A DNA stretch of 64,000 bases from Halorubrum yunnanense (GTDB taxonomy: Archaea; Halobacteriota; Halobacteria; Halobacteriales; Haloferacaceae): positions 24,110 to 88,109 of the forward strand of contig NZ_JAODIX010000039.1 of NCBI RefSeq assembly GCF_026586675.1, read 5' to 3'. Position 1 is the stretch's first letter, and every line of letters begins with the position of its first letter. Shown one piece after another: positions 1 to 64,000 of the stretch. A program made the translations under genes and the position numbers. A model generated the notes under the pieces. That model worked only from the letters and a program-made list of their open reading frames with translations, made no database searches and was not told the origin of the DNA.

Positions 1-1
1 C

Positions 2-544
2 GACGCGCCGTCACTCGATCTCCGTGGACCGGTCGAGATTGACGAGTTTTACGTCTCTGCCGGCCTAAAAGGCCGCGAGCGCGACCGCTGGTCGCGCTCT
101 CGCGGCCTCGCCCGACGCGGGCGCGGAACGTATGATCAAGACAAACCGCCTGTGTTCGTTCTCGTGGATCGCGGCACCGAGCAACGGTACGTTGTGCCAG
201 CGAAATCCGCAGACGAATCGACGATCCGGCTCCTGCTGGCTGACCGCCAGCAGGAGCCTCTCACCGTCTATACCGACGGATTTTGCGCGTACGATCCACT
301 TACAGAAGACGCCCAATTCGACCGCGAATACGTCGTTCACGGAGACGGTGAATACGCCGACGACACGGTCCACGTGAACACCTGCGAGAGCCACGCGTCG
401 CTGGCGCGACGGTGGCTCTCGCCGCATCGAGGCATCTCAAAAGACCGCCTCACACAGTATCTCCGAGCGTTCCAACTCAGACGAGAACTCTACCGCAAAC
501 CCGGACGAGAAGCGCTCAAACACGCCGTCAAAGCCACTCTCTGA
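2..544 (+). CDS. IS1595-family (ISH4-like) transposase, 5' end outside window
   Basis: The reading frame is open from the first bases of the window, so the start codon lies to the left. It must not be started at the internal ATG near 152. The visible part has the DDE-type layout of IS1595 transposases: an EIDEFY segment near the window edge (first acidic residue), YTDGF with the second Asp near 273, then the NTCESHASLARRWL segment and the GISKDRLTQYLRAFQLRREL tail typical of this family's C-terminus. The frame ends in a normal stop at 542-544, so the protein may be intact. Whether the element is complete cannot be judged here. Confidence 0.75.
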   Translation, partial: DAPSLDLRGPVEIDEFYVSAGLKGRERDRWSRSRGLARRGRGTYDQDKPPVFVLVDRGTEQRYVVPAKSADESTIRLLLADRQQEPLTVYTDGFCAYDPLTEDAQFDREYVVHGDGEYADDTVHVNTCESHASLARRWLSPHRGISKDRLTQYLRAFQLRRELYRKPGREALKHAVKATL

Positions 545-554
545 AATCAACAAT

Positions 555-901
555 GTGCTACGCAAGAGCGTATGGAGGATTTCGTTTGTCTGTGGATCAA
601 CCGCACCGTACAGCCAGAACTTCTGGCCGTGGAGGCGGATCATCTTTTCGTCAACCGCAAGCTGATCCTCGGAGACGGTTGAGATCGGCTGCAGATCGGC
701 TTTATGAACCCAATTATGGATAGCGACGTGACTCCGTTTGATCCCATACTGCTCAAGAAATTTACTCACCTCTCGGAGTGACATACCAGTCAAATGACAG
801 CGAATCCCTTCTTCAATCGCCCAGCGTGGAGTCCGATCTCGCTCCACAAACGACAAGTCGATCCACGCGATACCTTCGCTGAGGCGTTCGATTTCGGCCA
901 T
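555..901 (-). pseudogene. IS6-family transposase, N-terminal fragment
   Basis: Starting at the ATG whose complement is at 899-901, the minus strand encodes about 115 residues typical of haloarchaeal IS6 transposases. A helix-turn-helix region (LREVSKFLEQYGIKRSH) is followed by the VDEK segment holding the first catalytic Asp and by WLYGAVDPQTNEILHTLL. Homology stops there, and the frame continues into the antisense of the neighbouring IS1595 gene. The second and third catalytic residues are therefore missing and the gene cannot encode an active transposase. The break point is placed near 545-560 by the change in content. Confidence 0.75.
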
Positions 902-961
902 AAGCACTCTGAAGTCGAACGCCTCATCCTCTAACTTTACGCGACCGCGACAGTCGCCCGG

Positions 962-970
962 TTTTATAAA
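962..970 (+). promoter_or_regulatory. TATA box of the R15P isomerase operon
   Basis: TTTATAAAT lies about 29 bp before the ATG at 995, the spacing expected for a leaderless or near-leaderless haloarchaeal mRNA. It lies directly beside the end of the IS6 remnant, so the element has inserted or stopped just upstream of the promoter. Confidence 0.6.
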
Positions 971-994
971 TAGCCGGACGGCTACCGGATCGGT

Positions 995-1966
995 ATGCCC
1001 GAGCACGAGCCGGCGGTCCCGGTGCGCGAGACCGCCGAGGAGATCGCGACGATGGAGATCCGCGGGGCGGCGACCATCGCCTCCGCCGCGGCCGAGGCGC
1101 TCGCCGAGCAGGCGCGCGCGGCCGCGGACGGCGGACCGACCGCCAGCGACCCGGCGGCGTTCCGCGCGTCGATGCGCGCCGCGGCCCGGACGCTCCGCGA
1201 GACGCGCCCCACGGCCGTCTCGCTGCCGAACGCCCTCCGGTACGTCCTCCAGCGGATGGAGGGGGACGACGTCGACCGGCTCCGCCGGAGCGTGGTCGAC
1301 GCGAGCGGGGCGTTCGTCCGCCAGCTCGACCGCGCGCAGGAGGACCTCGGACGGGTGGGTGCGAACCGCCTCGCCGACGGCGACACGGTGATGACCCACT
1401 GCCACTCGACGGACGCGCTCGCGTGCATCGAGGCGGCCGTCGATCAGGGGAAGTCGATCTCGGCGGTCGTCAAGGAGACGCGCCCGCGCCAGCAGGGCCA
1501 CATCACCGCCGAGGCGCTCCGCGACGCCGGGGTCCCCGTCACCCTCATCGTCGACTCCGCGGCGCGGCGGTACCTCGACGAGGTCGATCACGTCGTCGTC
1601 GGCGCCGACTCGATCGCCGCAGACGGCGGCGTCATAAACAAGATCGGCACCTCGGGGCTCGCGGTCAACGCCCGCGAGCGCGGCGTCCCGATCATGACCG
1701 CGGCCCAGACGATCAAACTCCACCCGGAGACGCTGACGGGCCACACAGTCGAGATCGAGATGCGCGACGAGACGGAGGTGATCGACCCCGAGGCCCGCGA
1801 GGAGATCGGCGAGGTCGCGGTCGAGAACCCCGCCTTCGACGTGACGCCGCCGCGGTACATGGACGCGATCGTCACCGAGCAGGGCCAGTTCCCGCCCGAG
1901 AGCATCGTGACGCTCATGCGCGAGCTGTTCGGCGAGGGCGCCGCGGAGCCGTGGGCGGAACCATGA
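995..1966 (+). CDS. Ribose-1,5-bisphosphate isomerase (eIF2B alpha/beta/delta fold)
   Basis: This 323-residue protein belongs to the eIF2B/MtnA/R15P isomerase family. It keeps the two catalytic residues of the archaeal isomerase: Cys136 in the HCHST motif and Asp205 in VGADSIAADGG. The family converts ribose-1,5-bisphosphate to ribulose-1,5-bisphosphate. In halophiles without Rubisco this step belongs to a published non-carboxylating pentose bisphosphate route that degrades nucleoside ribose. The next gene, a PfkB kinase, begins inside the stop codon (ATGA overlap), so the two are surely co-transcribed. A TATA box lies 29 bp upstream. The assignment rests on motifs and context. Plain translation-factor function is unlikely because the catalytic pair is intact. 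Confidence 0.88.
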   Translation: MPEHEPAVPVRETAEEIATMEIRGAATIASAAAEALAEQARAAADGGPTASDPAAFRASMRAAARTLRETRPTAVSLPNALRYVLQRMEGDDVDRLRRSVVDASGAFVRQLDRAQEDLGRVGANRLADGDTVMTHCHSTDALACIEAAVDQGKSISAVVKETRPRQQGHITAEALRDAGVPVTLIVDSAARRYLDEVDHVVVGADSIAADGGVINKIGTSGLAVNARERGVPIMTAAQTIKLHPETLTGHTVEIEMRDETEVIDPEAREEIGEVAVENPAFDVTPPRYMDAIVTEQGQFPPESIVTLMRELFGEGAAEPWAEP

Positions 1967-3126
1967 GCGGCGAGGGCGACGGCGCCCCCGACGACTGGGA
2001 GGAGGAGGTCGCCGAGTGGGACGAAGAGGTCTCCGAGTGGGAGGCCGGGGACGCCGAGTCGGGTGGCGGTTCCGGGTCGAGCGACGACCCCGGACCCGGC
2101 GGCGACGCGGGAGGGTCGGACGCCCCCGGCCCGGTCGACGAGAACCCCGACCTCGCGCCCGAGGAGTCGACTCGCGCGCCGAAGGTGGTCACCGCGGGCC
2201 ACATCAACTGGGACGTGACGATCCACGTGGACCGACTGCCGGAGGCCGACGGCGAGACCCGGATCGACCGCCTCGAGCAGTCGGGCGGGGGCAGCGCCGC
2301 CAACGTCGCGGTCGGGCTCGTCGACCTGGGCGGCCAGTCGGTCGTCTACGGGAGCGTCGGCGGCGACGAGTCGGGCGCGCTCGCGCTCCGCGAGCTCGCG
2401 AGCGCCGGCGTCGACCCCGGGCAGGTGCTTGTCGACGCCGACGAGCCGACCTCAGTGAAGTACGTGATCGTCGACGGCGGCGGCGAGCTGCTCATGCTCG
2501 CCAACGACGGCGCCAACGAGTCGTTCACCGCGGCCGGCCTCGACCGCGACACCCTGACGGCGGCCGACCACCTCCACCTCACGGGCCAGCGGCCGGAGAC
2601 GGCGGCCGCGCTGGGGACCGCGGCGGCCGAGGCGGACGCGACCCGGAGCTTCGACCCCGGCCGGGGCGTCGGCGACCGGGAGTTCGACGCCGCGCTCCAC
2701 GCCGCCGACGTGCTCTTCTTAAATAGCCGCGAGGCCGACGCCCTCGCCGACTCGACCGATGTCGATCCGTGGGAACCGGAGGACCGCGTGGTCGCAATCA
2801 AGCTCGGGAGCGAGGGCGCGACGGTCCGGACGCCCCACGGCGACGTCTCCCATCCCGGCTTCGACGTCGACCCCGTCGACACGACCGGCGCCGGCGACGC
2901 GTTCGCGGCCGGGTTCCTCGGCGCGGCCCTCCGCGAGCCCGAGATCACCGACGGCGGGTTCTCGCACGACCCGCGCGACTACCAGGTGCCCCTGCTCGTC
3001 GGGAACGCCTGCGGCGCGGTCGCGGCCGGGACGGTGACCGCCCGCGCGGACCTCTCGTGGGACCGGGTCCGCGAGGCGATGGGGGAGTCGCCCGAGTCGG
3101 ACCTCCTGATCGAGGTGCGGGGTTAA
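1963..3126 (+). CDS. PfkB-family sugar kinase, probable ribose-1-phosphate kinase
   Basis: This 387-residue protein is a PfkB/ribokinase-fold kinase. The SGGGSAANVAVGL segment near residues 107-119 binds substrate and DTTGAGD at 306-312 carries the catalytic Asp312 and anion hole. An acidic, low-complexity extension of about 70 residues precedes the domain. The start at 1963 overlaps the isomerase stop by four bases. In the halophilic nucleoside-ribose pathway an ATP-dependent ribose-1-phosphate kinase supplies ribose-1,5-bisphosphate to the isomerase, and tight coupling to the isomerase gene makes that the best guess. Other PfkB substrates, such as nucleosides or ribose, remain possible. Confidence 0.8.
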   Translation: MSGEGDGAPDDWEEEVAEWDEEVSEWEAGDAESGGGSGSSDDPGPGGDAGGSDAPGPVDENPDLAPEESTRAPKVVTAGHINWDVTIHVDRLPEADGETRIDRLEQSGGGSAANVAVGLVDLGGQSVVYGSVGGDESGALALRELASAGVDPGQVLVDADEPTSVKYVIVDGGGELLMLANDGANESFTAAGLDRDTLTAADHLHLTGQRPETAAALGTAAAEADATRSFDPGRGVGDREFDAALHAADVLFLNSREADALADSTDVDPWEPEDRVVAIKLGSEGATVRTPHGDVSHPGFDVDPVDTTGAGDAFAAGFLGAALREPEITDGGFSHDPRDYQVPLLVGNACGAVAAGTVTARADLSWDRVREAMGESPESDLLIEVRG

Positions 3127-3140
3127 ATCGGCGTGACCCC

Positions 3141-3761
3141 TCAGACGCCCCCACTGCGCTCCTCGCCGGTCACCTCGCTCGTCTCCCCCCAGCCGTCCGT
3201 GACCGACACCCGGATCGCGTCGGGGCGGGCGTCGGTCGTCACTCGGAGGAAGGCCCCGGAGAGCGTGATCGCCTCCCCGCAGGCGACGTCGTCGTCCGGC
3301 CCCTCGACGGTTGCGTTCGCGACGAGCGTCCCGTCCTCGACGGCGACGTCGGCGAGCGCAATCTCGGCGTGACACGTCGTCGGCCCGACCGATTCGACGT
3401 ACGCGAGCACCGACTCGTCGAAGTCGGTGGCCTCAACGAACGCGACCGTCTCCGCGGACGCGTCCCCGAGCAGCCACGCGGCGCCGCTCTCGTCCGCGTA
3501 CAGCGCGCAGAAGCCGCGGCGCTCCTCCCGGTCCCACGCCGGCCCCGAGAGGGCGGCGCCGACTCGGTGGACCTCGGTCTCGGGGTCCGGGTCGCTCGCG
3601 TCGGCGTCGTCGCCGTCCCCCCCGTCGGTCCCGTCGCTCTCGCCGGTTCCGTCGCCGTCGTCTTTGGTCCCCGGATCGCCCTCGCCCGTGCAGCCGGCGA
3701 GCGCGGCGAGGCCGCCGACACCGAGACCGTGGAGGGTCGCTCTGCGCGTGCGTCCGGTCAT
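3141..3761 (-). CDS. Predicted Tat-type lipoprotein, function unknown
   Basis: The 206-residue product opens with an arginine-containing n-region (RTRR), a hydrophobic stretch and a lipobox ending LAGC, so Cys24 would be lipidated and the protein anchored outside the membrane. A Gly/Asp/Ser-rich linker (about residues 25-60) is followed by a folded domain with several cysteines that I do not recognise. A TATA-like sequence (CTTATACG on the coding strand) lies about 27 bp before the ATG. It converges with the kinase gene and is separated from it by only 14 bp. Confidence 0.75.
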   Translation of the reverse strand: MTGRTRRATLHGLGVGGLAALAGCTGEGDPGTKDDGDGTGESDGTDGGDGDDADASDPDPETEVHRVGAALSGPAWDREERRGFCALYADESGAAWLLGDASAETVAFVEATDFDESVLAYVESVGPTTCHAEIALADVAVEDGTLVANATVEGPDDDVACGEAITLSGAFLRVTTDARPDAIRVSVTDGWGETSEVTGEERSGGV

Positions 3762-3833
3762 GCCCGCCGCTACGCGAGGCGCGTATAAGTGCCTCGTGTA
3801 GGCCCAAACGGCTCTCTGTGTGATCTCGGACGC

Positions 3834-4916
3834 TCAGACGCTCTCGGACGTCCGAAACAGATCGGTGAGGTTGGTGCCCCCCGCTTTCCCCTCGCTGTCG
3901 AGGCCCGCCGCGAGTCCGAGCGCGAGCGCGATCCGCGCCTTCGACGCCGGGAGCGGACCGGCGAACGTGACGCCGTGTTCCGCCAGCGTGACCGCGCCGC
4001 CGGGCGTGCCGTACACCGGTTCGGTCGGGCCGGCCGGCGGCCGTCCGGCGACGACGACCGGCGTTTCCGGAAGGGCGTCGTCCACGGCGTCACCGATCGC
4101 GGCGGTCACGTTGCCGAGGCCGGTCCCCTCGATCACGACCCCGCCGACGCCCGCGTCGACCGCGCGCTCGAGTGCGTCCGCGCCGACGCCGGTCCCGGAG
4201 TGGACCACCGGAACTTCCGGCACGTCGTCGCCGCTCTCGATCGCGTCCGCGAGGGGATCGATCGGGACGCCGCGCTCGGGCGATCGACGGAGCCGCGAGC
4301 CGGCACGGGTGACCGTCGCGACCGGTCCCGCTCCCGGCGAGGTCATCGTCGAGAGGGCGTTGCTGTGGCCCTTGAGGACGTCGCGGGCGGCGTGGAGCTC
4401 GTCGTCGAACGCGACCTGAACCCCCGGCGCGAACCGATCGTCCGCGGCGGCCCGGACCGCGAGCGTCAGGTTCGCGGGCGCGTCGCTGGAGGGCTCGTCG
4501 AGCCGGCGCTGGGCGCCCGTGACGACGACCGGGGCGTCGAGGTCGGTGAGCAGGTCGAGCGCGAACGCGGTGTCGGCGAGGGTGTCGGTGCCGTGGGTGA
4601 CAACGACGCCGTCGGCGCCGTCCGCGACCGCCTCCCGCGCCGCCGCCGCGGTCGCCAGCACGTCGCGCCAGCGCACGTCGAACCCGGGCTGCGAGCAGAC
4701 CTCGCGGGCGCTCACGGTCGCGTGTCGCTCGACGCCCGGCACCGCCGCGACAAGGTCGTCGCCGGTCTTCGCCGGCGCGGCGCCGCCGTCGTCCGGCTCG
4801 GATGCGATCGTGCCGCCGCAGGCGACGACGGATACGCGCGGTCTCCCCCCGCCGTCGGCCGCGGCCCGTCTCTCGTCGCGCGCCTCGCGGACTGCCGTCG
4901 GGTCGGTGTGAGTCAT
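3834..4916 (-). CDS. L-asparaginase, type I family
   Basis: This 360-residue enzyme hydrolyses asparagine to aspartate and ammonia. The N-terminal ACGGTIAS motif supplies the nucleophile Thr36, and THGTDT supplies the second catalytic pair Thr110-Asp111. VVVTGAQR follows, as in the asparaginase/glutaminase fold. Length matches bacterial and archaeal asparaginases, and no signal peptide is visible, so it should be cytoplasmic. It is a single gene, transcribed leftward between a lipoprotein and a small membrane protein. A related GatD subunit is possible in principle, but GatD carries a different N-terminal domain. Confidence 0.88.
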   Translation of the reverse strand: MTHTDPTAVREARDERRAAADGGGRPRVSVVACGGTIASEPDDGGAAPAKTGDDLVAAVPGVERHATVSAREVCSQPGFDVRWRDVLATAAAAREAVADGADGVVVTHGTDTLADTAFALDLLTDLDAPVVVTGAQRRLDEPSSDAPANLTLAVRAAADDRFAPGVQVAFDDELHAARDVLKGHSNALSTMTSPGAGPVATVTRAGSRLRRSPERGVPIDPLADAIESGDDVPEVPVVHSGTGVGADALERAVDAGVGGVVIEGTGLGNVTAAIGDAVDDALPETPVVVAGRPPAGPTEPVYGTPGGAVTLAEHGVTFAGPLPASKARIALALGLAAGLDSEGKAGGTNLTDLFRTSESV

Positions 4917-5207
4917 ATATCCGGATTCTCCCGGAGGCTCAAAGCGGTTGGTCTCGCGGCAGCCGGACGACCTGTCGGCGAATCGATGGATCGAGATCGA
5001 CCGGCGAGGTTCGGCGTCGATCGGGGGGTTCCGTTATCGATCGGCGAGATCCGACGACGAGGAGCGATCGTCGGCGTCGTTCGACGGAGATCGCCTGGAT
5101 CCCCCAAAAAGGATGAGAAGGCTCGATAAATAGTTAAACTGTTTTTGAGACGGTTTTAAAATGTCAGAACGAGCAGAGAAATGGGCTGAAAATCCCCGAA
5201 CCCTCTA

Positions 5208-5234
5208 CCGGCTATATGTGGGTCCCCGTTATAC
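5208..5234 (+). promoter_or_regulatory. AT-rich promoter region of small membrane protein
   Basis: Two TATA-like sequences, CTATATGTG near 5211-5219 and GTTATACAG near 5228-5236, precede the ATG at 5247. The first has leaderless spacing to the start codon. The whole interval 5110-5240 is markedly richer in A+T than its surroundings. Confidence 0.4.
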
Positions 5235-5246
5235 AGAGAAGTGTCC

Positions 5247-5468
5247 ATGTCAATCCCCGCTCCCACGCGCCTCGCCTCCGGCCGACAGGTCGCCGGGCTG
5301 ATGACCGGCACGATGAAAGCCGCCGCCTTCTGGGCCGCGATCGCCATCCCGGCCACGTACCCCGCCCTGCTGTACACGGGGCTCGACGGCGGCACCGGGC
5401 TGCTGTTCGTCGGCCTGCTGTTCGCGAACGCGCTGGCGCTCGCGCTCGGCCACGACTACAAGCGCTGA
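5247..5468 (+). CDS. Small two-helix membrane protein, unknown
   Basis: This short product (73 residues from the ATG; a GTG two codons earlier is possible) has two predicted membrane helices, at about residues 14-38 and 45-66, and ends in a charged HDYKR tail. Codon use has the strong G/C third-position bias of real genes here, and a promoter-like AT-rich stretch precedes it. I recognise no family. It stands alone between asparaginase and the DUF255 gene. Confidence 0.6.
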   Translation: MSIPAPTRLASGRQVAGLMTGTMKAAAFWAAIAIPATYPALLYTGLDGGTGLLFVGLLFANALALALGHDYKR

Positions 5469-5621
5469 GCGGCGCGAAGGCCGTATCCGAGGCGCTGCCC
5501 GCCGGACGCACCGACCGCGCCCTCCCTCTCGGTTCCGTCTTCCGGCAGTAGCCGCCGGTCCAGACGGCGACTTCTCGGGCGGTCTCGAAGCGCTTACCCA
5601 CCGCCCGACCCGACCGCCTGT

Positions 5622-7280
5622 ATGACCGACGAGACGCACGTCGAGTGGCGCGACTGGGGGCCCGAGGCGTTCGCCGAGGCGGACGAGCGGGACCGGCCGG
5701 TGCTCCTCTCTCTGTCCGCCACCTGGTGCGAGGGCTGTCACGAGATGGACGCCGTCACCTACGCCGAGCCCCGGGTCGCCGCCAACGTCAACGAGGGGTT
5801 CGTCCCGGTCCGCGTCGACGTCGACCGCCGCCCGCGCGTGCGGGAGCGGTACAACATGGGCGGGTTCCCGACGACGGCCTTCCTCACGCCAGACGGCGAG
5901 CTGCTCACCGGCGCGGGCTACCTCGACGTCGACGGGATGCGGCAGGTGCTCGAGTCCGTCAGAGGGATGTGGGCCGAGAAGGGTCGATCCGCGGGCCGGG
6001 TCCCTCGCGCGCTCGACGCCGACCTCCCGCCGAGCGGGGAGCTGACCGATGCGATAGAGAGCCACCTCGCCGGGCAGGTCGAGGCCAAGTACGACGCCGA
6101 GTACGCCGGCTGGGGGTCGGACGCGAAGTTCCCGCTTCCCCGGACCGTCGAGTTCGCGCTGAAGCGCGACCGCGACCGCGCGCTCCGCACGCTCGACGCG
6201 GTGCGCGACCACCTCGCCGACGAGGTCGCCGGCGGCTTCTTCCGGTTCGCGGGGACCCGCGACTGGGGCGACGTCGCCTACGAGAAGCCGATCGACACGA
6301 ACGCGGCCGTCACCCGCGCGTTCGCGAACGCCTACCTCTACACCGGCGACGAGGCGTACCTGGGGCCCGCGACCGACGCGGTCGGCTTTCTCACCGACGA
6401 CCTCTGGACCGGCTACGGCGTCGGCGGGAGCCTCGGGCCCGGGCTCGGTCGCGCCTACTACGCCGCGCCAGCCGACGACCGCGCCGACCTCGACCCGCCC
6501 CGGCGCGACCTGACCGTCTTCGCTGGGGGGAACGCGCTCGCGGCCGACGCGCTGCTCGCGGTGGCCGCGTACACCGACGACGAGCGCGCCCGCGAGTACG
6601 CCGACCGGATCCTCGACGGGCTCGAACGCGACCTGGTCGACGTCGACTCCGGAGAGGTGACCCGCTACCGCGGCGGCGACGACGTCGGCGAGTCGGACCT
6701 GCTGGACGACGTCGCCCGCGTCGTGAGCGCGTACGTCCGCGCCGCCGGCGTTCTCGGCGAGGGCGCCGAGGTCGCCCGCGCGGTCGCGGACCGAGCGATA
6801 GACCGGCTCCACGTCGACGGCTCCTTCGTGGACGGGCCGGGGTCGGGGGCGGGGCTGCTCGACCGCCCGTTCCGCCCGCTCGACGGCAACGTCGAGATGG
6901 CGACCGCGCTGCTCGACCTGGCGGCGCTGACCGGGGAGGACCGCTACCGGGAGGTCGCCCGCGAGGCGGCTGAGTCGTTCGCGGGCGCCACGGAGCGGCT
7001 GAGCGTGCAGGTCGCCGGCTACGGGAGCCTCGTCGGGCGGCTCCGCCGCGGTACCACCGCCGTCGCGGTCGGCGAGGAATCGGGCAGCGACCTCCACCGC
7101 GCGGCGTGGCGCGTCGCGGACCACGAGAAGGTCGTCGCCCCGAACGCCCACCTAGAGGAGTCGCCGGCGCCGCGCTCGGCCCCCGCGGGGTCGGCGGTCG
7201 TGCTCGCCGGCGACGCGGTCTCCGAACCGGCGGAAACGCCGGACGAGTTGATGCGCCGGGTCGCCGAGACCGCGGAGTAG
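5622..7280 (+). CDS. DUF255/YyaL-type thioredoxin-domain protein
   Basis: The 552-residue protein has an N-terminal thioredoxin-like domain (about residues 1-120) with the redox pair Cys36-Glu-Gly-Cys39 and the FPTTAFLTPDG strand. A long alpha-helical (six-hairpin glycosidase-like) region follows, as in YyaL/SSP411 proteins. Family members usually run near 650-750 residues with CHWC at the active site, so this is a shorter variant with CEGC. The family's reaction is not settled. No signal peptide is present, so it is probably cytoplasmic. It is flanked by a small membrane protein and a TrmB regulator, with no clear operon partner. Confidence 0.8.
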   Translation: MTDETHVEWRDWGPEAFAEADERDRPVLLSLSATWCEGCHEMDAVTYAEPRVAANVNEGFVPVRVDVDRRPRVRERYNMGGFPTTAFLTPDGELLTGAGYLDVDGMRQVLESVRGMWAEKGRSAGRVPRALDADLPPSGELTDAIESHLAGQVEAKYDAEYAGWGSDAKFPLPRTVEFALKRDRDRALRTLDAVRDHLADEVAGGFFRFAGTRDWGDVAYEKPIDTNAAVTRAFANAYLYTGDEAYLGPATDAVGFLTDDLWTGYGVGGSLGPGLGRAYYAAPADDRADLDPPRRDLTVFAGGNALAADALLAVAAYTDDERAREYADRILDGLERDLVDVDSGEVTRYRGGDDVGESDLLDDVARVVSAYVRAAGVLGEGAEVARAVADRAIDRLHVDGSFVDGPGSGAGLLDRPFRPLDGNVEMATALLDLAALTGEDRYREVAREAAESFAGATERLSVQVAGYGSLVGRLRRGTTAVAVGEESGSDLHRAAWRVADHEKVVAPNAHLEESPAPRSAPAGSAVVLAGDAVSEPAETPDELMRRVAETAE

Positions 7281-7390
7281 CGGCGACGCCCGGCGCGCTC
7301 CGCCGTTTACGGTCGTCTGCGACGACCCGGGGAATATCACGGCGCCGGGGATCGACGGCTTCCCACTACGGCTGCGTGTAAACGGGCGAC

Positions 7391-7397
7391 GTGTTTA
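7391..7397 (+). promoter_or_regulatory. TATA box of trmB-like gene
   Basis: GTTTATG lies about 28 bp before the ATG at 7423, consistent with leaderless transcription. Confidence 0.45.
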
Positions 7398-7422
7398 TGT
7401 CGGTGCCGTCTGATCGGTTGGT

Positions 7423-8229
7423 ATGGCATCTCTCCGGGACCTGGGGCTCTCCGAGTACGAGGCGCGCGCCTATCGCGCGCTGCTGCGCACCGGGCCGACG
7501 ACGGCGAAGGACCTCTCGCGTGCCAGCGAGGTCCCGATGGGGCGGGTGTACGACGTGCTCAACAGCTTGGAGCAGCACAACCTCGTCCGGAGTCAGGCCG
7601 CCAGCCGGCCGAAGAAGTACGCGGCGGTCGAGCCCGACGCCGCGCTCGATCGGCTGCTCGACGAGAAGAAGCGGGAGCTGGAGACGCAGGCGGAGCAGTA
7701 CGAGGAGGTGGTCGCCGACCTCTCGACGGAGCTCGACGCGGGGGAGCCGGTGGACGGCCAGTTCTGGACCGCGGCGGTCGGCGCGGAGGAGGCGACGGAC
7801 CTGCTCTTGGAGCGGATCGCGGCCGCCGAGCGACGGATGGTCGTGGTCGTCGGCGCGCCGGCGACCGGCTTCGACCTCGGCACGATCGGGGAGCGGGTCG
7901 CCGCGGAGCTGGAGTCGGCGCTCGAACGCGGGGTCGAAATTCGGGTGCTGCTGTCGCCGGAGACGGTCGACGCGCTGCCGCGGAGCGTCGGTCGGCGGTA
8001 CACCGCGGACCTGTCGGATATGGAGGGATTCGAGGTTCGGACGACCGGGGGCGTCGACGGAACGTTCAACGTCTTCGACGGGATCGAGGTGTGCATCGAG
8101 GTCCCGCACCCGCTCTCGGGCGACGAGCCGTTCGCGATGATCGACGTGAAGGACGCGGAGTTCGCGACGAGCGTGGCCGAGGAGTTCGAGCCGCAGTGGA
8201 CGGAGGCGGAGCCGCTGTCGTTCGGGTGA
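7423..8229 (+). CDS. TrmB-family transcriptional regulator
   Basis: This 268-residue protein has an N-terminal winged helix (about residues 5-75, with LGLSEYEARAYRALL and a recognition helix around VPMGRVYDVLNSLEQ), a short coiled coil (about 80-110), and a C-terminal PLD-like sensor region as in TrmB proteins, which bind sugars and control carbohydrate genes in archaea. The target genes are not evident: the upstream DUF255 gene and downstream HalOD1 gene are not sugar genes. The protein may act elsewhere on the chromosome. Confidence 0.87.
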   Translation: MASLRDLGLSEYEARAYRALLRTGPTTAKDLSRASEVPMGRVYDVLNSLEQHNLVRSQAASRPKKYAAVEPDAALDRLLDEKKRELETQAEQYEEVVADLSTELDAGEPVDGQFWTAAVGAEEATDLLLERIAAAERRMVVVVGAPATGFDLGTIGERVAAELESALERGVEIRVLLSPETVDALPRSVGRRYTADLSDMEGFEVRTTGGVDGTFNVFDGIEVCIEVPHPLSGDEPFAMIDVKDAEFATSVAEEFEPQWTEAEPLSFG

Positions 8230-8337
8230 GCGGGGTTTCAGCGACCGATCAGCGGGTGACGCGTTCCGGTCCGAATACGGCGGCATATGGAACGCGCGCG
8301 GCGACGCGAACCGCCTACCTGCGCGGACCGGCGCGGC

Positions 8338-8592
8338 TCACTCCTCGACGGAGACGTCGCCGTCGCCGTGGACGGTCACTTCGTATCCCTCGTACGGGAA
8401 GCTCACCCTGAGCTCCATCCGATCGGCGGTCGGGATCGTGGCGAACATCTGTCCCAAGGCCTCGGGGTCGATTACCTCGTAGAGCGGAGGGGTGAGCTCG
8501 AGCGGGTCGACGTCTTCCACTTCGGCTATCTTGTCGACTATCTCACAGAGTACGTCGTCGACGTCCGCTGTCGAGGACCGTGCCTGAACCAT
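8338..8592 (-). CDS. HalOD1 output-domain protein
   Basis: The 84-residue protein is a stand-alone HalOD1 domain, a haloarchaeal module of unknown activity found alone or at the ends of signalling proteins. The DPLELTPPLYEVIDPEAL core is diagnostic. The gene lies next to an Lrp-type regulator in the same direction. A perfect interrupted palindrome, TACAC-TT-GTGTA at 8592-8603, overlaps the start codon and could bind a dimeric repressor. Confidence 0.8.
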   Translation of the reverse strand: MVQARSSTADVDDVLCEIVDKIAEVEDVDPLELTPPLYEVIDPEALGQMFATIPTADRMELRVSFPYEGYEVTVHGDGDVSVEE

Positions 8593-8603
8593 ACACTTGT
8601 GTA
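8592..8603. promoter_or_regulatory. Palindrome over the HalOD1 start codon
   Basis: TACAC-TT-GTGTA is a perfect 5-bp inverted repeat with a 2-bp centre. Its position on the first codon would let a bound dimer block transcription. No bound factor is known; the adjacent Lrp regulator is a natural candidate. Confidence 0.35.
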
Positions 8604-8639
8604 CTGTCTCGACCTTCTTGAACCTATCGGGTTTTTGAT

Positions 8640-8673
8640 AATTTCCAGAAGGGTTTAAAACCGACTGGAAATT
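8640..8673 (-). terminator. Nested inverted repeat at the 3' end of the Lrp gene
   Basis: AATTTCCAG at 8640-8648 is exactly complementary to CTGGAAATT at 8665-8673, and inside them GGTTT-A-AAACC forms a second, inner palindrome. The outer right arm includes the Lrp stop codon. The folded RNA would make a long hairpin right after the coding sequence, suggesting termination or 3'-end processing. No run of U follows on the minus strand, so an intrinsic terminator in the bacterial sense is not implied. Confidence 0.45.
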
Positions 8674-9160
8674 AGCCAGTGTCCTCCTCGCTCGCGAACT
8701 CCTTTCCGAAGTGGTTGTACGGGTTGGCTCGCTCCTGTTTCATCATCTCCATCCGTTCGATATCGACGCCGAGAGCGTCCAACCCTTCGAGTGTGTCCTC
8801 GATGTCCTCCGACGTGCGGCCCACGACCTCCAGCGACAGGTTCTCGTTGTTTGTCAACAGTTCCCGGATACTCACTACTCCTGACACTTCCATGATCTCG
8901 TCCAGCAGCGCCTCTCGGTCTCGGAGAGGGACCGTCGCGGTGACGAGGAGGTGATGACCTAACCCCGTTTCGCTGTACTTCACGGTCGGGTGATAGCTGA
9001 GGATGACGCCGCGTTCCTCCAGGCTGTTGATCCGATTCGCGACCGTGCTGGACGAGACGCCGACTTTCTCGGCCATGTCCTCAGTCGTGTTACGCCGAGC
9101 GTCTTTCTGGAGCAGATACAGGATGCCCTTGTCGACGTTGTCGAGTTCCTCGGAAACCAT
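8672..9160 (-). CDS. Lrp/AsnC-family transcriptional regulator
   Basis: The 162-residue protein has the Lrp layout: an N-terminal helix-turn-helix (about residues 5-55, ILYLLQKDARRNTTEDMAEKVGVSSSTVANRI) and a C-terminal ligand/oligomerisation domain ending near residue 145. The ATG at 9160 is preferred to a non-ATG start 16 codons upstream because MVSEELDNVDKGILY matches the usual N-terminus of the family. It is transcribed toward the HalOD1 gene, with a nested hairpin between them. Confidence 0.87.
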   Translation of the reverse strand: MVSEELDNVDKGILYLLQKDARRNTTEDMAEKVGVSSSTVANRINSLEERGVILSYHPTVKYSETGLGHHLLVTATVPLRDREALLDEIMEVSGVVSIRELLTNNENLSLEVVGRTSEDIEDTLEGLDALGVDIERMEMMKQERANPYNHFGKEFASEEDTG

Positions 9161-9340
9161 TCCCTTACCTTGGCGGCCGCGACGGAAATGGCTTTCCGCG
9201 GCAGTCACCGTCGCGCGATACGGCTCTTCTTTGAGGGGATCGGCGGCTGCATACCGTACTGCGCCTGAGAGAGCGGTTTCAGCGTAGCCGGTGTGCGGAG
9301 GTCGTCGGGGAGCTGGGTCGGCGAACGGGGTCGGACGCGC

Positions 9341-10270
9341 CTACCAAGCGTTCAGCTCGGTCCGCAGGTCGCCCATGGTGACCTCCCGCTCGGCGTGGGC
9401 GTTGTGCTGATGGATCGACTCGTCGTTCGACTGTTTCATGTGCACCACGGCGTCGTCCGAGAGGTGGTCGAACTCCTCGACCGTGCCCTCGGCGAGCGCG
9501 CGGACGCAGTCCTCCACGAACTTCGCGTCGGCGTGGGCCTCGTAGGTCATGTGGTCCTCGTCGGGCCGCTTCGCCATGTTGTAGATCCGCGCGCTCATCG
9601 AGTCGCGGGCGACGTCGATGAGATCGCGCAGGTCGATGTCGGGGTGGCCGTCGGTGGTGACCGTGAGCGTCGCGTGGCCCCGCTGGGAGTGGCCCGGCTG
9701 CGGGACGGCCTCCAGGAACTCCTCGGTCGTCTCCTCGTCGACGCCGAGGTCGGCGAGCTTCTCTCGGGCGCGGGACTCACTCATCCCCTGCGAGCAGGGA
9801 CAGACGGTCATTCCGGTGACTTCCGCGCCGATCTCCTCGCGGGTGCCCTCCTCGGTCGCGCTGGCGCTGGCGACGATCGTCGCCGTGCTCTGCGTCTCGA
9901 TCCCCGACGCCGGCGTGTCCTCGCGGGTGACGAGCTCGGCCGTCATCGACACCTCGGCGGTGGTGGTGTAGTCGTGTTTTTCGAGGAGCCGCTCGGCGGC
10001 GTCCCCGCAGACGTCCTCGACGCGGTACGCCTCCTCGCGGGTGATCTCCTCTAAGATCTCGTCGATCGTCGCGAGGTTCCGGGACATATCGATCCCCTTG
10101 CGACCGCTCGGGAGGTCGACGAACACCTCGAACTCGGCCATGAGGACGATCGGTCGCTGATCTCCCCGGGCGAGTTTGACGAGCTTCTCCACGCCGGTGA
10201 CGCCGACCTGCGAGAGCCCAACGGTGACGTCGGGCGCGGACGCCTGTACGTCCGGCAGCTGATGACTCAT
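9341..10270 (-). CDS. mptA: GTP cyclohydrolase MptA (type IV)
   Basis: The 309-residue enzyme matches archaeal MptA, which converts GTP to a 7,8-dihydroneopterin cyclic phosphate for pterin cofactors and the archaeosine precursor. Diagnostic segments are [10 protein letters not shown] near the N-terminus, the metal-binding [14 protein letters not shown] region near residues 145-160, and HSQRGHA. The ATG at 10270 is chosen over a GTG three codons upstream. It is divergent from rpl21e and appears to be a single gene. Confidence 0.92.
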
Positions 10271-10493
10271 TACGAACACGTTAGGGAACTCCCGGGATTA
10301 GCACTTTCGATAGGGGGGCTTCCATAGGGTAGTTTTTGCGGCTGTAGCGGAGGCTTCTGACGGCTGCGCTCCGCGAGACCGAAGCGGGCGACGCCGGCCG
10401 GCAACCCGCCCAACTGGCGGTGTGGTACCCGCTCTCGGGCGGCGCCCGTAACGCACCATTTATACCTGCGGCAGCGGAACGTAGCCCAAGACC

Positions 10494-10787
10494 ATGCCGA
10501 GTTCTAATGGACCTCAGAAAGCGACCCGCGACAAGCTCTCGAACAAACCGCGCGACCGCGGCACGTCGCCGCCGCAGCGAGCCATCCAGGAGTTCGAGAC
10601 GGGCTCACAGGTCCACCTCAAAATCGACCCCAGCGTCCAGGAGGGCCGCTTCCACCCGCGCTTCGATGGTCGGACCGGTACCGTCCTGGGCAAGCAGGGC
10701 GCCGCGTTCAAAGTCGAGATCTCGGACGGCGGGAAGACGAAGACGCTCATTGTCCGCGCCGCCCACATGAGCGCCCAGCAGAACTGA
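10494..10787 (+). CDS. rpl21e: Large-subunit ribosomal protein L21e
   Basis: The 97-residue basic protein is archaeal L21e: an N-terminal [23 protein letters not shown] segment and an SH3-like core ending [13 protein letters not shown]. An ATTTATAC box lies about 35 bp upstream of the ATG. The next gene, rpo4, starts one base after the stop, a coupling common in archaea that joins ribosome and RNA polymerase expression. Confidence 0.96.
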
Positions 10788-10788
10788 G

Positions 10789-11145
10789 ATGACAATCTTC
10801 AAAGAGAAGGTCGACGAGGAGTACGTCACCATCTCCGAGGCGAAGGATGTCCTCGTCGACATCGAGGCGGAGCGCGCCGACGACGAGGACCGCGACCTCC
10901 GCTACGAGCTCGCCCGCGCGATCGAGCACGTCAACCGGTTTGCCCGGCTCGACCCCGAGGAGTCCCGCGAGCTCGTCGAGGAGCTGACCGAACTCGAGCA
11001 GATCGACGTCCCGACCGCCGTGAAGATTGCCGACCTGCTCCCCGAGGACCGCACCGAGCTGCGCTCGGTGTTCGCCCAGGAGCGCTTCTCGCTCGACGGC
11101 GACGAGCTCGACGACGTGCTCAACATCGTCGCGAAGTACGCCTAG
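10789..11145 (+). CDS. rpo4: DNA-directed RNA polymerase subunit Rpo4 (RpoF)
   Basis: The 118-residue acidic protein matches archaeal Rpo4, which pairs with Rpo7 to form the RNA polymerase stalk. The opening MTIFKEKVDEEYVTISEAKDVL and the C-terminal HRDC-like region (LPEDRTELRSVFAQERFSLDGDEL) are typical. It sits immediately after rpl21e. In many euryarchaea a DUF655 protein and the KsgA rRNA methyltransferase follow; here a repeat element follows instead. Confidence 0.95.
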   Translation: MTIFKEKVDEEYVTISEAKDVLVDIEAERADDEDRDLRYELARAIEHVNRFARLDPEESRELVEELTELEQIDVPTAVKIADLLPEDRTELRSVFAQERFSLDGDELDDVLNIVAKYA

Positions 11146-11218
11146 ATCGGACGAAGCGCGTCTTCTCAGTGAGGTATCGGTTCGATCGTCGGAGCACCGC
11201 TGCGTGTTTGTCAGTTCG

Positions 11219-11389
11219 TTTATAAGTCGTTGCTGTCGGTGATGTAGAGAACGTCTCTAAAGCCCCAGCCGCTCGGTTATAAATAATCGACACAGGATCG
11301 TCGGCGAACACCGCCAAAGCCCCAGCCGCTCGCTTATAAATAATCGACACAGGATCGCCGGCGAACACCGCCAAAGCCCCAGCCGCGAG
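11219..11389 (+). repeat. Tandem 57-bp repeat array, copy A (3 units)
   Basis: Three head-to-tail units of exactly 57 bp begin at 11219, 11276 and 11333. Units 2 and 3 are nearly identical; unit 1 is more diverged. Each unit has TTATAA (at 11220, 11277 and 11334) and, exactly 39 bp later, AAAGCCCCAGCCG. An imperfect palindrome around CGGCGAACACCG sits at the expected transcription start, about 27 bp after the TATA-like box. The array leads directly into the structured body at 11384. It contains no spacers, so it is not a CRISPR. Confidence 0.85.
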
Positions 11390-11617
11390 GAGGGCGCACG
11401 CTCGCTGCGCTCCTCACTCGGTCGCTCACTTCGTTCGCTCCCTCGTTGCGGTGCTTACCTCGCCTGCGCCCTCCTCGCGACTGCCCCTTTGAGTCCCACC
11501 CCACACCGCGCCCCACAGCACCTCACGCCTCCCCAGCCTCGCGGCTCCCTACGGTCGCCGCGTCCCTCGCGCGCGCTTCTCGCGGCCTGTCGGCCGCTCG
11601 AAGGCACGCGCCGACCG
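11384..11617 (+). ncRNA. Candidate structured RNA / composite repeat body, copy A
   Basis: The body begins with stem arm CGCGAGGAGGGCGCA (11384-11398), which pairs perfectly with 11465-11479 around a loop of about 66 nt. A conserved block follows (CTGCCCCTTTGAGTCCCACC to CCTCCCCAGCCTCG), then further hairpins, including one with a GCGGCC/GGCCGC stem. The same plan occurs at three other loci with different but still complementary stems. Direction is inferred from the TATA-like array on its left. No protein-coding signal is convincing. A non-autonomous mobile element is an alternative reading. Confidence 0.45.
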
Positions 11618-11682
11618 CGTTGTTCGGATCCGATCGCCGAAACCCCGGAACCCCTTTGAATGGCCGCGACGACCGTTTCGGT

Positions 11683-12525
11683 ATGATCGACGAGACCGTC
11701 GCCGAGATCCGGGCGATGCGGACCCACAGCACGTCGGCGGTGGCCGTGAAGGCGACGCGGGCGCTCGCGGAGCTGCTCGACCGCGAGTACGTGGCGGTCG
11801 ACGAGTTCGAGCGCGACCTGGAGCACAACGCGGGGGTGTTGCGCCGGTCGAACCCCTCGCACGCCGCGCTCCACAACGCGATGCGCGACGTCGAGCGCTC
11901 TGTCATCGGCGAGCCGACGGGCGTCGAGGACGCCAAACAGCTGCTCGAGGAGACGATCGACCGCGTCGTCGACGACATCGAGACGGCGAAGGGGGAGGCC
12001 GCCGCCAACGCGGCCGAACACATCGAGGACGGCGACACGCTGCTCGTCCACGACTACTCCACGACGGTGCTGGAGTCCGTCGAGAACGCCGCGCGCGACG
12101 GCGCGCACCTGACCGTCTACGTCACGGAGGCGCGCCCGCGCACGCTCGGTCGGAAGACAGCGCGCGTCCTCGCCGGGGTGTCCCGCGTCGACGTCCGCAT
12201 GGTCGTCGACAGCGCGATGGGGTACGCCCTCCGCGACTGCGACCGCGTCCTCCTCGGGATCACCTGTATCACCGGCGGCACCTACTACAACCGGGTCGGG
12301 ACCTTCCCCCTGGTCGTCACCGCGCGCGAGCTCGGGATCCCGGTGACCGCGGTCGGCTCGGGCGCGAAGACGATAGAGGAGTTCCGCTTCGAGAACGAGT
12401 TCCGGGACGCCGTCGAGGTGATGCGCGAGCCGGTCGAGGGCGTCGAGATCGAGAACCCGAGCTACGACGCGACCCCGATCGGGATGATCGACACCGTGAT
12501 CACCGACGACGGCGTCGTCGAGTAG
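11683..12525 (+). CDS. eIF2B-like protein lacking isomerase catalytic residues
   Basis: This 280-residue protein shares the fold of the isomerase at 995-1966, but both catalytic positions are changed. The HCHST motif reads HDYST here (Cys replaced by Asp124), and the VGADSI Asp aligns with Thr194 in LGITCI. It is therefore unlikely to isomerise ribose-1,5-bisphosphate. Such proteins are usually annotated as translation initiation factor IF-2B subunit-like; a regulatory or ligand-binding role is possible. The ATG at 11683 fits the family's N-terminus, whereas the upstream open frame lies in repeat copy A. Confidence 0.8.
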   Translation: MIDETVAEIRAMRTHSTSAVAVKATRALAELLDREYVAVDEFERDLEHNAGVLRRSNPSHAALHNAMRDVERSVIGEPTGVEDAKQLLEETIDRVVDDIETAKGEAAANAAEHIEDGDTLLVHDYSTTVLESVENAARDGAHLTVYVTEARPRTLGRKTARVLAGVSRVDVRMVVDSAMGYALRDCDRVLLGITCITGGTYYNRVGTFPLVVTARELGIPVTAVGSGAKTIEEFRFENEFRDAVEVMREPVEGVEIENPSYDATPIGMIDTVITDDGVVE

Positions 12526-12609
12526 CTCCCCCCTTCCGTCCGGCCACGGCGTACCGACACTCGGAGCCGGGCGCAAACGCTTTGTGCATGAACCGTGTTA
12601 ACGGATGTA

Positions 12610-13566
12610 ATGAACGTGTATTCGGGCTCCGCCAACGTCTTTCGGATCCGTGAGGTGGACCCGGCGGCGATAGAGGAGTGCACGGCCCTCTCGTGTGAGG
12701 TCGGGGCGGCGGCGAGCGAGCCGGCCGTCGTCGCCGCCGCGGTCGTCGTCGGGCTCGCGGCGTTCCTCGCGTTCGCGTACGTCCGCGACGCGGTGGACGC
12801 CGACCAGCGCGAGCGGCGTCGCGTCGTCGCCGAGCGCGACGCCTTCGAGTCGTTCGCGGACCGCGTCTCGGCGCTCGATCCGGCGCCGACTCGGGCGACG
12901 GCGTCGGGGTTCGACGGGACGATGGCCGCGGTTCGCACGGTCGACAGCGTCGGCGGCGACGACGTCAGGCTGAGGCGGGTGCTGGCGGCGTACCGCGACA
13001 CGGTGATGTCGGTCCCCCACTACAGGGAGGAGTACGACGAGACGATCCCGGAGAGCCTCGCCGCGGAGTTGGGGCCCGACACCGCGGCCGCGCTGGCGTC
13101 GAACGGCACCCTCTCCGCGGCGTCCCAGTCGGCGCTCGTCAGGCGGAGCCGGCGGGCGGCCGACGCGCGCTCGACGCTCGCCGACGGGATCGGCGAGGAG
13201 ATCGAGGCGCTGCGGGCGTTCGAGAGCGACCTCTCCGGCGTCGACCGGCGGCGACGGCGGCTCCTCGAACACCTCGACGGGGTCTCCGGACCCGGGACCG
13301 ACGCGGCGATCGACGTCTGGGAGCGGCTGGACGGGCTCGAAGACGAGTGCGACGAGGTCGCCGCGAAGCGGCAGGAAGCGCTCAGCGACCCCCCGATGAC
13401 ACCGGCGTCCGCGACCGATCCCGGCGAGGACCGCGCCTTCTACGAGTACCTGTACGGGCCGACGGACGGCCCCCGCTACCCCGTGTTGGCGCAGGTCTCC
13501 GAGCTTGCGGAGCGGATACGGTCCGACGGGGACCGCGTCGCGAGCCGGGTCGCCGGCGGGCGGTAG
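12610..13566 (+). CDS. Membrane-anchored coiled-coil protein (tentative DUF7260)
   Basis: The 318-residue protein has one strong membrane helix (about residues 33-54) after a short N-terminal segment containing two cysteines. A long, charged, mostly helical region follows with Arg/Glu-rich stretches consistent with coiled coil. It resembles the haloarchaeal DUF7260 family, of unknown function; that assignment is from memory and tentative. The ATG at 12610 is chosen over a GTG five codons earlier. Confidence 0.65.
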   Translation: MNVYSGSANVFRIREVDPAAIEECTALSCEVGAAASEPAVVAAAVVVGLAAFLAFAYVRDAVDADQRERRRVVAERDAFESFADRVSALDPAPTRATASGFDGTMAAVRTVDSVGGDDVRLRRVLAAYRDTVMSVPHYREEYDETIPESLAAELGPDTAAALASNGTLSAASQSALVRRSRRAADARSTLADGIGEEIEALRAFESDLSGVDRRRRRLLEHLDGVSGPGTDAAIDVWERLDGLEDECDEVAAKRQEALSDPPMTPASATDPGEDRAFYEYLYGPTDGPRYPVLAQVSELAERIRSDGDRVASRVAGGR

Positions 13567-13893
13567 CCGGGCGGCGCGACGGGGTCTCACCGGGACGGGG
13601 CGATCCGCGGCGCCGTCGCGAGGGCTTTATAACTGCGGACGGCCACGCTCGTGGTGGTGGCCATGACGACGTGTTACCCCCACTGAGCCCCTTGTGACGA
13701 GGGATTTCCCACCGAGCCACCACTTCCGCGCCGGCGAGCCGCGGCTCCGGCTCGCGAGCGCTCGCGCCCCAGAGTCCCGGTGATACTCGGACCGCGGTGA
13801 AACTGATCGTGAGAGGTCGCGTCGCTTCGCAGTCGTGCGGTCTCGAGGCGAAAGAAGCGGGCTCGGCGTCGGTGCCGACGGCGTCGCCGGGTC
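13567..13893. other. 327-bp intergenic region with a possible small transcript
   Basis: The gap between two convergent genes holds a TATA-like box (TTTATAAC near 13625-13632), a short leader with purine-rich GGTGGTGG, and a 7-codon ORF (13663-13686, peptide MTTCYPH) with ideal spacing to it. GTGGTGGC at 13654-13661 pairs exactly with GCCACCAC at 13716-13723, which would fold the ORF into a stem. GC-rich palindromes follow, such as GCGAGCGCTCGC. No larger gene follows in the same direction, so this may be a stand-alone small RNA or a leader remnant. Confidence 0.35.
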
Positions 13894-14964
13894 TCAGTAC
13901 GACGCGGCGCGCTTGTCGAGGCCGGCGGCCTCGATGTCATCGCCGTCGACGGAGGTCCGGAGGACGTCCATCCCGTCGTCGCGGTCGATATCGAAGTTCC
14001 GCGCGTACAGCTCGTCGACGCGGTCGCACTCGGCCTCGGAGAGCGGCGGCACGCCCGCCGCGCTCCACTCCGCGATGTCGTCCCCGTCGCGGAAGGTGGG
14101 CGTCACGGAGGCGACCTCGTCGTGCGCGAGGAGCCAGCGGATCGCGGCCTGCGCCATCGTGCGGGTTCCCTCGGCGTCCTCCGGGTCCTCGAGGAAGCGG
14201 ATGGCTTCGACCTTCTCCCAGCCGGTCTCGTACCACTCCTTCGGGCGGTGCGAGCGGTGGTCGCCGTCCTCGAGGACGGTGTCGGGCGTCACCTGCTCGT
14301 TGAGCAGGCCCGAGGAGTGCGGGACCCGGGCGATGACCGAGGTGTCCGAGTCGCTCTCGCGGATCGCGTCGACGAAGTGGCGACCGGGCTGCTGCTCGAA
14401 CAGGTTGAAGACGGTCTGGACCGCGTCGAACTCGTCGTACTCGATCGCGGCGTCGCCCTCGGCGAGCCAGCCGATCGAGGGGCCGAGCGCCCAGCCGAGC
14501 GCGCGGACGCGCCCGTCGGCCTTCCACTCGGCGAGGAGGTCGCGCACCTCGGGCGTGACGTCGTCGACGTTCGCGTTGTGGAGCTGGAGCAGGTCGACGT
14601 AGTCGGTATCGAGCCGGTCGAGGGAGCGCTCGAACGCGGTCTCGAGGTACTCGCGGTCGAGCTCCTTCGGGAGCTCGCCGTGACCGGCCTGCGGGTTATT
14701 ATAAAAGTCGTACCCGATCTTCGTCGCGAGCGTCACCTCGTCGCGGCGCCCGTCGATCGCTTTCCCGATTATCTCCTCGCTGTCGCCGTGGCCGTACACG
14801 TCGCCGGTGTCGACGTAGGTGACGCCGGCGTCGAGCGCCGTTTCGACCATCTCGACCGCCTGTTCGTCCGAGCGGTCGCCCCACCAGTCGGTGCCGACGA
14901 CCCACGCGCCGAAGCCGATCTCAGAGACCTCGACGCCGGAGTTCCCGAGTTCGCGGTGTTGCAT
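13894..14964 (-). CDS. Aldo/keto reductase
   Basis: The 356-residue enzyme is an NAD(P)H-dependent aldo/keto reductase. The tetrad is complete: Asp52 and Tyr57 (VDTGDVYG), Lys82 (ATKIG) and the His of LLQLHN. The C-terminal cofactor region carries VTPTFRDGDDIAE in place of the more usual VIPG-type loop. The ATG at 14964 opens the canonical MQHRELGNSG start; eight upstream codons are less likely. The substrate is unknown. A second paralogue lies at 40418. Confidence 0.87.
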   Translation of the reverse strand: MQHRELGNSGVEVSEIGFGAWVVGTDWWGDRSDEQAVEMVETALDAGVTYVDTGDVYGHGDSEEIIGKAIDGRRDEVTLATKIGYDFYNNPQAGHGELPKELDREYLETAFERSLDRLDTDYVDLLQLHNANVDDVTPEVRDLLAEWKADGRVRALGWALGPSIGWLAEGDAAIEYDEFDAVQTVFNLFEQQPGRHFVDAIRESDSDTSVIARVPHSSGLLNEQVTPDTVLEDGDHRSHRPKEWYETGWEKVEAIRFLEDPEDAEGTRTMAQAAIRWLLAHDEVASVTPTFRDGDDIAEWSAAGVPPLSEAECDRVDELYARNFDIDRDDGMDVLRTSVDGDDIEAAGLDKRAASY

Positions 14965-15121
14965 ACCTCGAGTTGGGGATCGGGACACTTAGCGGGTGCG
15001 GTCTCGCCCACGCCGCGGGACTCCGCCTCCGGTTTATAGGTTGCTGCGACCACGGTCAGGCGTCTCGACCTCGCATCCGCACAACCGAATCCCTTTGAGG
15101 GACGGCGACGAAGGTCGGCCG

Positions 15122-16060
15122 ATGACAAAGCGACACGTGTCCCTGCCCGACGGCGCGGAGGCCGGGGTCCGAGGGTTCATCGACGAGGTGGACGAGCGGC
15201 TCTCCTCGGACGAGGACACCTGCGACGTCGTTCGCGACGTCCTGATCGACCTGCACGGCGACCGCGAGCGGTGGGAGGCGTGGCAGGACGGGGAGTCGGT
15301 GTCGAGAGCCGAGCGCATCCGTCTGCAGGGGTACGACCCGTGCAACGCGACGCTGGAGTCGGAGTACTACGCCGAGAAGGACGAAGAGCGGTTCCAGCCC
15401 TCGAAACACCTCCAGTGGCTCTGGCGCCAGTTCGACGCCACGCCGATGGCTGATAACGTCGATTTCGCCCTCCGGTTCCGCCAGATGCTCGGGAACCACC
15501 TGTTCGCGGAGTGCGGGGACGACTGTCGCTTTTTTAAGGGGATCTCCGTCACCTACGGCCACAACATCGAGGTCGGCGACAACGTCGTGATCCACGACGA
15601 CGTCCACCTCGACGACCGCGGGAAGCTGACCATTGGCGACCGCGCGTCGGTCTCCGACGGGGTCCACCTCTACAGCCACGACCACGACCTCGTCGACCAG
15701 ACCGAGGTCCGCAACTTCCACACGGTCGTGGAAGACGACGCCCGGGTCACCTACGACGCGATGGTGCGCGCCGGCTGCCGAGTCGGCGAGAACAGCGTCG
15801 TCGGCGCCCGCTCGGTCGTGCAGGGCGACGTCCCGGACCACCACGTCGTCGTCGGCTCCCCCGCCCGGAGCGTGCGCGTGAAGCCCGGCTGGGAGGAGGC
15901 CGCCGCCGATCTGGAGGACGGACGGCTCCCCGACAACCAGGACGAGCGCGAGATCGAGTACGAGCTCCCCGAGGACCTCGACCGGTTCGACGAGTTTCAG
16001 CGGGACCTCGGGCCCCCCGACGTCGAGAACCCCTCGCCGCCCTCGTCGGCGGAACGGTAG
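15122..16060 (+). CDS. Hexapeptide-repeat acyltransferase (LbH fold)
   Basis: The 312-residue protein has an N-terminal helical region (about residues 1-125), then a left-handed beta-helix of hexapeptide repeats (about 135-245: VTYGHNIEVGDNVVIHDDV and VGENSVVGARSVVQGDVP). The active-site His of the family is likely in the HLYSHDHD loop. Such enzymes transfer acetyl or other acyl groups to sugars or small molecules. The acidic C-terminal tail is long. It is transcribed away from the aldo/keto reductase, and a PfpI remnant follows 3 bp after its stop. Confidence 0.8.
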   Translation: MTKRHVSLPDGAEAGVRGFIDEVDERLSSDEDTCDVVRDVLIDLHGDRERWEAWQDGESVSRAERIRLQGYDPCNATLESEYYAEKDEERFQPSKHLQWLWRQFDATPMADNVDFALRFRQMLGNHLFAECGDDCRFFKGISVTYGHNIEVGDNVVIHDDVHLDDRGKLTIGDRASVSDGVHLYSHDHDLVDQTEVRNFHTVVEDDARVTYDAMVRAGCRVGENSVVGARSVVQGDVPDHHVVVGSPARSVRVKPGWEEAAADLEDGRLPDNQDEREIEYELPEDLDRFDEFQRDLGPPDVENPSPPSSAER

Positions 16061-16063
16061 GGC

Positions 16064-16470
16064 GACCCGTTCGGGGACGCGCGCCCGAGCACCTCCGCGG
16101 CCACGACGAGGTGTTCGGCGCGGTGCGGCACTTCTTCGAGGCCGACAAACCGGTCGCGTCGATCTGCCACGGCCCACAGATCCTCGCGACAGCGAGGCCC
16201 GACGCGCCTCTGGCAGTCGGGCGAAGCCCGACGACAGCGGGGGTGCTCGACGGCTACGAAATGACGGCGTACCCCGCGGTCAGCCCCGAGGTCGAGGCCG
16301 CCGGCTGCTCGTGGGTCGACGGCGTGACGACGGACGGGAACCTCGTCACCGGCCGGGCGTGGCCCGATCACCCCGGGTGGATCGCGGCGTTCCTCGATCT
16401 CCTCGGCACCGAATCGACCACGACGCGCCCGCCGCGACGGCGGACTGACGCGCCCGAACCGCTATTTTGA
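16064..16470 (+). pseudogene. DJ-1/PfpI-family protein, N-terminus missing
   Basis: The frame reads GRAPEHLRGHDEVFGAVRHF immediately after the preceding stop codon, then SICHGPQIL with the nucleophile Cys and TAYPAVSPEVEAAGCSWVDG. These match the second half of PfpI/DJ-1 proteins. About 70 residues including the first strand and the catalytic Glu region are absent, and no start codon precedes the homology, so the gene is a truncated remnant. A 45-bp in-frame insertion (16195-16239) with a hairpin interrupts the region after ILATA and is bounded by an 8-bp direct repeat. Confidence 0.75.
16187..16239. repeat. 45-bp hairpin insertion with 8-bp direct repeats
   Basis: CGACAGCG occurs at 16187-16194 and again at 16232-16239. 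The DNA between contains CTCTGGCAG, a perfect stem-loop (GTCGGGC-GAA-GCCCGAC) and CGACAGCG. Copy C of the composite element has the same flanks around a different hairpin (CTCTGGCAG at 31256-31264, then CGACAGC). The insertion looks like a mobile hairpin module of that family with a target duplication. Confidence 0.6.
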
Positions 16471-16786
16471 GCGTCAGCTCCGAACCGTGGTCGCCGCCGA
16501 GCCTTCTGAATCGTATCGAGCGGGCCTGAGACGTCTGTTCGATTGTCTCGACGGAGAAACGAACAATTATTGCGGCTATCTCGGATGCAAACTGTTCACA
16601 TCCGTCAGTAAAATGCTCCCGTTAGCGGCGGTTCCGCGGGGATTTCGGGGTAGTTGCGGGGGAGCTCCCCCTCAAGCGGGCGACCGAATCCGTTCGGCCG
16701 TCGCAATACTTGCGCGAACGCGGTTGCACCGCTCATCCTTGTCGGTTTCCGGAGTTATAGGTTACAATAAAACTAAGAAGCATTCG
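16471..16786. other. Intergenic region upstream of ABC operon
   Basis: No gene is visible in these 316 bp. A+T content is higher than average. A TTACAATAAAA sequence near 16762-16772 is a plausible TATA region for the gene at 16787. A CCTGAGACG motif near 16526 recalls part of a TPP riboswitch, but the rest of that fold was not found. An imperfect hairpin GTTCG...CGAAC occurs near 16540-16565. Confidence 0.4.
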
Positions 16787-17740
16787 ATGTCAGATCTCAA
16801 TGTTTCGCACGAATACTTCACGTGGAGGCTCGTGCAGGACATCGCAGAGGAGAAGGGGTACTTCGAGGACGAGGGCGTCGACGCCGACCTCTCGTACTTC
16901 GCGCCGGGCACGCAGGACTTCGAGGGCGAGAACGCCTTCGACGCCGACTGGTGGGACGATATGGACGAGGACGGCGGCACCCACGGCGTCTGCGAGTGGA
17001 ACGCAGTCCAAGAGGTCTCCGAGACCGACCGCGATATCGTCGGCTCCTACAGCGAGTGGGACCGCGTCGTCTTCGTCGACGCGGACGATGACGCCGATAC
17101 CATCGACGGCCTGCGCGGTCGCTCCGTCGGGATCAACAAGTACGCCACCTCGTTCTACTCGATGCGAGAGATGCTGGAAAACGAGGGGTTCGACGAGGAC
17201 GAGATCGTCTTAGAGCACGTCGGTGAGGCCGAGGACCGCTTCGACGCGGTGAAAGAGGGCGAGGTCGACTCCATCGCGGTACTGGAGCCGTTTGTCACCC
17301 TCGGCCGCTACGACGAGGAGCTGAAGGAAGTCTTCGACGGGCCGTGCCGCGCCGCCATCACGACGCGCGAGCAGCCCGAGCCGGAGAAGCTGGAGGGGTT
17401 CCTCGCGGCGCTGAACCGCGCGGTCGCCGACATCAACGACGACCTGGAGGGGTACACCGACCGCTACGTCGAACTCCTCGAGGACGAGGCCGCCGACAAG
17501 CCCGCCTTCGACGACGTGAATTTCGAACGACTCCGCGAAGAGTTCGAGCTCCGCGAGTTCCTGCCCGTGCGCGCCCCCGACGAGAAGCGGATCGACGCGA
17601 CCACCGACTGGATGCGCGACAAGGGCTTCGTCCCGGACGACGCCGACATCGGGACCGCCGAGGAGGTCGAGAACGAGGGCGTGCTCCCGGACGACGAAGC
17701 CGAGTCCGAGGAGGACGAGCCTGAGGCGACGGCGGACTGA
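16787..17740 (+). CDS. SsuA/THI5-like ligand-binding protein without signal peptide
   Basis: The 317-residue, strongly acidic protein has the two-lobed organisation of NMT1/THI5/SsuA solute-binding proteins: an N-terminal segment with YFEDEGVDADLSYF, a GLRGRSVGINKYATSFYSM lobe and VDSIAVLEPFVTLGR. It lacks a signal peptide or lipobox, so it should stay in the cytoplasm, unlike the Tat lipoprotein of the same operon. It is the first gene of a four-gene ABC operon. The ligand is unknown; a sensor, chaperone or enzyme role are all possible. The ATG at 16787 follows an AT-rich promoter. Confidence 0.7.
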   Translation: MSDLNVSHEYFTWRLVQDIAEEKGYFEDEGVDADLSYFAPGTQDFEGENAFDADWWDDMDEDGGTHGVCEWNAVQEVSETDRDIVGSYSEWDRVVFVDADDDADTIDGLRGRSVGINKYATSFYSMREMLENEGFDEDEIVLEHVGEAEDRFDAVKEGEVDSIAVLEPFVTLGRYDEELKEVFDGPCRAAITTREQPEPEKLEGFLAALNRAVADINDDLEGYTDRYVELLEDEAADKPAFDDVNFERLREEFELREFLPVRAPDEKRIDATTDWMRDKGFVPDDADIGTAEEVENEGVLPDDEAESEEDEPEATAD

Positions 17741-17743
17741 CCG

Positions 17744-18598
17744 ATGTCGATCGAGTCCCGTCCGGCGACGGCCGACGACGACGGCGAGGCGTCCGACGTC
17801 CGGTCCGGCTCCGCGTCCGCGGTGGGCGCCGACGCCGGCGACGCCGACCGTCGCGCGACCGACGCGGCGCCGATCGTCGCCAGCGACCTCACGAAGCGGT
17901 ACGACGAGACCCTCGTCTTCGACGGGCTCGACCTGTCGGTCGACCCCGGCGAGGTCTGCTGTCTGCTCGGCCCGTCCGGCTGCGGCAAGACGACCCTGCT
18001 GCACCTGCTCGCGGGGCTCGAGGACCCGACCAGCGGTCGCGTCGAGATCGACAGCGAAGCGGTGACGGGGCCCGACTACCGGTGGGGCGTCGTCTTCCAG
18101 GATCCGCTCCTCTACCCGTGGCTCTCGGTCCGCGAGAACGTCGAGATCGGCCCGCGGCTCCGCGGCGAGGAGCCCGACCCGGACCTGATCGACGAACTGC
18201 TGGAGCTGGTCGGCCTTGACGGGGTCGCGGACGCCGACACCGCCGACCTGTCGGGCGGGATGGCGCAGCGCGCGTCGCTCGCGCGGACGCTCGCGAACGA
18301 GCCAGAGGTGTTGCTCCTCGACGAGCCGTTCTCCGCGCTCGACCAGCTGACGAAGATGGAGCTACAAGACGAGCTGCTGCGGATCGTCGACGAGCTCGGC
18401 GTCACCGCCGCCTTCGTCACGCACGACATCGACGAGGCGGTGTACCTCGGCGACCGCGTCGCGATCATGGGGCCGGTCCCCGCGGGCATCGAACACGTCG
18501 AGCGGATCGACAGCGAGACGCGCTCGCGCGACGACGAGGCGTTCCTCGCGGAGCGGGCGGCGACCTTCGAGCGCCTGGAGGCGGTGGGGCTCGAATGA
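17744..18598 (+). CDS. ABC transporter ATP-binding protein (NrtD/SsuB/TauB type)
   Basis: The 284-residue ATPase has Walker A (LGPSGCGKTT), a Q-loop (VFQDPLLYPWLSV), the signature LSGGMAQR, Walker B (VLLLDEPFSALD) and the switch His (FVTHDIDEA). An acidic low-complexity extension of about 45 residues precedes the domain. Sequence type matches nitrate/sulfonate/taurine-class importers. It starts 4 bp after the preceding gene, and its stop overlaps the next start by four bases (ATGA), so the operon is tightly coupled. Confidence 0.92.
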   Translation: MSIESRPATADDDGEASDVRSGSASAVGADAGDADRRATDAAPIVASDLTKRYDETLVFDGLDLSVDPGEVCCLLGPSGCGKTTLLHLLAGLEDPTSGRVEIDSEAVTGPDYRWGVVFQDPLLYPWLSVRENVEIGPRLRGEEPDPDLIDELLELVGLDGVADADTADLSGGMAQRASLARTLANEPEVLLLDEPFSALDQLTKMELQDELLRIVDELGVTAAFVTHDIDEAVYLGDRVAIMGPVPAGIEHVERIDSETRSRDDEAFLAERAATFERLEAVGLE

Positions 18599-19908
18599 CA
18601 CACGATCACACGAACCACGACGACGTCGACCCCGACGTCGCCGAGAGCGCGCGCGAGCTCGTCGGCGGCGCCGGCTGGCGAGATCCCTCCGAGAAGGCCC
18701 GCACGAGCGGACTCTCCCGGCGCGAGTTCATGAAGGAGTCGGGGCTGGCGTCGCTCGCCGCGGCCGGCGTCGGCTCGACGGCCGGCTGTCTCGGCGTCGG
18801 TGGCGGCGGCGGAGACGGCGGGCCACCGACCGCGGAGATCGGCTACCTCCCGATCACGGACGCGGCGCCTCTGCTGACGGGGTACGCTAACGACCACTTC
18901 GCGGACCACGGCGTCGACGCCGCGGAGCCGACCCTGTTCCGCGGCTGGTCCGACCTCGCGGAGGCGTTCCTCTCGGGCGCGGTCAACGTCGCTCACTTCC
19001 TGATGCCGATGACGGTGTGGATGCGCTACGGCGACGAGCTGGACGCCAACGTGCAGGTCGTCGCGTGGGACCACACGGACGGCTCCGCGCTGACGGTTCA
19101 ACAGGACATCGACGAGTGGGCGGACCTCGGCGGCGGCACCGTCGCCGTCCCGTTCTGGTACTCGATCCACAACGTCATCCTCCAGATGGGGCTCCGCGAG
19201 CACGGGCTCACCCCCCGGACGGACTCCTCGGCCGACGAGGTGGCGGACGACGAGGTCAACCTCGTCGTGACGCCCCCGCCGGACATGCCCGCGGCGCTCG
19301 CGAACGGCTCCATCGAGGGGTACATCGTCGCCGAGCCGTTCAACGCGATCGGCGAGCTCAACGCCGGCGGAAAGATCCTGCGGTTCACCGGCGACGTCTG
19401 GCGCGAGCACGCCTGCTGCGTCGTCGTGATGCGCGAGGAGCTGGTTGAGTCGCAGCCCGGGTGGACGACCGACGTGATGAGCGGGATCGTTGACGCCCAG
19501 CAGTACCTCCGCGAGAACCGGTCGGAGGCGGCACAGCTGCTCTCCTCGGAGGGGAGCGGCCTGCTCCCGCAGGGGCCGGAGCCGATCGACCGCGCGCTCA
19601 CCCACTACGACGAGCACGAGCCGTACCTCGAGTCGGGCGCGATCCAAAACGCCGACTGGGACATCGAACGGATCGGCTTCTACCCGTACCCGTACCCGTC
19701 GTACACGGAGGAGCTGGTCCGCCGTATGCGCGAGACGCGCGTGGAGGGCGAGGACGCCTTCCTCGACGAGCTCGACCCCGCCGAGGTCGCCGACGACCTC
19801 GTCGCGTACGACCCCGTTCGCACAGCGCTGGAAGAAGCCGGCGGCCCGCCGGCGTTCGACGTTCCCGAGGACGATGGCTACGAGAGACAAGAGACGATAC
19901 GGTTCTGA
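18595..19908 (+). CDS. Tat-exported lipoprotein, NrtA/CmpA-type substrate-binding protein
   Basis: The 437-residue protein has a delayed Tat signal: SRREFMK at residues 41-47 with the twin Arg at 42-43, and a lipobox ending at Cys65. The mature part matches the NrtA/CmpA/SsuA class (IGYLPITDAAPLLTGY, LFRGWSDLAEAFLSGAVNVAHFL). It should capture the substrate outside the membrane for the permease and ATPase of this operon. Nitrate, bicarbonate, sulfonates or thiamine precursors are all known ligands of the class, and the sequence does not decide. The long N-terminal extension before the Tat motif is unusual but in frame. Confidence 0.87.
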   Translation: MTHDHTNHDDVDPDVAESARELVGGAGWRDPSEKARTSGLSRREFMKESGLASLAAAGVGSTAGCLGVGGGGGDGGPPTAEIGYLPITDAAPLLTGYANDHFADHGVDAAEPTLFRGWSDLAEAFLSGAVNVAHFLMPMTVWMRYGDELDANVQVVAWDHTDGSALTVQQDIDEWADLGGGTVAVPFWYSIHNVILQMGLREHGLTPRTDSSADEVADDEVNLVVTPPPDMPAALANGSIEGYIVAEPFNAIGELNAGGKILRFTGDVWREHACCVVVMREELVESQPGWTTDVMSGIVDAQQYLRENRSEAAQLLSSEGSGLLPQGPEPIDRALTHYDEHEPYLESGAIQNADWDIERIGFYPYPYPSYTEELVRRMRETRVEGEDAFLDELDPAEVADDLVAYDPVRTALEEAGGPPAFDVPEDDGYERQETIRF

Positions 19909-20653
19909 GCTGGTCGGAGAGCGCGGCCGCCTGCTGCCGGCGGTCGGGCTCCTCGGCGGCCTCGCCGTCTGGTGGGCGGTGACGGCGCTCGGCAGCGGCA
20001 TCATCACCAACTTCGCGCCGGCGGCGACGCTCGCCGTCCTCGCGGAGCTCGTGGTGTCGCCCGCGTTCTACGACCACGTGTTCGTCAGCATCTACCGGTT
20101 CGCGATCGCGCTCGGGCTCTGCCTGACGGTCGGGCTCCCGATCGGGATCGTCGTCGGCTACTTCAAGGCGGCCGAGCGCGCGACGACCGTGCTCTTCCAG
20201 TTCATGCGGATGATCTCGCCGCTGGCGTGGTTCCCCATCGCGATCATCGTCTTCGGCGTGGGAACCCAGTCGGCGGTGTTCGTGATGTTCATGGCCGGCC
20301 TCTGGCCGATCGTGTTGAACACCGCCCACGGGATCGCGACCATCGACGACGACTGGATCACGGTCGGGGAGTCGCTCGGCGGGGACACGCGCGCCCTGCT
20401 GCGCCGCGTCGTCGTCCCGGCGGTGATCCCGGACATGCTCACGGGGATCCGCCTGTCGATCGGTATCCTCTGGATCATTCTCGTCCCCGCGGAGATGCTC
20501 GGGGTCAACACCGGGTTGGGCTACCTCATCCTGGACGCCCGCGACCGGTTCTCCTACGCGGAGATCCCCGCGATCATGCTGGTGATCGGCTTCATCGGCT
20601 TCTGGCTCGACCTCTCCGTCCGCCGGCTTCACGCCCGGTGGAACTGGGGATAG
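19874..20653 (+). CDS. ABC transporter permease (BPD_transp_1, SsuC/NrtB type)
   Basis: The 259-residue protein has about six membrane helices and the permease EAA-type loop around VGESLGGDTRALLRRVVVPAVIPDMLTGIR. The ATG at 19874 gives the expected N-terminus and overlaps the binding-protein gene by 35 bp. It is the last gene of the operon. The membrane topology and motif match nitrate/sulfonate-class importers. Confidence 0.9.
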   Translation: MATRDKRRYGSELVGERGRLLPAVGLLGGLAVWWAVTALGSGIITNFAPAATLAVLAELVVSPAFYDHVFVSIYRFAIALGLCLTVGLPIGIVVGYFKAAERATTVLFQFMRMISPLAWFPIAIIVFGVGTQSAVFVMFMAGLWPIVLNTAHGIATIDDDWITVGESLGGDTRALLRRVVVPAVIPDMLTGIRLSIGILWIILVPAEMLGVNTGLGYLILDARDRFSYAEIPAIMLVIGFIGFWLDLSVRRLHARWNWG

Positions 20654-20701
20654 TCGGGCGTCCGCGTTCCGGCGCGGTCGCGCGCCGCTTCCGCACATCG
20701 A

Positions 20702-20708
20702 TTTATAT
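20702..20708 (+). promoter_or_regulatory. TATA box of DoxX-like gene
   Basis: TTTATAT is centred 27 bp before the ATG at 20732, so the mRNA is probably leaderless. Confidence 0.5.
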
Positions 20709-20731
20709 GTCATGCTATCGTACGGACGGGC

Positions 20732-21151
20732 ATGACCGACGATGACGGCGACACGGGGGTAGACGACGAAACGACGGACGACGCCGGGGCGCCCTCGCGG
20801 CTCGGGCGCGCGCTGCTCGGGATCGGCCTCGCGGCGCAGGCCTCCGAGGACTTCCGCGAGATGGACGAGACGATCGAGTACGCGGAGTCAGCCGGGGTCC
20901 CCGCCCCCGACCTCGCGGCCCCGTTCGCCTCCGGGATGATGCTCGTCTCGGGAATCGGGATCGCGCTGTGGCGACTCCCCCGGATCACGACCGGCGCGGC
21001 CGTGACGTTCCTGACGGTCGTGACCGCGACGATGCACGACTTCTGGAACGCCGACGAGGACGACAAGAGCGGGGAACGGCTCGCTTTCTTCGGGAATCTC
21101 GCGATGCTGGGCGGCGCGCTGGTGTTCCTGCGCGAGGCGTACAAGAAGTGA
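20732..21151 (+). CDS. DoxX-family membrane protein
   Basis: The 139-residue protein has an acidic N-terminal segment and about four hydrophobic helices with the DoxX-like arrangement: LGRALLGIGLAAQASEDF, then APFASGMMLVSGIGIALW, TFLTVVTATMHDFW and NLAMLGGALVFL. DoxX proteins are linked to quinone or thiosulfate redox chemistry in some archaea; function here is unknown. A TATA box gives leaderless spacing. Repeat copy B follows 40 bp downstream. Confidence 0.8.
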   Translation: MTDDDGDTGVDDETTDDAGAPSRLGRALLGIGLAAQASEDFREMDETIEYAESAGVPAPDLAAPFASGMMLVSGIGIALWRLPRITTGAAVTFLTVVTATMHDFWNADEDDKSGERLAFFGNLAMLGGALVFLREAYKK

Positions 21152-21191
21152 CCGACGACACGAGCAACGGTTCCCAACGCCCAACCGTTTG

Positions 21192-21305
21192 CTTATAAAT
21201 AATTGAGTACAGATCGGCGGAGAACACCTCCAAAGCCCCAGCCGTTTGCTTATAAATAATTGAGTACAGATCGACGGAGAACACCTCCAAAGCCCCAGCC
21301 GCGAG
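21192..21305 (+). repeat. Tandem 57-bp repeat array, copy B (2 units)
   Basis: Two almost identical 57-bp units start at 21192 and 21249 (TTATAA at 21193 and 21250), with AAAGCCCCAGCCG at the same 39-bp offset. A degraded end of a further unit (AACGCCCAACCG) precedes them at about 21176-21187. The interior sequence (AATTGAGTACAGATCG) differs from copy A, while the units within this locus are nearly the same. Confidence 0.85.
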
Positions 21306-21526
21306 GCGGGCGCACGCTCGCTGCGCTCCTCACTCGGTCGCATCCGCTCCCTCATTGCGGTGCTTGCGTCGCCTGCGCCCGCCTCGCGGCTGCCCCTTTG
21401 AGCCCCACCCGACCGCACCGCAACCGCAGCCTCACGCCTCCCCAGCCTCGCCGCTCGCTTCGCTCGCGGCGTCCCTCGCGCGTGCGGCTCGCGCCTTTCA
21501 GGCGCTCGCAGGCACACGCCACCGCG
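21299..21526 (+). ncRNA. Candidate structured RNA / composite repeat body, copy B
   Basis: The main stem is CCGCGAGGCGGGCGCA (21299-21314) with perfect complement at 21374-21389. The conserved block (CTGCCCCTTTGAGCCCCACC to CTCCCCAGCCTCG) and two further hairpins follow; one has the stem GCGCCT/AGGCGC where copy A has GCGGCC/GGCCGC. The body ends six bases before the stop codon of the convergent CBS-domain gene, so its transcript would run antisense into that gene unless terminated. Confidence 0.45.
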
Positions 21527-21531
21527 TCGTT

Positions 21532-22608
21532 TTATAAATCACCGGCGTCCAGCGGGTCCTCCAGCTGTCCCAGCACCGACTCCATCGCGTCAGTCGCGGT
21601 GATCAGGCCGACGACCTCGCCGTCCTCGATCACTAGGGCGAGCTCCTGTGACTCCGCCTGGAACTGGTCGAAGGCGTTGCTGACGCTCGCGTCCGCCGAG
21701 ACTGTCATCGGCGGGGCCGCGACGTCCGCGAACGTCAGGTCGCCGTCCCGGAGCTCCTCGAAGCGGCTCACGATGGAGGGGGCGTACACGATCCCCTCGA
21801 AGTCGGTGAGGTCGTCGCCGACGAGCGGGAACCGGCTGTGCGGGGTGTCGCGGATCCGGTCGAGGTTCTCGTCGACCGACGACGCGGTCGACAGGGAGAC
21901 GACCTCGTCGGCCGGCGTCAGCACCTCCCGCACGGCGAGTTCGTCGACGTCGAGCGCGTTGAGGACCTCCTCGCGGCGCTCCTCGGGGAGATCGACCTCC
22001 TCCATCATCGAGCCGAGGCGGGTGCGGAGCTGCGCACGCGTCTCCAGCACCTCCTCTTCGGCCTCGGTCCACGAGCCGGTCATCTCGACGCCGAAGAGTC
22101 CGAGCGTGGCCTTCGCGACCCAGTCGCCGAACGTGATCAGCGGCGAGATGAGCCACGCGAACCAGTAGAGCGGTCGGGAGCCGTACTCCGCGACCTGCTT
22201 CGAGCGCTCGACGCCGAGGTACGTCGGCGTCTGCTCGCCGTGCGTCAGGTGGACCATGTTGATGAGGAAAAAGCCGAGGAGCGAGCCCGCGCCGGCGGAC
22301 GCGAACGCCGTGTTCTCGAATATGGGGGCGAACAGCGCCGCCAGCCCCGGCTCGGCGACGATGCCGAGCGCGATGGACGTCCCGGAGATCCACACCTGAC
22401 AGGTCGTCAGGTAGAACTCCAGGTCGTCGGTCATCTCCCAGGCCCGCCGCAGTCCGGGGGTGTCCATCTCCGATTCGGGGTACTGACGCAGGCGCGTCAG
22501 GCCGAACTCGATCGCCACGAAGTACGCGTTGATCAGGATGAGGGCGATGCCCGCCGCCACGCGGAGGCCGATCTCCCCGGGAGCCATCGCTGTCGCGAGG
22601 GGAATCAT
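21532..22608 (-). CDS. CNNM/CorC-type membrane protein with CBS pair
   Basis: The 358-residue protein has a DUF21 (CNNM) membrane domain (about residues 1-170, with helices and LINAYFVAIEFGLTRLR), followed by two CBS domains (about 220-345). Family members are linked to magnesium or cobalt export. It lacks the C-terminal CorC_HlyC domain of longer relatives. The ATG at 22608 is chosen over a GTG three codons upstream. The stop codon abuts repeat copy B. Confidence 0.87.
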   Translation of the reverse strand: MIPLATAMAPGEIGLRVAAGIALILINAYFVAIEFGLTRLRQYPESEMDTPGLRRAWEMTDDLEFYLTTCQVWISGTSIALGIVAEPGLAALFAPIFENTAFASAGAGSLLGFFLINMVHLTHGEQTPTYLGVERSKQVAEYGSRPLYWFAWLISPLITFGDWVAKATLGLFGVEMTGSWTEAEEEVLETRAQLRTRLGSMMEEVDLPEERREEVLNALDVDELAVREVLTPADEVVSLSTASSVDENLDRIRDTPHSRFPLVGDDLTDFEGIVYAPSIVSRFEELRDGDLTFADVAAPPMTVSADASVSNAFDQFQAESQELALVIEDGEVVGLITATDAMESVLGQLEDPLDAGDL

Positions 22609-22699
22609 CGTCCCCACCGTCCCGACGCGCGACGGAAAAGCGTTGAGGGACCGAGCGGGAACGAGCCGGCCTCTGGCGGCGCCGAACCGCGCCGGCCGC

Positions 22700-24034
22700 T
22701 TACTCGTAGTCCTCGTACGCCGGGAGCCCTCGCCCGTCCCCGGGCGCGGGCGGGAACTCCTCGACCGGGACCGTCGTCTCGTCGCCGCTCGCCATGTCCT
22801 TCACCGTGTACTCGCCGTTCTCCAAGTCGCGCTCGCCGACGACGACGACCGTGTCGGCGTTGATCGAGTCGGCGTAGCCGAGCTGGGCGCCGAACGACCG
22901 GTCGGAGACGTCCTGCTCGACGACCACGTCGTCGCCGAGCGCGCGGAGGTCGCGGGCGAGCGCGGCCGCCTCGCCGCGCGTGTCGCCGACGGAGAGCACG
23001 TAGTAGTCGGTCGTCAGCTCCTCCTCGGGCCAGACGCCGGCGCGCTGACAGAGGAGCTTGAGGGTGGCGTGACCCGGGGCGACGCCGACCGCCGGGGTCG
23101 GCTGGCCGCCGAAGCTCTCGATGAGGTCGTCGTAGCGCCCGCCGCCGAAGACGGAGCGGGACACCTCGCCCGTGGAGTCGAAGCACTCGAAGACGACGCC
23201 GGTGTAGTAGTCCAAGCCGCGGGCGGTCGTCAGCGACACCTCGCAGAACTCGCCCGCGCCGAAGTCGTCGGCCGCGGCGAGCACGTTCCGGAGGTTCTCG
23301 ACCGCGTCCTCGACCGACTCGTCGCCGGCCGCGGCGACCGCGTCGAGGTCGTCGACCGTCTCCACGCCCGAGATGAGGTCGTCGAACTCGCGGGCCGTCG
23401 CGCGGTCGAGCCCGGCGTCCGAGAGGAGCCCGACGTACTCGCCGTCGTCGACCTTCGCGCGCTTGTCGACCGCGCGGATCGCGGCCTCCGTGTCGACCGC
23501 GTCGGGGTCGTCGGCGAGCGCCCGGACGAGGCCCCCGAGGATGTCGCGGTGCGAGACGCGGAACTCGAAGTCGTCGGCGGTGAGCCCCAGGTCCGTCAGC
23601 GCGTCGGCGGCGACCGCCAGCACCTCGGCGTCGGCCTCGGGCGCGGACGAGCCGAACACGTCGATGTTCGTCTGGTAGAACTCGCGGAACCGCCCCTGCT
23701 GGACCTGCTCGTAGCGCCAGAACGGGCGGGTGGACACCCACTTGATCGGCTTCGAGAGCTCCTGGCCCTTCGCGACGACCATCCGGGCGACGGTCGGGGT
23801 GAGCTCTGGGGTGAGCGAGACGCCGCGGCCGCCCTTGTCCTCGAAGGCGTACAGCTCTTCGACGATCTCCTCGCCGGACTTGTCAGTGTACATCTCCGTC
23901 CGCTCCAGGGCGGGGGTGGCGATCTCGCGGAAGCCGTACCGGCTCGCGGCGCCCTCGATCGCGTCGGTCACCTCCCGGCGGGCGGACTGCTCGCCGGGGT
24001 AGAAGTCGCGGAATCCCTTGAGACCGTCGTACAT
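22700..24034 (-). CDS. hisS: Histidyl-tRNA synthetase
   Basis: This 444-residue class II synthetase shows motif 1 around GFREIATPALE, motif 2 in TRPFWRYEQVQQGRFREFYQ, the histidine-specific GLDYYTGVVFE and motif 3 (FGGGRYDDLIESFGG with VGVAPG). The C-terminal anticodon-binding domain covers about residues 340-430. It charges tRNA-His with histidine in the cytoplasm. Length and motifs are normal. Confidence 0.96.
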   Translation of the reverse strand: MYDGLKGFRDFYPGEQSARREVTDAIEGAASRYGFREIATPALERTEMYTDKSGEEIVEELYAFEDKGGRGVSLTPELTPTVARMVVAKGQELSKPIKWVSTRPFWRYEQVQQGRFREFYQTNIDVFGSSAPEADAEVLAVAADALTDLGLTADDFEFRVSHRDILGGLVRALADDPDAVDTEAAIRAVDKRAKVDDGEYVGLLSDAGLDRATAREFDDLISGVETVDDLDAVAAAGDESVEDAVENLRNVLAAADDFGAGEFCEVSLTTARGLDYYTGVVFECFDSTGEVSRSVFGGGRYDDLIESFGGQPTPAVGVAPGHATLKLLCQRAGVWPEEELTTDYYVLSVGDTRGEAAALARDLRALGDDVVVEQDVSDRSFGAQLGYADSINADTVVVVGERDLENGEYTVKDMASGDETTVPVEEFPPAPGDGRGLPAYEDYE

Positions 24035-24105
24035 ACACGCCGCTTCGGCGAGCGCCCGCTTGAAAGCATCCTTTCGGGGGCGCCGGGCGGGCAGTCGCTC
24101 CCCGC

Positions 24106-25092
24106 CTACTCCCCGCCGTCCCGCGTCGGCAGGTCCGGCTCGAACGCGGCCGCCTCGACGGCCATGTCGAGCACGTCCTCGACGTTCTCGTCCTCGGTGA
24201 CGCTCATCGTCGCGTCGACGGACTCGGCCTGCACCGCCTCGAAGCGATCGTGTTTGTTCGCCACGGTGAGGAACGGGACGGCGTCGCCGAACAGCTCGCG
24301 GACCTCCTCGCGCAGCTCCAGCTGGACGTCGAGCGGATAGCCGCAGTCGCCGGACGGGTCAAGCACGAAGACGACGACGTCGGCGAGGTGTTCGAGGGCG
24401 CTGACCGCCTGCCCCTCGATGTCGTTGCGCTCGTCTTCGGGCCGGTCGAGGAGGCCGGGCGTGTCCACGATCTGGTACCGGACGCGGTCCCGCTCGAAGT
24501 GGCCGATCTGGACGCCGCGAGTGGTGAACGGGTACTCCGCGATCTCGTTGGAGGCGCGGGTGACCCGGTTGACGAACGACGACTTGCCGACGTTCGGGTA
24601 GCCGGCGATCACGATGGCAGGCTCGTCGGGCCGGATGTCCGGGAGCACCTTCAGCTGGTCCCGCGAGTCGCCGATGTACCGCAGGTCCTCCTCGATCTGG
24701 TCCATCACGTCGGCCATGCGCGCGAACGCCTGCTTCCGGTGTTTGCGCGCCGTGTCGACGTCGGCGCTCCGGACCTTCGTCGTGTACTCGTCGCGGAGGT
24801 CCTCGATCTGCCGGCTGGCCCACATCACCTGCGAGAGCGCCTGCCGGAGGCGGTCGACGTCGGCGATCGCGTCGGCGAGCTCGTAGTAGAACGGGTCGAC
24901 GTCGAAGCCGAAGTCCGGCCACGAGACGACGACGTTCTCCAGGTTGTCCGAGAGCACGTTGCCCGCGGTCCGAAGCATCGACTCCTGCGCCTCGTGGCCG
25001 CGCTTCGCGCGTCCCGCGCGGGCCGCCCGCGAGAACGCCTTGTCGACGAGTTCCTCCGATCGGGGAGTCGTCGGGAGGCCCTCAAATATCAT
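24106..25092 (-). CDS. NOG1-family GTPase
   Basis: The 328-residue protein matches archaeal NOG1-type GTPases, related to eukaryotic Nog1 in large-subunit ribosome biogenesis. An N-terminal helical domain (about 1-155) precedes the G domain: G1 GYPNVGKSS, G2/G3 with FTTRGVQIGHF and DTPGLLDRP, G4 NKHD. The ATG at 25092 matches the family start (MIFEGLPTTPRSEELVDKAF). It lies downstream of a divergent NhaC gene and before hisS in the same direction. Confidence 0.92.
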   Translation of the reverse strand: MIFEGLPTTPRSEELVDKAFSRAARAGRAKRGHEAQESMLRTAGNVLSDNLENVVVSWPDFGFDVDPFYYELADAIADVDRLRQALSQVMWASRQIEDLRDEYTTKVRSADVDTARKHRKQAFARMADVMDQIEEDLRYIGDSRDQLKVLPDIRPDEPAIVIAGYPNVGKSSFVNRVTRASNEIAEYPFTTRGVQIGHFERDRVRYQIVDTPGLLDRPEDERNDIEGQAVSALEHLADVVVFVLDPSGDCGYPLDVQLELREEVRELFGDAVPFLTVANKHDRFEAVQAESVDATMSVTEDENVEDVLDMAVEAAAFEPDLPTRDGGE

Positions 25093-25214
25093 GTTGCCGA
25101 GTATTGTCCACCGACGCGTATAAGACCGTCCGTTCGGCGATCCCCGCGATACGACGGCACACGGTCGGATCGGCGGGGTTCGGTGGCGGGGAGTCGGCGA
25201 CACCGATGAACGAT

Positions 25215-25273
25215 TATTATATTTTATGCGCATATTTCGATTTATATTTATGTCCTAAAAGAATATCTCGCTC
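25215..25273 (+). promoter_or_regulatory. AT-rich promoter of nhaC-like gene
   Basis: This stretch is the most A+T-rich of the window's first half. TTTATATTTA near 25241-25250 lies at about leaderless distance from the ATG at 25274. Several other TATA-like words precede it (TTATATTTTATG), so there may be more than one start site or a control region. Confidence 0.5.
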
Positions 25274-26767
25274 ATGGCACGCTCGTTCACGCCCACGACG
25301 TACGGGGACCTCGACCCGGACCGCCGCCCGAGCCTCGCGGCGGCGCTGGTCCCGGTCCTCGCCGTCGTGGCGTTCCTCGGTATCGGCTCGGCCGTCCTCG
25401 GTCTCGACCCGCACCCGCCGCTCCTCTGGAGTATCGCCTTCGTCGGCGGGTTCGGCCTGTGGCTCGGCTACGACTGGGAGGAGCTGTTCGACGGGATCGC
25501 CAACGGGCTCGTGATGGGGTTACAGGCGCTGCTCATCATCTTCACCATCTACGGGCTCATCGCGACGTGGGTCAGCGCCGGGACGATTCCGACCCTGATG
25601 TACTACGGGCTGGAGGTCCTCACGCCGACGACGTTCCTGCCGGCGGCCGCGGTCCTCGCCGCCGTCGTCGCGTTCGCGATCGGCTCCTCGTGGACGACCG
25701 TCGGGACCCTTGGCGTCGCCTTCGTCGGCATCGGCGCGGGGCTCGGCGTTCCCTCGCCGATGACGGTCGGGGCGGTCCTCTCGGGCGCGTACGCCGGTGA
25801 CAAGCAGTCACCGCTCTCCGACACGACGAACCTCGCCGCCGGCGTCACCAACACCGACCTGTACGGGCACATCCGCCGGATGCGGACCGGGACCGTCGTC
25901 GCCTTCGGGCTCGCGGTACTCGGCTTCGCCGCGCTCGGCCTCCGCGCGAGCGGGGAGATCCCGGCGGGGAGGATCGCGGAGATCCAGGGCGCGCTCGGCG
26001 GGACGTACGCGGTCACGCTGCTCGCCTTCGTCCCGCTCGTGGTCACCTTCGGGCTGGCGCTGCGCGGGCACGCCGCGCTGCCGACCCTCGTCGCCGGCGT
26101 CTTCGCCGGCGTGCTCACGACGATCCTCGTCCAGGGGGTCGGCTTCGTCGCCGCGTGGGACGCGTTCATGTACGGCACCGCGCCGGAGTCGGGCTCGACC
26201 ACGGTGAACGACCTGCTCGCGACTGGCGGGCTCACCGGCTCGGCGTGGACGATCACGGTCGTGGTCGCCGCGCTCTCGCTCGGGGGCATCCTGGAGCGAA
26301 CCGGGGTGCTGGCCGTGATCGCACACCGGTTCACCTCGGCCGTGCGGAGCCCGGGCGCGCTCGTCGCCGGGACCGGCGCCTCCGCGATCCTCATCAACGC
26401 GCTCACGGCCCAGCAGTACATGAGCATCGTCCTCCCGGGCGTCACGCTCCGGAACACCTACGACGAGTTCGGGCTCGACACCGACCAGCTCTCCCGCGCG
26501 GTCGAGGCCGCCGGGACGCCGACCGGCGCGCTGTTCCCGTGGCACGCGGGCGCCGTCTACATGGCGGGCGTCACCGGCGTGCCGACGCTGGAGTACGCGC
26601 CGTACTACCTGTTCGCGTTCCTCTCGCCGCTCGTGTTGTTCGCCATGGCCGCGACCGGTTACTCGCTGAACGCGACGTCCGCGTCGGCGGACGTCGGTCC
26701 CGGGGCGACGGGGGCCGGCGGCTCCCCCGCGACTGACGACGCCGGCGTCCCGACGGACGACGACTGA
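25274..26767 (+). CDS. nhaC: Na+/H+ antiporter, NhaC family
   Basis: The 497-residue protein has about 11-12 membrane helices and the NhaC motif GDKQSPLSDTTNLAAG near residue 180. It also has the paired LITAQQ-type motif (NALTAQQYMSIVLPG) in the second half. It should exchange sodium for protons, an important task in high salt. An AT-rich promoter lies upstream. Substrate choice within the family (for example malate/lactate exchangers) cannot be excluded. Confidence 0.88.
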   Translation: MARSFTPTTYGDLDPDRRPSLAAALVPVLAVVAFLGIGSAVLGLDPHPPLLWSIAFVGGFGLWLGYDWEELFDGIANGLVMGLQALLIIFTIYGLIATWVSAGTIPTLMYYGLEVLTPTTFLPAAAVLAAVVAFAIGSSWTTVGTLGVAFVGIGAGLGVPSPMTVGAVLSGAYAGDKQSPLSDTTNLAAGVTNTDLYGHIRRMRTGTVVAFGLAVLGFAALGLRASGEIPAGRIAEIQGALGGTYAVTLLAFVPLVVTFGLALRGHAALPTLVAGVFAGVLTTILVQGVGFVAAWDAFMYGTAPESGSTTVNDLLATGGLTGSAWTITVVVAALSLGGILERTGVLAVIAHRFTSAVRSPGALVAGTGASAILINALTAQQYMSIVLPGVTLRNTYDEFGLDTDQLSRAVEAAGTPTGALFPWHAGAVYMAGVTGVPTLEYAPYYLFAFLSPLVLFAMAATGYSLNATSASADVGPGATGAGGSPATDDAGVPTDDD

Positions 26768-26839
26768 GCGCGGTCTCCGTCGCTCGCCGCTCCCCGCGGT
26801 CCGGTAGGTTTACCGCCGTCGACGCCCCGCCCATCGAAC

Positions 26840-27355
26840 ATGAGCCTGGAGGTCGCCGTCGCCGTCCCGTTCAAACACCGCGCGAAGGAGCGGCTGGGCG
26901 AGGGCGAGTTCGTCGTCGCGCTGTCGCTCGACCGCGACTGGTTCTCGCCGGACCAGGCGAAGCGGCTCGTCGACGTTGCGGTCGGCCGCGGGCTGGTCGA
27001 CGAGGAGGACGGCGACCTCGTCCCGCGGTTCGACCCCGACGAGGTGTTCGTCCCGGAGGGGTTCACGCCCGACGAGTCGATCCTCCGCGAGCAGTCCACG
27101 TTCGAGACCGCCCTCGACGCCATCGTCGCGGCCGGCGTCGAGAAGCAGCGCGCCGTCGCCGCGATCAACGAGCGGCAGCGCGCGCTCGCGGTCACCATCG
27201 AGGCGGCCGCGGTCCTCGTCGCGAAGGAACACGGCGCCGCGGTCGACCGCCTCGCGGCCGACGTTCGCGGAGAGCTCGCGGCCGCCGGCGACGCGACCGA
27301 CGACGGCGACGAGGCCGGAGGCGCCGACGCAGCCGACGCCGCGGGTGACGCCTGA
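26840..27355 (+). CDS. DUF2240 family protein
   Basis: The 171-residue protein matches archaeal DUF2240. It is mostly helical and acidic, with a region resembling a winged helix (LSLDRDWFSPDQAKRLVDVAVGRGLV) and a Gly/Ala/Asp-rich tail from about residue 145. The family is unstudied; similarity to DNA-binding winged-helix domains is only suggestive. It is followed with a one-base overlap (TGATG) by the next gene, so the two form an operon. GTTTACC upstream may be the TATA box. Confidence 0.8.
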   Translation: MSLEVAVAVPFKHRAKERLGEGEFVVALSLDRDWFSPDQAKRLVDVAVGRGLVDEEDGDLVPRFDPDEVFVPEGFTPDESILREQSTFETALDAIVAAGVEKQRAVAAINERQRALAVTIEAAAVLVAKEHGAAVDRLAADVRGELAAAGDATDDGDEAGGADAADAAGDA

Positions 27356-27801
27356 TGGTCGCGGACCGCCTGACCGACGGCGTCCGGATCGGGCAGCTGC
27401 TCGCCTCGGAGGTCTCCGGGAACGAGGGGCGACTGCGCGACCTCGCGCTCGCCGACGCCGACCCCGACGTGGAGCCGACGGCCGACGGCGCGCTCGCGTA
27501 CCGGATCGTTCGCGCGGGCGACGGCGACGGAGGGAGCGACGCCGAAGCGGGCGACGTGGGCGACGCCGCGGTCGTCGCCGAGGTCTCCCTCCACCCCGAC
27601 CGCGTCCGGATCGAGTTCGTCGGCGGGGGCGACGCCGAGAGCCCCGAGATCCCCGAGGTCGTCGCCGCCGCGGCCGACGAGGCGGGCCTCCGCGTCAGGC
27701 CGAAGGCGGTCCGGCCGCCGCGGACGCTGGTCTTCGTCGAGGACGGCGCGCAGGTGAAGCGCGCGCTGCCGGTGCTGGCGGCCGTCGTCGACGCCTTTTA
27801 A
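27355..27801 (+). CDS. Conserved-type hypothetical protein coupled to DUF2240
   Basis: The 148-residue acidic protein starts within the stop codon of the DUF2240 gene. It has an alpha/beta pattern (DRVRIEFVGG, VRPPRTLVFVEDGAQVKRALPVLAAVVDAF) and a variable Gly/Asp/Glu insert around residues 50-70. I recognise no family. Translational coupling suggests it works with the DUF2240 protein. Confidence 0.7.
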   Translation: MVADRLTDGVRIGQLLASEVSGNEGRLRDLALADADPDVEPTADGALAYRIVRAGDGDGGSDAEAGDVGDAAVVAEVSLHPDRVRIEFVGGGDAESPEIPEVVAAAADEAGLRVRPKAVRPPRTLVFVEDGAQVKRALPVLAAVVDAF

Positions 27802-27834
27802 AAGATAGCCGGCTGGCCGTCCGAGGCCGCCGCC

Positions 27835-29751
27835 TCAGTCCGACCGCCCGCCGTCGCCCATCGCGACGGTTCGCGTCCCCGACGCCGACGAGTCGCCCGG
27901 CGACTCCTCGCCGACCTCGAACTTGCGGAGCAGCGCCCCGAGCCGCTCGGCCTGGTCGGCGAGCGAGCCGGCCTCGGCGGTCGCCTGCGACATCGCGGCG
28001 AGCTGTTCGTCGGCCGCCTCGCTGACCTCGTCCGCCTCGTCGGCGGTCGACTTGCTGATCCCCGCCACCTCCTCGGCCATCGACACCGTCTCCTCCGTGC
28101 TGGCGGCCTGATCGTCGGTCGCTTTGCTGATCTCGCGGATCCCGTCGTCGGTCTCCCCGGCGTTGTCCGCCACCTCGGCGAACGCGTCGGCGGCGTCTTC
28201 GACGGCCTCGGCGCCCTCCTCCATGTGCTCTTCGGCCGTCCGGACCTCCTCGACGGTCGCCTGCGTCTGCGCCTGCGTGCCGGCGATGAGCTCCTCGATC
28301 TCCTGGGCCGCCTCCTGCGTCTCCTCGGCCAGTTGCTTGACCTCGTCGGCGACGACCGCGAACCCGTCGCTCCCGCCGCCACCGCCGCCGGCCCGCGCGG
28401 CTTCGATGTTGGCGTTCAACGCGAGCAGGTTCGTCTGCTCCGCGATGTCGCCGATGAGGTCGACGATCTCGCCGATGTCGTCCATCCGCTCGTCGAGGAC
28501 CCTGACCTTCTCGGCCGTCTCGCCGATCGCGTCCCGCGACTCCCGGACGCTGTCGATCGCCTCGCCCGCGGTGTCCTGTCCCTCGTCGGCGATCGAGGCG
28601 GTCTCCTGGGCCGCGTCCGCGACCGTCTCCGTCGAGGAGGCGACCTCCTCGATCGTCGCCGAGAGGTTGTTCATCTCGCCGGAGACCTGTTCGAGCATCT
28701 CGCGCTGGTCGGCCGCGCCCTCGGCGATCTCCTCGATCGACCGGCTCACGTCCTCACTGCGCGCCTCGGCGGTGTCGACGCCCTCAACCGTCTTCTCGCT
28801 GGCCGCGGACACCTCGCCGGCGAACGACTGGACGTCCCGCATCGTCGCCTCGATGTCGTCCATCATCTCGTTGAACGCGGCGCCGATCTGCTCCATCGCC
28901 TCGCTCTCGCTGTCGGCGTCCAGCCGGACCGTGAGGTCGCCGTCGGCCGCCCGGTCCATCGTGGCGCTGTAGTCGTCGGCCTTCGTCTCGAGGTGCTGGT
29001 TCAGCCACTCGACCTCCTCGCGGCGCTGCTCGACCTCCGCCTTCGCCTCCTCGACGTCCTGGATCTCGGACTTCTGCTCGGCGACGAGGTCGAGCTGGCG
29101 CTGCGCCTCCTCGCGCGACTTCTCGATGGAGTACCAGTTGACCATCAGCGCGAGCGCGAGCCCCGTGATGAACACCGCGTGGATCCCGCCCCAGACGATC
29201 GGGTTGGCGATCGCGGCCGGGTGGTTGTAGACGAGGCTGGAGTCGATCAGGCTGAATGTCCAGTGCCCGATCGCGACGTACAGCATCCCGACGGCGAACG
29301 GCAGCCAGTCCTCGTACAGCGCGAGGACGGCGATGAAGACGAAGAAGTGGAAGTGCGCCTCGATGTAGCCGCCGGAGAGCTTGACGAGCGCCATCGACAC
29401 CGTCATGCCGCTGAACGCCGCGAGCACCGTCCGCTGGCGTCGTCCCAGCCGCGACCAGTTCGCCAGCGCCGCGGTGCCGAGGATGAGGGCGGTGAACCCG
29501 CCGAGCATCCACGCCGGGGCAGCGGGGATCTCCGCGCCCGTGAACGACTCGGTCCCGCTGTACAGCCCCAGCGCGATCAGTAGCGGCACCTGGACCGCGA
29601 TAACGATCAAGATGTTCCGGTGTCGGCCGCTCCACATCTCTTCCGGTATCGACGTCCCATCCGGGATGTATCGGACGAACTCGCGGAGCTTCTCGCCGAT
29701 TCCGTGCGGTTGCCCGGTCGTCGTCGCCGACGTGACCCCTGACTCTGCCAT
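27835..29751 (-). CDS. Methyl-accepting chemotaxis transducer with multi-helix sensor domain
   Basis: The 638-residue protein has about six membrane helices in residues 45-215, then a HAMP-like/coiled-coil linker and a full cytoplasmic signalling domain with the hairpin tip EQTNLLALNANIEAARAG. The membrane domain carries the EAHFHFFVFIAVLALYEDW motif with paired histidines, a type also seen in other haloarchaeal and bacterial sensors and reminiscent of the oxygen transducer HtrVIII. Sensing of oxygen through bound heme is a reasonable guess but is not shown. No periplasmic ligand domain is present. The transducer should act on CheA/CheW and the archaellum. Confidence 0.85.
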   Translation of the reverse strand: MAESGVTSATTTGQPHGIGEKLREFVRYIPDGTSIPEEMWSGRHRNILIVIAVQVPLLIALGLYSGTESFTGAEIPAAPAWMLGGFTALILGTAALANWSRLGRRQRTVLAAFSGMTVSMALVKLSGGYIEAHFHFFVFIAVLALYEDWLPFAVGMLYVAIGHWTFSLIDSSLVYNHPAAIANPIVWGGIHAVFITGLALALMVNWYSIEKSREEAQRQLDLVAEQKSEIQDVEEAKAEVEQRREEVEWLNQHLETKADDYSATMDRAADGDLTVRLDADSESEAMEQIGAAFNEMMDDIEATMRDVQSFAGEVSAASEKTVEGVDTAEARSEDVSRSIEEIAEGAADQREMLEQVSGEMNNLSATIEEVASSTETVADAAQETASIADEGQDTAGEAIDSVRESRDAIGETAEKVRVLDERMDDIGEIVDLIGDIAEQTNLLALNANIEAARAGGGGGGSDGFAVVADEVKQLAEETQEAAQEIEELIAGTQAQTQATVEEVRTAEEHMEEGAEAVEDAADAFAEVADNAGETDDGIREISKATDDQAASTEETVSMAEEVAGISKSTADEADEVSEAADEQLAAMSQATAEAGSLADQAERLGALLRKFEVGEESPGDSSASGTRTVAMGDGGRSD

Positions 29752-29853
29752 GGTGTCGACTCCACTGATTCCGACAAAGAAGCTTCTCCCCCGAATATTC
29801 GCTTTGATACTTCAAGCGGTTCTCCAGCCGACTTCGCGTCCCTTCGGGCGAAC

Positions 29854-29860
29854 GCTTTTA
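29854..29860 (+). promoter_or_regulatory. TATA box of nurA
   Basis: CTTTTAAG is about 27 bp upstream of the GTG at 29886. The spacing supports a leaderless mRNA beginning at or near that GTG, and so supports GTG as the start codon. Confidence 0.5.
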
Positions 29861-29885
29861 AGACCGGTCGGCCCGCAGTACGGCC

Positions 29886-31184
29886 GTGACGCTCGATCCG
29901 ATCCACGTCGAGAACATCGCGCGGCTCGCGTACGGGATCGCGAGCGACGTGGACACGACCGACCACGACGACCTCGCGGAGCGGGTGTGGCGCGACTGGC
30001 TCCCCGAGCTTCGCCGCGACGGCCGCGTCGTCGTCGAGCCCGTCGGCGACCACGAGCGCCGGCTGGCCCCCGTCGACGACGCCGCCCTCGCCGAGCGCCC
30101 GTTCGAGACGGTCCACGGGCTCGATTCGGGGACGATCAACCCGACGACGTTTAAAAACGGGCTCGTCGTCGACGTGGCCCACGCCGCGATGGCGAGCGAC
30201 CCGACCGACCTGGGGCTCCACCGCGACCGCACGATCGTCGCGACCGTCCACGCCGGCGACTCCACCGCCGACTTCGACGGCGACTGGACCGAGCGCGACG
30301 AGGGCCACACCCGCCAGCGCGTGCTCCACGCGCCGCGGGTGAACCGGTACGCAGAGGGGGTCGTCCACGCGCTCGCCTTATACCTCGCCGAGGGGACCCA
30401 CGCGCTCGACCACGCCGAGGAGGTCGACGACCTGCTCGTTCTCGACGGCCCGATCTACCCGAAGGAGCTGTTCACGTGGGACGACCGCAACCCCGAACTC
30501 GGCGCGCTCGCACGCGAGGCGAAGCCCCAAGCCGTCGTCGAGAAGTACGTCCGACTCGTCGAGCGGTTCGTCGAGCGCAACGTCCCGCTCGTCGGCTTCG
30601 TGAAGAACCCCTCCAGCGGGACGGTCGTCCGCGCGCTGGCGCGGAAGGGCGTCGAGCCGCCGTGGCCCGACGACACCGCGCTGTTCACCCGACTCCTCGA
30701 ACGGCGGGGGGACCCGGACCGCTCTGGCGACGGGGTGTTCGGCGAGACCGGTGCGGCCGGAAGCGCCCGCGGCGACCGCCTCGACGACGCGCTCACGTTC
30801 ACCACCTGGTTCCACAGCCGCGGGGGCGCGGACGCGACGATGGCGGCCGACGGCGACGCGCTCGGGATCGACCGCGAGCTCGACCCCGAGCTGTACGAGC
30901 CCACGTTCATGATCGTGTACGACCCCCGGACCGACGTGACGTACAAGCTGGAGGCGCCGTACGCGTTCACCCGCGACGCCGAGACCCGCGACCGGCTCAC
31001 TCGCCAGGTTCTCGCCGACGTCGCGACGACCCGCGGACCCCCGGAGGCCGTCGCGAAGGCCGACGAGCTGGCGCGGATCGACGCCACCGAGAAGGCCGCG
31101 CTCCGCCGGAAGTTCGAGGAGCGGTTCGACAGCGACCAGCAGGCGACGTACGACGACCTGCGGTGGGGCAAGACGCGTTTTTAA
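29886..31184 (+). CDS. nurA: NurA-domain nuclease
   Basis: The 432-residue protein has the NurA nuclease fold. VHGLDSGTINPTTFKNG carries the catalytic Asp of motif I, and LLVLDGPIYPKELF gives a second acidic motif. In archaea NurA works with HerA, Mre11 and Rad50 in resecting double-strand breaks. None of those partner genes is in this window. The GTG start is supported by a TATA box at leaderless distance. Repeat copy C follows 15 bp downstream. Confidence 0.87.
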   Translation: MTLDPIHVENIARLAYGIASDVDTTDHDDLAERVWRDWLPELRRDGRVVVEPVGDHERRLAPVDDAALAERPFETVHGLDSGTINPTTFKNGLVVDVAHAAMASDPTDLGLHRDRTIVATVHAGDSTADFDGDWTERDEGHTRQRVLHAPRVNRYAEGVVHALALYLAEGTHALDHAEEVDDLLVLDGPIYPKELFTWDDRNPELGALAREAKPQAVVEKYVRLVERFVERNVPLVGFVKNPSSGTVVRALARKGVEPPWPDDTALFTRLLERRGDPDRSGDGVFGETGAAGSARGDRLDDALTFTTWFHSRGGADATMAADGDALGIDRELDPELYEPTFMIVYDPRTDVTYKLEAPYAFTRDAETRDRLTRQVLADVATTRGPPEAVAKADELARIDATEKAALRRKFEERFDSDQQATYDDLRWGKTRF

Positions 31185-31198
31185 ATGATCCGCCGGTG

Positions 31199-31481
31199 CG
31201 GTCGGCGCGTGCCTGCGAGGCCGCTTTGCGGCCGAGTCGCGAGGGACCGAAGGTCCCTCTGGCAGCCGGCGCTACGCGCCGGCGACAGCACCGCGCGAGG
31301 GACGCCGCGAGCGAAGCGAGCGGCGAGGCTGGGGAGGAATGAGGCTGCGGTGCTGTGCGGGCGGGGTGGGACTCAAAGGGGCAGTCGCGAGAGGCGCGGA
31401 GGCGACGCAAGCACCGCAAGGAGGGAGCGAACACAGTGAGCGACTGACTGAGGAGCGCAGCGAGCGTCCGCGCCTCTCGCG
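31199..31481 (-). ncRNA. Candidate structured RNA / composite repeat body, copy C
   Basis: This copy is inverted relative to A and B. Its main stem (CGCGAGAGGCGCGGA at 31386-31400 with perfect complement at 31467-31481) differs from the others. The conserved block lies at about 31325-31384 (GGCTGGGGAGG to CTCAAAGGGGCAG). To its left are perfect hairpins GGCCGC/GCGGCC (31219-31233), GGGACC/GGTCCC (31243-31257) and GCCGGCGC/GCGCCGGC (31265-31283). Strand is inferred from the TATA-like repeats on its right. It sits between two convergent genes. Confidence 0.45.
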
Positions 31482-31680
31482 GCTGGGGCTTTGGCGGTAT
31501 TCACCGTCAATTCGCAGTCAATTGCTTATAAACGAGCGGCTGGGGCTTTGGCGGTATTCACCGTCGATCCGTATGCAGCCATTTATAACCGAGCGACAGG
31601 AGGTTCGAACCCGTTCACCGCCCAGTACGTGCCGACAGCCACTTATAAACGAGCGGTCGGGGCTTCAGTACTGCTGACGC
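31479..31680 (-). repeat. Tandem 57-bp repeat array, copy C
   Basis: Read on the minus strand, units of 57 bp (31479-31535, 31536-31592), a 60-bp unit (31593-31652) and a partial unit carry TTATAA and AAAGCCCC at the same spacing as elsewhere. The two units nearest the body are most alike; those farther away diverge. A GGTTCGAACCC word in the third unit imitates a tRNA T-loop but no tRNA fold is present. Confidence 0.8.
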
Positions 31681-31696
31681 CAATCACGTCTGAGTC

Positions 31697-32425
31697 TCAT
31701 ATTGACTGCGCGAGCAACACCACGTAGATGACGCCGTTGTACACGCCGTGCGCGAGGCCGGGGACCCACACGTTCCCCGTGCGCTCGTAGAGGGCGCCGA
31801 GCACCGCGCCGAGCACGACGACGACGGCGACGTACGCCCACCGCTGGCCGGGCGTCCCGGAGACGGAGGGGAGGTGGACCAGCCCGAACGCAAGGCTCGC
31901 GAGCAGGATCGCCGGACCCGCGTCGAACGCGCGGCGGATCCCGCCCTGAACGACCCCGCGGAACAGCGCCTCCTCGACGGGCCCGACCACGAGCAGCGAG
32001 ACGGCGATCATGACGAGGTAGTACGTCACCGGGTCGCCGTCGGGGACGACCGCCTGGTTCTGCCCGGTCGTGAGCCCGATCTCGCCGAGCACGAACAGCG
32101 CGCCGTACTGGAACGCGAACAGGACCGCCCCGCCCGCGAGGGCGAGCCCGGCGTCTCGGAGCGTCGGCCGGCCGGCGCGGACGAGCCCCCACTGGTCGGT
32201 GATCGCGAGGTAGCCGACGACGGCAACCAAGAAGCCGGCGAACTGCAGCAGGGTCCGGAACACCTGCAGCCCGGTCGTCCCCTCTCTCACGAGCCCCAGC
32301 GAGACGGCGGACTGGGAGAGGGGCGCCGTCACCGCGCTGGCGACGAACAGCGCGAGGATGACCGCGAACACCGCGCTCGCGACGCGGAGGATCCGGTTCA
32401 CCGGCTCGGGGGGCGTCTCGCTCAT
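31697..32425 (-). CDS. CPBP-family intramembrane metalloprotease
   Basis: The 242-residue membrane protein has about seven helices and the CPBP (CAAX protease/bacteriocin-processing) motifs: EEALFRG in the middle, FGLVHLP next, and HGVYNGV near the C-terminus. These form the zinc-type active site in the membrane. Substrates in haloarchaea are unknown. It converges on nurA with repeat copy C between. Confidence 0.88.
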   Translation of the reverse strand: MSETPPEPVNRILRVASAVFAVILALFVASAVTAPLSQSAVSLGLVREGTTGLQVFRTLLQFAGFLVAVVGYLAITDQWGLVRAGRPTLRDAGLALAGGAVLFAFQYGALFVLGEIGLTTGQNQAVVPDGDPVTYYLVMIAVSLLVVGPVEEALFRGVVQGGIRRAFDAGPAILLASLAFGLVHLPSVSGTPGQRWAYVAVVVVLGAVLGALYERTGNVWVPGLAHGVYNGVIYVVLLAQSI

Positions 32426-32500
32426 CGGCGGGGATACGACTCGCGCCGGTTTATTGGCACCGGAAAGCGAAGGGTTCGGGTCGCGCGGCCGCCGCTCGGC

Positions 32501-33793
32501 TCAGGAGCCGTCGACCCGCAGCTCGCGCTTGTCGGCCACGGCGTCGGCCTCCGCGAAGTCACCGCCGCCGAGCAGGCCGCGCGCCGCCTTCTTTCCCCAC
32601 TCGACCGCGGGCTGCGTGAACGTCGAGACGCTCGCCAGCTCGCCGTAGAGGACGCAGGCGGCCTCCATGGCGTACAGCAGCTCGCCGAGGCTCCGCTCGT
32701 CGACCCGGTCGATCTCGACGCGCAGGTTCGGCACGTCGGCCGCCGCGAGGCTCGCCTCGGTCGCCTCGAACTCGGCGTCCAGCAGGTCGCCGAGCGACGA
32801 GCCGCCGAGGTACGCGAGGCCGTCGAGGTCGGTCTCGGGGATCGCGGTCTCCGCGCGTTCCGTCGGCCGGATGAGCGAGACGAGCTTGTCCGACGGGCCG
32901 GCGCGGTACAGCTGGAGCTGCGAGTGCTGGTCGGTCGCGCCGAGCGCGCGGGCGGGGGTCTGCCCGAGGCCGTCCTTCCCGAGGCTCTCGGCCCACAGCT
33001 GCGCGAACCACTCCGCGAACGTCTCCAGCGACTCCGCGTACGGCATCACGGCGTTCGTGAGCGCGCCGCGCTCCGCGAGCGCGTACGTCGCCGCGCCGTA
33101 GGCGTACGCGGGCGACTCGAACAGCGAGCCCGAGAGGTCCGCCATCCCGTCGCGGCCGCCCGCCAGCACCGCTTCGATGTCGTGGCCCTGCAGCGCCGGG
33201 GCCACGAGCCCGACCGTCGAGAGCGCGGTGAATCGCCCGGGTACCCCGTCCGGCACGTCGAGCGCGGGGAGGTCGTGGGCGTCGGCGAGCGCGCGGAGAT
33301 TCCCCTCCTCGCCCGTGGTGACGAGGGTGCGCTCGGTCCAGTCGACGCCCGCCTCGGTCATCGCCTCGCGGACGACGAGGAAGTTCGCGAGCGTCTCCGC
33401 GGTCGTCCCGGACTTCGAGACGACGTTGACGACGGTGTCGGCGAGCGGGAGGTCGTCGAGCAGCGCGGCGACCGCGTCGGGGTCGACGTTGTCGAGGAAG
33501 TGCGCGTCGACGTCGCTTTCGAGGGCGTTCGCGATCGTCGCCGCGCCGAGCGCGCTCCCGCCGATCCCGACCGTCAGGACCGCCTCGGGGCGGTCGAACC
33601 GGTCGGTCGCTTCCCGGATCGCGTCCGCGTCGGTCGCCGCCGGCAAGTTCAGCGCGGCGTAGCCGAACTCCTCGTCGGCCATGCCGGCGGCGATCCGGTC
33701 GTGCGCGTCCGCGACCCGGTCGTCGAGCCGCTCCAGCGTCTCGTCCGTGAGTCCGGGCGTCGTCTCCACCGCGTTGCCGAGGTCGACGTGCAT
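32501..33793 (-). CDS. pgi: Glucose-6-phosphate isomerase
   Basis: The 430-residue enzyme interconverts glucose-6-phosphate and fructose-6-phosphate. It has the PGI motifs VGIGGSALGA, VVSKSGTTAETL and the C-terminal VEWGKKAARGLL (catalytic Lys region). It is shorter than the E. coli form but normal for the haloarchaeal type. The ATG at 33793 is preferred to a TTG three codons upstream. It shares direction with the flanking protease and DoxX genes, but gaps of 70-80 bp leave operon status open. Confidence 0.93.
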   Translation of the reverse strand: MHVDLGNAVETTPGLTDETLERLDDRVADAHDRIAAGMADEEFGYAALNLPAATDADAIREATDRFDRPEAVLTVGIGGSALGAATIANALESDVDAHFLDNVDPDAVAALLDDLPLADTVVNVVSKSGTTAETLANFLVVREAMTEAGVDWTERTLVTTGEEGNLRALADAHDLPALDVPDGVPGRFTALSTVGLVAPALQGHDIEAVLAGGRDGMADLSGSLFESPAYAYGAATYALAERGALTNAVMPYAESLETFAEWFAQLWAESLGKDGLGQTPARALGATDQHSQLQLYRAGPSDKLVSLIRPTERAETAIPETDLDGLAYLGGSSLGDLLDAEFEATEASLAAADVPNLRVEIDRVDERSLGELLYAMEAACVLYGELASVSTFTQPAVEWGKKAARGLLGGGDFAEADAVADKRELRVDGS

Positions 33794-33871
33794 ATCAGAC
33801 AACGCGGGCGAACGCGGCTTAAAACCGGTCGTCCTCGGCTCCCGGTCCGCGGGGCCTCGGTCTCCCGGCCC

Positions 33872-34972
33872 TCAGTCGGCCGGAATCACCGACTCGTCGT
33901 CGTCGAGCGCGGGTCGCCCGACCCACCGGTCGAACGCGAGCGGTCCGGAGCCGAGCGTGAAGACGGCGGAGGCCATCCCGAACAGCGCCACGTGGGCGAG
34001 GACGGGGTCGTCCGGGAGCCCGAACAGCGTCGTCGTGAACAGCACGAAGGAGAGCGCGGCCGCGCCGCGGGTGAAGAAGCCCGCGATGAGCGCCACCCCC
34101 ACCGCGATCTCGGTCATCCCGGCGCCGACGACCCACAGCCCGGCGTCGACGGGGACCACCGACGTGAGACCGTACTTCTCGACGACGAGCAGCGCGCTGC
34201 CGGGGTCGGCGAGCTTCTGTATCAGGCCGAGGTAGACGAACGAGACGCCCATCCCGACCCGAAGGACCGTCGGGACGTAGCGCCGCAGGGGGCCCATCGA
34301 GTCGTCGAGGAACGACTTCAGGTGGTGAACGGGGTCGATCCGGCCGTAGTACGACCCCGGCGTGCTCGCGACCTCCAAGAGCATGTCGTCGGCGCTCGGG
34401 CGCCCGCCGCCGAGGACCGCCAGCGCGACCAGCACGGGAACGTACTCCATCGCGAGGACGACGGCGGGATCGACGGCGACGAGGACCCACGCGTACGTCA
34501 GCAGGCCGACCGCCGAGGCGATCCGTGTCCCGAGCCCGAAGAGGAGGAAGAAGCCGAGCCCGATGAAGAGGAGTCGAAAGAGGGGGCTTGCGCCGACGTC
34601 GAACGAGAGCGTCGGCGCGAACAGGTACCCCTGAAAGCCCGCGCCGACGAGGGGGAGCCCCACAGCGAGCCGCAGCATCCACGGGATGAGGTCGCCGTAC
34701 CCGGCGAGCTTTTTCCGCAGCACGACGATGTCGAGGATTGTCGGGCGTATCCACAGGTACGCGGCGATCCCGGCGACCGCGAGAAACCCCGACCCCCCGA
34801 ACAACGCCGCGTTGAACGGGTCGGACAGCACCTCAGCGGTGAACGTGACCGCGTCGATCGGGTCGCCCGACCCCTCGGTGACGTAGTCGACGTGAGCCGC
34901 GACCGGCCGCGCGATAAGCGTCGCGAGCAGGGCGAGCGCGGCGGCGACGACCGATCGGAAGCGAACGGACAT
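33872..34972 (-). CDS. DoxX-domain membrane protein with signal peptide
   Basis: The 366-residue protein begins with a Sec-type signal (about residues 1-26, ending VAA-HVD). It then has about eight to nine membrane helices, the C-terminal part (about 225-345) matching the DoxX family. An N-terminal helical half of unknown kind precedes it. It may take part in quinone-linked redox or thiol chemistry, but nothing in the context supports a definite role. Confidence 0.78.
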   Translation of the reverse strand: MSVRFRSVVAAALALLATLIARPVAAHVDYVTEGSGDPIDAVTFTAEVLSDPFNAALFGGSGFLAVAGIAAYLWIRPTILDIVVLRKKLAGYGDLIPWMLRLAVGLPLVGAGFQGYLFAPTLSFDVGASPLFRLLFIGLGFFLLFGLGTRIASAVGLLTYAWVLVAVDPAVVLAMEYVPVLVALAVLGGGRPSADDMLLEVASTPGSYYGRIDPVHHLKSFLDDSMGPLRRYVPTVLRVGMGVSFVYLGLIQKLADPGSALLVVEKYGLTSVVPVDAGLWVVGAGMTEIAVGVALIAGFFTRGAAALSFVLFTTTLFGLPDDPVLAHVALFGMASAVFTLGSGPLAFDRWVGRPALDDDESVIPAD

Positions 34973-35058
34973 AGCTCTCCTTACGGGCCGGACGCACCTA
35001 ACGGTACTTCTTCACGGACGTTCGAGAGCGACCGTCTCGTCGGGCCGACCTCGGCGAC

Positions 35059-35616
35059 CTACGGCGCCTCGGCGACGACGCCGAACGTCTCCGTCCGCGT
35101 CGACTCCGAAACGACCTCGAAGCCGGCCGCCTCCAGCGCCGCGACCGCGTCGCCGGCGGCGAACCGCTCGTCGACCGGTGGGCCGTGCGCGCTGTCGCCG
35201 TCGGCGGTCCAGTCGAAGGTGACGAGGAGGCCGCCGGACCGGATCGTCCGCGCGAGCTCGGCGACCGCGGCCTCGCCCGCGAACTCGTGGTACGTCATCG
35301 TCGAGAACGCCCCGTCGAGCTCGCCGTCCGCGAACGGGAGGTCGGCCACGTCGCTGGCGACGAGCTCGACGTTCTCCGGCACGCCCTTCTCGCGGTACAG
35401 GTCGTGCATCTCGGCCTGCACGTCGACGCCGTAGACGGTCTCGACGTGCGGGGCGACGTCGTCGGTGTAGAAGCCGGTGCCGCTGCCGAGGTCGGCGACG
35501 ACCGCGGCGTCCGCGGCCGCGAGCGGGCCGAGAAGCTCCTCGGCGGACACCCAGCGGTACCGGTCGGGGCGCTCAAGCTCCTCCGCCCGGTCGGCGTCGA
35601 ACGTGTGGAAACCCAT
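35059..35616 (-). CDS. Class I SAM-dependent methyltransferase
   Basis: The 185-residue protein has the class I fold: motif I VADLGSGTGFYTDDV, an acidic loop VYGVDVQ at the end of strand 2, DVADLPF in motif II, and YHEFAGE at the family-specific post-II position. The substrate is unknown. It lies between DoxX and an aminotransferase gene on the same strand. Confidence 0.87.
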   Translation of the reverse strand: MGFHTFDADRAEELERPDRYRWVSAEELLGPLAAADAAVVADLGSGTGFYTDDVAPHVETVYGVDVQAEMHDLYREKGVPENVELVASDVADLPFADGELDGAFSTMTYHEFAGEAAVAELARTIRSGGLLVTFDWTADGDSAHGPPVDERFAAGDAVAALEAAGFEVVSESTRTETFGVVAEAP

Positions 35617-35706
35617 ACGCGGTCTTGTGCGGCGAGTCTCAAAACGCGTCCGGTCGGCCGGGACCGCGACGGGACGCGGGGCGTCCCGCGGAGCGGTCCC
35701 TCGGCC

Positions 35707-36864
35707 TCACCACCCCTCAGCGAGCGCGTCGACCAGCCGGTCGACCCCGGACTCGGTCGAGACAGCGTGGATCGAGGCGCGGACGGCGTCCGGGTGCGGC
35801 AGCGAGCGGACGACGATCCCCGCCTCCGCGAGGCGCTCGACGGTCGCCTCTGGGTCGTCGACGTCGACCGTGACGAGCCCGCTCTCGAACTCGCGGGGAC
35901 TTAACAGTCGGTCCGCGGGGACGCCCGCCTTGAACCGGTCGGTGAGCGTCTCGATCCGGGACTCGATCGCGTCGAGGCCCACCGCGTCGATCGCGTCGAG
36001 CGCCTCGACGAGGCCGACGTGGGCGGCCGCGGTCGTCGTCCCGACCTCCAGCCGCGGCGCGCCCGCCTTGTACTCGATCTCGGCCGCGTCGGGGTCCTCG
36101 ACGCCGCGGTAGCCGACGGCGCGCGGCGCGAGCTCGGCGGCGGCGTCGCGGTCGACGTAGAGGAAGCCGGCGCCCCACGGGCCGAGCGTCCACTTGTGGC
36201 CCGCGGCGGCGACGGCGTCGGCGCCCCACGCCGACACGTCCAGCGGGCCCTGTCCGGGCGACTGGACCGCGTCGACGAGGGTGAAGGCGCCGGCGTCGTT
36301 CGCGACCGCGACGAGGTCGGCGACGGGGAGGCGCGTCCCGTGGGTCCAGGTGATCGCGCTGAAGCAGACGAGCCGCGCGTCGGCGACCGCCTCGGCGTAC
36401 TCGTCCGGGTCGACGCGACCGCCCTCGGTCTCGAGGACGCGGACCTCGACGCCCTCGCGTTCGAGCCGCTTCCAGGGCAGGATCCCGGCCGGGTGCTCCA
36501 GGTCGGTCCGGACGACGACGTCGCCGGGCTCCCAGTCGATCGCGCCGGCGATCCGGGTGATCCCGTCGGTCGTGCTCTCGGTGAGCGCGATCTCGGCGGG
36601 GTCGCTCCCGACGAACGCGGCGATCCGCTCGCGCACGTCCTCGTACGTCTCGAAGGCGTGCCCGTAGGGATCGGTCGTCGCCGAGCCGTACTCGTGGTCG
36701 GCAATGAACTCGCCGGCGGCCTCGACGACGTACTCCGGGCTCGGGCCGTGCGCGCCGAAGTTGAAGTACGCGGCCTCGCCGAGGGCCGGGACGTCGGCGC
36801 GCAGCTCCCGGGCCGTCATCCCGTCGTCTCCGGCGCTCTCCGCGTCGCCGTCTGGGGTGGCCAT
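35707..36864 (-). CDS. Class-V aminotransferase (cysteine desulfurase-like)
   Basis: The 385-residue PLP enzyme belongs to the aminotransferase class V/isopenicillin epimerase-like group. The PLP lysine is in AAAGHKWTLGPWGAG near residue 223, preceded by the LVDAVQSPGQGPLDV aspartate. The start codon follows directly on the stop of trxA (TGA then ATG), so the pair is an operon. That link suggests thiol or sulfur chemistry, but the residue order does not establish desulfurase activity. Confidence 0.85.
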   Translation of the reverse strand: MATPDGDAESAGDDGMTARELRADVPALGEAAYFNFGAHGPSPEYVVEAAGEFIADHEYGSATTDPYGHAFETYEDVRERIAAFVGSDPAEIALTESTTDGITRIAGAIDWEPGDVVVRTDLEHPAGILPWKRLEREGVEVRVLETEGGRVDPDEYAEAVADARLVCFSAITWTHGTRLPVADLVAVANDAGAFTLVDAVQSPGQGPLDVSAWGADAVAAAGHKWTLGPWGAGFLYVDRDAAAELAPRAVGYRGVEDPDAAEIEYKAGAPRLEVGTTTAAAHVGLVEALDAIDAVGLDAIESRIETLTDRFKAGVPADRLLSPREFESGLVTVDVDDPEATVERLAEAGIVVRSLPHPDAVRASIHAVSTESGVDRLVDALAEGW

Positions 36865-37206
36865 TCAGGCGGCGCGCTCCGACACGGCGTCGGTCAGGGC
36901 GTCCTCGCTCTGCGCGCCGACCATGCGGTCGGCGAGCTCGCCGCCGGCGAACACCAGCAGCGTCGGGATGCTCTGGACGTCGTACTCGGCCGCGAGCGAC
37001 TGGTGGACGTCGACGTCGACCTTCACGACGGCGGCGTCGGTGTCCGCGGCGATCGCCTCAACGGCGGGCTCCATCATCTGACACGGGCCGCACCAGTCGG
37101 CGTGGAAGTCGACGAGGACCACGTCGTGGTCGGCGACGACGTCGTCGAAGTCGTCCGGGTCGGACAGCTGGATCGGCTCCGCGGGAACGGATTCGGGTGA
37201 ACTCAT
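36865..37206 (-). CDS. trxA: Thioredoxin
   Basis: The 113-residue protein is a classical thioredoxin with WCGPC (Cys39, Cys42) and the cis-Pro segment VQSIPTLLVF. The ATG at 37206 matches the expected length and lies about 27-30 bp after a TATA-like CTATTATC. The upstream open frame is excluded on that basis. It is followed without a gap by a class-V aminotransferase gene. Confidence 0.93.
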   Translation of the reverse strand: MSSPESVPAEPIQLSDPDDFDDVVADHDVVLVDFHADWCGPCQMMEPAVEAIAADTDAAVVKVDVDVHQSLAAEYDVQSIPTLLVFAGGELADRMVGAQSEDALTDAVSERAA

Positions 37207-37326
37207 ACCCTTTCCTACGCTCCCTGCGCGGATAATAGTTTTGGGAGAAACACACAATACCGTGTGGACGAGTGTCACTGACGGTCGCGGGGCTCGGAGA
37301 GAGGGCGGGTCGACCGGAGCCGAGCG

Positions 37327-37944
37327 CTACTCGAAGTGCTCCTCGTCGGCGTATCGGTCCGGCAGATAGGGAGTCAGCGCCGCCGGCACGAGGGGAATGA
37401 CGAGCGCGGCGAGTTCCGCGAGGTGCCGGCGGAGGACGGTGTACGCGGCGGCGACGAGCAGCGTCCCGAGTACGACCAGCCGGAGCGGGCCGTAGAGCAG
37501 GAAGAGGAGCGGGAACGCCAGTCCGATCGAGAGCGCGAGGTCCTCCGCGGCGCCGTCGTACCTGACGCCGGGCCGCGGCGCGACCCAGCGCTCCCGGTAG
37601 TGGTCGTACACCGCCCGGTCGGAGTTCCCCTCCCACGGCCGCAGTTCCAGCCCGCCGCCGTACACGTCCGAGACGCTGTGGAGCGCCGCCCCGAGGAGGA
37701 ACAGGGCCGCAGCGACGGTGAGCGCGGACAGGGCCGCGAGGGCGACGACGAGGGCGACGACGGCGGCCGCGGAGTAGTAGACGGGGTAGTGGAGCGTCTT
37801 CCGGTGACCGGTGTACATGTCGAGGTCGGGGAACAGGCCCCCAAGGAAGCCGGCGACGAATCCCACGGTCGCCAGCTCCGGGGCCACGCGCACGAGCGGC
37901 GCGGCGAGCAGCATCCCGGCCAGCACGTGGGTCGGAAGCATCAT
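37327..37944 (-). CDS. YdjM-type membrane metal-dependent hydrolase
   Basis: The 205-residue membrane protein has the family's N-terminal pattern: LPTHVLAG with a histidine, FPDLDMYTGHRKTLHYPV with Asp and His ligands in helix turns, and LHSVSDVYGGG in the middle. About five helices are predicted. Members are called metal-dependent hydrolases (LexA-regulated in bacteria), but the substrate is unknown. It is divergent from the aminotransferase at 38052. Confidence 0.8.
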   Translation of the reverse strand: MMLPTHVLAGMLLAAPLVRVAPELATVGFVAGFLGGLFPDLDMYTGHRKTLHYPVYYSAAAVVALVVALAALSALTVAAALFLLGAALHSVSDVYGGGLELRPWEGNSDRAVYDHYRERWVAPRPGVRYDGAAEDLALSIGLAFPLLFLLYGPLRLVVLGTLLVAAAYTVLRRHLAELAALVIPLVPAALTPYLPDRYADEEHFE

Positions 37945-38051
37945 CGTGGCGGGACGAAAGCGACAGAACGGTATTAACGTGTCGGGAAGGGCTCCGATCC
38001 GCGGTTCGACCGGACGACAGGGTTGTTACTCCCCGTCCCGAGGTGTCGCGC

Positions 38052-39146
38052 ATGCTCATGACGCCGGGACCGACCGCGGTCCCCGAACCCGTCCGCGACG
38101 CGATGAGCCGCGAGCTGATCAACCCCGACGTCGACCCGGAGTTCCGACGGATCTACGAGCGCCTCACCGACCGGCTGGCGGCGGTGTACGGGACGGAGCC
38201 GGGCAAAACGGAGGAGACGGGCGACGGCTCCGCCCGCGACGTCGTCGTCCCCGGCGGCGAGGGCATCCTCGGGCTGGAGGCCGCGGTCGCCTCGCTCGTC
38301 GAGCCGGGCACCGAGGTGTTGTGCCTCTCGAACGGGCTCTACGGCGACGGGTTCGCCGACTTCGTCGAGTCGTACGGCGGCGAGGCGACCCTCGTCTCGG
38401 CCGACGACGACGAGCCGCTCCCGCTCGCCGAGTTGGAGTCGGTCCTGGCCGAGCGGGGCCGGGACTTCGAGGTCGCGACGATGGTCCACTGCGAGACGCC
38501 CACGGGGACACTCAACGACCTCGGGCCGGCGCTCAGCCTCTTGGACGGGGCGGACGGCGAGACCGTCTCCGTCGTCGACGCCGTCTCCTCGCTCGGCGGC
38601 GCTCCGGTGCCGACCGAGCGGATCGACGTCTGTCTGGGCGCGTCCCAGAAGTGCTTCAGCGCGCCGCCGGGACTCACCACGGCCGCGGTCAGCGAGCGCG
38701 CGTGGGCCGCGATGGAGGACCGGGACCCCCACTCGCTGTACACGAACTTCCTGCCGTGGAGAGACACCTCGGAGGGGTTCCCGTGCACCCACTTGACGAC
38801 CGAGGTCGTCGCGCTCGACGCGGCGCTCGGACTGTGGCTCGACGAGGGGCTCGACGCGGTCCGGGACCGACACCGGGCGGCCGCGGCGCGGTGTCGCGAG
38901 CGTGGGGCGGAGCTGGGGCTGGAGCCCTACCCCGACCCCGAGCGCAGTTCGCCGACGGTGACGGCGTTCGAGGTCCCCGGGCGGGCCGAGGAGCTGCAGG
39001 AGCGGCTGCGCGAGGAGCGCGACGTGCTGGTCGCGACGGGGCTCGGGGAGTTGGCCGGCGACGTCCTTCGCGTCGGCCACATGGGCCACAGCGCGCGGAT
39101 CGAGCGCGTGGAGGAGACGATGAACGCGCTGGGGGACGTGTTGTAG
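38052..39146 (+). CDS. Alanine-glyoxylate-type class-V aminotransferase
   Basis: The 364-residue PLP enzyme matches the serine-pyruvate/alanine-glyoxylate family. It begins MLMTPGPTAVPEPV (phosphate-binding entry), has VVDAVSSLGG for the pyridine-contacting Asp, and has GASQKCFSAPPGL with the PLP Lys near residue 200. Either the ATG at 38052 or a GTG three codons earlier could be the start; ATG is preferred. It probably serves glycine/serine or glyoxylate metabolism. Confidence 0.87.
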   Translation: MLMTPGPTAVPEPVRDAMSRELINPDVDPEFRRIYERLTDRLAAVYGTEPGKTEETGDGSARDVVVPGGEGILGLEAAVASLVEPGTEVLCLSNGLYGDGFADFVESYGGEATLVSADDDEPLPLAELESVLAERGRDFEVATMVHCETPTGTLNDLGPALSLLDGADGETVSVVDAVSSLGGAPVPTERIDVCLGASQKCFSAPPGLTTAAVSERAWAAMEDRDPHSLYTNFLPWRDTSEGFPCTHLTTEVVALDAALGLWLDEGLDAVRDRHRAAAARCRERGAELGLEPYPDPERSSPTVTAFEVPGRAEELQERLREERDVLVATGLGELAGDVLRVGHMGHSARIERVEETMNALGDVL

Positions 39147-39182
39147 TCGACGCGACGGCGCCGTTTTGTCACTCCAGACGGT

Positions 39183-39208
39183 ACAGTTGAGTAACTGAGA
39201 CAAACTGT
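39183..39208. other. Short inverted repeat between genes
   Basis: ACAGTT at 39183-39188 pairs with AACTGT at 39203-39208. It lies 40 bp after the aminotransferase stop and 110 bp before the PrsW-like start, so it could mark transcript ends or bind a regulator. Confidence 0.25.
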
Positions 39209-39319
39209 CGTTTGAGGTGTGTCTCGGACTCACGCTTAGCTAATGGTCCGTCAAGCGCCGAGTGGTGGGTCCCGTCCGGCCCGTGCCAGCGAAGCGAACG
39301 CCCCTCGGACGGAATCGAC

Positions 39320-40333
39320 ATGCGAGACGTAGAAGAGGAGAGGGACCCCGTCGAGGCGGCGGACGAGGAGCGGGACCTCTACGGGATCTCGTCGTGGGAG
39401 CGGCGGTCGCTCCTCGACAGCGCCTCGGTCGGGATCTACTGGTTGGCGGTCCGCGTCGGCCAGGCGCTCCTGGTCCTGCTCGCGGTCCTGATCTTCGTCG
39501 CCGTCGGCGGACTCGGTATCGTGAGAGAGCCCTTGATCGGCGTGTTGACCGCCCTCTCAGCCCTCCCCGCGCTGGCGCTTGCGGGGTACGTCTGGCAGAG
39601 CGACGTGACGACCAGCGAGCCGCTCTCGCTGCTCGCGGCCACCTTCATACTCGGCGTGCTCACGGCGGGGTTCGCCGCCGTCGTCAACAGCGTGTCGCAG
39701 CCGGTTTTCACGGCGCTCGGCGGCCTCGGGATGGTTCTGTTTTTTTACCTCATCGTGGGCCCGGTCGAGGAGTCGGTGAAACTGCTCGCCGTGCGGCTCT
39801 ACGCGTACAACGACGATCGGTTCGCCGCGGTCATCGACGGTGCGGTGTACGGCGCCGTCGCCGGACTCGGGTTCGCGACTATCGAAAACGCCATCTACAT
39901 CAGCGGAGCGGTCGGGGAGGTGGGCGGTCTGTCTCTCGGCTTAGACCTGATCGGTGTCGGGAGCGACATCACCGCGACCCGCGCGTTAGCCGGGCCGGGG
40001 CACGTCGTCTACTCGTCGTTCGCGGGCTACTACCTCGGGTTGGCGAAGTTCAACCCGGAGAACCACGGCCCGATCATCGTCAAGGGGCTCATCGTCGCCG
40101 CGCTGATCCACGCCACCTACAACGCCACGGTCGGCCTCGGAAGCGGGCTGATCCAGGCCGCGACGGGACTCCCCCAGCTCGCCGCGTTCTTCGTCTACGT
40201 GGTGCTGTACGTCGGGGGCTTCGGCTACCTGCTTTACCGCAAGATCCAGCGGTACAACGACGCCCACGGGGCGGCGCACGCGAGCGAGACCACCGACGGC
40301 GAGGACCCGGGGGTCGACCTCGGGACCGAGTAG
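39320..40333 (+). CDS. PrsW-type intramembrane metalloprotease
   Basis: The 337-residue protein has about eight membrane helices and the PrsW/Abi motifs GPVEESVKLLA, FATIENAIY and HATYN. Those place glutamates and histidines in the membrane as metal ligands. The ATG at 39320 is chosen because the upstream frame has no membrane or family signal. Bacterial PrsW cleaves an anti-sigma factor, but archaea lack that partner, so the substrate here is unknown. Confidence 0.85.
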   Translation: MRDVEEERDPVEAADEERDLYGISSWERRSLLDSASVGIYWLAVRVGQALLVLLAVLIFVAVGGLGIVREPLIGVLTALSALPALALAGYVWQSDVTTSEPLSLLAATFILGVLTAGFAAVVNSVSQPVFTALGGLGMVLFFYLIVGPVEESVKLLAVRLYAYNDDRFAAVIDGAVYGAVAGLGFATIENAIYISGAVGEVGGLSLGLDLIGVGSDITATRALAGPGHVVYSSFAGYYLGLAKFNPENHGPIIVKGLIVAALIHATYNATVGLGSGLIQAATGLPQLAAFFVYVVLYVGGFGYLLYRKIQRYNDAHGAAHASETTDGEDPGVDLGTE

Positions 40334-40417
40334 CGGGTCGTGCCGTCGTCCGCTCGGCGGTCTCTTGTTCACACTCCGGAACGCCCTTCCCGGCGCCCCG
40401 ATCAGGTGGACGTGGAC

Positions 40418-41428
40418 ATGAATCACCGCACGCTCGGGAGCGTCGGCGCGGTCAGCGAGGTCGGCTACGGCTCCTGGCAGATCGGGAGCGACTGGGGCGA
40501 CGTGAGCGAGCCCGAGGCCGTCGCGGCCGTCGAGGCCGCCCGCGACGCCGGGATCGACTTCTTCGACACGGCCGACGTGTACGGCGACGGGCGCTCGGAG
40601 CGGATTCTGGGCGACGTCCTCGAAGACGACATCGCGCACGGCGACGTGACGGTCGCGACGAAGGCCGGCCGCCGGCTCGACCCCCACGTCGCCGACGGGT
40701 ACAGCGAGGCGAACCTCCGGCGGTTCGTGGACCGCTCGCGCGAGAACCTCGGCGTCGAGACGCTGGACCTAGTCCAGCTCCACTGCCCGCCGACCGACGT
40801 CTACTACCGGCCCGAGGCGTTCGACGCGCTCGCGACGCTCGCGGACGAGGGGCGGATCGCGAGCTACGGCGTCAGCGTCGAGCGCGTCGAGGAGGGGCTC
40901 AAAGCGATCGCGTACCCCGGCGTCGAGTCGGTCCAGCTCATCTTCAACCCCTTCCGACAGCGCCCGGCCGAGCTGTTCCTCGAGGAGGCCGCCGCCCGCG
41001 ACGTGGGCGTGATCTGTCGGGTCCCGCTCGCCTCGGGCCTGCTGACCGGCGCGCTCTCGCGGGACGACGAGTTCCCGGAGAGCGACCACCGCAACTACAA
41101 CCGCGACGGCGACGCCTTCGACGTCGGCGAGACGTTCGCGGGCGTCCCCTACGAGGCCGGCCTCGACGCCGCCGACGCGCTCGCGGACCGCGCCGACGCG
41201 GTCGCCGACGACCCGACCGGCGACGAACTCTCGCTGGCGGCGTTCTCGCTCCGGTGGATCCTCGACCACGACGCCGTCTCGACGGTCATCCCGGGGTCGA
41301 CGACCCCCGAGCACGTCCGGGCGAACGCCGCCGTCAGCGATCGGCCGCCGCTCGACGACGACGCGCACGAGGCGGCCCGCGCGGTGTACGACGAGCGCGT
41401 CCGCGAGCACGTTCACCACCGTTGGTAG
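40418..41428 (+). CDS. Aldo/keto reductase
   Basis: The 336-residue protein shows the complete reductase tetrad: Asp50 and Tyr55 (FFDTADVYG), Lys in VATKAGRR, and His in LVQLHC. The C-terminal cofactor loop reads VIPGSTTPEH, the canonical form, unlike the paralogue at 13894. A purine-rich AGGTGGA lies just before the ATG at 40418. The substrate is unknown. Confidence 0.87.
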   Translation: MNHRTLGSVGAVSEVGYGSWQIGSDWGDVSEPEAVAAVEAARDAGIDFFDTADVYGDGRSERILGDVLEDDIAHGDVTVATKAGRRLDPHVADGYSEANLRRFVDRSRENLGVETLDLVQLHCPPTDVYYRPEAFDALATLADEGRIASYGVSVERVEEGLKAIAYPGVESVQLIFNPFRQRPAELFLEEAAARDVGVICRVPLASGLLTGALSRDDEFPESDHRNYNRDGDAFDVGETFAGVPYEAGLDAADALADRADAVADDPTGDELSLAAFSLRWILDHDAVSTVIPGSTTPEHVRANAAVSDRPPLDDDAHEAARAVYDERVREHVHHRW

Positions 41429-41477
41429 GCGGTCGAAGCTCCACCCTTTATTGTTCGACCGCCGCGTACGGTGTGCC

Positions 41478-42347
41478 ATGGAAACGATCGAGCGCGGGTC
41501 GGCCGGCTCGGCTCGCGTCGCGATCGTCGGCGGGATCCACGGCGACGAGCCCGCCGGCGAGCGGATCGTGAGACGACTCGCCGACGAGCTCCACGAGACC
41601 GGCACGGGGAGCGGCTGCGTTCGGCTGATCGTCGCCAACGAACGGGCGCTGGCGGCCGGGACGCGGTACACGGACGCGGATCTGAACCGGTCTTTTCCGG
41701 GCGACCCCGACAGCGACGAGTACGAGCGGGCGCTCGCGCCGCGGCTCGCGGCCGAACTGGAGGGGACGGACGCGGTGCTCGCGCTCCACACGTCGCACAG
41801 CGCGCCGCCGCCGTTCGCGATCTACAGCGACCCGACCGAGTCGGTGCGCCGGAGCGTGACCGGGATGCCGGTCGAGTACGTCGTCGACGCGAGCGGGCTC
41901 CGCGGGACGACGCTCGACTCCACCGTTCCGCACACCGTCTCCGTCGAGGTCGGCCGACAGGGGAGTGAAGAGGCGGCCGCGTTCGGCTACGAGGCGTGTC
42001 TGGCCTTCCTCCGTGCGCACGGCGCGCTCGACGACGAGCCGCCGACGTTCACCGAGACGACGGTCGTCGCGGGCGACGAGGAGGTGCCGAAGGGCGGCGG
42101 CGAGCCGCACGTCCACTTCGCGAACTTCGAGGAGATGCCCGAGGGAGCCGTGTTCGCCGAAGACGACGTGTACACGCACCGCGTCGAGGAGGCGGGGACC
42201 GTCCCGATCCTCGCGAGCGAGCGCGGGTACGAGGGGATATTCGGGATCTACGGCCGCGTGCAGGGAGTCATCGAGCCGCCGGGAGACGCGCCGGCGGAGA
42301 AGGGGTCGACGGAAGACGGATCGGTACGGGGAGAGTCGGCCGAGTAG
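41478..42347 (+). CDS. M14-type aspartoacylase/succinylglutamate desuccinylase-like hydrolase
   Basis: The 289-residue enzyme has the zinc site of the AspA/AstE group: GGIHGDEPAGE (His and Glu ligands) and LALHTSH (His). The RSFPGDP and VSVEVGRQG segments fit substrate-carboxylate binding and the catalytic Glu. A beta-rich C-terminal domain (about 195-275) follows. The ATG at 41478 is chosen over an earlier non-ATG codon. The natural amide substrate is unknown. Confidence 0.83.
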   Translation: METIERGSAGSARVAIVGGIHGDEPAGERIVRRLADELHETGTGSGCVRLIVANERALAAGTRYTDADLNRSFPGDPDSDEYERALAPRLAAELEGTDAVLALHTSHSAPPPFAIYSDPTESVRRSVTGMPVEYVVDASGLRGTTLDSTVPHTVSVEVGRQGSEEAAAFGYEACLAFLRAHGALDDEPPTFTETTVVAGDEEVPKGGGEPHVHFANFEEMPEGAVFAEDDVYTHRVEEAGTVPILASERGYEGIFGIYGRVQGVIEPPGDAPAEKGSTEDGSVRGESAE

Positions 42348-42354
42348 CCCGGAC

Positions 42355-42732
42355 TCACTTCGCGGTCGGCGTGACGTCGCCGACGGCGTCCATGACCTGC
42401 ATCGCGGCGCTGGCGGCCAGCCCGCGGGCGACCTCGTCGGTGTCGGCGTCGGCGATTCCGGCCTCCAGCTCGTCGGGATCCGGCGTGAACCCGGCCGAGA
42501 CGGGGTGGCCGGCGGGCGGGTTGACCGCGACGGTCGCCTGCGGCCCGTTCGAGCCGACCGACAGCTCGGAGCCGACGGCGTAGCTGTCCGGGAGATACGA
42601 CTCGGTTCGCGAAACGATTCCGGCGACCGCGCGCCGGAGGCGCCGTTCTTGATCGGGGGAGAGGTCGACGGCCGCGGGCTCGCCCGCGTTCGTCACGCCC
42701 GGTGCCCCGGCGTACGGGTTGTTGCCGTTCAT
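42355..42732 (-). CDS. DUF5811 family protein
   Basis: The 125-residue protein begins MNGNNPYAGAPGVTNAG, a haloarchaeal signature that I associate with DUF5811. It contains QATVAVNPPAGHPVSAGFTPD and is acidic and soluble. Function is unknown. The ATG at 42732 gives the conserved start; eleven upstream codons are excluded. It converges on the M14-like gene with a gap of seven bases. Confidence 0.75.
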   Translation of the reverse strand: MNGNNPYAGAPGVTNAGEPAAVDLSPDQERRLRRAVAGIVSRTESYLPDSYAVGSELSVGSNGPQATVAVNPPAGHPVSAGFTPDPDELEAGIADADTDEVARGLAASAAMQVMDAVGDVTPTAK

Positions 42733-42816
42733 CGAAGACACACAAGATACGCGGAGACGGTTCAAAAAGGCGTCGGCGGGGGCGGTCCGGTCGACCCTCC
42801 GCCCTCTTCGGGCGAT

Positions 42817-43080
42817 TCAGCCGTAGATCCGGTCGGTCGCGATCGCGGCGCCCTCGTCAAGCGCCGCCGGTTTCGCCCACGCGATCTCGGGGTCGACCAT
42901 GCCGATCCCGGCCTGCGTGCCGAACCCGCAGTCGGGCGCGGCGACCAGCGGCGTCCCGTCGGCGACGCGCTCCAGCCGGTCCGCGACGTCCCGCCGCCGC
43001 GTGAAGAGGTCAAGCAGCTCTGGCAGTCGCGGGAGGCTGCCGACGGGCGTCGTCCAGATCCGGTCGTCGTTCGTCGTCAT
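42817..43080 (-). pseudogene. Remnant of cobalamin-independent methionine synthase (MetE-like)
   Basis: The 87-codon frame joins two ends of a MetE-type protein: an N-terminal WTTPVGSLPRLPELLDL segment and a C-terminal LVAAPDCGFGTQAGIGMVD segment with the zinc-site Cys region, ending DRIYG. The family normally needs about 350 residues, so more than two thirds of the barrel is missing. An in-frame internal deletion best explains this. The frame remains open, so a short peptide could still be made, but catalytic function is excluded. Confidence 0.65.
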
Positions 43081-43170
43081 TACTACCTATTTTTCCCTCC
43101 TCGCGGCGCCTAAAGCCCGCCAAACCCGCAAGGTCGCCGGGAGCCGGACGCGGGGGGAGGCAGGGCCGCG

Positions 43171-43731
43171 CTACGCGTCCGACGGCGGGAGGATCGGCTC
43201 CGACTCGCCGTACGCGGCGATCACGACCGCGGTCGTGTACCGGTCCGGCGCCGCGGCCGCCGTCTCCACGCTGACCTCCCGGTCCGGGAGGTCCCAGTCG
43301 CGTAGTTCCCCGCCGCTGTCCAGCCCGGCCTCGATGCGCTCGCGCACCGCCTCCGGGTCCTCGCCGGTCACCTCGTAAAAGAGTCCGGGACCGGGGCCGG
43401 TCGCCCAGCCCAACCCGGCGGCCACGTCGGGGCGGCGCCGGGGGGCGCGCTTCGAGCCCGCGTCCTCCGCGCCGGCGCGGCCGCCTTCGCGGAAGTCCAC
43501 CTCGTCGTCCGGCCCGACCGTGCGGCGCGCCTCAACCACGGTGAGCCGGTTGCCGGCGGGGCCGAGGTCGGGGACCGCCTCGACCGCCTCGACGGTCGCT
43601 TCGGCCGGGACCACGGACGAGACCGCCACGAGATTGTAGTTGTGGAGGTTCGCGTCCGCGAGCGCGGCGTCGTAGGAGGCCATCGCCGTGTCGGCGACCC
43701 CGACGCCGCCGGCGACGTGGATGGTGTTCAT
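43171..43731 (-). CDS. Pyruvoyl-dependent arginine decarboxylase
   Basis: The 186-residue proenzyme should self-cleave between Ser38 and Ser39 in NLVAVSSVVP to give beta and pyruvoyl-bearing alpha chains, as in archaeal PvlArgDC. It turns arginine into agmatine, needed for polyamines or agmatidine in tRNA-Ile. A low-complexity charged segment (about residues 75-100) is inserted before the AAGLGWATGPGPG core. It is the last gene before repeat copy D. Confidence 0.82.
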   Translation of the reverse strand: MNTIHVAGGVGVADTAMASYDAALADANLHNYNLVAVSSVVPAEATVEAVEAVPDLGPAGNRLTVVEARRTVGPDDEVDFREGGRAGAEDAGSKRAPRRRPDVAAGLGWATGPGPGLFYEVTGEDPEAVRERIEAGLDSGGELRDWDLPDREVSVETAAAAPDRYTTAVVIAAYGESEPILPPSDA

Positions 43732-43829
43732 CGCGATGGGATCGGCGCCGCCCGCGCTAAGGGGTTACGAAGCGGTCGTACCCGGAGAGTCGGTTGGGGC
43801 AGTTATTTATCAATAATCGCGGTGGCGCG

Positions 43830-44100
43830 CTCCGGTGAGCGCCCCGGGGGCGCGAACCGGGCGCGAGGGAGTCGGTCGCCCGGAGCGAAGCGGAGGGCGG
43901 CCGACAGGGCGAGAGCGAAGCTCTCGCTTGCAGCCGGCGGCTTCGCCGCCGGCGACGAGGCTGGGGAGGCGTGAGGTGCGGTGCTGTGCGGTGGGGTGGG
44001 ACGCAAAGGGGCAGCCGGGCTCGACGGACCCCAGCGACGCAAGGACCGCAGGGAGCGTCGCGACCGAGGACCGCAGCGAGCTGTGGGAGTCGAGCCCGGC
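43830..44100 (-). ncRNA. Candidate structured RNA / composite repeat body, copy D
   Basis: The main stem is GCCGGGCTCGAC (44014-44025) with perfect complement at 44089-44100, again different from the other copies. The conserved block runs from GGCTGGGGAGG to CGCAAAGGGGCAG at about 43970-44013. Further left are a GCCGGCGGC/GCCGCCGGC hairpin (43933-43953), GCGAGAGC/GCTCTCGC (43909-43927) and a long hairpin built from GTCGG...CCGAC and CGCCC...GGGCG (43871-43905). Strand is inferred from the repeats at its right end. Confidence 0.45.
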
Positions 44101-44323
44101 TGGGGTTTTGGCGGTGTTCACCGTCGATCCGCCAGCAACGACGTACAACCGAGCGGCTGGGGTTTTGGCGGTGTTCGCCGTCGATCCGCCAGCAACGACG
44201 TACAACCGAGCGGCTGGGGTTTTGGCGGTGTTCGCCGTCGGTTTACCGTCACTCGTTTATAAGTGAGCGGCTGGACCTTTGGCGTTGTTCAACGCCGATC
44301 AACCGCCAGAAACGCCGCAGAAC
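44096..44323 (-). repeat. Tandem 57-bp repeat array, copy D
   Basis: Units start at 44096, 44153, 44210 and 44267 (the last degraded), each 57 bp apart. The first two units have GTACAAC where other units have TTATAAA, so their TATA-like box is lost. The third keeps TTATAA. The rest of each unit is conserved (GGCTGGGGTTTTGGCGGTGT). The array ends just before the PAN stop codon. Confidence 0.85.
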
Positions 44324-44349
44324 CCGAAACCGACCGCCGATCCGTAGTG

Positions 44350-45573
44350 TTAGTACTGGTAGTTGATGACCCGCTCTTCGGTCTGCTCGGCGTCCTGGAG
44401 CTTGTCGCGGGCCGCCTCGAAGTCGTCGAGCGTGACCTCGGTGCGGCCGTCGCGGATCGCAAACATCCCGGCCTCGGTCGCCAGCGAGGCGACGTCGGCG
44501 CCGCTGTACCCCTCCAGGTCCGCGGCGACCTCGCTCACGTCCGTCCCCTCGGCGACGTTCATGTGCTGGGTGTGGATCTCGAGGATGCGAGCGCGGCCCT
44601 CGGCGTCGGGCTCGGGCACCTCGATGAGGCGGTCGAACCGGCCAGGGCGCAGGATGGCCTCGTCGAGCATGTCGAAGCGGTTGGTGGCGGCCATGATCCG
44701 CACCTCGCCGCGGTCGTCGAAGCCGTCCATCTCGGAGAGCAGCTGCATCATCGTCCGCTGGACCTCGGCGTCGCCCGAGGTCTTCGAGTCCGTCCGCTTC
44801 GAGGCGACCGCGTCGATCTCGTCGATGAAGATGACGGCGGGCTCGCGCTCGGCGGCCAGCTCGAAGAGGTCGCGGACGAGCCGGGACCCCTCGCCGATGA
44901 ACTTCCGGACGAGCTCGGAGCCGGCCATCTTGATGAACGTCGCGTCGGACTCGTTGGCGACGGCCTTCGCGAGCATCGTCTTCCCGGTCCCCGGCGGGCC
45001 GTGGAGCAGGACGCCGCTCGGCGGCTCGACGCCGACGGCCTCGAACTGCTCGGGGTTCTCTAGGGGGTCCTCGACGGCCTCGCGGACCTCGCGGATCTGG
45101 TCGTCGATCCCGCCGATGTCAGCGTACTCGACGTCCGGAGACTCGGTGACCTCCATCGCCTGCGCGCGGGAGTCGGTCTCGTCGTCGAGCACCTGCTGGA
45201 CCGCGAACGAGTCGTTGATCGCGACGCGGTCACCGGGGCGTAGGTCCTCGTCGAGTCGGGTGGACGCCTCGGTCAGGACCTCTTGGTTGTTCCCGTGCTG
45301 CTTGATGACGACGCCCTCGTCGGTGATCTCTTCGACCGACGCGATGTACAGCGACGAGGTCTTCAGCACCTCGTTCTCGCGTTTCAGCTCGTCGACGTCG
45401 GTCTTCAGCTCGCCGCGGCGACCCTGCGCGTCGTCCAGCCGCTGTTCCAGTTCCTCGTTCACCTGAAGGATCCGCCGGAAGTGCTGACGGATCGCTTCGA
45501 GCCGCTCCGTCTCGCTCATCTCCGGATCGAGCTCTAAACGGGGACGGTCGGGCAGTGAGGGGCTGTGGGACAT
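44350..45573 (-). CDS. pan: Proteasome-activating nucleotidase
   Basis: The 407-residue AAA+ ATPase unfolds proteins for the 20S proteasome. It has an N-terminal coiled coil (about residues 20-75), an OB domain (about 75-150), Walker A GPPGTGKT, Walker B IFIDEID and the second region of homology around ATNRFDMLD...RPGRFDR. The C-terminus ends in NYQY, so the last three residues are Tyr-Gln-Tyr rather than the textbook hydrophobic-Tyr-any pattern that docks into the proteasome. A TATA-like CATTTACGC lies about 27-30 bp upstream. Confidence 0.95.
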   Translation of the reverse strand: MSHSPSLPDRPRLELDPEMSETERLEAIRQHFRRILQVNEELEQRLDDAQGRRGELKTDVDELKRENEVLKTSSLYIASVEEITDEGVVIKQHGNNQEVLTEASTRLDEDLRPGDRVAINDSFAVQQVLDDETDSRAQAMEVTESPDVEYADIGGIDDQIREVREAVEDPLENPEQFEAVGVEPPSGVLLHGPPGTGKTMLAKAVANESDATFIKMAGSELVRKFIGEGSRLVRDLFELAAEREPAVIFIDEIDAVASKRTDSKTSGDAEVQRTMMQLLSEMDGFDDRGEVRIMAATNRFDMLDEAILRPGRFDRLIEVPEPDAEGRARILEIHTQHMNVAEGTDVSEVAADLEGYSGADVASLATEAGMFAIRDGRTEVTLDDFEAARDKLQDAEQTEERVINYQY

Positions 45574-45698
45574 TCGTTACTCATTGGTACGAAGCGCGCG
45601 TAAATGTGCCTTTGGGTCACGGCCGTTCGTCGGTCCGACCGCGGAGCTCAAACCCGTCGCCGTTCGGGGGCGGCCGCCCGTCGCGCTCTGCCCCAGAA

Positions 45699-45714
45699 AT
45701 ATCAGAACTGATAT
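45699..45714. promoter_or_regulatory. Perfect palindrome upstream of HalX regulator
   Basis: ATATCAG-AA-CTGATAT is a 7-bp perfect inverted repeat with a 2-bp centre, in the intergenic region between pan and the HalX gene. It lies just upstream of the likely TATA box (TTTTAA, 45728-45733), a place where activators or repressors bind. A second small palindrome, GTTAA-CGTT-TTAAC at 45721-45734, overlaps the TATA box. Confidence 0.45.
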
Positions 45715-45727
45715 CCTCGAGTTAACG

Positions 45728-45733
45728 TTTTAA
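45728..45733 (+). promoter_or_regulatory. TATA box feeding the leader ORF and HalX gene
   Basis: TTTTAA is centred about 27 bp before the ATG at 45758, not before the ATG of the HalX regulator at 45835. Transcription would therefore begin at the short upstream ORF. Confidence 0.45.
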
Positions 45734-45757
45734 CAGGCCGTGTGCGTATCCCACGTT

Positions 45758-45838
45758 ATGAGTGCACGAACAGCGGTCGATGGGGTCGGCTCGGCGCCCC
45801 CCGCGGGGGATTCAGGGACCGGGGTCCCCCGACCATGA
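45758..45838 (+). CDS. 26-codon leader ORF overlapping the HalX gene
   Basis: The ATG at 45758 opens a 26-codon frame (MSARTAVDGVGS...VPRP) that ends TGA at 45836-45838, overlapping the ATG of the response regulator as ATGA. The ATG lies at leaderless distance from a TATA box. Ribosomes could start here and re-start on the regulator gene. It has no recognisable domain and may serve only as a control element. Translation is inferred, not shown. Confidence 0.35.
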   Translation: MSARTAVDGVGSAPPAGDSGTGVPRP

Positions 45839-46395
45839 GCGACGAGACGACGGACGCGACGGTCCTCGCGGTCGACGACGAGCCCGACCTCGCCGAGCTG
45901 TACCGGGTGTACCTCGAGTCGGCGTACGACGTCCGGATCGCGACCGGCGGCGAGCCGGCGTTAGACCAGATGGACGAGTCGGTCGACGTCGTCCTCCTCG
46001 ACCGACGGATGCCGGACATGTCCGGCCACGAGGTGCTCTCGGCCATGCGCGAGGCCGGCTACGACGCTCGCGTCGCGATGCTGACCGCGGTCGAGCCCGA
46101 CGTCGACATCGTCGACATGCCGTTCGACGACTACAAGACGAAGCCGGTGACGAAAGAGGACCTCCTCACGCTCGTCGAGGTGCTGCTCCACCGGGCGGAG
46201 TTCGACGAGCACAGCCAGGCGTTCTTCGCGCTGGCCTCGAAGAAGGCCGCGCTGGAGGCCGCCGGCACGACGAGCAACGAGGAGTACGAGGAGCTCGTCG
46301 AACGGATGGAGTCGGTCCGCGACCGCGTGGACGACACGCTCGACCGCCTCTCCGCACGCGACGCGTTCGTCGAGGTCCCGGGCAGCGTCCCGTAG
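45835..46395 (+). CDS. Response regulator with HalX domain
   Basis: The 186-residue protein has a receiver domain (about residues 8-120; Asp14-Asp15, phosphoacceptor Asp56 in LLDRRMPDMSG, Lys in YKTKPV) followed by a HalX domain (about 125-180), a helical haloarchaeal output module of unknown activity. No histidine kinase lies nearby, so it is probably an orphan regulator. Palindromes and a leader ORF upstream suggest tight control. The last codons lie in a 44-bp tandem duplication. Confidence 0.88.
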   Translation: MSDETTDATVLAVDDEPDLAELYRVYLESAYDVRIATGGEPALDQMDESVDVVLLDRRMPDMSGHEVLSAMREAGYDARVAMLTAVEPDVDIVDMPFDDYKTKPVTKEDLLTLVEVLLHRAEFDEHSQAFFALASKKAALEAAGTTSNEEYEELVERMESVRDRVDDTLDRLSARDAFVEVPGSVP

Positions 46396-46468
46396 TTCGG
46401 GGCGGCGTCTCGCAGTCCGTTCCGGGCAGCGTCCCGTAGTTCGGGGCGGCGTCTCGCAGTCCGTTCCG
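46381..46468 (+). repeat. 44-bp perfect tandem duplication
   Basis: A 44-bp unit beginning GGCAGCGTCCCGTAG occurs twice in immediate succession, at 46381-46424 and 46425-46468, followed by a partial third start (GGCGGCGTCCCGTCG). The first copy contains the last codons and stop of the HalX gene. Because a stop is in each copy, the protein is unchanged. The exact identity points to a recent duplication. Confidence 0.9.
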
Positions 46469-46504
46469 GGCGGCGTCCCGTCGACCGAGACCGGCTCAAC
46501 CCGC

Positions 46505-46789
46505 TTACTCGATCTGTAGCTCCCCGCCGGGCCCGCCGCTCTCGCCGTCCTCGTCCCACTCTAACTCGAACTCGACGCTTAGCTCGCCGGGACCGTCGGC
46601 GGGGCCCTCTCGCTCGGCCTTGACCTCGAACGTCGGTCGGGCCGGGGGGTCCATCGTCACCGACTCCTCGCCCCGGACGAACGTGATCTCGCTTCCGGAC
46701 TCCAGCGACTCCACGACGGTCCGGAGGTACGCGGCGATCTCCTCGCGGCTCCGGCGGCTCTCCGACTCGAAGAGGACTTCTTCAGGCAT
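46505..46789 (-). CDS. Amphi-Trp domain-containing protein
   Basis: The 94-residue acidic protein matches the amphi-Trp domain: MPEEVLFESESRRSREEIAAYLRTVVESLESGSEITF and a beta-rich C-terminus with EFELEWD carrying the Trp. The ATG at 46789 gives the family start; sixteen upstream codons are excluded. Function is unknown. Confidence 0.8.
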   Translation of the reverse strand: MPEEVLFESESRRSREEIAAYLRTVVESLESGSEITFVRGEESVTMDPPARPTFEVKAEREGPADGPGELSVEFELEWDEDGESGGPGGELQIE

Positions 46790-46882
46790 GGGCGGACGTA
46801 CGTCGGGGCGCGATATAAAGCCGCACGCCGGATCCACCGAATTCAGGCCGCCGGTCTCGACGCCCGAACGGCGAGTCCGCCC

Positions 46883-47962
46883 TCAGAACCCGTCCTCGAA
46901 CGCGAACGTCCCGTTTCGCTGGACGACCTCGCCGTCGACCTCGATGACGGAGTCCTCGCTCATGTCGACGATCATGTCGACGTGCTCGGCGGACTCGTTG
47001 ATCTCATTGCCCTCGCCGACCGTCTCCGGGTACGCGGAGCCGACCGCCATGTGGACCGTGTCGCCCATCTTCTCGTCGAACAGCATGTTGTAGGTGAACC
47101 GGTCGATCTGGCGGTTCATCCCGATGCCCAGCTCGCCGAGGCGCCGCGACCCCTCGTCGGTGTCGAGGATCCCAGTCAGCAGGTCCTCGTTGCGCTCGGC
47201 GGAGTGAGAGACGACCTCACCGTCTTCGAACCGGAGCCGGACCCCGTCGATCTCGCGGCCGTAGCGGTACAGGGGGAGATCGAAGTGGACCTCGCCGTCG
47301 ACGCCGTCGCGGACCGGCGCCGTGAACACCTCGCCGCCGGGGAGGTTCGCCTCGCCGTAGTCGTTGAGCGTCGAATTTCCCGAGATATCGAGCGTGAGGT
47401 CCGTCTCCTCGCCGGACGTGATCCGGACCTCGTCGGCGCCGTCCAGGATCTCGACCATCTCCGCCTGGAACTCGCGCTGCGCGTCCCAGTCGAGCGAGAC
47501 CGCGTCCCAGACGAAGTCCTCGTACGCCTCGGTGCTCATCCCGGCGAGCTGCGCGTGGCTCGCGGTCGGGTACTGCGTGAGACACCACGTCTTCGAGAGG
47601 CGCGTCCGCTTGACGTCCTCCATCGCGCGGTTGTAGGCGGCGTTCGTCTCGGGGTCGACGTCGGCGTCCTCGGTCGCGTTCGACCCGCCGCGCGCGATGA
47701 CGAACACGTCCGCTTCCCGGTAGAGCGCGAGCCGGTGGTCCGGCTCGGTGAACTCCTCGGACGAGCGCTTAAAGGCGCGCTGGGCGCGCTTGGAGTAGTT
47801 GAGGTACACCGGATTGGCGCCGCGGTCCCCGCAGATCTCGTGGAGGGCGACGGCGAGGTCCTCCGCCTCGGCGGGCAGCTGGATGACGACGTTATCACCG
47901 GACTCGATGCCGGTCGAGTGGTCGGCGATGATCTCGGCGTGCTCGCGGATGCGTGCGTCCAT
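46883..47962 (-). CDS. M29-family aminopeptidase
   Basis: The 359-residue protein matches M29 (AmpS/AmpT/PepS) metalloaminopeptidases: an N-terminal alpha/beta domain, then the metal-site region with GGEVFTAPV, a SHSAERNEDLL stretch, and GIGMNRQI...NMLFDEKMGDTVHMAVG. The C-terminus has SAEHVDMIVDM with the family's His-x-Asp. Zinc or cobalt ions would be bound. It is cytoplasmic and removes N-terminal residues from peptides. Confidence 0.9.
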   Translation of the reverse strand: MDARIREHAEIIADHSTGIESGDNVVIQLPAEAEDLAVALHEICGDRGANPVYLNYSKRAQRAFKRSSEEFTEPDHRLALYREADVFVIARGGSNATEDADVDPETNAAYNRAMEDVKRTRLSKTWCLTQYPTASHAQLAGMSTEAYEDFVWDAVSLDWDAQREFQAEMVEILDGADEVRITSGEETDLTLDISGNSTLNDYGEANLPGGEVFTAPVRDGVDGEVHFDLPLYRYGREIDGVRLRFEDGEVVSHSAERNEDLLTGILDTDEGSRRLGELGIGMNRQIDRFTYNMLFDEKMGDTVHMAVGSAYPETVGEGNEINESAEHVDMIVDMSEDSVIEVDGEVVQRNGTFAFEDGF

Positions 47963-48030
47963 GGGCCCGCTTCTCGGTCCGACGGATTACCGTTACCGCT
48001 TCGCCGTCGGAACCGGTCGCCCCGAGTCGG

Positions 48031-49359
48031 TCACTCCAGGTAGCCGAGGGCCCGGAGCTGCGCGTCGTCGTATCGCCGGGTGTCTGGCGCCTCGCCCACG
48101 GGACCGCCGCGCGCGGCGAGGACGGCGGACAGCGACTCGGAGTCCGACCCGGGAGCCGAGTCCGCCGACCGACGCTCGCGCACCCGCTCCGCGCCCGGGT
48201 CGTCGCTCGGGGCGACCGTCCGGAGCGCGTCGACCCCGTCGGCCGTCCGCCGACCGAACAGCTTCTCGCCGTCGTCCCGGCGGACGCCCCGCACGAGGTC
48301 CGACGCGCCGAGGGCCCTGGCGACCGTGAAGGCGTGCTCGCGGGCGAGCGACGACGGCGAGGGGGGAGTCGCCGATTCGGGCTCACCGGGCGCCTCCGTC
48401 GCGGGGACGGCCAGCATGCGCGGGAGGTCGATCAGCGAGACCTGGTCCGCGACGACCGACGCGGGCCAGTCCGGCCGGGCGACCACCAGCGGGACGCGGA
48501 CGAGCGACTCCCAGGAGGCCGCGGGGACGTGGCCGACCATCTCGCGCCCGGGGTCCGAGTTCTCCCCGTGGTCGGCCGTCACCGCGAGGACGTCGCGGTC
48601 GGGGTCGTAGTGGCCCCGGTCGCGGAGCCGCGCGACGAACCGCTCGACCGCCGTCCCGAGCGCGTCACAGCTCCGGTCGTACAGCGCCCGAACCGGGTCG
48701 AGGTCCCTCGGCTCGACGTCGTCGACGGAGCGGACGGCGAGGCTCCGGCTCAGGGCCGAGGTCCGGTAGTCGCCGGGCTCCCTGGCGGCGTCGCTCGGCG
48801 GCCAGTAGGGGGTGTGGGTGTCCATGTAGTGGATCCAGCAGAAGACCGGTCCGTCGGCGGCGGCGATCCGCTCGCGGGCGCGGTCGTGCAGCGCCGTCGC
48901 TGGGCGGTAGTACGGTCCGAGGAGGCCGAGCCGCCGCGCGAGCGGCCAGACGGCGTCGAAGTAGCCGCGCTCGACGACCCGCGTCACCGACCGCGGGAGC
49001 GCCTCGTCGAGCCGCGCCGTCAGGCCCCCGTCGGCCGGGTCGCTCTCGCCGAGCGCCGGCCGGAACAGGGGGTTGTCCGTCAGCAGTATCGTCTCGTAGC
49101 CCGCCTCGCGGAAGCGCGTGAGAAGCGACGCGGGGTCGCCGTCCGGGCCCTCGGGCGCCTCGCCGTCGGGGCCCGTGCCGTCGACGAACCGCCCGGTCGC
49201 GAGCGCGGGAACGGAGCTGGCCGTGAACGGGGCCGGGGCGACGGCGGTCGGGAACCGGGTCCCGTCGAGCTCGTCCGCGAGGCGCTCGGTCGCGTCCGCG
49301 AACGCGTCGGCGCGCAGCGAGTCCGCCGACAGCAGGAACACGTTGGGCGCGCTCTCCAT
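48031..49359 (-). CDS. Sulfatase-fold hydrolase/phosphotransferase
   Basis: The 442-residue protein belongs to the alkaline phosphatase/sulfatase superfamily. Metal ligands are visible in SADSLRADA near the N-terminus and TADHGENSD near residue 275. The nucleophile region reads APFTASSVPALATGRF with no Cys-X-Pro-X-Arg, so formylglycine-type sulfatase activity is unlikely; the Thr or Ser may act instead, as in phosphoglycerol transferases. No signal peptide or membrane helix is seen, so it is probably cytoplasmic. Confidence 0.78.
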   Translation of the reverse strand: MESAPNVFLLSADSLRADAFADATERLADELDGTRFPTAVAPAPFTASSVPALATGRFVDGTGPDGEAPEGPDGDPASLLTRFREAGYETILLTDNPLFRPALGESDPADGGLTARLDEALPRSVTRVVERGYFDAVWPLARRLGLLGPYYRPATALHDRARERIAAADGPVFCWIHYMDTHTPYWPPSDAAREPGDYRTSALSRSLAVRSVDDVEPRDLDPVRALYDRSCDALGTAVERFVARLRDRGHYDPDRDVLAVTADHGENSDPGREMVGHVPAASWESLVRVPLVVARPDWPASVVADQVSLIDLPRMLAVPATEAPGEPESATPPSPSSLAREHAFTVARALGASDLVRGVRRDDGEKLFGRRTADGVDALRTVAPSDDPGAERVRERRSADSAPGSDSESLSAVLAARGGPVGEAPDTRRYDDAQLRALGYLE

Positions 49360-49443
49360 GGAGGAGGCGAGGGGGCGAGCGTGTTAAGCGCTCGGGGGAC
49401 CTCGCGACGAGGACGTCTCGCTTCGCGGTCCGCGACTCGGGCG

Positions 49444-49450
49444 GATATAT
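49444..49450 (+). promoter_or_regulatory. TATA box of HFX_2341-type regulator
   Basis: TATATAA lies about 28 bp before the ATG at 49475, the spacing of a leaderless haloarchaeal gene. Confidence 0.55.
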
Positions 49451-49474
49451 AACGGGCCCGACGTAGTGTAGCGT

Positions 49475-50404
49475 ATGCAGACCCACGTCGTGCCGGTCGG
49501 CTTCGACTACGACCGCATGATCGCCCCGCTCATCCGGGACCAGTTCGACGTCGACCGGGTGATCCTCCTGGAGGGAACGGTCGGCAGCGAGGCCAACGTC
49601 GAGTACTCGCGGAACATCGCCCGGAAGCTCGAGCAGGACTTCCGGAACCTGCTCGGGGCCGAAACCGTCCGCGAGCGCCTCACCGACGTGTACGACTACG
49701 ACGCCGCCTTCGAGCGCGCCTACGATCTTATAAACGCGGAGTTGGACCGAGACGAGGGAGTCGACGACGGCGACGAGCGCGAGGTGTGGGTGAACCTCTG
49801 TTCGATGCCCCGCCCGGTCTCGTTCGCGTTCGCGACCGCGGCCCACTCGATCATGGTCGAGCGACAGGCCGACCGCGACCGCATCCACACCTACTACACC
49901 GCCCCGGAGAAGTACTTGGAGACCGAGCTGGCAGAGGAGCTCCGCGCCAACCGGGACCTCCTGCGGGAACTGGTCGACGACGACGCGGTCGACGACGAGC
50001 GTGTCGGCGACCGCCTCGCGAGCACGACCGACCTGCTGGCGGAGTTCGACGAGCGGGGCACCACCATCGGCGCGAAGAAAATTGGCGACAGCCACGTGAT
50101 CGAGCTGCCGGTCGCCTCCTTCCAGAACGTCAAGCCGTTCGAGGAGCTCGTCCTGTTCACGCTCGGCGAACACGGCGAGTTCGAGTCGGTCTCCGAGCTC
50201 GCGGAGACGCTCGCGGCCGACCTCAACGAGGAGTACACCGACTCGTTCCGCTCGAAGGTGATCTACAACGTCGACCGGCTCGGCCCCGGCGGGAAGGGGT
50301 ACATCGAGCGCGAGGAGCGCGGGAAGTCCTACCGGACCACCCTCTCGCGGATCGGCGAGCTGTGGGTCCGAGCACACGCGGACGAGGACCGGGACTTGGC
50401 GTGA
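49475..50404 (+). CDS. HFX_2341-family (DUF6293) transcriptional regulator
   Basis: The 309-residue protein has an N-terminal Rossmann-like domain (about residues 1-170, THVVPVGFDYDRMIAPL...VDRVILLEGTVG, then EVWVNLCSMPRPVSFAFATAA) and a C-terminal winged helix (about 215-300). The build is like CARF-winged-helix regulators that sense nucleotides. The HFX_2341 family is haloarchaeal and little studied. No CRISPR or nuclease gene is nearby. The target is unknown. A TATA box gives leaderless spacing. Confidence 0.78.
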   Translation: MQTHVVPVGFDYDRMIAPLIRDQFDVDRVILLEGTVGSEANVEYSRNIARKLEQDFRNLLGAETVRERLTDVYDYDAAFERAYDLINAELDRDEGVDDGDEREVWVNLCSMPRPVSFAFATAAHSIMVERQADRDRIHTYYTAPEKYLETELAEELRANRDLLRELVDDDAVDDERVGDRLASTTDLLAEFDERGTTIGAKKIGDSHVIELPVASFQNVKPFEELVLFTLGEHGEFESVSELAETLAADLNEEYTDSFRSKVIYNVDRLGPGGKGYIEREERGKSYRTTLSRIGELWVRAHADEDRDLA

Positions 50405-50745
50405 ACGCGTGTCGGACCCGGAGGCGTTGGTCGTTCGGCTGGCTCCGTCGAACCCCGTCGTAGCCGGTGGGAGCTCCACGCTGAGTGGGGAAGACGGCCC
50501 TCGCTCGGACTCCGGTGTACCGGGCGAACCGGTCGCAATCCGGCGGCCGAGACCGAACAGCGCGGCTCCCGTGGACTGATCGGTCGGTCAACACGGACAC
50601 CGACCCACCTATCGGGAGCGTGTAAACGGGCCGAGAGCGCGTCGGTGTCAGGAAAAATTGGACGTTTCGCCTCTTCGGGTTGCATCGCGTCGGGCGCGGC
50701 CTGTGACCCCCGTCGGTTACAATGCTCGCATGTGATGAGTGAGCT
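50405..50745. other. 341-bp intergenic region before BrkB gene
   Basis: No gene or clear structure is visible. A TTACAATG sequence near 50718-50725 could be the TATA region for the BrkB gene. The stretch 50580-50690 is less GC-rich than neighbouring coding DNA and holds GGAAAAATTGG. I see no copy of the composite repeat here. Confidence 0.4.
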
Positions 50746-51789
50746 ATGAACATACTGTCTGCGGTCTCGCGAGGGAAATCCGTCATGCGGGTGTTTCGTG
50801 AGAAGAACGTGACGTTTCTCGCCGGCAGCATCGCCTACAGCGCGTTCGTCTCACTCGTTCCGATGGTCATGTTCTTTCTCCTCGGGGTCTCCGTGTTCGG
50901 TGCACCCGAGCTGCAGGGGCGGATAATCGAAGTGGCGACCGAGAGCGTCTCGCCGTCGGTCGGCGGCGTCATCGAGGTGATGATCCAAGAGCAGCGAACC
51001 GCCGGTCCCGGCTCGACGATCAGCGCCACTCTCATCGGGCTGTTCACCTTTATTTGGGGGGCGATCAAGGTGTTCCGCGGGCTCGATACGGCGTTTTCGG
51101 AGATCTACGACACGGCCGACCGGGGATCGTTCCTCGGCCAGATCAAGAAGAGCCTGGTGGTGCTTTTCACCCTCGCGCTGGGCGCCGTCGCGATGGTCGG
51201 CGCGACGACTGTCGTCGCGTTCTTCTCGGCGGTCCCGTTCGTTGGGGTCGCGGTTCCCCTGCTACTCGTCGTCGGTCTCTGTGGCGCGTTTTTCCCGATG
51301 TACTACCTGTTTCCGGGCGTCGACGTGGCCCCGCGGGAAGTGCTTCCGGGGACGGTCGTCGGAGCCGTCGGGTGGGCGACCCTACAAGTGCTGTTCCAAC
51401 TGTACGTCTCCGTGAGCGGCGGCGGCGGGAGTCTCATCGCGAGCATTCTCCTGTTGGTCACCTGGCTGTACTTCACCGGTGTCGTCCTGTTGCTGGGCGC
51501 CGCGGTCAACGCGGTCGGCCTCGCCCACGTCGACGCGACCCTCGGGGGGCGGGAGGAGTCTTCGGTGTCGGACGCCGAGATGACCCGCGACGAGGCGGCG
51601 ACGTACCTCCGCCGCCTTCGGGAGGACCTCACCGGCCGATTCGAGGGGATGCGGCCGACAAGTGAGGGGACCGACGCCGAACGCCGCCCTCCGAGTGGCG
51701 CCGTCTCCGTCGCCGAATGGGCCCGAGAGACCGACGGGAAAACGACCCACGAGGTCCGGCTGGAATGGGACGCCGACGGCGAGGACTGA
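50746..51789 (+). CDS. YihY/BrkB-family membrane protein
   Basis: The 347-residue protein has six predicted membrane helices in residues 25-265 and the YihY/BrkB pattern (NVTFLAGSIAYSAFVSLVPM, IWGAIKVFRGLDTAFSEIYD, YYLFPGVDVAPREVLPG). A charged tail of about 80 residues follows. The family was once called RNase BN in error; its function is undecided (possibly lipid or ion transport). It precedes the repeat remnant at 51964. Confidence 0.88.
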   Translation: MNILSAVSRGKSVMRVFREKNVTFLAGSIAYSAFVSLVPMVMFFLLGVSVFGAPELQGRIIEVATESVSPSVGGVIEVMIQEQRTAGPGSTISATLIGLFTFIWGAIKVFRGLDTAFSEIYDTADRGSFLGQIKKSLVVLFTLALGAVAMVGATTVVAFFSAVPFVGVAVPLLLVVGLCGAFFPMYYLFPGVDVAPREVLPGTVVGAVGWATLQVLFQLYVSVSGGGGSLIASILLLVTWLYFTGVVLLLGAAVNAVGLAHVDATLGGREESSVSDAEMTRDEAATYLRRLREDLTGRFEGMRPTSEGTDAERRPPSGAVSVAEWARETDGKTTHEVRLEWDADGED

Positions 51790-52116
51790 GCCGCAGCGGG
51801 GGTTCACCTGCCTCTGTCTCGTTGGGTGACCGCCGGTCGGTGGCCGACTCGCGCTCTGTGTTCGGCGGCCCCTCGACGAACGGTCGTCGATCGAGGACTC
51901 CGACGGGGCCGTCTGTTTTCAAGCGACTGTCGCGAGCGCGGTGAACGCGTCTGTCGATCTGAGCGAGCGCTTATAAATGACTGGCTGCGGACCGACGGTG
52001 AATCTCTCCAAAGCCCCGGGCTCGTCGCTCGCCTCGTGGCCGGGGACGCCGCCGCGACTGGTCTGTCGGTGCCGTGACCGTCCCGTTTTTATCCGTGGGA
52101 CGGGGAGACACACGTG
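51790..52116. other. Intergenic region between BrkB and cofH
   Basis: This 327-bp gap holds one unit of the composite repeat (51964-52020) and the cofH promoter, TTTTTAT near 52085-52091, about 29 bp before the ATG. The first half (51790-51940) shows no gene or obvious signal. Confidence 0.5.
51964..52020 (+). repeat. Single-unit remnant of the 57-bp repeat, copy E
   Basis: TTATAA at 51971 and AAAGCCCC at 52010 are again exactly 39 bp apart, and CGACGGTGAATC matches the palindrome zone of the other units. No structured body follows: the sequence after AAAGCCCC diverges at once. It reads in the same direction as copies A and B. Confidence 0.75.
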
Positions 52117-53544
52117 ATGAATCCGGCGGGGGACCCCGACGCGACAGACCGCGATGCAGCCGATCTCGACGGCGACTTCGGCTTCGCCGAGCCCGCCACC
52201 GACCAGTCGTTCGAGAACGCGCTGGCGAAGGCCCGCGACGGTACCCGCCTCTCCGTCGACGACGCGACCGAGCTCCTCGCGACCGGGACCGATCGGGACG
52301 GGATCGACCCGGTCCGGAAGGAGGCCGTCCTCGAGGCGGCGGACCGCCGGCGCCGGGAGGCGGTCGGCGACGAGGTCACGTTCGTCGCCAACCTCAACAA
52401 CAACGTCACGACCGCCTGCAACACGGGCTGTCTGTTCTGCAACTTCAAGGACTCCGCGCACGCGTTCGAGGCCGACAGCGACGCGGACCACGCGGGGTTC
52501 ACGAAGCCCCCGGCGGAGTCCCGACGGATCGTCGAGGACGCCCTCGACATGGGAGTCTACGAGGTGTGCTCGGTGTCGGGGCTCCACCCCGCCTTGGCGC
52601 TGAACGAGGAGCACCACGAGATCCTGTCGGGGGACGACGACCCCGCGAGCGCGGTGAACTACAAGCCCCCCGAGACGTACGCCACCGACCCGGGGACATA
52701 CGTCGAGCAGCTGGCGGCGATGTCTGTCGGCGGGGTCCACCTCCACTCGATGACGCCGGAGGAGGCGTACCACGCCGCCCGCGGCACGGAGTGGGAGTAC
52801 GAGACCGTCTACCGCGAGCTCGCCGCGGCCGGGCTCGACTCGGCGCCCGGCACCGCCGCGGAGATCCTCGTCGACGAGGTCCGCGACGTGATCTGCCCGG
52901 GAAAGATCCGCACCGACGACTGGGTCGCGGCGATGGAGGGCGCCATGGCGGCCGGCCTCGACGTCACCTCCACGATGATGTACGGCCACGTCGAGACGGT
53001 CGAACACCGGGCGCGGCACCTGGGAGTGATCCGCGACCTCCAGGACCGCACCGGCTCGATCACGGAGTTCGTCCCCCTCTCTTTCATCCATCAGAACACG
53101 CCGCTGTACCGCCACGGGGTCGTCGACTCCGGTCCCTCGCGGGACGAGGACGAGCTCGTGGTCGCGGTCGCGCGCCTCTTCCTCGACAACGTCGACCACG
53201 TGCAGGCCTCGTGGGTGAAGTCGGGCGACGCCCACGGCCTGAAGCTGCTCAACTGCGGCGCTGACGACTTCATGGGCACCATCCTCTCCGAGGAGATCAC
53301 GAAGCGCGCCGGGGGCGAGTACGGCGAGTACCGCTCGTTCGACGACTACGTGGAGATGATCACGGCGATCGGCCGGACCCCGGTCGAGCGCTCCACGGAC
53401 TACCGCACCCGTCGGCGGATCGACCCCGACGACGGCCCGCACGGGCCGCGGCTCGGACCGCGGGCCGACGGCTCTCCCATGCTCCCGGAGCGGTCGCCGA
53501 ACGGCCCGGGCCCCGACGGCGAGTCGGCCGGCGCCGACGACTGA
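52117..53544 (+). CDS. cofH: FO synthase subunit 2
   Basis: The 475-residue radical-SAM enzyme is CofH, which works with CofG to make the deazaflavin FO of coenzyme F420. The cluster-binding CNTGCLFC gives Cys101, Cys105 and Cys108. The following NFKDSAHAFE and HLHSMTPEEAY segments are typical. An acidic N-terminal extension and a variable C-terminal tail are haloarchaeal features. The ATG at 52117 is chosen over the GTG directly before it. CofG is not in this window. Confidence 0.93.
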   Translation: MNPAGDPDATDRDAADLDGDFGFAEPATDQSFENALAKARDGTRLSVDDATELLATGTDRDGIDPVRKEAVLEAADRRRREAVGDEVTFVANLNNNVTTACNTGCLFCNFKDSAHAFEADSDADHAGFTKPPAESRRIVEDALDMGVYEVCSVSGLHPALALNEEHHEILSGDDDPASAVNYKPPETYATDPGTYVEQLAAMSVGGVHLHSMTPEEAYHAARGTEWEYETVYRELAAAGLDSAPGTAAEILVDEVRDVICPGKIRTDDWVAAMEGAMAAGLDVTSTMMYGHVETVEHRARHLGVIRDLQDRTGSITEFVPLSFIHQNTPLYRHGVVDSGPSRDEDELVVAVARLFLDNVDHVQASWVKSGDAHGLKLLNCGADDFMGTILSEEITKRAGGEYGEYRSFDDYVEMITAIGRTPVERSTDYRTRRRIDPDDGPHGPRLGPRADGSPMLPERSPNGPGPDGESAGADD

Positions 53545-53611
53545 TCCCGCTCCCAGCCAGCGGGAACGGACGGAAACCCCTTTATACCGGCAACCATTGA
53601 TACGTGTAACC

Positions 53612-53941
53612 ATGTCTCCGTCAGACGCGTCCGCCGCGGGTCCGGAAGAGGGGACGCGCTCGGAGAGCGACCCCGACGGTCGGGGCCGGGAGCACTCGGA
53701 CGCGACCGCCGATCTCACCCGCTCCGACGAGCGGGTCCTCGCGTACCTCGACGACGCGGGGACCGACTACCCGGCGTTCGTCGCAAGCAACACGGGGCTG
53801 TACGTCGACCACGTCGAGTCGCGGCTGGAGGCGCTCGAGGCGGCCGAACTCGCGGAACGGGTGACCGGCGAGGAGGTGTATCGGGTCACCGACGCCGGCC
53901 GCGACGCGCTCCGCGACGACTGCGCGCCGTGGTCGGACTGA
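53612..53941 (+). CDS. Winged-helix DNA-binding protein
   Basis: The 109-residue protein has a disordered acidic N-terminus (about residues 1-38) and a winged helix (about 40-105: RSDERVLAYLDDAGTDYPAFVASNTGLYVDHVESRLEAL is the helical part). It resembles small haloarchaeal ArsR/MarR-like regulators. The ATG at 53612 lies about 28 bp after a TTTATAC box. The target is unknown. Confidence 0.72.
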   Translation: MSPSDASAAGPEEGTRSESDPDGRGREHSDATADLTRSDERVLAYLDDAGTDYPAFVASNTGLYVDHVESRLEALEAAELAERVTGEEVYRVTDAGRDALRDDCAPWSD

Positions 53942-53976
53942 GCGGTCAGTGATAAGCAGTTCGCGGCGGCGACGGC

Positions 53977-55200
53977 CTACCGCCCGAGGTCCGAGTGCGC
54001 CGAGGAGAGGTGTCTGGAGCCGAGCGCAGCGAGCAGCGAGAGCTCGCCGGCGAGCGCGCCGACCGCGATGGCCTCCGCGAGCGCGTCGCCGTTGCTGCCG
54101 GCGGGGTCGCCGCCGCCGCGGACGCCGAGCACGTCGAGGCCGGCAGCCTGCGTCGGGAGCTTCGTCCCGCCGCCGACCGTGCCGACCTCGAGGCTCGCTA
54201 TCGACACCGAGAGGTACAGGTCGCCCTCCGGCGTCGCCTCCGCGGTCGTGATCGCGTTCGCGCCCTCGACGACCTGCGCCTCGTCCTGTCCGGTCGCGAG
54301 GAACATCGCCGCGACCGCGTTGGCGACGTGGGCGTTGAAGCCGAGCCCCCCGGCCTTTGCGGAGCCGATAAGGTTCTTTCGGGTGTTGATCTCGGCGATC
54401 GACTCCGGCGCCGTGTGGAGCCGCTCTTCGACGACCTCGCGGGGGATCTCCACGTCGGCGCTCACCGACCGCCCGCGCCCCTCGACCGCGTTGATCGCGG
54501 CGGGCTTCTTGTCGGAACAGAGGTTCCCGGAGAGCGCGACGAGCGAGGCGTCGGTCTCGGCCTCGATGGCGTCGCAGGCCTCCCGCGTCGCGATGGTGAC
54601 CATGTTCATGCCCATCGCGTCCTTCGTGTCATAGCGGAACCGCAGGAAGACGTTGTTGCCGACGACGTACGGCGTCACGTCGAGCAGCTCGCCGTGGCTC
54701 GTTGTCGACTCCGCGGCCTCCCGCAGCGCCGCCTCGTTGTCCCGCACCCACGAGACGAGCGCCTCCGCCTCGGCGACGTCCGCGACGCGGAACACCGGCG
54801 CGCGGGTCATCCCGCTCTTCGTCACCCGCGCGGTCGCCCCGCCGGCATCGTTGACGACCGAGCAGCCGCGGTTGATCGAGGCGACGAGGGCGCCCTCGGT
54901 CGTCGCCAGCGGGAGGTACCGCTCGCCGTCGAGCGCGCCGCCGTCGACGGCTACGGGGCCGGCAACGCCCAGCGGCACCTGCACGGCGCCGATCATGTTC
55001 TCGACGTTCGAGCCGTGGGCGTCGGCCGCGTCGAACGCGTACTCACCCAGCACGTCGATATCGGCGTCCGCGGTCTCGCTCACCAGACGCCGGCGCGCCG
55101 CCGCGGCGATGTCGGCGTCGGCGTGCTCTTCGAGCTCGTGGAAGCGAATCTCGCCGTCGCGGACGCGCTCCGCGAGCGACGCGGGGGTGGCGTCGGTCAT
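53977..55200 (-). CDS. hmgA: HMG-CoA reductase, class I
   Basis: The 407-residue enzyme makes mevalonate for isoprenoid lipids and is the target of statins in haloarchaea. The catalytic Glu lies in TTEGALVASINRGC near residue 100, the substrate-binding Lys in LSGNLCSDKKPAAIN, the NADPH-binding region in DAMGMNMVT, and the C-terminal His near SSAHSD. All are present, so it should be active. It is convergent with the winged-helix gene. Confidence 0.95.
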   Translation of the reverse strand: MTDATPASLAERVRDGEIRFHELEEHADADIAAAARRRLVSETADADIDVLGEYAFDAADAHGSNVENMIGAVQVPLGVAGPVAVDGGALDGERYLPLATTEGALVASINRGCSVVNDAGGATARVTKSGMTRAPVFRVADVAEAEALVSWVRDNEAALREAAESTTSHGELLDVTPYVVGNNVFLRFRYDTKDAMGMNMVTIATREACDAIEAETDASLVALSGNLCSDKKPAAINAVEGRGRSVSADVEIPREVVEERLHTAPESIAEINTRKNLIGSAKAGGLGFNAHVANAVAAMFLATGQDEAQVVEGANAITTAEATPEGDLYLSVSIASLEVGTVGGGTKLPTQAAGLDVLGVRGGGDPAGSNGDALAEAIAVGALAGELSLLAALGSRHLSSAHSDLGR

Positions 55201-55247
55201 GCCCGCGTCTCCTCGCGGCGCGTGCTAATGGCTGTCGGTTTTCGAGG

Positions 55248-55610
55248 TCACCGGTCCGCGTCGTCCAGCGCCCACCGCAGCTCGCCGAGCGTCGCCTCGT
55301 CGCTCGCGGCGAGGAACAGGTCGCCCTCCCGCCGGACCGCGGCGCCGGCCTCGGTCGCGAGCAGCTCCGTGACCGCCCGCTCCTCCTCGTCCGGGCGGAA
55401 CTCCACGAGGCCCTGGAGCCGGCCGCGGGCCACCAGCCCCGAGTGGGCCGTCGGCGCCCAGCTGTCGAGCACGCGCTTGACGCGGTCGCCGAGCGCATCC
55501 CGAATCGGGTCGGCCTCGGCGTCGCCGTCCCGGTACCGGGCGCGCAGCTCCGCGCCGCCGGCGACGACGGCCGCCCGCGCGACCGCCTCGATCTGGTCGT
55601 GATCGGTCAC
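55248..55610 (-). CDS. Hypothetical soluble protein
   Basis: From the GTG at 55610 this is a 120-residue, charged alpha/beta protein (TDHDQIEAVARAAVVAGG start, then LVEFRPDEEERAVTELLATEAGAAVR). A longer reading with 16 more codons is possible but starts without a clear signal. I recognise no family. It lies between the GNAT and hmgA genes on the same strand. Confidence 0.6.
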   Translation of the reverse strand: MTDHDQIEAVARAAVVAGGAELRARYRDGDAEADPIRDALGDRVKRVLDSWAPTAHSGLVARGRLQGLVEFRPDEEERAVTELLATEAGAAVRREGDLFLAASDEATLGELRWALDDADR

Positions 55611-55674
55611 GCGGCCGGATTCGAGGGAGAAGGACAAACGGGTTCCGGCGGCGGGCACAGGGGCGTCGAAGCGC

Positions 55675-56148
55675 CTATCCCCCGACGATCCCGGAGAGCC
55701 GCTCGCGGAGCGACTCGCCGCCGAGCTTGAGGTAGTAGGCGTCGCCGCCGTCCTCGTAGTAGCCGTCGATCCGCCGGACGACCTCGAACCCGAGGTACTC
55801 GTAGAAGCCGAGCGCCGACTCGTTCGTCGTCCGGGCGTGACAGGTGACCGACCGATGCTCCTCCGCGACGTCGGCGACGAGCCGCTCGGCGTGCCCGCGC
55901 CCTCGGTGGTCGGGGTGGACGGCTAAAAAGAGGATGTAGCCGTCCCGGCGGACCGAGGCGAACGCGACGAGCGCGTCGTTCTCGACGAGGAGGTGCGTCG
56001 TGGAGCGGCGGTAGGCGTCGGTGAAGAAGCCGCGGCGCTGTCGGAGGACGCCTTCATCGGCCCGGATCCGCTCTTTGAGCTCCCACGCCGCGGCGGCGTA
56101 GCCGGACTCTCCGGGCGGGTCCGTCCGCTTCTCCACGTTAACGCTCAC
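55675..56148 (-). CDS. GNAT-family N-acetyltransferase
   Basis: The 157-residue protein has the GNAT acetyl-CoA motif HPDHRGRGHAERL and the segment ESALGFYEYLGFEVVRRIDGYY typical of RimI-like enzymes that acetylate protein N-termini. The GTG at 56148 (SVNVEKR start) lies about 27 bp after a TTATATT box, supporting a leaderless GTG start. The earlier ATG would lie upstream of that transcript. Confidence 0.85.
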   Translation of the reverse strand: MSVNVEKRTDPPGESGYAAAAWELKERIRADEGVLRQRRGFFTDAYRRSTTHLLVENDALVAFASVRRDGYILFLAVHPDHRGRGHAERLVADVAEEHRSVTCHARTTNESALGFYEYLGFEVVRRIDGYYEDGGDAYYLKLGGESLRERLSGIVGG

Positions 56149-56169
56149 TGCAAAGAAGTAACACGCCAC

Positions 56170-56180
56170 CGGAATATAAC
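56170..56180 (-). promoter_or_regulatory. TATA box of GNAT gene
   Basis: TTATATT on the minus strand lies about 27 bp before the GTG at 56148. It decides the start choice. Confidence 0.5.
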
Positions 56181-56286
56181 TCCACCGCCACCGGGGAGGG
56201 TTGCGGTCGGGACGGCTGCGGAGTCCGGCCCCTCCGACCTCGCCGACGACGGAAGCGTTTTGGTCGGCTCGGTCGTGGAGCCGACA

Positions 56287-57060
56287 ATGGCTGCCGAGTC
56301 GCCGCCGGACCGAGGGCGCCTCAGACGGGCCCTGCTGACCGGCGTCGCCGTCATCGTCCCCTCCGTCATCACCCTCGCGGTGCTGGGGTTCGCGTTCAAC
56401 GTTGTCTACGACTACTTGGACGCCTTCTCCACGGCGATCGTCCCCCTGTTACCGCAGTCGACGCTCCCGATCGACCGCGAGGTCGCCGTCGAGGTCGGCA
56501 CGCCGATCGTCTTCGTCGGGGCGATCCTCCTCATCGGCGTCGCCGTCGAGTCGACGCGGTACGGAGAGCTCGCGGTCGACTACGCCGACTACGCGGTCGA
56601 GCAGATCCCGGGCGTCGGCTCCGTGTACGAGGGGTTCCGACAGATGAGCGACGCCATGATGGAGTCCGAGGGCGGGAACTTCCAGGAGGTGGTCCTCGTC
56701 GAGTTCCCGACCGAGGACGTCTACACCCTCGCGTTCGTCACGAGCGAGACGCCGGAGGGGGTCACCGGGCCGACCGAGAGCGGGGAGATGCGGACGCTGT
56801 TCATGCCGATGGCCCCGAACCCGGTGATGGGCGGGCACGTGCTCTTCGTCCCCGAGCGCCGGATCGTCGAGGTCGACCTGACAGTCGAGGAGGGGATCCG
56901 GGCGCTGGTGACGAGCGGCGTCGCCCTCGAGCGCGCCGCGGCCGACGCCGAGGGCGTGTCGCCGTCGCAGGTCCGCGACGCCGGAGGAGGCGGGCAGGGC
57001 GGAGAGCGGCTCGCCCCTGACGAACCGGCGGCGCCCGACAATCCGGGTGACGGGCCGTGA
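56287..57060 (+). CDS. DUF502 family membrane protein
   Basis: The 257-residue protein has two strong membrane helices (about residues 15-40 and 68-90) and the DUF502 core (VYDYLDAFSTAIVPLLP, EQIPGVGSVYEGFRQMSDAM, FMPMAPNPVMGGHVLFVPERR). A disordered acidic tail follows. The family is unstudied. The stop overlaps the start of the archease gene (GTGA), linking it to the RNA-ligation locus. Confidence 0.87.
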   Translation: MAAESPPDRGRLRRALLTGVAVIVPSVITLAVLGFAFNVVYDYLDAFSTAIVPLLPQSTLPIDREVAVEVGTPIVFVGAILLIGVAVESTRYGELAVDYADYAVEQIPGVGSVYEGFRQMSDAMMESEGGNFQEVVLVEFPTEDVYTLAFVTSETPEGVTGPTESGEMRTLFMPMAPNPVMGGHVLFVPERRIVEVDLTVEEGIRALVTSGVALERAAADAEGVSPSQVRDAGGGGQGGERLAPDEPAAPDNPGDGP

Positions 57061-57488
57061 CCTTCGCGCTCCGCGACCACACCGCCGACGTGGCGGTCGA
57101 AGCGACCGCGTCGACCCTCGCGGCGCTGTTCGAGTCGGTCGCCGACGGTCTCACCGCCGCGAGCTGCGAGGCGGTCCCGGAGACCGGCGAGCGGTTCGAG
57201 CTCACCGTGACCGCCGAGAGCCGCGAGGCGCTGCTGTTCGACTACCTCGACCGGCTGATCTACGAGCGCGACGTCCGGCTCGTGCTCCCGGCGAGCCACC
57301 GGTGCGCGATAGCGCAACCCGACGCTCCCGGGTCGAGCGGTAACGCGGAGTGGACCGTCGACGCGACGGCTCGCGGGATCCCGCTCGGCGACGTCGCGGC
57401 CCGCGAGATCAAGGCGGTCACCTACTCCGAGATGACTCTCGACCGCCGCGGCGACGGGTGGTACGCGTACGTCGTCTTCGACGTCTGA
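57057..57488 (+). CDS. Archease
   Basis: The 143-residue protein matches archease, the small metal-binding protein that speeds RtcB RNA ligase turnover: LRDHTADVAVEA at the start, LLFDYLDRLIYERDV in the middle and REIKAVTYSEM, YVVFDV at the end. The GTG start overlaps the DUF502 stop. RtcB is encoded 680 bp downstream in the same direction. Confidence 0.92.
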   Translation: MTFALRDHTADVAVEATASTLAALFESVADGLTAASCEAVPETGERFELTVTAESREALLFDYLDRLIYERDVRLVLPASHRCAIAQPDAPGSSGNAEWTVDATARGIPLGDVAAREIKAVTYSEMTLDRRGDGWYAYVVFDV

Positions 57489-57557
57489 GTGGGGATAGCC
57501 GCCCGCGAGGCGCTCATACGCAAAAACGATTATCTGTGTCGAGATCGTTGGTACCGT

Positions 57558-58085
57558 ATGGCACGGACGGACGACGCGGAACGCGGCGATCGCCGCTGGC
57601 GCGTGGGCGCGATCGGCGGCCTCGTCGCCGGCGTGACGATGGGCGTCGTGTTACACGGAGCGTTGGGACTCATGCCGACGATCGGCGCGCTCGTCGGCGT
57701 CGAAACGACCCTCGCCGGGTGGGCGGTCCACCTGTTCAACAGCACCCTCTTCGGGGCGCTGTTCGTCGCGATCTTCGACCGCGCCTTTTTCGATGACCTA
57801 CGCGCCGACGTCGGGGGGTGTCTCTCGCTCGGCGTCGTTCACTCGGCGCTGCTCGGCGTGATCACCGGTGGGCTGCTGTTACCCGCCGCGATCGCGCTCG
57901 AGGGGGCGACGTCGCTCCCGGTCCCCACGCTGCCGGTGCCCGGGCTCACGGCGAGCTTCGAGTTCGGCGCAGTCATCGCCGTCGCGCACCTGATCTACGG
58001 GCTCGTGCTCGGTCGCGTCTTCGCCGCGTTCACGCTCGCGGAAGGCGAAATCGGCTGGCTCCCCTTCGACGCCGTCGACCGGTAA
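57558..58085 (+). CDS. Hypothetical membrane protein between archease and RtcB
   Basis: The 175-residue protein has about four to five membrane helices (residues 15-40, 55-75, 85-110, 125-160) with Gly/Ala-rich packing and an acidic end. I recognise no family. A TATA-like GATTATC (near 57527) about 27 bp upstream of the ATG suggests its own promoter. Its place between archease and rtcB is notable, but no shared role is shown. Confidence 0.7.
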   Translation: MARTDDAERGDRRWRVGAIGGLVAGVTMGVVLHGALGLMPTIGALVGVETTLAGWAVHLFNSTLFGALFVAIFDRAFFDDLRADVGGCLSLGVVHSALLGVITGGLLLPAAIALEGATSLPVPTLPVPGLTASFEFGAVIAVAHLIYGLVLGRVFAAFTLAEGEIGWLPFDAVDR

Positions 58086-58168
58086 CGCCCGCCGAATTCC
58101 CCTCGTCGATCCGATCGGTCGCGCCCGCCTCTCGCAACGCCCTTCTCCCCCCGCGCCGAAACCGGGGT

Positions 58169-59677
58169 ATGACCACGCGCGAGTTCGACGGGATCCGACT
58201 GGAGAAGGTGCGCGAGCACGTCTGGGAGATCCCCCGCGAGGACGAGATGAACGTCCCCGCCCGGGTCCTCGCCAGCGAGGCCCTGCTGGAGGAGATCGGC
58301 GAAGACGACTCGCTACAGCAGCTGAAGAACGCGACCCATCTCCCGGGCATGGTCGAGCCCGCCCTCTGTATGCCCGACGGCCACCAGGGGTACGGCTTCC
58401 CCGTCGGCGGCGTCGGCGCGGTCGACGCCCGAACCGGCTGTATTTCGCCCGGAGCGGTCGGCTATGATATAAATTGCGGCGTCAGAATGGTGAAAACTAA
58501 TCTCACCTACGACGACGTGCGCGGCCGCGGGTCCGAGCTCGTCGACGCGCTCTTCGAGGCGGTCCCCTCCGGGCTCGGCGGCGGCGGCGTGATCGACGGC
58601 GACGCCGACGCCATCGAGGGCGCCCTCGAACGCGGCGTCGAGTGGGCTGTCGAGGCGGGGTACGGGATCGAGAGCGACCTCGCGCGCTGCGAGGACGAGG
58701 GGCGGCGGCCCGACGCGCGCCCAGAGTACGTCTCCCAGAAGGCGATGGACCGCGGCCGCAACCAGATGGGCTCGCTCGGCTCGGGCAACCACTTCCTCGA
58801 GGTCCAGCGCGTCACCGACGTGTTCGTGCCCGAGGTCGCCGACGCCTACGGCCTCGAAGAAGACGGCATCGTCGTCCTGATCCACTGCGGGAGCCGCGGG
58901 CTCGGCCATCAGACCTGCAACGACTACCTGCGCCGGATCGAGAAGGAGCACGGCGACCTGCTGGACTCGCTGCCGGACAAGGAGCTCGCGGCCGCACCCG
59001 CCGGCTCCGCGCTGGCCGACGAGTACTACGGGGCGATGGGCGCGTGCATCAACTTCGCCTGGGTGAACCGCCAGCTGATTACCCACCAGGCCCGCCAGAC
59101 GTTCGGCGAGGTGTTCGACGCCGACCCGATCGCGGACCTCGGGATGGAGCTGCTGTACGACGTCGCGCACAACATCGCGAAGAAGGAGACCCACGAGGTC
59201 GGCGTCGACGCCGAGGGTCGCCCCGCCGTCGGCGACGAGGCTACCGAGCGCGCGGACCGAGAGCTGTACGTCCACCGCAAGGGCGCCACGCGCGCGTTTC
59301 CCGCGGGCCACGAGGACGTCCCCGAGGCGTACCGCGACGTGGGCCAGCCCGTGATCATCCCCGGGAGCATGGGCGCCGGCTCGTACGTGCTTCGGGGCGG
59401 CGCGGAGTCGATGTCGGTGTCGTTCGGCTCCACCGCCCACGGCGCCGGGCGGCTGATGAGCCGGACGCAGGCGAAACAGGAGTTCTGGGGCGGCGACGTG
59501 CAGGACGACCTCGAGGACGGCCAGCAGATCTACGTGAAGGCGCAGTCGGGCGCGACCATCGCCGAGGAGGCGCCCGGCGTCTACAAGGACATCGACGAGG
59601 TGATCCGGGTCAGCGACGAGCTCGGCATCGGCGACAGGGTGGCGCGGACGTTCCCCGTCTGCAACATCAAGGGATAG
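58169..59677 (+). CDS. rtcB: RNA-splicing ligase RtcB
   Basis: The 502-residue enzyme joins tRNA exon halves using GTP. Metal ligands Asp100 and Cys103 lie in VGYDINCGVRM, and further motifs are SLGSGNHFLEVQ, VLIHCGSRGLGHQ, IPGSMGAGSYVL and STAHGAGRLMSR with the guanylylated His. Length and motifs are complete. The region encoding YDIN uses unusually A+T-rich codons for this genome. Archease, its cofactor, is encoded upstream. Confidence 0.96.
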   Translation: MTTREFDGIRLEKVREHVWEIPREDEMNVPARVLASEALLEEIGEDDSLQQLKNATHLPGMVEPALCMPDGHQGYGFPVGGVGAVDARTGCISPGAVGYDINCGVRMVKTNLTYDDVRGRGSELVDALFEAVPSGLGGGGVIDGDADAIEGALERGVEWAVEAGYGIESDLARCEDEGRRPDARPEYVSQKAMDRGRNQMGSLGSGNHFLEVQRVTDVFVPEVADAYGLEEDGIVVLIHCGSRGLGHQTCNDYLRRIEKEHGDLLDSLPDKELAAAPAGSALADEYYGAMGACINFAWVNRQLITHQARQTFGEVFDADPIADLGMELLYDVAHNIAKKETHEVGVDAEGRPAVGDEATERADRELYVHRKGATRAFPAGHEDVPEAYRDVGQPVIIPGSMGAGSYVLRGGAESMSVSFGSTAHGAGRLMSRTQAKQEFWGGDVQDDLEDGQQIYVKAQSGATIAEEAPGVYKDIDEVIRVSDELGIGDRVARTFPVCNIKG

Positions 59678-59754
59678 GGACGGTCGCCTCCCCCCTCGCC
59701 ACGCGCTTGCCCACCGAGCGCTTATGCCGGATACCGCGGCCACGTCGCACCGAG

Positions 59755-60444
59755 ATGAGCGACCACTCGCGGAACGGTGACTCGCCAGACGCGGTCTCCA
59801 GACGATCGCTGATCGGCGGCCTCGCCGCCGTCGCCGGCGGCGGCCTCGCCGGCCTCGGCGCCCTCGGTGTGTCGACCGAACCGGCGGCCGCGATCGACGG
59901 GGAGCCCGCCGCCTTCGAGGCGGGCGACGCCCCGACAGTTACCAGCAACGACGGCCGGATCGAGTCCGTCTACCTCTCGCCGATCCTCGACGTGTCGTGG
60001 ACCGACTTCTCCGAGGGGGTCGAACGCGTGACGCTCGTGCTCGCCGTTGGGAGCGACGCCGGCGTCGACGAGGTGTACCGGGAGACGCTGAGCGCGTCCG
60101 ATCCGAGCGCGACGCCCGGTGACGTCGCGTCGGTCGGCGGCCCCGACGGCGAGCGGTCCGAGGCGCCGCCCGACTTCGGCGCGGTCGACGGCGGCCTCAC
60201 CGCGCGGTTCGGGCGCGCCGACGCGACCGCTCGCGGCGACGCGGTGACGAGCGAGACGCTCTCCGACGCTGACCTGTCGGGCGGCGAGACGGACACGACG
60301 ACGCTGGACGTGGTGTTCCGCGCCGACGTCGCCGGGGGCGGCGACGAGGCGACCGTCGTGCGCACGACGACGGTCGACGTGACGGTTGCGAACCCCGCCG
60401 GCGACGCGACCGCGGGCGGCGAGGTGGACGTGGACGCCGCGTAG
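59755..60444 (+). CDS. Tat-exported protein, unknown
   Basis: The 229-residue protein has a Tat signal (SRRSLIGG at residues 15-22, hydrophobic core to about 40, cleavage near AAA-IDG). An acidic beta-rich domain follows with a DTTTLDVVFRADVAGGGDEA segment. No cysteine lipobox is present, so it should be released or cell-wall-bound. The domain is not one I recognise. CTTATG about 30 bp upstream may be the TATA box. Confidence 0.75.
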   Translation: MSDHSRNGDSPDAVSRRSLIGGLAAVAGGGLAGLGALGVSTEPAAAIDGEPAAFEAGDAPTVTSNDGRIESVYLSPILDVSWTDFSEGVERVTLVLAVGSDAGVDEVYRETLSASDPSATPGDVASVGGPDGERSEAPPDFGAVDGGLTARFGRADATARGDAVTSETLSDADLSGGETDTTTLDVVFRADVAGGGDEATVVRTTTVDVTVANPAGDATAGGEVDVDAA

Positions 60445-60465
60445 GGAGACCTGCGTCCGGTCCGT

Positions 60466-61194
60466 TCACAGGTGCATGCCGCCGTCGACCTCGAGCACCT
60501 CGCCGTGGACGTACTCGTTGTCGATCAGGTACCGCACGGAGTCGGCGACGTCCGCCGGCTCGCAGGCGTACTGCGGGAGGTGCGTGTCGACGTTCTCGTG
60601 GCCGCGGAACTCGATCTCCTCGAGGTACTCGAGGATGACGTCGTTGAGGTCGGTGTCGACGGGCCCCGGCGCGACGGCGTTCACCTGCACGCCGTCCGGA
60701 CCGAGTTCTCGAGCGAGCGCGCGAGTCAGCCCGTGCAGCCCGGCCTTGCTCGCGGCGTAGCTCGCGTCGACCGTCCCGAGCGTCCCGCCGACGCTGGATA
60801 CGAAGACGACGTCGCCGCCGTCCTTCCGGAGGTGGGGGGCCGCCGCGCGGGTGACGCGGAACGCTCCCGAGAGGTTGGTACCGATCACCGACTCCCACTC
60901 CGCGTCGGTCGTCTCCTCCAGCCGGTTCGGCCGGGTGACCCCGGCGTTGTTGACGACCGCGTCGAGCGAGTCGAACGCGTCGACAGCCGTCTCAACCAGT
61001 CGGTCCGCGGCCGCGGTCTCCGACACGTCGGCCTGCACCGTGATCGCCTCCCCGCCCGCCTCGCGGACCCGCTCCGCCGTCTCGGCCGCGGCGTCCCCGT
61101 CCGACCGGTAGTTGACGACGACGTCGCGCCCGGCGAGTTCGATCGCGATCGCTCGTCCGATTCCGCGGCCGCCGCCGGTGACCAGTATCGCCAT
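60466..61194 (-). CDS. SDR-family oxidoreductase (FabG-like)
   Basis: The 242-residue protein has the short-chain dehydrogenase features TGGGRGIG for NAD(P), NNAG, the catalytic Ser in VSSVGG, Tyr and Lys in YAASK, and a PGPVDTDL loop. It ends VDGGMHL as in ketoacyl-ACP reductase-like enzymes. The substrate is not defined. Upstream is an AT-rich divergent-type promoter region. Confidence 0.9.
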   Translation of the reverse strand: MAILVTGGGRGIGRAIAIELAGRDVVVNYRSDGDAAAETAERVREAGGEAITVQADVSETAAADRLVETAVDAFDSLDAVVNNAGVTRPNRLEETTDAEWESVIGTNLSGAFRVTRAAAPHLRKDGGDVVFVSSVGGTLGTVDASYAASKAGLHGLTRALARELGPDGVQVNAVAPGPVDTDLNDVILEYLEEIEFRGHENVDTHLPQYACEPADVADSVRYLIDNEYVHGEVLEVDGGMHL

Positions 61195-61262
61195 ACCCCC
61201 AGATGAAATTACTAACTAATACCACTGACGAATATTTTCGGAGCAGTCGAGCGACCGTCCGG

Positions 61263-61574
61263 TCAGCGCTCCCGCTTCGCCTCTCGCCCGAGGTGGTCCT
61301 CGACCGCGGTCACCTTCTCGTCGGCGGTCGTCTCCGCGGTCCGCTTGTCGTCGATCTTTAGGACCGTCGAGACGCGGTCGCCGTCGACGGCCTCGTGGGC
61401 GGCCGCGGCCGCGGCGAACACCGTCTCGGCGTCGTCGGCCTCGATCACAGTGCCCATCGGGTTCGTCTCGTAGCTCACGTCGAACTCATCGAGCGCGGCG
61501 ACGGCCTTCGCGACCTCGCCCGCCATGCTCCCCTCGATCACCGGCGCGACGCTCAGCATTGCGACTGTGGTCAT
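61263..61574 (-). CDS. MTH1187-family thiamine-binding protein
   Basis: The 103-residue protein has the MTH1187/YkoF-like fold start (AMLSVAPVIEGSMAGEVAKAV) and YETNPMGTVIE, a set linked to thiamine or HMP binding. Members appear as small soluble proteins of unclear role. It is transcribed with the SDR gene on the same strand; a gap of 68 bp lies between. Confidence 0.85.
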   Translation of the reverse strand: MTTVAMLSVAPVIEGSMAGEVAKAVAALDEFDVSYETNPMGTVIEADDAETVFAAAAAAHEAVDGDRVSTVLKIDDKRTAETTADEKVTAVEDHLGREAKRER

Positions 61575-61626
61575 GCCCGACCGTCCGGGTCGCTGATACT
61601 TAAAAACGCACTGCGGACGGTGTGAG

Positions 61627-62565
61627 CTACCGACCGAGCGCGTCGCGCAGGAACGACAGCTGATGGCCGACTGCCGGCTCGAAGTCTGCGCCGAACGGCG
61701 AGAAGTGGTCCGCGGGCATGGTGACGACGGTCCCGCGCGAGAGCGACTCGCCCGCGTCGACGACCGTCTCGCTGTCGACGATGGCGTCGTCGGTTCCGGC
61801 CAAGAGTAGCGTCGGCGCCCGTATCTCGCCGAGCCGTTCGACCGGTCGGTAGTTCGCGACCCGCAGCAGCGACCGCGCCGGTGTCTCGTTGCGCCACGTC
61901 GACTCGCGGTCGACCAGGTCGAGGTACTTCCGTTTCGTCCCGGTCTCCGTGATCGCCGCGAGCTCCTCGGCGCTCCCGACGACGGGGACGGTCCGACCGC
62001 GACCGAACCGGTATCCGATCAGGTCGCGGACTCCGTCGACGCCCGAGCGCGTGAGGTATTTGCCCCCCCGGCGCCGGGCGATCGCGCGGCCGTCGAGCAT
62101 CGGGACCGCGCCGATCACGGCGTCGACGTCGCGGCGCTCCGCGGCGAGCGTGAGGACGTGCGCGGCCGACAGCGACGCGCCCCAGAGCACGAGCTCACGG
62201 CCGACGGCGTCGACGCGGCCGACGCGGTCGATCGCGGCCGCGTAGTCCGCGCGCTGGTCCGCGGGGCTGACCGCCTGCGAGTCGCCGTCGGAGGCGCCGA
62301 ACTCGCGGTAGTCGAAGAGGAACGCGGCGTAGCCGGCGTCAGCAAAGCGCTCCGCGACCGCCGGGTAGCCGAAGCTCCGCTCCGCGCCGAGGCCGGGCGC
62401 CATCACGATGGCCGGGGGGTCGTCGGCGTCGCCGCCCGGCAGGTAGAGGGTGCCGCGGCAGGTGTCGCCGTCGACGCCGAACGCGAGGGCCCGGGTGGCG
62501 AACCGCTCGCGGGGCGGCCGGTCGAGGCGGCGCTGCGCGCGGTTCACGGGGTTTCGACGGGTCAC
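61627..62565 (-). CDS. Alpha/beta hydrolase
   Basis: The 312-residue protein has an alpha/beta hydrolase fold: nucleophile Ser in LWGASLSAA, oxyanion region VMAPGLGAERSFGYP, Asp in LAGTDDAIVD and His in MPADHFSPF. The GTG at 62565 overlaps the upstream stop by four bases (GTGA), deciding the start. No signal peptide is present. The substrate is unknown; the layout resembles acyl-peptidase and esterase types. Confidence 0.85.
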   Translation of the reverse strand: MTRRNPVNRAQRRLDRPPRERFATRALAFGVDGDTCRGTLYLPGGDADDPPAIVMAPGLGAERSFGYPAVAERFADAGYAAFLFDYREFGASDGDSQAVSPADQRADYAAAIDRVGRVDAVGRELVLWGASLSAAHVLTLAAERRDVDAVIGAVPMLDGRAIARRRGGKYLTRSGVDGVRDLIGYRFGRGRTVPVVGSAEELAAITETGTKRKYLDLVDRESTWRNETPARSLLRVANYRPVERLGEIRAPTLLLAGTDDAIVDSETVVDAGESLSRGTVVTMPADHFSPFGADFEPAVGHQLSFLRDALGR

Positions 62566-62939
62566 GGTCGGTCCTCTGCGGCCGCGTGGTCGTCGGTGTG
62601 CGACAGCGTCTCCAGCACGCGCGTCGAGAACTCCGTCTCCGAGATCTCGTACGCGGCCAGGGCCTCGAACCACTGCGGCTCGGCGCGCCACGTCCCGAGG
62701 ACGTCGCCGGGCGAGCGGACGACCGTCGCCTCGACCCGAACGGGCTTCCACTCGTCCGCCTCGGCGCGGTCGATGAGCGCGTTGAGGGCGCGCCCGATCT
62801 CGCCGTGGTGCACCTCGCGGCCCGGGAACGCCGTCATGTACGTGAGATCCAGCGGGTCGCCCCCGTCGATCTCCTCGACGCTGATCCCGTAGCTGCGGAG
62901 CGCCGGCTCCACCTCGGCCGTCTGCTCGTCGCCGGTCAT
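62562..62939 (-). CDS. Hypothetical protein coupled to the hydrolase
   Basis: The 125-residue acidic protein has a pattern (RSYGISVEEIDGGDPLDLTY, PGREVHHGEIGRALNALID, VEATVVRSPGDVLGTWRAE) that I do not assign to a family. Its stop codon overlaps the GTG of the alpha/beta hydrolase, so the two are co-translated. It may be a partner of that enzyme. Confidence 0.7.
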   Translation of the reverse strand: MTGDEQTAEVEPALRSYGISVEEIDGGDPLDLTYMTAFPGREVHHGEIGRALNALIDRAEADEWKPVRVEATVVRSPGDVLGTWRAEPQWFEALAAYEISETEFSTRVLETLSHTDDHAAAEDRP

Positions 62940-63223
62940 ACGGGACGGTCGACCGGACGGAATAAATCGCTACCGGCGTCGCTCGGCGAGAAGAGGACCG
63001 ATCCGGCAAAAGCCGCGGACGGGGAGCGGCCGCCGCGGGCGGCGGCCGTTATCGGAGTTGTCAGAGGCACACGATTGTCCCGCGCGGCCGGCTCACAGTA
63101 CTCCGTGAAATCATATAAACGCTCGGGAGGCGGCCTTTCAGGTCCGCCCCGGTTCGCAGCGCGCCCGAGCCGCCGCGTCGCCGACCGGGCATCATTTATG
63201 ACCGTCGAGGGACAGGATCAGAT
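62940..63223. other. Intergenic region with a GC-rich palindrome and two TATA-like boxes
   Basis: GGCCGCCG-CGGG-CGGCGGCC (near 63028-63047) is a perfect 8-bp stem with a 4-base loop. CATATAAACG near 63113-63122 and ATCATTTATGA near 63191-63201 are TATA-like; the second lies about 28 bp before the ATG at 63224. The region may hold more than one start site. I see no gene. Confidence 0.4.
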
Positions 63224-64000
63224 ATGATTCGGGGCGTGTCGTCGGCGCTGTCGCGGTCCGCCGACGCCGCCGGCGTCCTCGTCGTCGGCGGCCTCCTGAC
63301 CCTGCTGACGCTGGTCGTTACGCCGGTCTGGGTCGGGGGCTCCTTCCTCTTCCCCCCGCTCGTCGTCCTCGCGCCGCTCGCGCTCGCGCCGGCCTTCGTC
63401 GCCCGCGGGTATCTCGTCCGCGTCGTCGCCGGCGCGGGCGCGACCGGGAACCGAGAGGGCGCGCCCCCCTTCGTCGAGTGGAACGAGCTCTACCGAAACG
63501 GGCTCAAGTCGGCCCTGCTGAGCGCGCTGCTGCTCGCCCCGCTCGCGCTGCTGATCGGGATCGCCGCCCTCGGGGCCGCCGCCGTCGGGACCGGGGTCGT
63601 CGACCCCTCGCCCGCGGTCGCGTTCGTCGAGCGCGCGCTCGGCCCGAGCGGCGTCCCCGCCGTCGTCGGCGCCGGCGGGGGGCTCCTGTCCGTGGTCACC
63701 GCGGCGTACCTCCTCGCGTTCGCGTACGTCAGGCCGGCCGCGCTGGCGGCGTTCGCCGCGTCCGGGCGGCTCCGGGACGGCCTCCGGCCGGGACGGGTGG
63801 CCGTCGTCGCCGGCTCGGGCGGGTACGCGACCGCGTGGGCCGTCGCGGTCGGGACCCTCGCCGCGGGGTACGCGCTCGCCGCGCCGGTCGTCCCGCTCGT
63901 GGTGGGCCTCGTGTTCGCCTTCGCCGTGCGGGTGGTCGCACACGGGATCTACGGCCGCGGCGCCGCAGGAGCGATCGAGTTCGACGACGCGGGGTCGGCC
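63224..64000 (+). CDS. DUF4013 membrane protein, 3' end outside window
   Basis: The frame opens at the ATG at 63224 and stays open through the window edge, so the C-terminus is missing. At least 259 residues are visible, with about five membrane helices and the DUF4013 features (FVARGYLVRVV, PPFVEWNELYRNGLKSALL, VVAHGIYGRG). Function is unknown. A TATA-like box lies about 28 bp upstream. Confidence 0.8.
   Translation, partial: MIRGVSSALSRSADAAGVLVVGGLLTLLTLVVTPVWVGGSFLFPPLVVLAPLALAPAFVARGYLVRVVAGAGATGNREGAPPFVEWNELYRNGLKSALLSALLLAPLALLIGIAALGAAAVGTGVVDPSPAVAFVERALGPSGVPAVVGAGGGLLSVVTAAYLLAFAYVRPAALAAFAASGRLRDGLRPGRVAVVAGSGGYATAWAVAVGTLAAGYALAAPVVPLVVGLVFAFAVRVVAHGIYGRGAAGAIEFDDAGSA

Follow-up and report, generated by a model that had tools for sequence, protein, structure and literature searches.

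The window analysed here, a stretch of 64,000 nucleotides from Halorubrum yunnanense, carries at positions 11219-11389 three consecutive copies of a 57-bp unit. These units stand at the left end of a dispersed element of approximately 350-450 bp, in which they are followed by a hairpin (hairpin 1), conserved C-rich motifs and two further hairpins (hairpins 2 and 3). Arrays of 57-bp units were found at four places in the window (11259-11386, 21180-21301, 31479-31595 and 44097-44240). As detailed below, each array consists of local duplicates of the left end of a hairpin-rich DNA repeat that is apparently mobile. The copies in the window, designated E1 to E4, and a remnant are:

11219..11619, + strand: E1, whole element with three left-end units, hairpins 1-3 and right end CGACCGCG (sequence, motif positions)
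11219..11385, + strand: E1, tandem units, with TTATAA at 11220, 11277 and 11334 and AAAGCCCC feet at 11259, 11316 and 11373
11381..11483, + strand: E1, hairpin 1, AGCCGCGAGG...CCTCGCGACTG (folding, covariation over 234 distinct copies)
11481..11501, + strand: E1, conserved motif CTGCCCCTTTGAGTCCCACCC (per-position conservation in 240 copies, class-wide search)
11529..11541, + strand: E1, conserved motif CTCCCCAGCCTCG (motif positions)
11539..11561, + strand: E1, hairpin 2
11562..11619, + strand: E1, hairpin 3 and right end
21193..21526, + strand: E2, two units with feet at 21232 and 21289, B motif at 21390-21410
31197..31648, - strand: E3, feet at 31542-31549 and 31485-31492, hairpin 3 region with additional twin hairpins
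43818..44262, - strand: E4, feet at 44216, 44159 and 44102, hairpin 2 region with additional twin hairpins
51964..52017, + strand: remnant, a lone unit without a body, TTATAA at 51971, foot AAAGCCCC at 52010

E1, about 400 bp long, ranked at the top of the 40 genome copies that were scored. Downstream of its last foot the order is hairpin 1, CTGCCCCTTTGAGTCCCACCC, a variable CA-rich linker, CTCCCCAGCCTCG, hairpin 2, TCCCTCGC and hairpin 3, and its right end has the form (C)ACCGC. The foot of hairpin 1 is CAAAGCCCC...GCCCCTTTG; at its base CAAAG faces CTTTG and CCCC lies opposite GCCC, and in E1 the flanking AAAG (5′) and CTTT (3′) extend the foot around a CCCC/GCCC internal loop. The motif CTGCCCCTTTGAGTCCCACCC presents C-tracts on the + strand and G-tracts on the opposite strand. 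The sequence AAAGCCCC, which occurs eight times in the window versus 0.55 expected by chance, belongs to the hairpin base and is not a free signal. The right edge of E2 has a TTATAA at 21532 that shares bases with the stop codon of a convergent gene encoding a CBS-domain protein, and this box is also present in some relatives that do not have the element. Many copies contain twin-hairpin modules, such as CCGGCGCTACGCGCCGG next to GAGGGACCTTCGGTCCCTC with a TGGCAG linker, inside hairpin 1, 2 or 3; examples are the bodies L046, L041, L048 and L075 and, in the window, 31197-31320 and 43818-43970. Copies L009, L021, L101, L104 and L106 contain runs of N within hairpin 2 or 3, which may mean that such palindromes defeated the draft assembly. 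The window also holds, at 46378-46482, an unrelated 44-bp tandem repeat (2.4 copies, 98% matches).

The core motif was matched 105 times in the 3.17-Mb genome, allowing up to three mismatches, and a reversed control gave no match; 96 motif copies were parsed, 93 of them with a recognisable left foot. We extended the search to a class-wide sample of 391 genomes from 86 genera, including 46 Halorubrum genomes. The core was present in 44 of these 46, at 1-175 copies each, and at least one match was found in 40 of the 86 haloarchaeal genera sampled. In other genera the core takes the form GAAAGCCCC-hairpin-GCCCCTTTCAGTCCCACCC, and 12 of 33 such copies are inverted pairs in which GGGTGGGACTGAAAGGGGC faces the core. 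Halorubrum closes the foot with a C-G pair and the other genera with G-C, which, from sequences read directly, is a double change that preserves pairing. In the open-access literature searched, including that on haloarchaeal repeats and a query with the literal core sequence, we found no published description of this repeat family.

The first-pass annotation had described an exact 57-bp period at all loci, with TTATAA placed 39 bp before AAAGCCCC. The repeats and the spacing of the box hold in the window: wherever TTATAA is within reach it lies exactly 39 bp upstream, at nine of eleven feet, with AAAACCCC counted and the lone remnant included. Genome-wide, 39 bp separates box and foot in 110 of the 126 units that have TTATAA, and the distance in the others is 31-38 bp. 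The period itself is not universal, as the outermost TATA of E3 lies 60 bp from the next and 57 bp accounts for 110 of 130 spacings in the genome, the remainder being 48-60 bp. Spacings of 51, 66, 69 and 72 bp also occur in other Halorubrum species, giving an overall range of 48-72 bp. Across all parsed Halorubrum loci, spacings other than 57 bp are mostly multiples of three (28 locus counts versus 9). A reading frame running through the units was considered and rejected, minus-strand frames being only slightly more open than column-shuffled controls.

The number of units per element ranges from one to six among the 93 elements with a recognisable foot, and the similarity between units shows where they arise. 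In loci with at least three units the hairpin-proximal pair is on average 92% identical and the outermost pair 55%; an identity of 95% or more is reached by 31 of 99 adjacent pairs but by no pair between loci. New units accordingly arise locally, on the hairpin side. In G018, a Halorubrum genome with 88 body copies, the body is unchanged and only one unit is present in 29 of 40 elements, and in other genera only two of 33 core copies have a duplicated foot.

That a structured body follows the units, as the first-pass annotation proposed, is borne out by covariation. At stem positions 5-11 of hairpin 1, 82-96% of the pairs are Watson-Crick, compared with 35-77% with shuffled partners (234 distinct sequences), and stem positions show up to four pair types. 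The near-invariant foot CAAAGCCCC...GCCCCTTTG is followed by CCCACCC; over 240 copies the foot and C-tracts are conserved at 96-100%, and the one base that separates the CCC runs at 67%. A transcription start had been placed in a small palindrome, CGGTGAACACCG, just before the body. The position about 30 nt past the TATA box does correspond to a conserved GGTGAAC immediately 5′ of the hairpin foot, but the palindrome, with 27% Watson-Crick pairs at its variable pair and no covariation, is not a conserved hairpin, and we rejected it as an RNA element.

The mismatches within the stems are informative about the strand. Among non-canonical pairs at the 12 well-paired positions of hairpin 1, A.C outnumbers G.T by 109 to 23, counts that are not independent because the copies share ancestry; three stem positions each show the excess (49:2, 14:0 and 33:0), and in hairpins 2 and 3 the bias has the same sign in all four data sets. 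As A.C in our orientation corresponds to G.U or G.T wobble pairing on the opposite strand, this asymmetry suggests that the folded strand is the bottom one. In folding predictions hairpin 1 was also more stable on the bottom strand in 85 of 93 copies. Four conserved G-tracts surround the hairpin foot on that strand and could close a quadruplex there; ViennaRNA with the quadruplex option on preferred the plain hairpin, for a stretch that excluded the GGGTGGG tract. Two further copies show changes at the foot that look like hairpin-templated events. In L368 (~1716), a G018 copy, the right foot is changed from CCCC to GGGG, which completes the palindrome, and in L349 (~1479) hairpin 1 is missing exactly at the foot.

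Movement of the element is evident in G018, where two copies, about 2.2 Mb apart and with unrelated flanks, share 423 bp at 94.6% identity and have sharp ends. In H. yunnanense the copies are old, the closest one to E1 in the same genome being 84% identical, so that recent movement is shown only in G018. The site between an Rpb4-type gene and the next gene is occupied in H. yunnanense and six relatives, and is short and empty in G017 and G019. A comparison of locus L069 of G003 with window positions 21193-22617 and 31197-32425 revealed a single element flanked by the left neighbour of E3 and the right neighbour of E2 (the CBS-domain gene), a breakpoint in gene order within the element that suggests ectopic recombination between copies. 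Among the 84 elements for which both neighbours were called, by codon-usage predictions, 35 lie between convergent genes, a placement also reported for other mobile repeats (PMC3049150), and 13 between divergent genes; only 33 have a gene of the same orientation downstream of the body. Such positions are what one would expect if insertions are tolerated where genes end, and not if the units were promoters of the following gene.

Our searches for a source of mobility yielded no partner transposase. No target-site duplication was seen at the TATA boxes, where left and right flanks resemble each other no better within a locus than between loci, the exact ends not being fixed in the Halorubrum lineage. 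Of 30 TnpB loci taken from 12 Halorubrum genomes, none has the core or the second motif, isolated short matches aside, and an IS605/TnpB origin was rejected for lack of shared ends. An autonomous relative with the same left end was sought in G018 and likewise rejected, as all 30 loci inspected carried the core or the second motif and none had a longer body. The vehicle search gave no match in phages, in four plasmid records or in one viral contig.

The first-pass annotation read the units as a tandem promoter array ahead of a structured non-coding RNA, each TATA box starting a transcript about 30 nt downstream that runs into the hairpins. The TATA-like box is genuine, as is its usual distance: 75 of the 93 genome elements (81%) have one or more exact TTATAA units, the box keeps its 39 bp in the great majority of units that have it, and its distance from GGTGAAC is that of Halorubrum gene promoters, whose TATA boxes peak 29-31 nt before the ATG. 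The flanks of the unit TATA also score better on the + strand than on the - strand; they resemble gene promoters weakly, however, with a log-odds of +0.46 versus 1.37 for 35 gene promoters, and the haloarchaeal BRE, given as CGAAA (PMC4983044), is not apparent in them. Several tests count against promoters as the reason for the repeats. The box is optional, found in 126 of 223 units of the genome, in one of 52 in G018 and upstream of one of 33 core copies in other genera, where the body is nevertheless abundant and conserved. It is often missing from inner units that are amplified all the same, as in two inner units of E4, and elements do not retain at least one TATA more often than chance (61 versus 62.4). 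The far side of the body is marked nearly as frequently: 66 of 89 elements have a TATA-like box no more than 45 bp from the right end, versus 1.5% of background stretches. In addition, the mismatch asymmetry favours the opposite strand, the downstream gene is co-oriented in fewer than half of the cases and AAAGCCCC is part of the hairpin base. We therefore regard this reading as quite unlikely: serving as a promoter array is probably not the main role of the units, and candidate promoter activity of the TATA boxes does not explain the repeat pattern, even if the conservation of the box and its spacing in the Halorubrum lineage suggests some function of its own. Haloarchaeal rRNA operons, to which the arrays had been likened, have multiple promoters and share with them repeated TATA boxes ahead of a structured region. 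The likeness goes no further, as the window holds no rRNA or other Rfam family, the copies are dispersed and number about 100, and the TATA box is optional and found also at the far edge.

Transcription might instead enter from the right end, making the element one of a family of structured RNA genes on the bottom strand with the 57-bp units as a 3′ tail. The excess of A.C over G.T in all three hairpins and the greater stability of the bottom-strand fold would agree with this. Strand-specific recognition of single-stranded DNA, however, would produce such an asymmetry too, the counts come from copies of shared ancestry, and the right-edge TATA is too near hairpin 3 for a start 30 nt downstream, which together make a bottom-strand RNA highly improbable. 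A role as bidirectional terminator or 3′-end insulator, with hairpins that work in the transcripts of adjacent genes, would account for the excess of elements at gene 3′ ends and in convergent intergenic regions, for the strong hairpins and for the T/A-rich box at the right edge. Yet copy number ranges from 0 to 175 among species, and orthologous sites can be empty, so the element is not required at those genes, and termination needs neither the conserved C-rich motifs nor tandem left ends; we consider this role improbable. A broader proposal, unlikely in our view, is a class-wide mobile or domesticated family whose working form would be one folded strand, a hairpin with a GGGG/GGGC internal loop that takes up an adjacent conserved GGGTGGG, making a quadruplex inside a duplex, and that is recognised single-stranded; in Halorubrum it would drive duplication of its own left foot, with the promoter-like box carried along.

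The reading we favour, and consider reasonably probable, is a non-autonomous mobile palindromic repeat resembling PATE and BOX elements, whose left end is amplified by slippage at the hairpin foot. The element would be moved in trans by an enzyme that recognises the folded single strand. The left-end units would increase in number through stalling of replication at the hairpin foot, followed by slippage back to the CAGCCG copy upstream, each slippage adding one unit on the hairpin side; we infer slippage from the homogeneity of proximal units and an apparent hairpin-templated change. The TATA-like boxes at both edges would be termini or a preferred AT-rich target, and not a device for transcribing the body.

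By behaviour, the nearest haloarchaeal category is that of the palindrome-associated transposable elements (PATEs), which occur with SMR-A repeats in Haloquadratum walsbyi (PMC3119063). Like the element described here (423 bp in the mobile copy), PATEs and SMR-A are haloarchaeal, of high copy number, too short to encode a transposase and devoid of terminal inverted repeats; PATEs have near-terminal palindromes, comparable to hairpin 1 on the left and hairpin 3 on the right, and SMR-A inside PATE palindromes parallels the twin hairpins as small repeats inserted into palindromes (PMC3119063). As no link to IS605-type ends was found, we do not file the Halorubrum element as a PATE, from which it differs also in its conserved C-tract core, its tandemly duplicated left end and the recurrence of its modules as inverted pairs in other genera. 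For the modular tandem units the nearest analogue is BOX of Streptococcus pneumoniae, a non-coding repeat of modular build that is dispersed, differs between copies in how many tandem internal modules it has, has a predicted RNA structure and is over-represented between convergent genes (PMC3049150). BOX belongs to another domain of life, and in the Halorubrum element it is the main hairpin's foot that the tandem modules duplicate; BOX serves as an analogue only.

With up to about 175 copies per genome and a distribution that reaches through the haloarchaea, this family would rank among the most abundant non-coding elements in their genomes, and its elements offer a natural series of unit numbers for studying hairpin-associated repeat expansion in an archaeon.
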